A DNA stretch of 16,002 nucleotides. It comes from Parcubacteria group bacterium CG10_big_fil_rev_8_21_14_0_10_38_31. Its GTDB lineage: Bacteria > Patescibacteriota > Minisyncoccia > GCA-002772825. The DNA is taken from positions 1,921 through 17,922 of the forward strand of contig PFDM01000041.1 of NCBI GenBank assembly GCA_002772825.1, given 5' to 3'. Under the pieces are notes generated by a model. That model saw nothing but the letters and a program-made list of their open reading frames with translations, was not told the origin of the DNA and made no database searches. The position numbers and the translations under genes were made by a program. Below are positions 1 to 16,002 of this stretch, in pieces; position 1 is the first letter of the stretch; every line of letters starts with the position of its first letter.

Positions 1-2
1 AG

Positions 3-308
3 GTCTCTTCTCTTGAAAAGTTTGTCGGCTCTGTGAAAGAGGACGCGGAAGTGCAGGCATGGGTTGAAGTCGGTATGACCACTAAACATCATGAGCAAGG
101 CAATATATTCAGAACGGAAATTCAGATACGCCTTCCTCATTCATCGGTGAGAAGCGAAGCGGAAGGTGAAGACTTATATGCCTCCATTGATAAAGTTCGC
201 GACGAAATACAAAGAGAGCTAAAGAAAGTCCACGGTAAACAGATTACAAAATTTCGCGAGGGAGCAAGAAAAATAAAGAATACTATTACCGGTTTTTATA
301 AAAAATAG
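3..308 (+). CDS. Ribosome hibernation promoting factor (HPF/RaiA family), 5'-truncated by the window
   Basis: The reading frame is open from the left edge (first full codon at 3), so only the last 101 residues are visible and the true start lies outside. The visible part matches the C-terminal half of the HPF/YfiA/RaiA fold: a 'KHHEQGNIFRTEIQIRLP' strand pair, then 'EGEDLYASIDKVRDEIQRELKK', the family's signature helix (DLYxAID), then a Lys/Arg-rich tail. Members bind the small ribosomal subunit in stationary phase and inactivate or dimerise ribosomes. There is no C-terminal dimerisation domain, so this is the short or medium type. The GTG at 33 is an internal Val codon, not a start, because homologous sequence continues upstream. 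It ends 6 nt before murA and is probably cotranscribed with it. Confidence 0.85.
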   Translation, partial: VSSLEKFVGSVKEDAEVQAWVEVGMTTKHHEQGNIFRTEIQIRLPHSSVRSEAEGEDLYASIDKVRDEIQRELKKVHGKQITKFREGARKIKNTITGFYKK

Positions 309-314
309 ATTTAG

Positions 315-1646
315 ATGGCTGATTATCTTGTCGACGGCGGGAAACGCTTGAAAGGTTCTATTGTGGTGAACCCGTCTAAGAACGGCGCAGTCGCCATATT
401 GATAGCATCTCTTTTAAATGATAAAAAAACTATAATAGAAAACCTCCCGAAGATTGAGGAGGTCTTTAGGATTATAGAGGTGTTAAAGAGTATCGGAGTA
501 GAAGTTAATTGGATTGATAAAAAAAAGACAAAGTATGGTGGACATACTGTTGAGCTTGTTCCACCTAAGAAGATAAGATTAGATGGTATTGATAATGGTC
601 CGGCTAGTATGACGCGAAGTATTATACTTTTTGCCGGTGCTTTGACTGGTCGTTTCCCTAAATTTTCCTTACCTGCTTCAGGTGGATGTAAACTTGGTAA
701 AAGGTCTATAATGCCACATATCTATACGTTAGAAGAATTTGGGATTAAGACGAAAGTTTCTTCTAAAGGATATCTTTTCACTAGTGATAAAATTTCTCCT
801 GTTTCTAATCTAATTTTATACGAGGCGGGTGATACCGTCACTGAAAACGCCATAATGGTGGCGGCTTCAATTGCCGGAAAGACTACCATCAAGTTTGCTT
901 CGGCGAACTATCAAGTGCAAGATTTATGCTTCTTTTTAAAGAAACTTGGGGTGGAGATAGAGGGGGTAGGCACCAGTACTCTTACTGTTTATGGCAAGAA
1001 GAAAATAAGTAAAGAAGTTACTTATGCCTTGTCTGAAGATCCTATTGAGGCGATGCTCTTTATCTCTATTTCTATTACCACAGAATCGTCTGTAACCATA
1101 GAAAGGTGCCCGATAGATTTTCTTGAGCTTGAACTTTTAAAGCTTAAGAAGATGGGCTTTAAGTTTAAAATTCTAAAAGAGTATAAGGCGAGAAACGGCT
1201 ACACGTGCCTTGTAGATATAAAGACGTTTCCTTCCAAACTTAAAGCTCCGGAAGAAAAGATATCCGCCATGCCATACCCAGGTATCAACATAGACAACTT
1301 GCCATTTTTTGCTGTTATCGCTATGAAGTCAAAAGGAGAGACTTTGATCCATGATTGGACATATGAAAACAGAGCGGTGTATCTCTTGGAACTCAATAGG
1401 CTCGGAGCAAAAGTCACTTTGGCCGACCCTCATCGCGTGTTTATAGAGGGACCTTCTACTCTTGTCGCCACTGATATAGTGTGCCCGCCAGCTCTTCGTC
1501 CTTCGACGATAATTCTTGCGGCCATGCTTGGCGCAAAAGGTAAATCAAAACTCTCAAATATTTACTCTATAGAGCGTGGACACGAGGATCTCTGCGGTCG
1601 TCTCTTAAAGCTCGGTGCCGAGATAAAAAAAATAGAAGATAATTAA
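315..1646 (+). CDS. murA: UDP-N-acetylglucosamine 1-carboxyvinyltransferase (MurA)
   Basis: Catalyses the first committed step of peptidoglycan synthesis, transferring enolpyruvate from PEP to UDP-GlcNAc in the cytoplasm. The length is 443 aa (E. coli 419). Lys22-Asn23 in 'SKNGAVAIL' sits where the family has its substrate-binding KN pair. The flexible loop reads 'GGCKLGKR' with Cys125, matching the catalytic and fosfomycin-alkylated Cys115 of E. coli, so the enzyme is predicted to be fosfomycin-sensitive. 'PGINIDNLPF' carries the Asp equivalent of Asp305, and 'ENRAVYLLELNRLGAKV' is typical of the last third. One oddity: the usual TDLR segment is split, reading ATD, then IVCPPA, then LRPS, a short insertion next to the phosphate-contacting Arg. 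The start 6 nt after the HPF stop has no Shine-Dalgarno, so translational coupling is likely. EPSP synthase (AroA) is the related fold, but the GGC loop favours MurA. Confidence 0.93.
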   Translation: MADYLVDGGKRLKGSIVVNPSKNGAVAILIASLLNDKKTIIENLPKIEEVFRIIEVLKSIGVEVNWIDKKKTKYGGHTVELVPPKKIRLDGIDNGPASMTRSIILFAGALTGRFPKFSLPASGGCKLGKRSIMPHIYTLEEFGIKTKVSSKGYLFTSDKISPVSNLILYEAGDTVTENAIMVAASIAGKTTIKFASANYQVQDLCFFLKKLGVEIEGVGTSTLTVYGKKKISKEVTYALSEDPIEAMLFISISITTESSVTIERCPIDFLELELLKLKKMGFKFKILKEYKARNGYTCLVDIKTFPSKLKAPEEKISAMPYPGINIDNLPFFAVIAMKSKGETLIHDWTYENRAVYLLELNRLGAKVTLADPHRVFIEGPSTLVATDIVCPPALRPSTIILAAMLGAKGKSKLSNIYSIERGHEDLCGRLLKLGAEIKKIEDN

Positions 1647-1650
1647 AGAG

Positions 1651-1693
1651 TTTCTCAACGGCTATCCGCCACGACTAACTAGCCGTTGAAAAA
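1651..1693. terminator. Inverted repeat after murA, possible weak terminator
   Basis: Arms TCAACGGCTA (1655-1664) and TAGCCGTTGA (1680-1689) are perfectly complementary over 10 bp with a 15-nt loop. They are flanked by TTT on the left and AAA on the right, which can extend the stem past one mismatch. It begins 8 nt after the murA stop. There is no U-tract on the + strand, so it is not a standard intrinsic terminator; it may be an mRNA-end stabiliser or a protein site. Confidence 0.45.
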
Positions 1694-1718
1694 TGTTAGA
1701 CATCGGATGTCTAACATT
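1692..1718. repeat. Perfect 27-bp palindrome spanning the pcm start codon
   Basis: The left arm AATGTTAGACATC (1692-1704) and right arm GATGTCTAACATT (1706-1718) are exact reverse complements around a single G. The most likely pcm ATG (1707-1709) lies in the right arm. It could be a repressor operator, an RNA hairpin hiding the start codon, or one copy of a dispersed palindromic repeat. A 13-bp perfect arm match is very unlikely by chance in this position. Confidence 0.75.
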
Positions 1719-2402
1719 AACAAGGAAGATAATAAGAGTTATAATAAAATAATGCAAAGGCTTATTGAAGATTTGGTAAGTGAGGGGTATTTGAAGACAC
1801 CGAGGATTATCAATGCTTTTCGGCATATTGACAGGGCGGATTTTGTGCCTGAAGAATTAAAGTTTGAAGCTTATGTAAATGCACCATTGCCTATTGGTTT
1901 TGGGCAGACAATATCTCAGCCGTCTACGGTGGCTTTTATGTTAGAGTTACTAGACCCTAAGCCGGGAGATAAGATTCTGGACATAGGTTCGGGTTCCGGT
2001 TGGCAGACGGCTCTTCTTGCTTTTATAGTAAGCCATAATGATGAGGGAGAAGAGCTTGAGCCGGAGAAGGAAGGGAAGATAACCACCATTGAACTTATCC
2101 CGGAACTTGAAATGATGGCAAGGAAAAATGTTTCCAAATATAATTTCATTAAAAAAGGGATAGTAGAAATTCATTGTTTAAATGCAACGAAAGGTTTCTC
2201 TCGTGAGGCGCCATTTGAGAAGATAATTGCCGCCGCTTCCACGGATAAGATACCGGAAGAATGGAAAAGGCAATTAAACGTCGGCGGTATAATTATCGCT
2301 CCTATTAGTCTAAGTCTTTGGCGATATAAGAAAAATGAGGACGGCAGTTTCAAAGAGGAGGAATTCCCCGGTTTTGCTTTTGTGCCGTTTATTGAAGGAT
2401 AA
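1707..2402 (+). CDS. pcm: Protein-L-isoaspartate O-methyltransferase
   Basis: Repairs age-damaged proteins by methylating L-isoaspartyl residues with S-adenosylmethionine. The family signature 'GFGQTISQPSTVAFMLELL' lies at about residues 64-82, SAM motif I 'KILDIGSGSGWQTALLA' at about 89-105, and acidic motif II 'ITTIELIPELEMMARKNV' follows. The C-terminal 'FVPFIEG' matches the typical FVPL ending. I prefer ATG 1707 (231 aa); the frame is open back to TTG 1686, but that adds only palindrome-encoded residues (MKNVRHR), and ATG 1752 is a further option. An acidic insert (about residues 112-124, 'DEGEELEPEKEG') lies between motif I and the next strand. No Shine-Dalgarno is seen. The 3' end overlaps the convergent membrane-protein gene by 14 bp. 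Confidence 0.92.
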   Translation: MSNINKEDNKSYNKIMQRLIEDLVSEGYLKTPRIINAFRHIDRADFVPEELKFEAYVNAPLPIGFGQTISQPSTVAFMLELLDPKPGDKILDIGSGSGWQTALLAFIVSHNDEGEELEPEKEGKITTIELIPELEMMARKNVSKYNFIKKGIVEIHCLNATKGFSREAPFEKIIAAASTDKIPEEWKRQLNVGGIIIAPISLSLWRYKKNEDGSFKEEEFPGFAFVPFIEG

Positions 2403-2913
2403 ACGAGAAAGAGATTATCAATATCAATACCGCTATTTGAAGAGGCACACCTTTAAGTGGTTGCCCCATAAAGATATTTTTTCGGTGGAAGAATAGATGA
2501 ATTTTATGAAGAAAAGCAACAGGCTGTCCCTTAAAAAATATATTTATCACTTCTATTATATCCGGTAGGATAGATGTCGGTATGATAATAGACAGAACTA
2601 TAATTTTATCAATTAGATTTAGTGAGCTTAAGCTTATAATGAGAGCTGATATGAATATTCCTAAAAGTCCGTCGAGAGTCGTTCTTATAAGGTCTATTTT
2701 TAATTTGCTTTTTTCTACACATCCATTTTTTTCTTCTCGGTGGCAAGTCTTTATTGAGACAAGCTTGTAATCCCAATGGGGTATTAAGTCTAAGAGATAA
2801 TGACTGCAAAAAGCCACTATAAAAATGAACGCGACTTTTGTCGGAGTAATAGGTCCTGTAGCGAGAGGCATAGTAACCGCTGTCGCTGTAATTATATGGG
2901 AAGAGAGTATCAT
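2389..2913 (-). CDS. Small polytopic membrane protein with HWD motif, possibly metal-dependent hydrolase-like (DUF457/YdjM style)
   Basis: 174 aa with about four hydrophobic segments (roughly residues 24-45, 86-104, 106-124 and 156-174). Conserved-looking polar residues are spread along it: His6, 'SHYLLDLIPHWDY' near residues 37-49, a 'LPD' acidic site in the third segment, and 'HKIHLFFHRKN' before the last segment. This spacing of His and Asp is reminiscent of membrane-bound DUF457-type proteins annotated as metal-dependent hydrolases, but no biochemical role is established. A charged, cysteine-containing loop follows the HWD motif. It starts with ATG in a divergent 83-bp spacer shared with the NPF-repeat gene and runs tail-to-tail into pcm with a 14-bp overlap. 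No Shine-Dalgarno is visible. I am confident it is a real membrane protein but not of its function. Confidence 0.7.
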   Translation of the reverse strand: MILSSHIITATAVTMPLATGPITPTKVAFIFIVAFCSHYLLDLIPHWDYKLVSIKTCHREEKNGCVEKSKLKIDLIRTTLDGLLGIFISALIISLSSLNLIDKIIVLSIIIPTSILPDIIEVINIFFKGQPVAFLHKIHLFFHRKNIFMGQPLKGVPLQIAVLILIISFSFILQ

Positions 2914-2961
2914 TCGTTATATCATATCAAAGAATATATTTTTATACTGGGGATAACTATT

Positions 2962-2989
2962 TTGTTAAAAAATATTATAATAGTATAAT
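2962..2989 (+). promoter_or_regulatory. Promoter for the NPF-repeat gene
   Basis: TTGTTA (2962-2967), a 16-bp spacer and a perfect TATAAT (2984-2989). The ATG at 2997 begins only 7 nt after the -10 box, so the transcript should start at or next to the start codon (leaderless). A second TATAAT at 2976-2981 overlaps it but has no suitably spaced -35. Confidence 0.7.
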
Positions 2990-2996
2990 TTAGAAT

Positions 2997-3272
2997 ATGA
3001 AAAATACATTTTTAATCGGGTTAATCGCTTTGGCGATTGGGTTAGGTGCTGGATATTATTACGGCAATACGACGGGTGTAAAAAGCGGAGTAGAGGTTGG
3101 TAAGGCGGATTTATTAGCGGAACAAAAGAAAGTTGCTGAAGATGAGGCGAAAGCCACTCAAGATAAAATTCTTGAGCAAGTTAATCCTTTTAGTGATACC
3201 AATGTTAATCCTTTTGAGAGCGAGTATGTTAATCCGTTTGAGGGAACAACAGTTAATCCTTTTGCTAAGTAA
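2997..3272 (+). CDS. Membrane-anchored protein with four C-terminal VNPF repeats
   Basis: 91 aa, family not recognised. Residues 5-22 form a glycine-rich transmembrane or signal-anchor helix ('LIGLIALAIGLGAGYYYG'). A charged, probably helical segment follows (residues 35-60, rich in Lys, Glu, Ala). The C-terminus is a strict 8-residue tandem repeat: VNPF begins at residues 62, 70, 78 and 86, the last copy being followed only by Ala-Lys and the stop. The architecture suggests an anchored stalk displaying repeated NPF tetrapeptides outside the membrane. It is expressed from its own strong promoter and lies 42 bp upstream of the secreted cysteine-rich gene, whose predicted mature N-terminus also begins with NPF, so a joint envelope function is plausible. 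No Shine-Dalgarno. Confidence 0.75.
   Translation: MKNTFLIGLIALAIGLGAGYYYGNTTGVKSGVEVGKADLLAEQKKVAEDEAKATQDKILEQVNPFSDTNVNPFESEYVNPFEGTTVNPFAK
3180..3269 (+). repeat. 24-bp coding tandem repeat (VNPF units)
   Basis: Three full 24-nt units starting at 3180, 3204 and 3228, and a partial fourth from 3252, each opening with GTTAATCC(T/G)TTT. The first 12 nt of each unit are nearly identical while the other 12 have diverged, so selection appears to act on the VNPF tetrapeptide and on the 8-residue spacing. Confidence 0.85.
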
Positions 3273-3314
3273 GGTAGTAAATTAGTAGTAGATTATTCGT
3301 GCTTTATTTAAATC

Positions 3315-5114
3315 ATGTTAAAAAAAATATTATTTCTCGGTACAATATTTGCCTTCGGGTTTATTTTCTTTTCTTTGTTTGACACTGTTCAAGCCCAGGC
3401 GAATCCTTTTGATATCCAGTTTCCCGTTTCTGAGCTTGGTAATTGCAAATCTATGAGCGAATGCAAGCTGTATTGTGATGAACCTGAAAACATCAGTGCT
3501 TGCTCCATTTTTGCAGAGAAGCAAGGTTTGATAGATCGTAAGGAAACGGGGAAAGTGAAAACCATAGAAGCAAAATTTGGCCCAGGGGGATGTAAAAACG
3601 CTCGTGAATGTGATGATTATTGTCGTGTACCAGAGCATGGTGAAGAATGTATTTCAAGTGCTGTTAAAGAAGGATTTATATCTCAGGCAGAGGCGGATGA
3701 CATTCTTAAATTTATGAAGCAAGGAGGTAAAGAAAAGACCAATTTAAATGATTCGCGCCCCGCGCCTAAAAAAGGACCGAAAGGACCAGAGGTTGATAAG
3801 GAGAAAGCTAGTAATCTTATAGAGACAGTTGGTGGTCCCGGAGGATGCTCTACTTTTGAAGAATGTGATAAATTTTGTAGCGACATAAGAAACGATGATA
3901 CCTGTATGTCATATGCGATTGAACATAAATTGATGAAGACAGAAGATATTGAAAAATTTCAGAAACTGATGACAATAGAAGGTCCTGGTGGGTGTCGTGG
4001 TAGAGAATGCGAATCTTATTGTGAACAGCCTGGACATGAATCAGAGTGTATGAAGTTCGCTGTAGAACAAGGTTTTATGAGTGAAGATGAATTTCAGGAA
4101 GCTAAGAAATTCCTAGACGCATCTGAGAAAGGCGGTCCTGGAGGTTGCCGTGGTAGAGAGTGTGAGAAATATTGTGAGGATCAAGCGCACGGCGATGAGT
4201 GTTTCAATTTTGCTAAAGAGCATAATCTACTTCCAGAGGAAGAGATTCAGAGGATAGAAAAATTTAAAGATATTAAGAATAATTTAGAGATTAAAGGTGG
4301 TCCTGGCGGGTGTCGCGGTGAGGCAGAATGCAGAAATTATTGTTCGGATATGACTAATTTTGAAGAATGTGCAGCCTTTTCAGTTAATGCCGGATTTGTG
4401 AATCAAGATAAAGCTAAAGATATATTGAGGCAATTTGTTGAAATTGAAAAATTTAGACCTCAAGGAGATGATTTTATGCCCTTTGATAGAAACACCAATC
4501 CTCCTGGTGAATTTATGCCTCAAGGTGAAGATTTTGGTCCAAACAGTGAATTTAATAGATTTGGACCACCACCTGGATTTGAAAAAGAGTTTGAAGACCG
4601 ATTTAAACAGTTTGAGCAGTTCCGTGGCGATTTTGAGCATATGCCAATTCCGCCTAGAGTTGAAGATGGCTCTTATGAAAGATTCAATCCACCTCCTGTT
4701 TTTGAGGAGGAATTTCCTCCGTATGATCAGTTTCCTGGTGGTGGAGAATTTCAGCCAAGCGAATTTGATAATTCTAATATAGAATTTAGACAAGAATTCC
4801 AAGGAGAATTTAATGAACAATTTAAAGCTGAATTTGAAAATCGCTTTGATGAATTTAGACCAGCTGACGGTTCTGTCTATCCAACTACGGGAGATGATTA
4901 TATAAAGCCATTTGATCAAAATTTTATCCCACCTAGTGATGGTGAATTTTATCAACCTTCATTTAATGATGGAGGTTATCCTCCCCCACCTAGTGATGGT
5001 GAATTTTATCCGCCTCCGTCCGGTGATGAGTCGTATTTATCACCAAGTGACGAGATGATGTTATTACCAACCGTACTTTTCCCCATATTGCCATTTTTGA
5101 AAATACTATTTTAA
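3315..5114 (+). CDS. Secreted cysteine-rich repeat protein with acidic Phe/Pro-rich C-terminal half
   Basis: 599 aa with no recognised named family. Residues 1-29 are a classical signal peptide (Lys-Lys, hydrophobic core, 'TVQAQA'), giving a mature N-terminus NPFD. Residues 44-352 hold six modules with the spacing C-x4/5-C-x3-C-x8-C, usually introduced by GPGGC and followed by a helix with an FA...G(F/L) pattern; first Cys residues are 44, 93, 178, 227, 278 and 333 (24 Cys in all, every one inside a module). Even cysteine numbers and export suggest disulfide-stabilised helical modules. Residues about 381-580 are acidic, disordered-looking and rich in Phe, Pro, Glu and Asp, with 'PPSDGEFY' repeats. 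The last about 18 residues are strongly hydrophobic, either a C-terminal anchor or the product of a late frameshift. A structural or adhesive surface role is inference. It follows the NPF-repeat gene by 42 bp. Confidence 0.85.
   Translation: MLKKILFLGTIFAFGFIFFSLFDTVQAQANPFDIQFPVSELGNCKSMSECKLYCDEPENISACSIFAEKQGLIDRKETGKVKTIEAKFGPGGCKNARECDDYCRVPEHGEECISSAVKEGFISQAEADDILKFMKQGGKEKTNLNDSRPAPKKGPKGPEVDKEKASNLIETVGGPGGCSTFEECDKFCSDIRNDDTCMSYAIEHKLMKTEDIEKFQKLMTIEGPGGCRGRECESYCEQPGHESECMKFAVEQGFMSEDEFQEAKKFLDASEKGGPGGCRGRECEKYCEDQAHGDECFNFAKEHNLLPEEEIQRIEKFKDIKNNLEIKGGPGGCRGEAECRNYCSDMTNFEECAAFSVNAGFVNQDKAKDILRQFVEIEKFRPQGDDFMPFDRNTNPPGEFMPQGEDFGPNSEFNRFGPPPGFEKEFEDRFKQFEQFRGDFEHMPIPPRVEDGSYERFNPPPVFEEEFPPYDQFPGGGEFQPSEFDNSNIEFRQEFQGEFNEQFKAEFENRFDEFRPADGSVYPTTGDDYIKPFDQNFIPPSDGEFYQPSFNDGGYPPPPSDGEFYPPPSGDESYLSPSDEMMLLPTVLFPILPFLKILF
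3444..4370 (+). repeat. Six cysteine modules encoded in tandem
   Basis: Module Cys positions are 44/50/54/63, 93/99/103/112, 178/184/188/197, 227/232/236/245, 278/283/287/296 and 333/339/343/352. The last two intervals, x3 and x8, never vary; only the first varies (x5, x5, x5, x4, x4, x5). Modules 4 and 5 share GGCRGREC-E-YC and look like the most recent duplicates. Confidence 0.85.
4928..5010 (+). repeat. 26-bp direct repeat in the low-complexity tail
   Basis: Identical 26-nt copies at 4928-4953 and 4985-5010, 57 bp apart and in frame, encode PPSDGEFY. They indicate recent slippage or duplication in the C-terminal half of the cysteine-rich gene. Confidence 0.8.
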
Positions 5115-5130
5115 TCACTAAGAATTAAGT

Positions 5131-5175
5131 AGAAAAAAATAAAATCCTCGGCTTATAATATATGACCGGGGATTT
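5131..5175 (-). terminator. Intrinsic terminator of def-fmt, stem begins inside the fmt coding sequence
   Basis: Read on the - strand, AAATCCCCGG pairs with CCGAGGATTT (one C/A mismatch) and is followed by TATTTTTTTC. The upstream arm lies in the last fmt codons (Gln-Ile-Pro-Gly) and the stop codon is in the loop. On the + strand the hairpin lacks a U-tract, so it terminates fmt only. Confidence 0.75.
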
Positions 5176-6046
5176 GCAATTTTAGTTCAGGGTTTCCTTT
5201 TATGAAGTCACTAAAAGTCATTTCGTTTTTCCCTTCTGGTTTAACCTTTTCCAAATGAAGCTTATCGCCTTTAAGCGAGGCTTTTGTCACTATAACACGA
5301 AACGGCTTACCATCTTTGTCTAAGAAGAAGTATGCTCCAGGCCAAGGATAAAAAGCTCTTATCCTTCTTTCAATTATTTCGGGATTATCGTTCCAGTCTA
5401 TCAGAGCGTCATCTTTTTTTACTTTTACGGTAAATGTTGCTCTTTTGTGGTCTTGTTCCACTGTCTTGATTTTTTCTTTTGTCCAAGGCAGAGCGACTCT
5501 GACCAAAAGTTTGCCTCCAAGTTTGGCCAGTTTTTCCTCAGCTTCTTCATAATTTAAATTATCAGATAATGGTAATTTCTCAGTGGCAATTATCGGGCCA
5601 TGATCAAGTTCTTCGTCTAAGAGCATTATTGTGACACCAAGTTCTGTGTCACCGGAAAGTATGGCCGACTGGATGGGGGAGGGACCGCGATACTCCGGGA
5701 GGATAGACGGGTGAACATTTAGTATGCCGTGCTTGGGGATATCAACAATCTCTTTCGGTATGATTTTACCAAAAGCCGCCAATACAAAAAGATCCCAATC
5801 TCCTTTTTTTAGGTCAGTGTAGATATCGTTTAGTTTATTAGGTTGAAGTGTCAGAATCTTTTCTTTATCCGCCCACATCTTTACCGGAGGGGGAGTGAGG
5901 GCGAGTTTTCTCCCTTTTGGTTTGTCAGGCGTTGTTATGATAAGAGAAGGGGTTAGTCCACCCTTTTTCATCTCTTCAAGTATTTTTATGGCAAACTCCG
6001 GAGTCCCCAGAAATGCTATTTTAAGTTTGTTTGGTTTATCTGTCAT
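5153..6046 (-). CDS. fmt: Methionyl-tRNA formyltransferase
   Basis: Formylates Met on initiator tRNA using 10-formyl-tetrahydrofolate. 297 aa (E. coli 315). The N-terminal Rossmann domain opens with 'KIAFLGTPEFAIKILEEM'. The catalytic segment reads 'GILNVHPSILPEYRGPSPIQ', with Asn110 and His112 as catalytic residues, and 'LDHGPI' supplies Asp148, so the N/H/D triad is intact. The 'PEYRGPSPIQSAIL' substrate loop is canonical. The C-terminal tRNA-binding domain (about residue 205 onward, 'DWNDNPEIIERRIRAFYPWPGAYF') is present. The start ATG overlaps the 3' end of def by 11 nt (def ends in frame at 6036), so the two are translationally coupled. Transcription ends at the overlapping terminator. 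Confidence 0.96.
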   Translation of the reverse strand: MTDKPNKLKIAFLGTPEFAIKILEEMKKGGLTPSLIITTPDKPKGRKLALTPPPVKMWADKEKILTLQPNKLNDIYTDLKKGDWDLFVLAAFGKIIPKEIVDIPKHGILNVHPSILPEYRGPSPIQSAILSGDTELGVTIMLLDEELDHGPIIATEKLPLSDNLNYEEAEEKLAKLGGKLLVRVALPWTKEKIKTVEQDHKRATFTVKVKKDDALIDWNDNPEIIERRIRAFYPWPGAYFFLDKDGKPFRVIVTKASLKGDKLHLEKVKPEGKNEMTFSDFIKGNPELKLQIPGHIL

Positions 6047-6563
6047 AGGTTATTTTTCTTAGATTTTTTGCTGAGTCTATAAAAAGTATGCCGTTCAGGT
6101 GGTCCACCTCGTGTTGAATGATTTGAGCTAAGAGACCTGAGGCTCCCCTGGTGAATTTGGTTCCATTTTCGTCAAACGCTTCTATTGTTACCTTACTGGA
6201 ACGTTTTATTTCGCCTTGCACACCATCTACACTTAGGCAACCTTCTGGTATCGATTCACGCTTCTTAGACACCCTTGTTATTTTTGGATTGATGAAGACT
6301 ATATCTTTAGTCTTAGGTTGTTTGACTTCTTCTTCGTCTTTAATTTTTAAGTCCGGACTGAAGAATCTTCCTGAGACTATAAATATACTCAGAGGTTTAG
6401 CTACTTGAGGGGCGGCAAGCGCCACACCCTCGTCATAATCTACGAGTGTTTCAGACATTTGTTTCAAGAAATTCTTGATTTCGTCACTTTTAATCTCTTC
6501 GGGTTTCAGCTCCCTAGCTTTCTCCCGTAAGACTTTATCCTCTTTTTGAACTATGTTTCTCAT
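6036..6563 (-). CDS. def: Peptide deformylase
   Basis: Removes the N-formyl group from nascent proteins, the counterpart of Fmt. 175 aa. All three metalloprotease motifs are present: motif 1 'GVALAAPQV' (the consensus GxGLAAPQ has a Gly to Ala change in its third position), motif 2 'EGCLSVDG' with the metal-binding Cys, and motif 3 'QHEVDHLNGILFID' with the two metal-binding His and the catalytic Glu. The segment between motifs 1 and 2 ('SGRFFSPDLKIKDEEEVKQPK') is longer and more charged than in E. coli. It is the first gene of def-fmt and has its own consensus promoter 8 nt upstream of the ATG, implying a leaderless transcript. Confidence 0.96.
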   Translation of the reverse strand: MRNIVQKEDKVLREKARELKPEEIKSDEIKNFLKQMSETLVDYDEGVALAAPQVAKPLSIFIVSGRFFSPDLKIKDEEEVKQPKTKDIVFINPKITRVSKKRESIPEGCLSVDGVQGEIKRSSKVTIEAFDENGTKFTRGASGLLAQIIQHEVDHLNGILFIDSAKNLRKITYDR

Positions 6564-6571
6564 TAGATTGA

Positions 6572-6600
6572 ATTATAATACAAAATTAGAATATTGACAA
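6572..6600 (-). promoter_or_regulatory. def-fmt promoter (leaderless)
   Basis: On the - strand: TTGTCA, a 17-bp spacer, TATAAT, then 8 nt to the def ATG (6563). Transcription should begin at or within a few nucleotides of the start codon. Its -35 (TGACAA on the + strand, 6595-6600) overlaps the -35 of the divergent zinc-ribbon promoter. Confidence 0.8.
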
Positions 6601-6621
6601 ATCTAAAATCACCTTTATAAT
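6594..6621 (+). promoter_or_regulatory. Near-consensus sigma70-type promoter for the zinc-ribbon gene
   Basis: TTGACA (6594-6599), a 16-bp spacer and TATAAT (6616-6621). The predicted start near 6628 leaves a leader of about 70 nt before ATG 6701, unusual in this window. The heptamer TTGACAA serves as -35 for both this promoter and the divergent def promoter. Confidence 0.8.
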
Positions 6622-6644
6622 TAATGCAGATTAGTAAGTTAAAC

Positions 6645-6681
6645 TTAAATAATAGGGGTGTCGGATAACCATATTATTTAA
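6645..6681 (+). promoter_or_regulatory. Stem-loop in the 5' leader of the zinc-ribbon gene
   Basis: Arms TTAAATAATA (6645-6654) and TATTATTTAA (6672-6681) give a 10-bp AU stem with a 17-nt loop containing GGGGTG and GGATAACC. The loop carries a second purine-rich, SD-like run; the true Shine-Dalgarno GGGGAG (6690-6695) lies just downstream. A regulatory role is inferred only from position. Confidence 0.5.
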
Positions 6682-6700
6682 TAAAAAAAGGGGAGAAAAA

Positions 6701-6916
6701 ATGAAGATGCTTGATCCGATGAAGTATGGGCTATGTAGGAGGTGCTTCGCAGTACTTCCTCCCCAGCTCAGTGGGACTCCGTGCCCACATTGCGACGGTG
6801 ACCCTTATCTGTATAGACTAGGGTATACCAAAGAAGAGATCACTGCTTTGAAAGAGTTCGTTAAAGCAGTGAAGAAGGATCAACCTCCACTCTCCATGAA
6901 GGAGGCAGGGAGTTGA
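6701..6916 (+). CDS. Small zinc-ribbon protein
   Basis: 71 aa, family not recognised. Residues 12-31 hold CxxC (Cys12, Cys15) and a second CxxC (Cys28, Cys31), a rubredoxin-like zinc knuckle pair separated by 12 residues, followed by 'YLYRLGYTKEEITALKEFVKAVKK', a probable amphipathic helix. Such small ribbons usually bind nucleic acid or protein partners; no specific function can be assigned. The ATG has a clear Shine-Dalgarno (GGGGAG, 5-nt spacing), rare in this window. The gene lies against the flow of the priA-def-fmt cluster, overlaps the 3' end of priA by 56 bp tail-to-tail, and is followed by its own intrinsic terminator. Its codon use seems more GC-rich than that of its neighbours, which may reflect transfer or the constraint of the overlap. 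Promoter, SD, ORF and terminator together make it likely real. Confidence 0.7.
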   Translation: MKMLDPMKYGLCRRCFAVLPPQLSGTPCPHCDGDPYLYRLGYTKEEITALKEFVKAVKKDQPPLSMKEAGS

Positions 6917-8741
6917 GGACTTCAAGAAGATTTTGGTCCGGCCATGAGGTCGGATTCACTTTCAAGAGGGCGTGCATTATGTGCATGCCCTTTATTTTTG
7001 GCACAAAGGCCGAGTAGATCATAGGAATATAATTCAACAGTTCTTTTTCCAGCTTTTTGAAATCAGCTTCAAGTTGTTTTTTGTCTTTGCTTTGTTTGGT
7101 AATCTTGATAAGAATCTTGAACGGCGGATAACTAAACCTTTGTCTCATATCAAGTTCTTGCCTATAGAATTCTGACACATCTCCTCTTAGGGCGAGTTTA
7201 AAGATATTGAGCTCGGGCATACGAGTTTGGACAAGAAATGTTTTTTGCGAGAGAGTCTTTAGTTTTACTAATAGGTGAAATATTCTCTCGTTGATTCTAA
7301 AATCCGGGATGGTAAAGAGCGCGTCAACTGAGATAATAGCGGAGCGATCTATCTCTCTGTTTAAATAAGAAAATATCATTTCAGTGGCTATGAGGATGCT
7401 TCCCGGCATCGAGAAGAAGTCCCCGATAACTTTCTCTCCTTGTTTCTTCGTTTTTACCATATCCGAATCCATACGAAATAATTTAAATTTCGGGAAAAGA
7501 CTGTTTATCTCTTCGGCCACTCTTTCTACTCCGACGCCGAGCGACTTCAGTCGCCAGCTTTTGCAATAAGGGCACCTGTCTTCAGCCGAGAAAGAGGAGA
7601 TGCATTTATGACATATAAAATTAGTTTTTTTGTCAGTTTTTTTATGAAGCACTAAAGGAGAGTCACATTTTTCGCAGGTTATTGTCTTTCGGCAGTCATC
7701 ACATATTGTGGTCTGACTATAACCACGTCTGTTTAGAAACAAGATAACATGCTCGTTGTGCTTACTGGATTCTTTCAGCATTTTTTTTAATTCCTCGCTT
7801 ATTATGGTGAATTTTTTTGTTTTCTCCTCTTCCTCTTTTATGTTAACTAATATTTGCTCGGATTTGGATAGTATGTGCGATGGATTGATACTTTCTTTCT
7901 TAAAATTATAATAATCTTCTGTTCTTACGACAGTATCTCCGTATATCAAATTTGCCTTTATATGTTGGCTGGTAATCTCCGCCACCTTACGTGTGTCAAT
8001 ATAAGGCCTCGTCCGGCTTTTGTAGAAAGGGGAGCTTTCTTGGTCTACTATTATGGTGTCTAGGTTCTTTATAGGCAAGGACAAAAATAATCCTGTTGAT
8101 ATAACCAGTAGCGGTTTCTCACTAGTGATAGCTTCGTTCCATAGTTCTAATAGTCTCTTTTTTGGCACTTCGGAGTGAAAAATAATAGTGTGCGATTCTA
8201 TCCCTTTTTTAAGTTCATTTGATATTTCGGTAATGGCAGAGATTGTCGGAAGTATGATTAAAACAGATCGCTCTTTAGCAAATTCTTCTCTTACTATGCT
8301 TCTATAATATTTTAAGCGTTCTAGATTAGAGCCATGGAAGATAGATATTTTTTTATATTCATCATTTTTTTCTTTATTGATTGTTGTGCCTATCTTCTCA
8401 AGTTGTTTATTGTTTTCCAGTATAGTCGTTGGCGTGACTTCGTTAAGAACATTACTTAGAGAAGAAGCGTAGTATGTGGCAATCTCCAGTGTGGCATCTA
8501 TGAACAAATGGTTAAAAATAGGAACACCGTCCTCGCTTATTTTCTTTAAAGAGAAAGAGGATTTTTTTAAAGAGCTTTTTACTTCTTTTATCTCTTTAGA
8601 TGATACAACGATTGCAGGGACAGTCTTTTTTCTTATGGGGATTTTGACGATAGACCCTAATTCTATTTTCTTGGTTGTAAAATAGGAAAGATCTTTTTTC
8701 AAGAACCCTTTAGTTATGGGGATAACTGTTATTAATCTCAT
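6861..8741 (-). CDS. priA: Primosomal protein N' (PriA) with degenerate helicase motifs
   Basis: PriA recognises stalled or repaired replication forks and reloads the replisome. 626 aa (E. coli 732). The zinc-binding domain is intact: Cys347, 350, 356, 359, 377, 380, 390 and 393 as four CxxC pairs. 'FRMDSDM', 'IPDFRINERIFHLL', 'RQRFSYPPF' and the C-terminal 'WRVEVDPSSLL' are family hallmarks. All ATPase motifs are lost: the Walker A site (GSGKT in E. coli) reads 'FHGSNLERLKYY' (about 135-146), DEEH reads DQES (233-236), GTQM-KGHDFP reads 'ATEMIFSYLNRE', and the motif VI QVAGRAGR region reads 'LVKLKTLSQK' (491-500). A DNA-binding or loader role without helicase activity is inferred, as is known for some actinobacterial PriA proteins. 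It lies 30 bp downstream of the PEGA gene and its 3' end overlaps the zinc-ribbon gene. Confidence 0.9.
   Translation of the reverse strand: MRLITVIPITKGFLKKDLSYFTTKKIELGSIVKIPIRKKTVPAIVVSSKEIKEVKSSLKKSSFSLKKISEDGVPIFNHLFIDATLEIATYYASSLSNVLNEVTPTTILENNKQLEKIGTTINKEKNDEYKKISIFHGSNLERLKYYRSIVREEFAKERSVLIILPTISAITEISNELKKGIESHTIIFHSEVPKKRLLELWNEAITSEKPLLVISTGLFLSLPIKNLDTIIVDQESSPFYKSRTRPYIDTRKVAEITSQHIKANLIYGDTVVRTEDYYNFKKESINPSHILSKSEQILVNIKEEEEKTKKFTIISEELKKMLKESSKHNEHVILFLNRRGYSQTTICDDCRKTITCEKCDSPLVLHKKTDKKTNFICHKCISSFSAEDRCPYCKSWRLKSLGVGVERVAEEINSLFPKFKLFRMDSDMVKTKKQGEKVIGDFFSMPGSILIATEMIFSYLNREIDRSAIISVDALFTIPDFRINERIFHLLVKLKTLSQKTFLVQTRMPELNIFKLALRGDVSEFYRQELDMRQRFSYPPFKILIKITKQSKDKKQLEADFKKLEKELLNYIPMIYSAFVPKIKGMHIMHALLKVNPTSWPDQNLLEVLNSLPPSWRVEVDPSSLL
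6965..7000 (+). terminator. Intrinsic terminator of the zinc-ribbon gene, inside the priA coding region
   Basis: Arms GGGCGTGCA (6968-6976) and TGCATGCCC (6982-6990) pair with one G-U and a 5-nt loop TTATG. The stem can extend outward (6965-6967 with 6991-6993), and TTTATTTTTG follows. It begins 49 nt after the zinc-ribbon stop and lies within priA codons on the other strand. Confidence 0.8.
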
Positions 8742-8748
8742 TTTATTC

Positions 8749-8762
8749 CCGACAGATGTCGG
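8749..8762. repeat. Palindrome in the PEGA-priA spacer
   Basis: CCGACA and TGTCGG are perfectly complementary around a central GA (+ strand), 7 bp upstream of the priA ATG. In the mRNA it can form a tight hairpin next to the translation start. The GACA...TGTC core recalls the palindrome at pcm. Confidence 0.6.
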
Positions 8763-8771
8763 TGGTGAGCG

Positions 8772-9596
8772 TTAGAGGTTTATTTTTATAAGAGTCTTCT
8801 CGTCAAGGATATATAGTGTCTTGTCGTCCAATTCAAACACAGGATTGCTTCCTTTGTAGATTGGTTGAAGTAATCTACCCCCTCTTCCGTCTACCTCAAT
8901 GGCGAATATGCCGTTTTGTACAGCAACAATCAACACATCACTGCGACTGGGGTAAAAGTCAGCATTTCTTATATTATACATGGAATCAATGATTAAAAGA
9001 GGGGTCGTGCATTCCTGATTATTGCAAAAATAATAAGGCAAAGGAGAATTCAGAGCGAGCCATTCTATCCAGACATTATCTGAATCGTCTACAAATATTT
9101 TTTGATTCCTGTTTTTATCCACAGTTAGAGTGAGACTATCCTTTGGTAGGAGTAATTTATTCAAAATCTCTTTTTCTTTTACGGAAAGAGTCCCTTCATC
9201 TTTGGAAATATTGTTTAACATAATCTCACCTTTTGGTTCTTTAGGTATAAGCATGGCTTTTGCTTCCGTTACTAAACCCTCTTTTACTTCCAATTTTTTT
9301 GCCCATGGCCAAAAATCATCTTTAGCTACAAGTATGGAATATGTGTCAGGAGTAAGATTTTGTAAGAATATGCCACCTTGAAGAAAGCTCGTCTCACCTC
9401 GGTCTTTTTCATTTACGAAGATTTTTACTCCGGATAATGGCGCGGATATATAGAGTCCGCCTGTTTTCCTGATATGTAAATTCTTATCTATTCTATACCC
9501 TGAAGTGTATAGTGTGATCAGTGGCACAAGGATAATGAATACTAAGATTGAGGTTAATAGGATAATTCGCCTTTTTCTGATATTTATTGGAGCCAT
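8772..9596 (-). CDS. Membrane-anchored PEGA-domain protein
   Basis: 274 aa. The N-terminus is positively charged ('INIRKRR') followed by one transmembrane helix (about residues 11-32), so the rest should be extracytoplasmic. Residues about 44-118 match the PEGA beta-sandwich repeat style: 'KTGGLYISAPLSGVKIFVNEKDRG' (quoted in part), 'LTPDTYSILVAKDDFWPWAKKLEV'-like strand pattern. The rest ('NVWIEWLALN', 'SDVLIVAVQNGIFAIEVDGRGG', 'YILDEKTLIKINL') looks like beta-propeller blades reading out as sensor-type repeats. PEGA domains are common on bacterial surfaces and probably bind other surface structures, but no precise role is known. It starts divergently from mreB and is followed after 30 bp by priA, with which it is probably cotranscribed. 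Confidence 0.8.
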   Translation of the reverse strand: MAPINIRKRRIILLTSILVFIILVPLITLYTSGYRIDKNLHIRKTGGLYISAPLSGVKIFVNEKDRGETSFLQGGIFLQNLTPDTYSILVAKDDFWPWAKKLEVKEGLVTEAKAMLIPKEPKGEIMLNNISKDEGTLSVKEKEILNKLLLPKDSLTLTVDKNRNQKIFVDDSDNVWIEWLALNSPLPYYFCNNQECTTPLLIIDSMYNIRNADFYPSRSDVLIVAVQNGIFAIEVDGRGGRLLQPIYKGSNPVFELDDKTLYILDEKTLIKINL

Positions 9597-9597
9597 C

Positions 9598-9647
9598 TTA
9601 ATCTAAATAGTTGCAAAAAAAACATAAAAAGTCTAGAGTTAGATTAA
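9598..9647. promoter_or_regulatory. Divergent PEGA/mreB control region with 9-bp inverted repeat
   Basis: TTAATCTAA (9598-9606) and TTAGATTAA (9639-9647) are exact inverse complements, placed just before the start codons of the two divergent genes, so each gene is preceded by TTAGATTAA. On the + strand TTGCAA (9611-9616), a 17-bp spacer and TAGAGT (9634-9639) could drive mreB. Both readings are modest matches. Confidence 0.4.
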
Positions 9648-9651
9648 AGTT

Positions 9652-10665
9652 ATGGGAATATTTGTTAAAAAATTAGGGATAGATTTAGGCACCGCCAACA
9701 CTCTTGTATTTTTACCAGGCAAGGGAGTCATATTAAATGAGCCGTCAGTTGTCGTGGTGTCTCAATCGGATAATAGGGTTCTGGCTGTCGGAGATGAAGC
9801 GAAAAGTATGATAGGAAAGACTCCTGACGATATCATTGCTTACAGACCAATGAAAGACGGGGTGATAGCTGATTATAGAGTGACCGAGGCGATGCTTCGT
9901 TATTATATAAAAAAATCTCTTGGAAAATTTAATATCTTTAAGCCGGAGGTAATGATATCTGTGCCGGCGGGAGTCACTTCCACTGAGCGTCGGGCTGTTA
10001 TTGAGGCGGCTATAAAGGCGGGTGCTAAGTCGGCTTATGTTGTTAAGGAACCGATACTTGCGGCCATCGGAGCGGGTATACCGATTCATGAACCCCAAGG
10101 GTGTATGATTGTTGATATAGGCGGAGGGACGACAGACGCCGCGGTAATATCTCTAGGCGGTATAGTCTCTTCAATCTCTGTGAAGGTAGCTGGTAATAAG
10201 ATTGACCAAGCTATCGCTGATTATATCAAGAAAACATTTAACTTGGCGATTGGCGATAGGACAGCTGAGGATATTAAGATAGCCATTGGTTCAGCGGTTC
10301 CTATTGAAGAGGAGCTTACTCATAAGATAAAAGGCAGAGATTTCCTTACAGGGTTACCAAGGAGCGCTGATGTGTCAACTAATGAAATAGTAAAAGCGAT
10401 AGACGGTGAACTGAGAGAGATAGTAAAAGCGATTAAATTAGTGCTTCAGGAAACTCCGCCGGAACTTGCATCTGATATTATTGATAAGGGTATAATCATG
10501 ACTGGCGGGTCGTCTCTTTTGAGAAATATTGATGAACTTATCTATCGCTCAACCGGCATTAAAGTGATTATTGCTGACGACGCTTTGTTTTGCGTAGCCA
10601 AGGGTACGGGTATTGCTCTTGAACATCTTGATGTATATAAGAAGAGTATCATCGCAAAGAAATAA
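9652..10665 (+). CDS. mreB: Rod-shape determining protein MreB
   Basis: Actin-like ATPase that polymerises under the membrane and directs lateral wall synthesis. 337 aa (E. coli 347). Phosphate-1 motif 'IDLGTANT' lies at 10-17, phosphate-2 'VDIGGGTTDAAVI' at 154-166, catalytic-region 'VKEPILAAIGAG' at about 131-142, and the adenosine motif 'GIIMTGGSSLL' at 280-290. The start is the only ATG before the first motif. It pairs functionally with murA in this window, since both serve the cell wall, although rod-shape partners MreC/MreD are not seen here. It is divergent from the PEGA gene and 32 bp upstream of the delta' gene. Confidence 0.97.
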   Translation: MGIFVKKLGIDLGTANTLVFLPGKGVILNEPSVVVVSQSDNRVLAVGDEAKSMIGKTPDDIIAYRPMKDGVIADYRVTEAMLRYYIKKSLGKFNIFKPEVMISVPAGVTSTERRAVIEAAIKAGAKSAYVVKEPILAAIGAGIPIHEPQGCMIVDIGGGTTDAAVISLGGIVSSISVKVAGNKIDQAIADYIKKTFNLAIGDRTAEDIKIAIGSAVPIEEELTHKIKGRDFLTGLPRSADVSTNEIVKAIDGELREIVKAIKLVLQETPPELASDIIDKGIIMTGGSSLLRNIDELIYRSTGIKVIIADDALFCVAKGTGIALEHLDVYKKSIIAKK

Positions 10666-10682
10666 TAACGACTTCATCTTTG

Positions 10683-10691
10683 TGTTATAAT
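10683..10691 (+). promoter_or_regulatory. Extended -10 promoter for the delta' gene (leaderless)
   Basis: TGTTATAAT is an extended -10 (TGn + TATAAT), 6 nt before ATG 10698. No clear -35 is visible, which fits extended -10 promoters. An upstream in-frame TTG (10680) would place the -10 box inside the coding region, so it is not a likely start. Confidence 0.65.
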
Positions 10692-10697
10692 ACTCGC

Positions 10698-11366
10698 ATG
10701 ATGAATAATAGTCATGGGTATCTGATTTTTGGTGACAAAAACAAGTCAATTCTTTGGGCTAAGGAGAAAGCGTCAACGATATTAAACATTTCAATCAACA
10801 CACTAGGGTCTTATCAGGATTTCTCCAATGAGGACTATGACTCGTTCGGTATTGATGAAAGCAGAAGACTTAAAGAGCGCGCTTTTATGAGACCTCTTGC
10901 GGGGGAGAATAAAGTGTTTGTAATTTCTTCTCATGCTTTCACCGTTGAAGCGCAGAATGCCTTGTTGAAATTATTTGAAGAGCCGGCAAAGGGGACTTAT
11001 TTTTTTATAATTACTCAAAATTTAAATAATATTCTTCCAACTTTGATTTCTCGTTTGGTAATGGTGCGACTTGAAGATAAGTCAATTTCAAACGAAGAGG
11101 AAGATATTGCGACAGACTTTTTATCAAGTAATCCGGCTAAGAGATTATTATTTATAAACAAGATAATAGAAAAGAAAGTTAAGGGTGAAATGGACGAATT
11201 CCTGAATAATTTAGAAAGCATGGCGGTAAAAAAAATTGAAAAAAAAGATAAAATTTTCATCTCTACCATGGAGAATATACATAAAAGCAGAAAATATATA
11301 GGCTCTCGCGGGTCTTCGCCTAAATTAGTCCTTGAGTATCTTGCGCTTTCTCTTCCTATTATTTAA
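10698..11366 (+). CDS. holB: DNA polymerase III delta' (clamp-loader) subunit, short form
   Basis: Part of the clamp loader that places the sliding clamp on primed DNA. 222 aa from ATG 10698 (ATG 10701 is equally possible), against about 330 for E. coli delta'. The AAA+ core is recognisable: 'MRPLAGENKVFVISSHAF' (Walker B region), 'TVEAQNALLKLFEEPAKGTYF' (quoted over its key part), sensor-1 strand 'FFIIT', and 'LISRLVMV' where the SRC motif usually stands (SRL here). The P-loop region reads 'YLIFGDKNKSILWAKEKA' with no GKT, consistent with delta' being non-hydrolysing. The C-terminal collar domain seems largely missing. The short length is typical of reduced genomes; alternatively it is a stripped-down paralogue of DnaX. 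Confidence 0.8.
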   Translation: MMNNSHGYLIFGDKNKSILWAKEKASTILNISINTLGSYQDFSNEDYDSFGIDESRRLKERAFMRPLAGENKVFVISSHAFTVEAQNALLKLFEEPAKGTYFFIITQNLNNILPTLISRLVMVRLEDKSISNEEEDIATDFLSSNPAKRLLFINKIIEKKVKGEMDEFLNNLESMAVKKIEKKDKIFISTMENIHKSRKYIGSRGSSPKLVLEYLALSLPII

Positions 11367-11376
11367 AATAAGAGTA

Positions 11377-11421
11377 AGAGAGAAAAATTTCTCTCTGAAA
11401 AAACTATTCCACGATAGTTTT
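11377..11421. terminator. Two adjacent hairpins between the delta' gene and htrA
   Basis: AGAGAGAAA (11377-11385) pairs with TTTCTCTCT (11388-11396), and AAAACTAT (11400-11407) pairs with ATAGTTTT (11414-11421) around a 6-nt loop. The second starts with an A-run and ends with TTTT, so it could act as a weak terminator in both directions. Both lie between the delta' stop and the htrA promoter. Confidence 0.5.
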
Positions 11422-11433
11422 AAAAGGCGGGGG

Positions 11434-11462
11434 TTGACATTATTGATTTTTTTGTTTATATT
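11434..11462 (+). promoter_or_regulatory. Strong promoter for htrA
   Basis: Consensus -35 TTGACA (11434-11439), an optimal 17-bp spacer and TATATT (11457-11462). The htrA ATG (11474) is 11 nt after the -10, so the leader would be only about 4-5 nt. No Shine-Dalgarno. Confidence 0.85.
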
Positions 11463-11473
11463 AAAAGTAAATT

Positions 11474-12745
11474 ATGGAAGACTTAACAAAATCACAACTT
11501 ATTTTATTAGCTCTTCTTGTGAGCTTTGTCACCTCAATCGCTACCGGTATAGTAACGGTTAGTTTGGTGAATCAAGCTCCCCCTCAAGTGACGCAGATGG
11601 TAGGTAGGGTTATAGAAAAGACTGTTGAAGTAGTTAGTCCTAGCGATTCGGATATTGCATCAGTCGTTGAAACGATAATTGTTTCTGATGAAGAGATGAC
11701 AGTTAAGGCGGTAGAGAAAGTAATACCCACGGTCGTCAGTGTTGTAGTGACAAAGGATGTTCCCGTGCTGGAACAATATTTTGTAAATCCATTTCAAGAT
11801 GATCCTCTTCTCCGTGATTTTAGTCTTAATGTCCCTCAATACAGACAGAAGGGAACAGAGGAGAAAAAAGTATCAAGTGGAACAGGATTTATCATATCAG
11901 ATCAGGGTATGATAGTGACTAATAAGCATGTGGTGGCTGATGAGAAAGCTAATTATTCTGTAATATTAAATGACGGACAGAAGTTTGATGTAGAAATTAT
12001 TGCTCGTGACCTCATGCAAGATATTGCTATCTTAAAGATTAAGAAGGAAGAAAATGAAGAAAGTAAAACTTTTAAATACGCCTCTCTTGGTAACTCAGAT
12101 AATATAAAGATAGGTCAGAAAGTTATCGCCATAGGCAATGCATTGGGGGAGCTTCAAAATACTGTTTCAGTGGGTATTGTATCGGGATTAAACAGGGAGA
12201 TAGTGGCTTCCGGTGCTATGGGGGAGGAGCGTCTTTTTGAGGTTATCCAGACTGATGCCGCTATAAATCTTGGTAATTCAGGAGGACCGCTTCTGGATCT
12301 CAGGGGGAAGATTGTCGGTATAAATGTTGCCAAATCAAGTAGTGGAGAGAATATCGGTTTTTCTCTACCTGTTAATATTATCAAGAAGATAATTTTAGAT
12401 ATTGAAGAGTTTGGCGAGATTAAATACGCAATGTTGGGTGTAAGATACATCACGATAGATAATCAAATATCAAAAGAAAAAAATCTTAGTGTGGATTATG
12501 GAGCGATGCTTGTTTCCGATAAGGAGAATAACGCTGAAGCTGTCTTTAAGGATTCTCCCGCCGATAAGGCCGGTTTGAAAGAAGGAGACATTGTATTAGA
12601 ATTCAATGGAGAGAAGATTACCAGCAAGAAGACACTCAGTCTCTTTATCTCTAAATCAAGAGTCAACGACGAAGTTATTTTGAAAGTATTAAGAGGTGAA
12701 GAAAATTTAGACATTAAGGTTACGATGGGGGAACAGCCGAAATAG
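11474..12745 (+). CDS. Membrane-anchored HtrA/DegP-type serine protease with one PDZ domain
   Basis: 423 aa, S1C trypsin-like protease of envelope protein quality control. One N-terminal transmembrane anchor (about residues 8-32) and an extended linker follow. Catalytic His152 lies in 'VTNKHVVAD', Asp183 in 'MQDIAILKI' and Ser269 in 'INLGNSGGPLLD', so the triad is complete. The oxyanion region and the strand 'IGFSLPVNIIKKI' are typical. A single PDZ domain (about 330-420) holds 'SPADKAGLKEGDIVLEFNGE'. An unusual feature is 'EQYFVNPFQDDPLLRDF' (residues 100-116), in the loop region before the protease domain, where HtrA proteins often have DPFFRRFF-like text; it carries the same VNPF tetrapeptide that is repeated in the small protein at 2997-3272. 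Expressed from its own strong promoter and followed after 65 bp by clpB. Confidence 0.93.
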   Translation: MEDLTKSQLILLALLVSFVTSIATGIVTVSLVNQAPPQVTQMVGRVIEKTVEVVSPSDSDIASVVETIIVSDEEMTVKAVEKVIPTVVSVVVTKDVPVLEQYFVNPFQDDPLLRDFSLNVPQYRQKGTEEKKVSSGTGFIISDQGMIVTNKHVVADEKANYSVILNDGQKFDVEIIARDLMQDIAILKIKKEENEESKTFKYASLGNSDNIKIGQKVIAIGNALGELQNTVSVGIVSGLNREIVASGAMGEERLFEVIQTDAAINLGNSGGPLLDLRGKIVGINVAKSSSGENIGFSLPVNIIKKIILDIEEFGEIKYAMLGVRYITIDNQISKEKNLSVDYGAMLVSDKENNAEAVFKDSPADKAGLKEGDIVLEFNGEKITSKKTLSLFISKSRVNDEVILKVLRGEENLDIKVTMGEQPK

Positions 12746-12810
12746 GTCAAAATTAAAAGCTGAGTCGCAAAATCACAGTTTAAATTATTAAATTATTAAA
12801 TTTATCAAAT

Positions 12811-15522
12811 ATGCCACCATTTTCAAATTTTACAATTAAAGCTCAAGAGGCGGTCCGTAAGGCCCATGAGCTTGCCATAGAACGGGGGCAAAATCAGATA
12901 GATGAGCTCTATCTTCTTGCTTCTTTGTTGCTTCAAGATGAAAGTCTTGTTATATCTATTTTAGATAGACTGGAGATAGACATAATGCTCTTAACAGATT
13001 CTGTGATGGATAGTCTTGACGAAGGAACTCAATCTGTTGTTATGCCACAGTCCTATCAGATGTATCTTTCTCCTGCGCTTGGTAAGGTGCTTGAGACCGC
13101 TCAGAAGAATGCGGCCGACTTGAAGGATGATTTTATATCAACAGAACATCTGTTCTTATCTCTTATAATGACACCATCTAAAGCGGCTGATATTCTTTCT
13201 AGATTTCACCTAGATAAAAGCTCAGTAATGAACATCTTAGACGATTTAAAGAGTTCTAAGGTGGCGGACATAGAAACACCAAAGAAGTTTCATTTTCTTG
13301 AGAAATATGCGCGAAATTTAACAAAACTTGCCAAAGAAGACAAGCTTGATCCGGTAATAGGCAGAGATAATGAAGTTAGGCGCTTAATGCAAATATTATC
13401 AAGGAGAACAAAAAATAATCCTATCTTAATAGGTGAAGCGGGTGTGGGTAAGACAGCAATTGCTGAAGGTCTCGCTCAGAAGATTTCTAAAGGAAGCGTT
13501 CCTGAGCTTATAAAGGATAAAGAATTAGTATCACTTGATTTAGGGTCACTTGTTGCCGGCACGAAGTATCGGGGTGAGTTTGAAGACAGATTGAAGGGGT
13601 TGATGCGCGAGGTGGAACAGGCGGAAGGGAAGATAATTTTATTTATAGATGAGATCCACACCATCGTCGGTGCAGGGGCCGCTGAGGGAGCACTTGATGC
13701 TTCCAATCTACTGAAGCCGGCATTGGCCAGAGGTCACCTAAGAGCAATCGGCGCCACTACATTAAAAGAATATCAAAAATATATTGAGAAAGACCCAGCT
13801 TTAGCCAGAAGATTCCAGCCGGTCTTTGTAGAAGAGCCATCTATTGATAATGCCATCTCTATAATGCGCGGACTTAAGGAAAAGTATGAGCTTCATCATG
13901 GTGTGAGGATAACTGATATGGCTATTAAAGCATCTGTTACTCTCTCAAGTCGATATATTACAGACAGATTCTTGCCTGATAAAGCCGTAGACCTTATAGA
14001 TGAAGCGGCTTCTGCTTTAAGACTTGATCTTGAGAGTGAACCAGAGGAAATTGAGGTAGTGAACCGTGAGACTATGAAGCTTGAAGTAGAAAAAGAGGCG
14101 CTTAAAAAGGAGATTGAGAGGAATGGTGGCTCAAAAGAACGCGCCACTCTCGCGGTAAAACAAGCCAAGCATAGGATTAAGAAAATAAACAAAGAGATAA
14201 GCGACTTAAAGGAGAAGACTTCGGAGCTTAGTTTAAAGTGGAAAAATGAAAAGAAAGCCATCTCAGAGATAAGTCAGATTAAAAAAGAGCTTGAGAAACT
14301 TAGAATAGAAGCTGACAACGAAGAAAGGAAGGGTGACCTGGCGAGAGTGGCAGAATTAAGGTATGGTTTAATTCCTGAAAATGAAAAAAAGATGAAGTCT
14401 GAGGAAATAAAGCTCAGAAAACTTCAGATATCGCGTAAGCTTTTGAAAGAGGATATTACCGAAGAAGATATTGCGAAAGTTGTATCAAGGTGGACAGGTA
14501 TCCCCGTATCAAAGATGCTAGAAGAAGAACAGAAAAAACTTTTACGCATAGAAGATGAATTTAAGAAAAGAGTTATCGGGCAAGATGAGGCTATCACTAA
14601 AATTGCCAATGCGATTAGACGTTCCAGAGCGGGTATTTCAGATATTAACCGACCGATAGGTTCATTTATGTTTCTTGGTCCAACTGGTGTTGGTAAGACA
14701 GAGCTTGCAAAGACTGTCGCAGGATTTATGTTTAATGATGAAAAAGCCATGGTTCGTGTTGATATGTCGGAGTATATGGAGAGACATACAGTATCTAAGC
14801 TCGTAGGTTCTCCTCCCGGTTATGTCGGATACGAAGAAGGTGGACAACTTACAGAAATAGTAAGACATAGGCCTTATTCAGTGATTTTATTTGACGAGAT
14901 AGAGAAAGCTCATCCGGAAGTGTTTAATATAATGCTTCAGGTTCTTGATGACGGTCTATTGACTGATGCTAAAGGCAGACATGTAAACTTTAAGAATACA
15001 ATAATCATAATGACTTCAAATGTCGGCGGAGAATATGTAAGACAGATGGAGAAGCTGGGCTTTGCTTCAGAAGAAGATACTGAAGAAAAGAAGAGTGGCG
15101 AACTTAAAGATAAAATACAAAAAAGTCTTGAAGCGAGATTCCGTCCGGAATTCATCAATAGGCTTGACGAGATTATTATCTTCAACCCTCTTTCAAGTGA
15201 AAATATAAAAGATATCGTTGGCAAGCAGGTTGAGATAATTGCTAAAAGATTAAGAGAAAAAGAGATGATCCTAACCGTGTCAGAAGAAGCACTTTCAATT
15301 TTAGCAAAAGAAGGATATAATCCTCATTATGGCGCAAGGCCTTTGAAGCGTCTTATCCAAAGTAAAATATTGAATCCTGTAGCTGAATACATAGTCTCAG
15401 GGGAAATAAGGGGCGGAGGAAAAGTAATGGTTGGAGTTGATAAAGATAATCAGATTGTCATAAATATACCACCTAAATCTTCTTCTGGACATACTAAGAA
15501 AAAAGTAAAGGCTAAAAATTAA
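12811..15522 (+). CDS. clpB: ClpB-type AAA+ disaggregase carrying a ClpC-like LGF tripeptide
   Basis: 903 aa Hsp100 ATPase that extracts polypeptides from aggregates. N-domain about 1-150 with the typical repeat pattern. Nucleotide-binding domain 1: Walker A 'GEAGVGKT' (208-215), Walker B 'ILFIDE' (276-281). The middle coiled coil, about 405-550, has full ClpB length and ClpB signatures ('EPEEIE', '[19 protein letters not shown]'). Domain 2: Walker A 'GPTGVGKT' (623-630), Walker B 'VILFDE' (691-696), C-terminal '[11 protein letters not shown]'. After 'IIIMTSNVG' comes '[13 protein letters not shown]', so LGF (749-751) stands where ClpC has its ClpP-docking tripeptide and ClpB has none. The Lys-rich tail is extra. 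There is no Shine-Dalgarno and no CIRCE-type heat-shock operator upstream. Function is either disaggregase alone or with a ClpP partner. Confidence 0.93.
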
Positions 15523-15524
15523 AA

Positions 15525-15546
15525 AGACTGTAAATGGGTAGATGGC
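15525..15546 (+). repeat. tRNA-Tyr-like fragments upstream of the tRNA gene
   Basis: AGACTGTAAAT (15525-15535) is an exact copy of the anticodon loop region (15606-15616). It runs directly into TGGGTAGATGGC (15535-15546), which differs at one of 12 positions from the tRNA 5' end (15576-15587). The order is permuted relative to the tRNA. Short matches, so chance cannot be ruled out. Confidence 0.35.
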
Positions 15547-15576
15547 TAGATGAAAATTCTGTCACCTGCTCATGAT

Positions 15577-15660
15577 GGGTAGGTGGCGGAGTGGTCAATC
15601 GCACCAGACTGTAAATCTGGCGGCTTTATGCCTTCGGGGGTTCAAATCCCTCCCTGCCCA
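15577..15660 (+). tRNA. tRNA-Tyr (anticodon GTA)
   Basis: 84 nt with class-II structure. Acceptor GGGTAGG pairs with CCTGCCC (one U-G), the D stem is GCG/CGC, and anticodon stem CCAGA/TCTGG encloses loop CTGTAAA with GTA at 15611-15613. A long variable arm (15621-15635) has stem GGC/GCC, and the T arm is GGGGG-TTCAAAT-CCCTC (one G-U). The discriminator is A at 15660. The following bases are CAG, so CCA is not encoded. The last 18 nt plus two following bases recur downstream. Confidence 0.97.
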
Positions 15661-15844
15661 CAGCGAACGAGGTGAGATGAGGGTAGGAGCGAGCCAACTG
15701 CTTGGCTCGCGTGAGGGATTTGAAGGCCGTAGCGATGCGCGAGTTTACCGAAACGAAGTGGAGGTAAGGCGAGTGCCGCGAGGCAGGGTCGTGAAAAATT
15801 TTCGTCAGAAAATTTATTCCTGACCAAATCCCTCCCTGCCCACA
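15643..15844 (+). repeat. 20-bp direct repeat of the tRNA-Tyr 3' end
   Basis: CAAATCCCTCCCTGCCCACA occurs at 15643-15662 (tRNA T arm, acceptor and 2 flanking bases) and again at 15825-15844, 182 bp apart. A tRNA 3' end repeated this way is the usual signature of site-specific integration (att sites), but the enclosed segment is only about 160 bp and has no gene, and no integrase is in the window. Confidence 0.85.
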
Positions 15845-16002
15845 AAAATAATGAACGCAATGTGGAGCATTAAGAGATTATATTTTTATAAAGTAGGGAG
15901 GGATTTGAACCGAGCCGGCGCGAAGCCAGATTTTGAAGAATGAAAAATCTGAGCCGGCGAGTGGGGGTCGAGCGAGTGAGATATTGATGAGTCCAAAGGA
16001 CG
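15661..16002. other. Gene-free, GC-rich structured region downstream of tRNA-Tyr
   Basis: No supportable gene. The region holds inverted copies of the tRNA T arm at 15713-15724 (GAGGGATTTGAA) and 15895-15911 (AGGGAGGGATTTGAACC), the direct copy at 15825-15844, and six GCGAG motifs (15689, 15739, 15769, 15778, 15957, 15972). Hairpins: GCGAGCCA/TGGCTCGC near 15689-15710, TGCC-GCGA-GGCA (GNRA loop) near 15774-15785, AAATTTTC/GAAAATTT near 15796-15815, and a nested stem at 15914-15958 (GCCGGC/GCCGGC outside, CAGATTTT/AAAATCTG inside). It continues past the right edge. Confidence 0.7.
15985..16002 (+). other. Partial hammerhead-like or hairpin-apex motif cut by the window edge
   Basis: TGATGA-GTCC-AAA-GGAC-G reads like the CUGANGA core, stem II and first G of the GAAA segment of a hammerhead ribozyme. 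The position equivalent to C3 is T, the stem II loop is only 3 nt, and the essential rest lies outside the window, so this is only a lead. Confidence 0.2.

Follow-up and report, generated by a model that had tools for sequence, protein, structure and literature searches.

A ClpB-clade Hsp100 of Patescibacteria with a ClpP-docking-type loop, a probable natural counterpart of the engineered BAP disaggregase

Described Hsp100 systems and the clpB locus

Among the closest described systems is BAP, an engineered protein in which E. coli ClpB carries the P-loop of ClpA (PDB 5ofo; Weibezahn et al. 2004, as described in papers citing it) and which, combined with ClpP, is presented as a degrading disaggregase (PMC5540906, PMC4023160, PMC2829514). 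Canonical ClpB and Hsp104 are described as having neither a phi-GF motif in the corresponding loop nor a protease partner (PMC5540906, PMC10149685). LGF is given as the motif of M. tuberculosis ClpC1 and ClpX (PMC4416901), and in S. aureus ClpC the G672D, F673D change is reported to abolish the interaction with ClpP, so that both residues, G and F, are needed (PMC12521514). Within a set of Actinomycetota proteins, the ClpC groups are reported to be uniformly with LGF and the ClpB groups uniformly without it (PMC10149685). The same study (Jiang and Schmitz 2023) presents ClpIa of Actinomycetota, a double-ring Clp protein other than ClpC that has LGF and for which ClpP is the proposed partner, together with sister forms that lack LGF. 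Literature searches, by titles and abstract openings, returned no report of a natural ClpB with the motif.

The protein described here resembles BAP in combining a ClpB body with what sequence and a structural model indicate to be a ClpP-docking type of helix-loop-helix tip in D2; it differs in that BAP was engineered, whereas the present loop is native and conserved. Domain order, a long middle domain and clade are shared with canonical ClpB and Hsp104, from which it departs by its motif. With the ClpC proteins of B. subtilis and S. aureus and with ClpC1 of M. tuberculosis it has the position of the loop and the type of motif in common, yet it belongs to a separate clade and its middle domain is of another length class. 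ClpIa is a parallel as a non-ClpC protein with LGF, although ClpI is described as a third group with an M-domain of ClpC length (PMC10149685).

The gene lies in a stretch of 16,002 nucleotides (the window) from Parcubacteria group bacterium CG10_big_fil_rev_8_21_14_0_10_38_31, where the list of open reading frames gives clpB at 12811-15522 on the plus strand, as are all its features below, encoding 903 amino acids. The best NCBIfam model is TIGR03346 (ClpB), matched over residues 7-880 with 1184.4 bits, which is below the curated cut-off of 1232.1; the protein is therefore filed as a ClpB-clade variant, by its place in the tree, and not as a canonical ClpB. Pfam models recover Clp_N, two AAA modules, the AAA lid and the D2-small domain. 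The N-terminal (Clp_N) region covers about residues 1-150 (12811-13260; PF02861 in two stretches, the best at 97-145) and is followed by the D1 AAA module at residues 205-318 (13423-13764; PF00004). The ClpB-type middle domain (14044-14427) has long predicted helices at residues 412-438, 446-507 and 510-539 and a RYG-IPE signature, and the D2 AAA module at residues 614-788 (14650-15174; PF07724) is followed by the D2 small domain at residues 794-874 (15190-15432; PF10431).

Upstream of clpB, a gene on the same strand (11474-12745, plus) ends 65 bases before it. Its product, judged by eye, is presumably an HtrA-like serine protease, having an N-terminal membrane segment, the sequence GNSGGPLL and a PDZ-like tail. 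The two genes perhaps form one stress operon; a search of the window for a CIRCE operator found none. A tRNA-Tyr gene follows immediately downstream of clpB (15577-15661, plus), and elsewhere in the window (3315-5114, plus) a protein of 599 amino acids is encoded that looks secreted by eye and has GGPGGC repeats rich in Cys and a tail rich in Phe, Pro and Glu.

The LGF motif, its loop and its conservation

As the original prediction stated, LGF occupies residues 749-751 (15055-15063, codons CTG GGC TTT), and it occurs only once in the protein. It sits in an extended loop region, residues 740-776 (15028-15138), which measures 37 amino acids from TSNVG to FRPEFINR. The equivalent loop of four reference ClpBs, none of which has the motif, measures 27 residues (E. 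coli), 28 (T. thermophilus), 34 (Bacteroides) and 15 (M. tuberculosis). Loop length was dropped as a distinguishing criterion, since the reference ClpBs span 15 to 34 amino acids, and it is the motif, not the length, that sets the protein apart. Among the 86 Patescibacteria ClpBs placed in the tree described below, loops measure 34-46 amino acids in the 64 with the motif and 24-36 in the 22 without it.

In a comparison with PDB sequences over residues 696-790, LGF aligns with the VGF of B. subtilis ClpC, the alignment being gapless up to the motif. An AlphaFold2 monomer model built from 32 sequences (mean pLDDT 77.8, pTM 0.50) predicts a helix at residues 740-749, a turn and a second helix at 755-776. 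LGF sits at the tip of this helix-loop-helix; the motif of ClpA has itself been described as a helix-loop-helix (PMC5540906, PMC2829514). Residues 751-760 have a pLDDT of 59, and such low confidence at the turn is consistent with a flexible tip. On the question raised with the original prediction, whether LGF is buried away from the surface facing ClpP, the monomer model reaches as far as a tip at the position that aligns with the ClpC motif.

Conservation in close homologues, the first check attached to the original prediction, is extensive. All 120 nearest homologues listed when ranked by D2 carry [LIVMF]GF, as LGF (97), IGF (20), FGF (2) or MGF (1). Because ranking by D2 might favour the loop, homologues were re-ranked on residues 1-545 only (N-D1-M), and the motif was found in 115 of 115 readable sequences among the best 120; the other five are fragments of 574-686 amino acids that end before the motif, and the two lists overlap. 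Among GTDB loci it is present in 78 of 80, the exceptions being one with a shortened loop (L253) and one whose loop lacks the motif (L256). Among the named records of this GTDB set are Giovannonibacteria, Tagabacteria, Taylorbacteria, Nomurabacteria, Kaiserbacteria, Staskawiczbacteria and Falkowbacteria, all of them Parcubacteria/Paceibacteria or their relatives. As a control, 120 ClpBs retrieved with a profile of the E. coli, Bacteroides and T. thermophilus proteins all have a loop of 27 amino acids without the motif. These controls are mostly enterobacterial, and ClpBs beyond Patescibacteria and Enterobacterales are covered by few references, so the loop is not claimed to be unique to Patescibacteria.

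It could be argued that LGF is a neutral relic or a chance motif of a charged loop, as 1.3% of 100,000 shuffles of the loop letters contain [LIVMF]GF. A single sequence would accordingly be weak by itself, but the conservation given above removes chance. When 32 relatives are aligned, nothing in this fast-changing loop from G739 to F777 is invariant between these ends except G750 and F751, which correspond to the pair that S. aureus ClpC needs for its ClpP interaction (PMC12521514), and GF is kept in 47 of the 51 ClpB-types of the class sample. A relic or accident is thus extremely improbable.

ClpB descent and the hybrid question

Judged by sequence, the 903-aa protein is a ClpB by descent. 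A whole-protein tree of 116 proteins, built without the loop columns, contains 86 of the 88 classed Patescibacteria ClpBs (those of G246 and G211 were too broken), and a branch with SH-aLRT support of 99 separates these 86 and the ClpBs of E. coli, Bacteroides and T. thermophilus from the ClpC-types and ClpA. The N-D1-M tree alone gives the identical split between ClpB and ClpC-ClpA, also with a support of 99. The middle domain, which the original prediction had called clearly ClpB, is in keeping with this: between two fixed motifs it spans 164 amino acids, compared with 147-182 (mostly 151) in Patescibacteria ClpB-types and 147-148 in the three reference ClpBs, versus 85-89 in the ClpC-type rows that could be measured (19 of 20; the twentieth has 28). 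Additional ClpC-type rows give 82-92 amino acids, plus one at 26. Neither of the marks of ClpC membership, a short M-domain and a place in the ClpC clade, was found for the 903-aa protein.

A different history would derive the protein from a ClpC whose middle domain became larger, or from recombination of a ClpB front half with a ClpC D2. It draws on the D2 region, where residues 696-790 match B. subtilis ClpC with 107 bits and ClpB with 85 bits in the PDB comparison, and where the free D2-only tree does not recover the ClpBs as one group; constraining the GF-ClpBs to group with the ClpCs costs 15.4 log units relative to that free tree and is not rejected (p-AU 0.33; 75 of the 116 rows). Against such a history stand the branches with a support of 99 that place the protein with the ClpBs in both the whole-protein and N-D1-M trees, TIGR03346 (ClpB) as the best family, and the best D2 tree found without the loop, which keeps all ClpBs together and lies 26.8 units above the free search. 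A ClpC origin or a recombinant is therefore improbable. The proposal of a natural ClpB/ClpC hybrid holds for the combination of features; a fusion or recombination chimera finds no support in the separate N-D1-M and D2 trees and two AU tests, although D2 alone is compatible with it.

On the ClpB tree, the motif changes four times. A single gain followed by losses would fit these changes, although the tree does not separate gain from loss; the clearest loss is seen in family f101 (G196, G221), which is without the motif and nested within a motif-bearing clade.

ClpP, other Clp unfoldases and a proposed mechanism

The source assembly comprises 584,783 bases in 63 contigs and is 90.2% complete. 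As the original prediction would require, it encodes a ClpP, a single canonical one, in which 119 of 199 aligned residues are identical to E. coli ClpP and the catalytic S, H and D are kept. L37, L62, I104, F126 and L128 are likewise identical in the two proteins. The aromatic patch of E. coli ClpP is given as Y74, Y76 and F96 (PMC4416901), of which Y76 is kept here, the other two positions being N and H. A search for AAA_2 (Pfam), positive in all 14 control genomes, returned one protein at E <= 0.001, the 903-aa ClpB, so that the check for a separate clpC turned up no second Clp-type unfoldase in this assembly of 90% completeness; ClpX was not found at E <= 1e-40. At this completeness a ClpX or ClpC may have been missed, but a genome of the same genus given as 100% complete agrees with the picture: it has a ClpB with the motif (93% identical), one ClpP and no further AAA_2 match stronger than about 1e-5. 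The source genome also encodes components of the DnaK system, an HSP70 of 663 amino acids (826 bits) and GrpE (117 bits).

In a survey of 64 genomes of the class, a ClpB-type with the motif (ClpB-GF) was found in 47 and one without it in 4, and 13 had no full ClpB-type; a 201-aa fragment with LGF (G213) was not counted as a ClpB. Canonical ClpP is present in 44 of the 47 motif-bearing genomes, the other three (G235, G225, G197) having divergent ClpP-like proteins only, and none of the seven genomes without a PF00574 match (G193, G075, G202, G211, G220, G226, G244) has a motif-bearing ClpB. A motif-bearing ClpC-type accompanies ClpB-GF in 10 of the 47, and a ClpX-sized AAA_2 protein in 6 more. 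ClpB-GF is the sole motif-bearing Clp unfoldase among strong AAA_2 matches in 31 genomes (matches above 34 bits were considered, reaching about E = 1e-5), and in 18 of these 31 there is, besides, another double-ring protein whose shorter loop lacks the motif.

Other Clp-related proteins were noted in these searches. Most of L096-L134 (e.g. in G061, G205 and G199) belong to a second Clp-like family, mostly of 750-950 amino acids and common in the class, whose loop of about 25-35 residues after TSNA has no hydrophobic-GF motif. Divergent ClpP-family proteins (L155-L158, in G235, G225, G243 and G197) are the sole ClpP-like matches in some genomes and occur as neighbouring pairs in G225 and G243. 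At L298 (G228:C26:5900-8300), a 419-aa single-ring Clp-like AAA+ protein with an LGF loop and a divergent ClpP-like protein of 208 amino acids are encoded within 2.4 kb, possibly a second, small Clp system in the class.

The phylum survey (192 genomes) classed only ClpB-types matched through the middle domain, leaving out split or fragmentary ones (e.g. G044); 45 were classed among the matches listed, 26 with the motif and 19 without. IGY (G090) and LGY (G145) were counted as motif-bearing, as were ClpC-types with WGF (G231, G247). ClpX occurs in 3 of the 192 genomes (G019, G039, G057), all three with a motif-less ClpB. In the union of both surveys, canonical ClpP is present in 61 of 65 motif-bearing genomes versus 13 of 23 motif-less ones, and all 13 of the latter have a motif-bearing ClpC-type (10 genomes: G147, G106, G166, G014, G067, G030, G123, G221, G196, G223) or ClpX (3). 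Fisher's test gives p = 1.3e-4 for 61/65 against 13/23, a value that ignores kinship and is not independent evidence; since the motif changes only four times on the tree, there are 2-4 independent pairs and the association is not significant. Outside ClpB, a GF-type motif in genomes without a ClpP match was seen in the ClpC-types of G121 and G008 (84% complete) and in a small AAA+ protein of G107, and G247 has ClpP and its WGF ClpC-type, as expected. ClpC-length proteins without the GF motif were also observed in three genomes without a ClpP match (L282, L283 and L284, in G013, G052 and G058) and in one that has ClpP (L292, in G076).

The surveys bear on whether the GF loop has a docking target other than ClpP (a regulator, a different peptidase ring or the hexamer of which it is part), with ClpP having other partners or acting alone. 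Consistent with this, no canonical ClpP accompanies ClpB-GF in G006 (87% complete, no ClpP match), G235, G225 and G197, or in 5 of 48 motif-bearing GTDB genomes. Of these 48, 43 have canonical ClpP, 3 have no ClpP match (their completeness being unknown) and 2 have divergent forms only, these two being the G235 and G225 assemblies; a prediction made beforehand, that ClpP would be present in nearly all of them, thus roughly held. At least four of the 48 are class-survey assemblies by their coordinates (G249/G235, G254/G225, G255/G201, G286/G219), so this set is not an independent sample. G248 has ClpP, contradicting a prior prediction of none, and its motif-less ClpB is the only AAA_2 protein at E <= 1e-15. 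Set against these cases are the position of the motif, which is that of the ClpP motif in ClpC, the canonical ClpP of 61 of 65 motif-bearing genomes, and the 29 of the 31 genomes with ClpB-GF as sole motif-bearing unfoldase that have canonical ClpP. A target other than ClpP is thus unlikely, though less so than a recombinant origin.

The favoured reading, in which we have good but not full confidence, is that the protein is a natural counterpart of BAP, a ClpB disaggregase whose D2 loop docks on ClpP; ClpP binding, feeding and a switch between refolding and degradation are what we infer. Six LGF loops, projecting from the lower face of the hexamer, would fit into hydrophobic clefts of the ClpP encoded in the genome, and a polypeptide threaded through ClpB would enter ClpP, as with BAP. 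In this way, ClpB-GF could replace the missing ClpX, ClpA or ClpC as the ClpP unfoldase of the lineage, and its ClpB middle domain, with the encoded DnaK and GrpE, would preserve the disaggregation mode. It could be speculated that the choice between release and degradation depends on the supply of ClpP or on a switch involving the middle domain and DnaK.

In a large group of ultra-small bacteria, a ClpB with a dock thus probably also feeds proteins to ClpP. ClpB-GF is a conserved natural exception to the rule that ClpB is without the motif, which makes the motif alone an unsafe basis for naming a protein ClpB or ClpC. It also offers a native system, in place of BAP, with which to address the disputed threading of whole chains by ClpB, as framed in PMC5540906. 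More broadly, and with the balance tipping only slightly in its favour, one Hsp100 alone, in the form of a ClpB that has a native ClpP dock, may have replaced ClpX, ClpA and ClpC across much of a class of Patescibacteria, performing both DnaK-linked disaggregation and ClpP feeding, and such a ClpB may lose its motif, as in the nested f101 case, and revert to pure disaggregation where ClpX or a motif-bearing ClpC exists. If true, a docking ClpB would explain how ClpP is used in genomes that lack ClpX, ClpA and ClpC.
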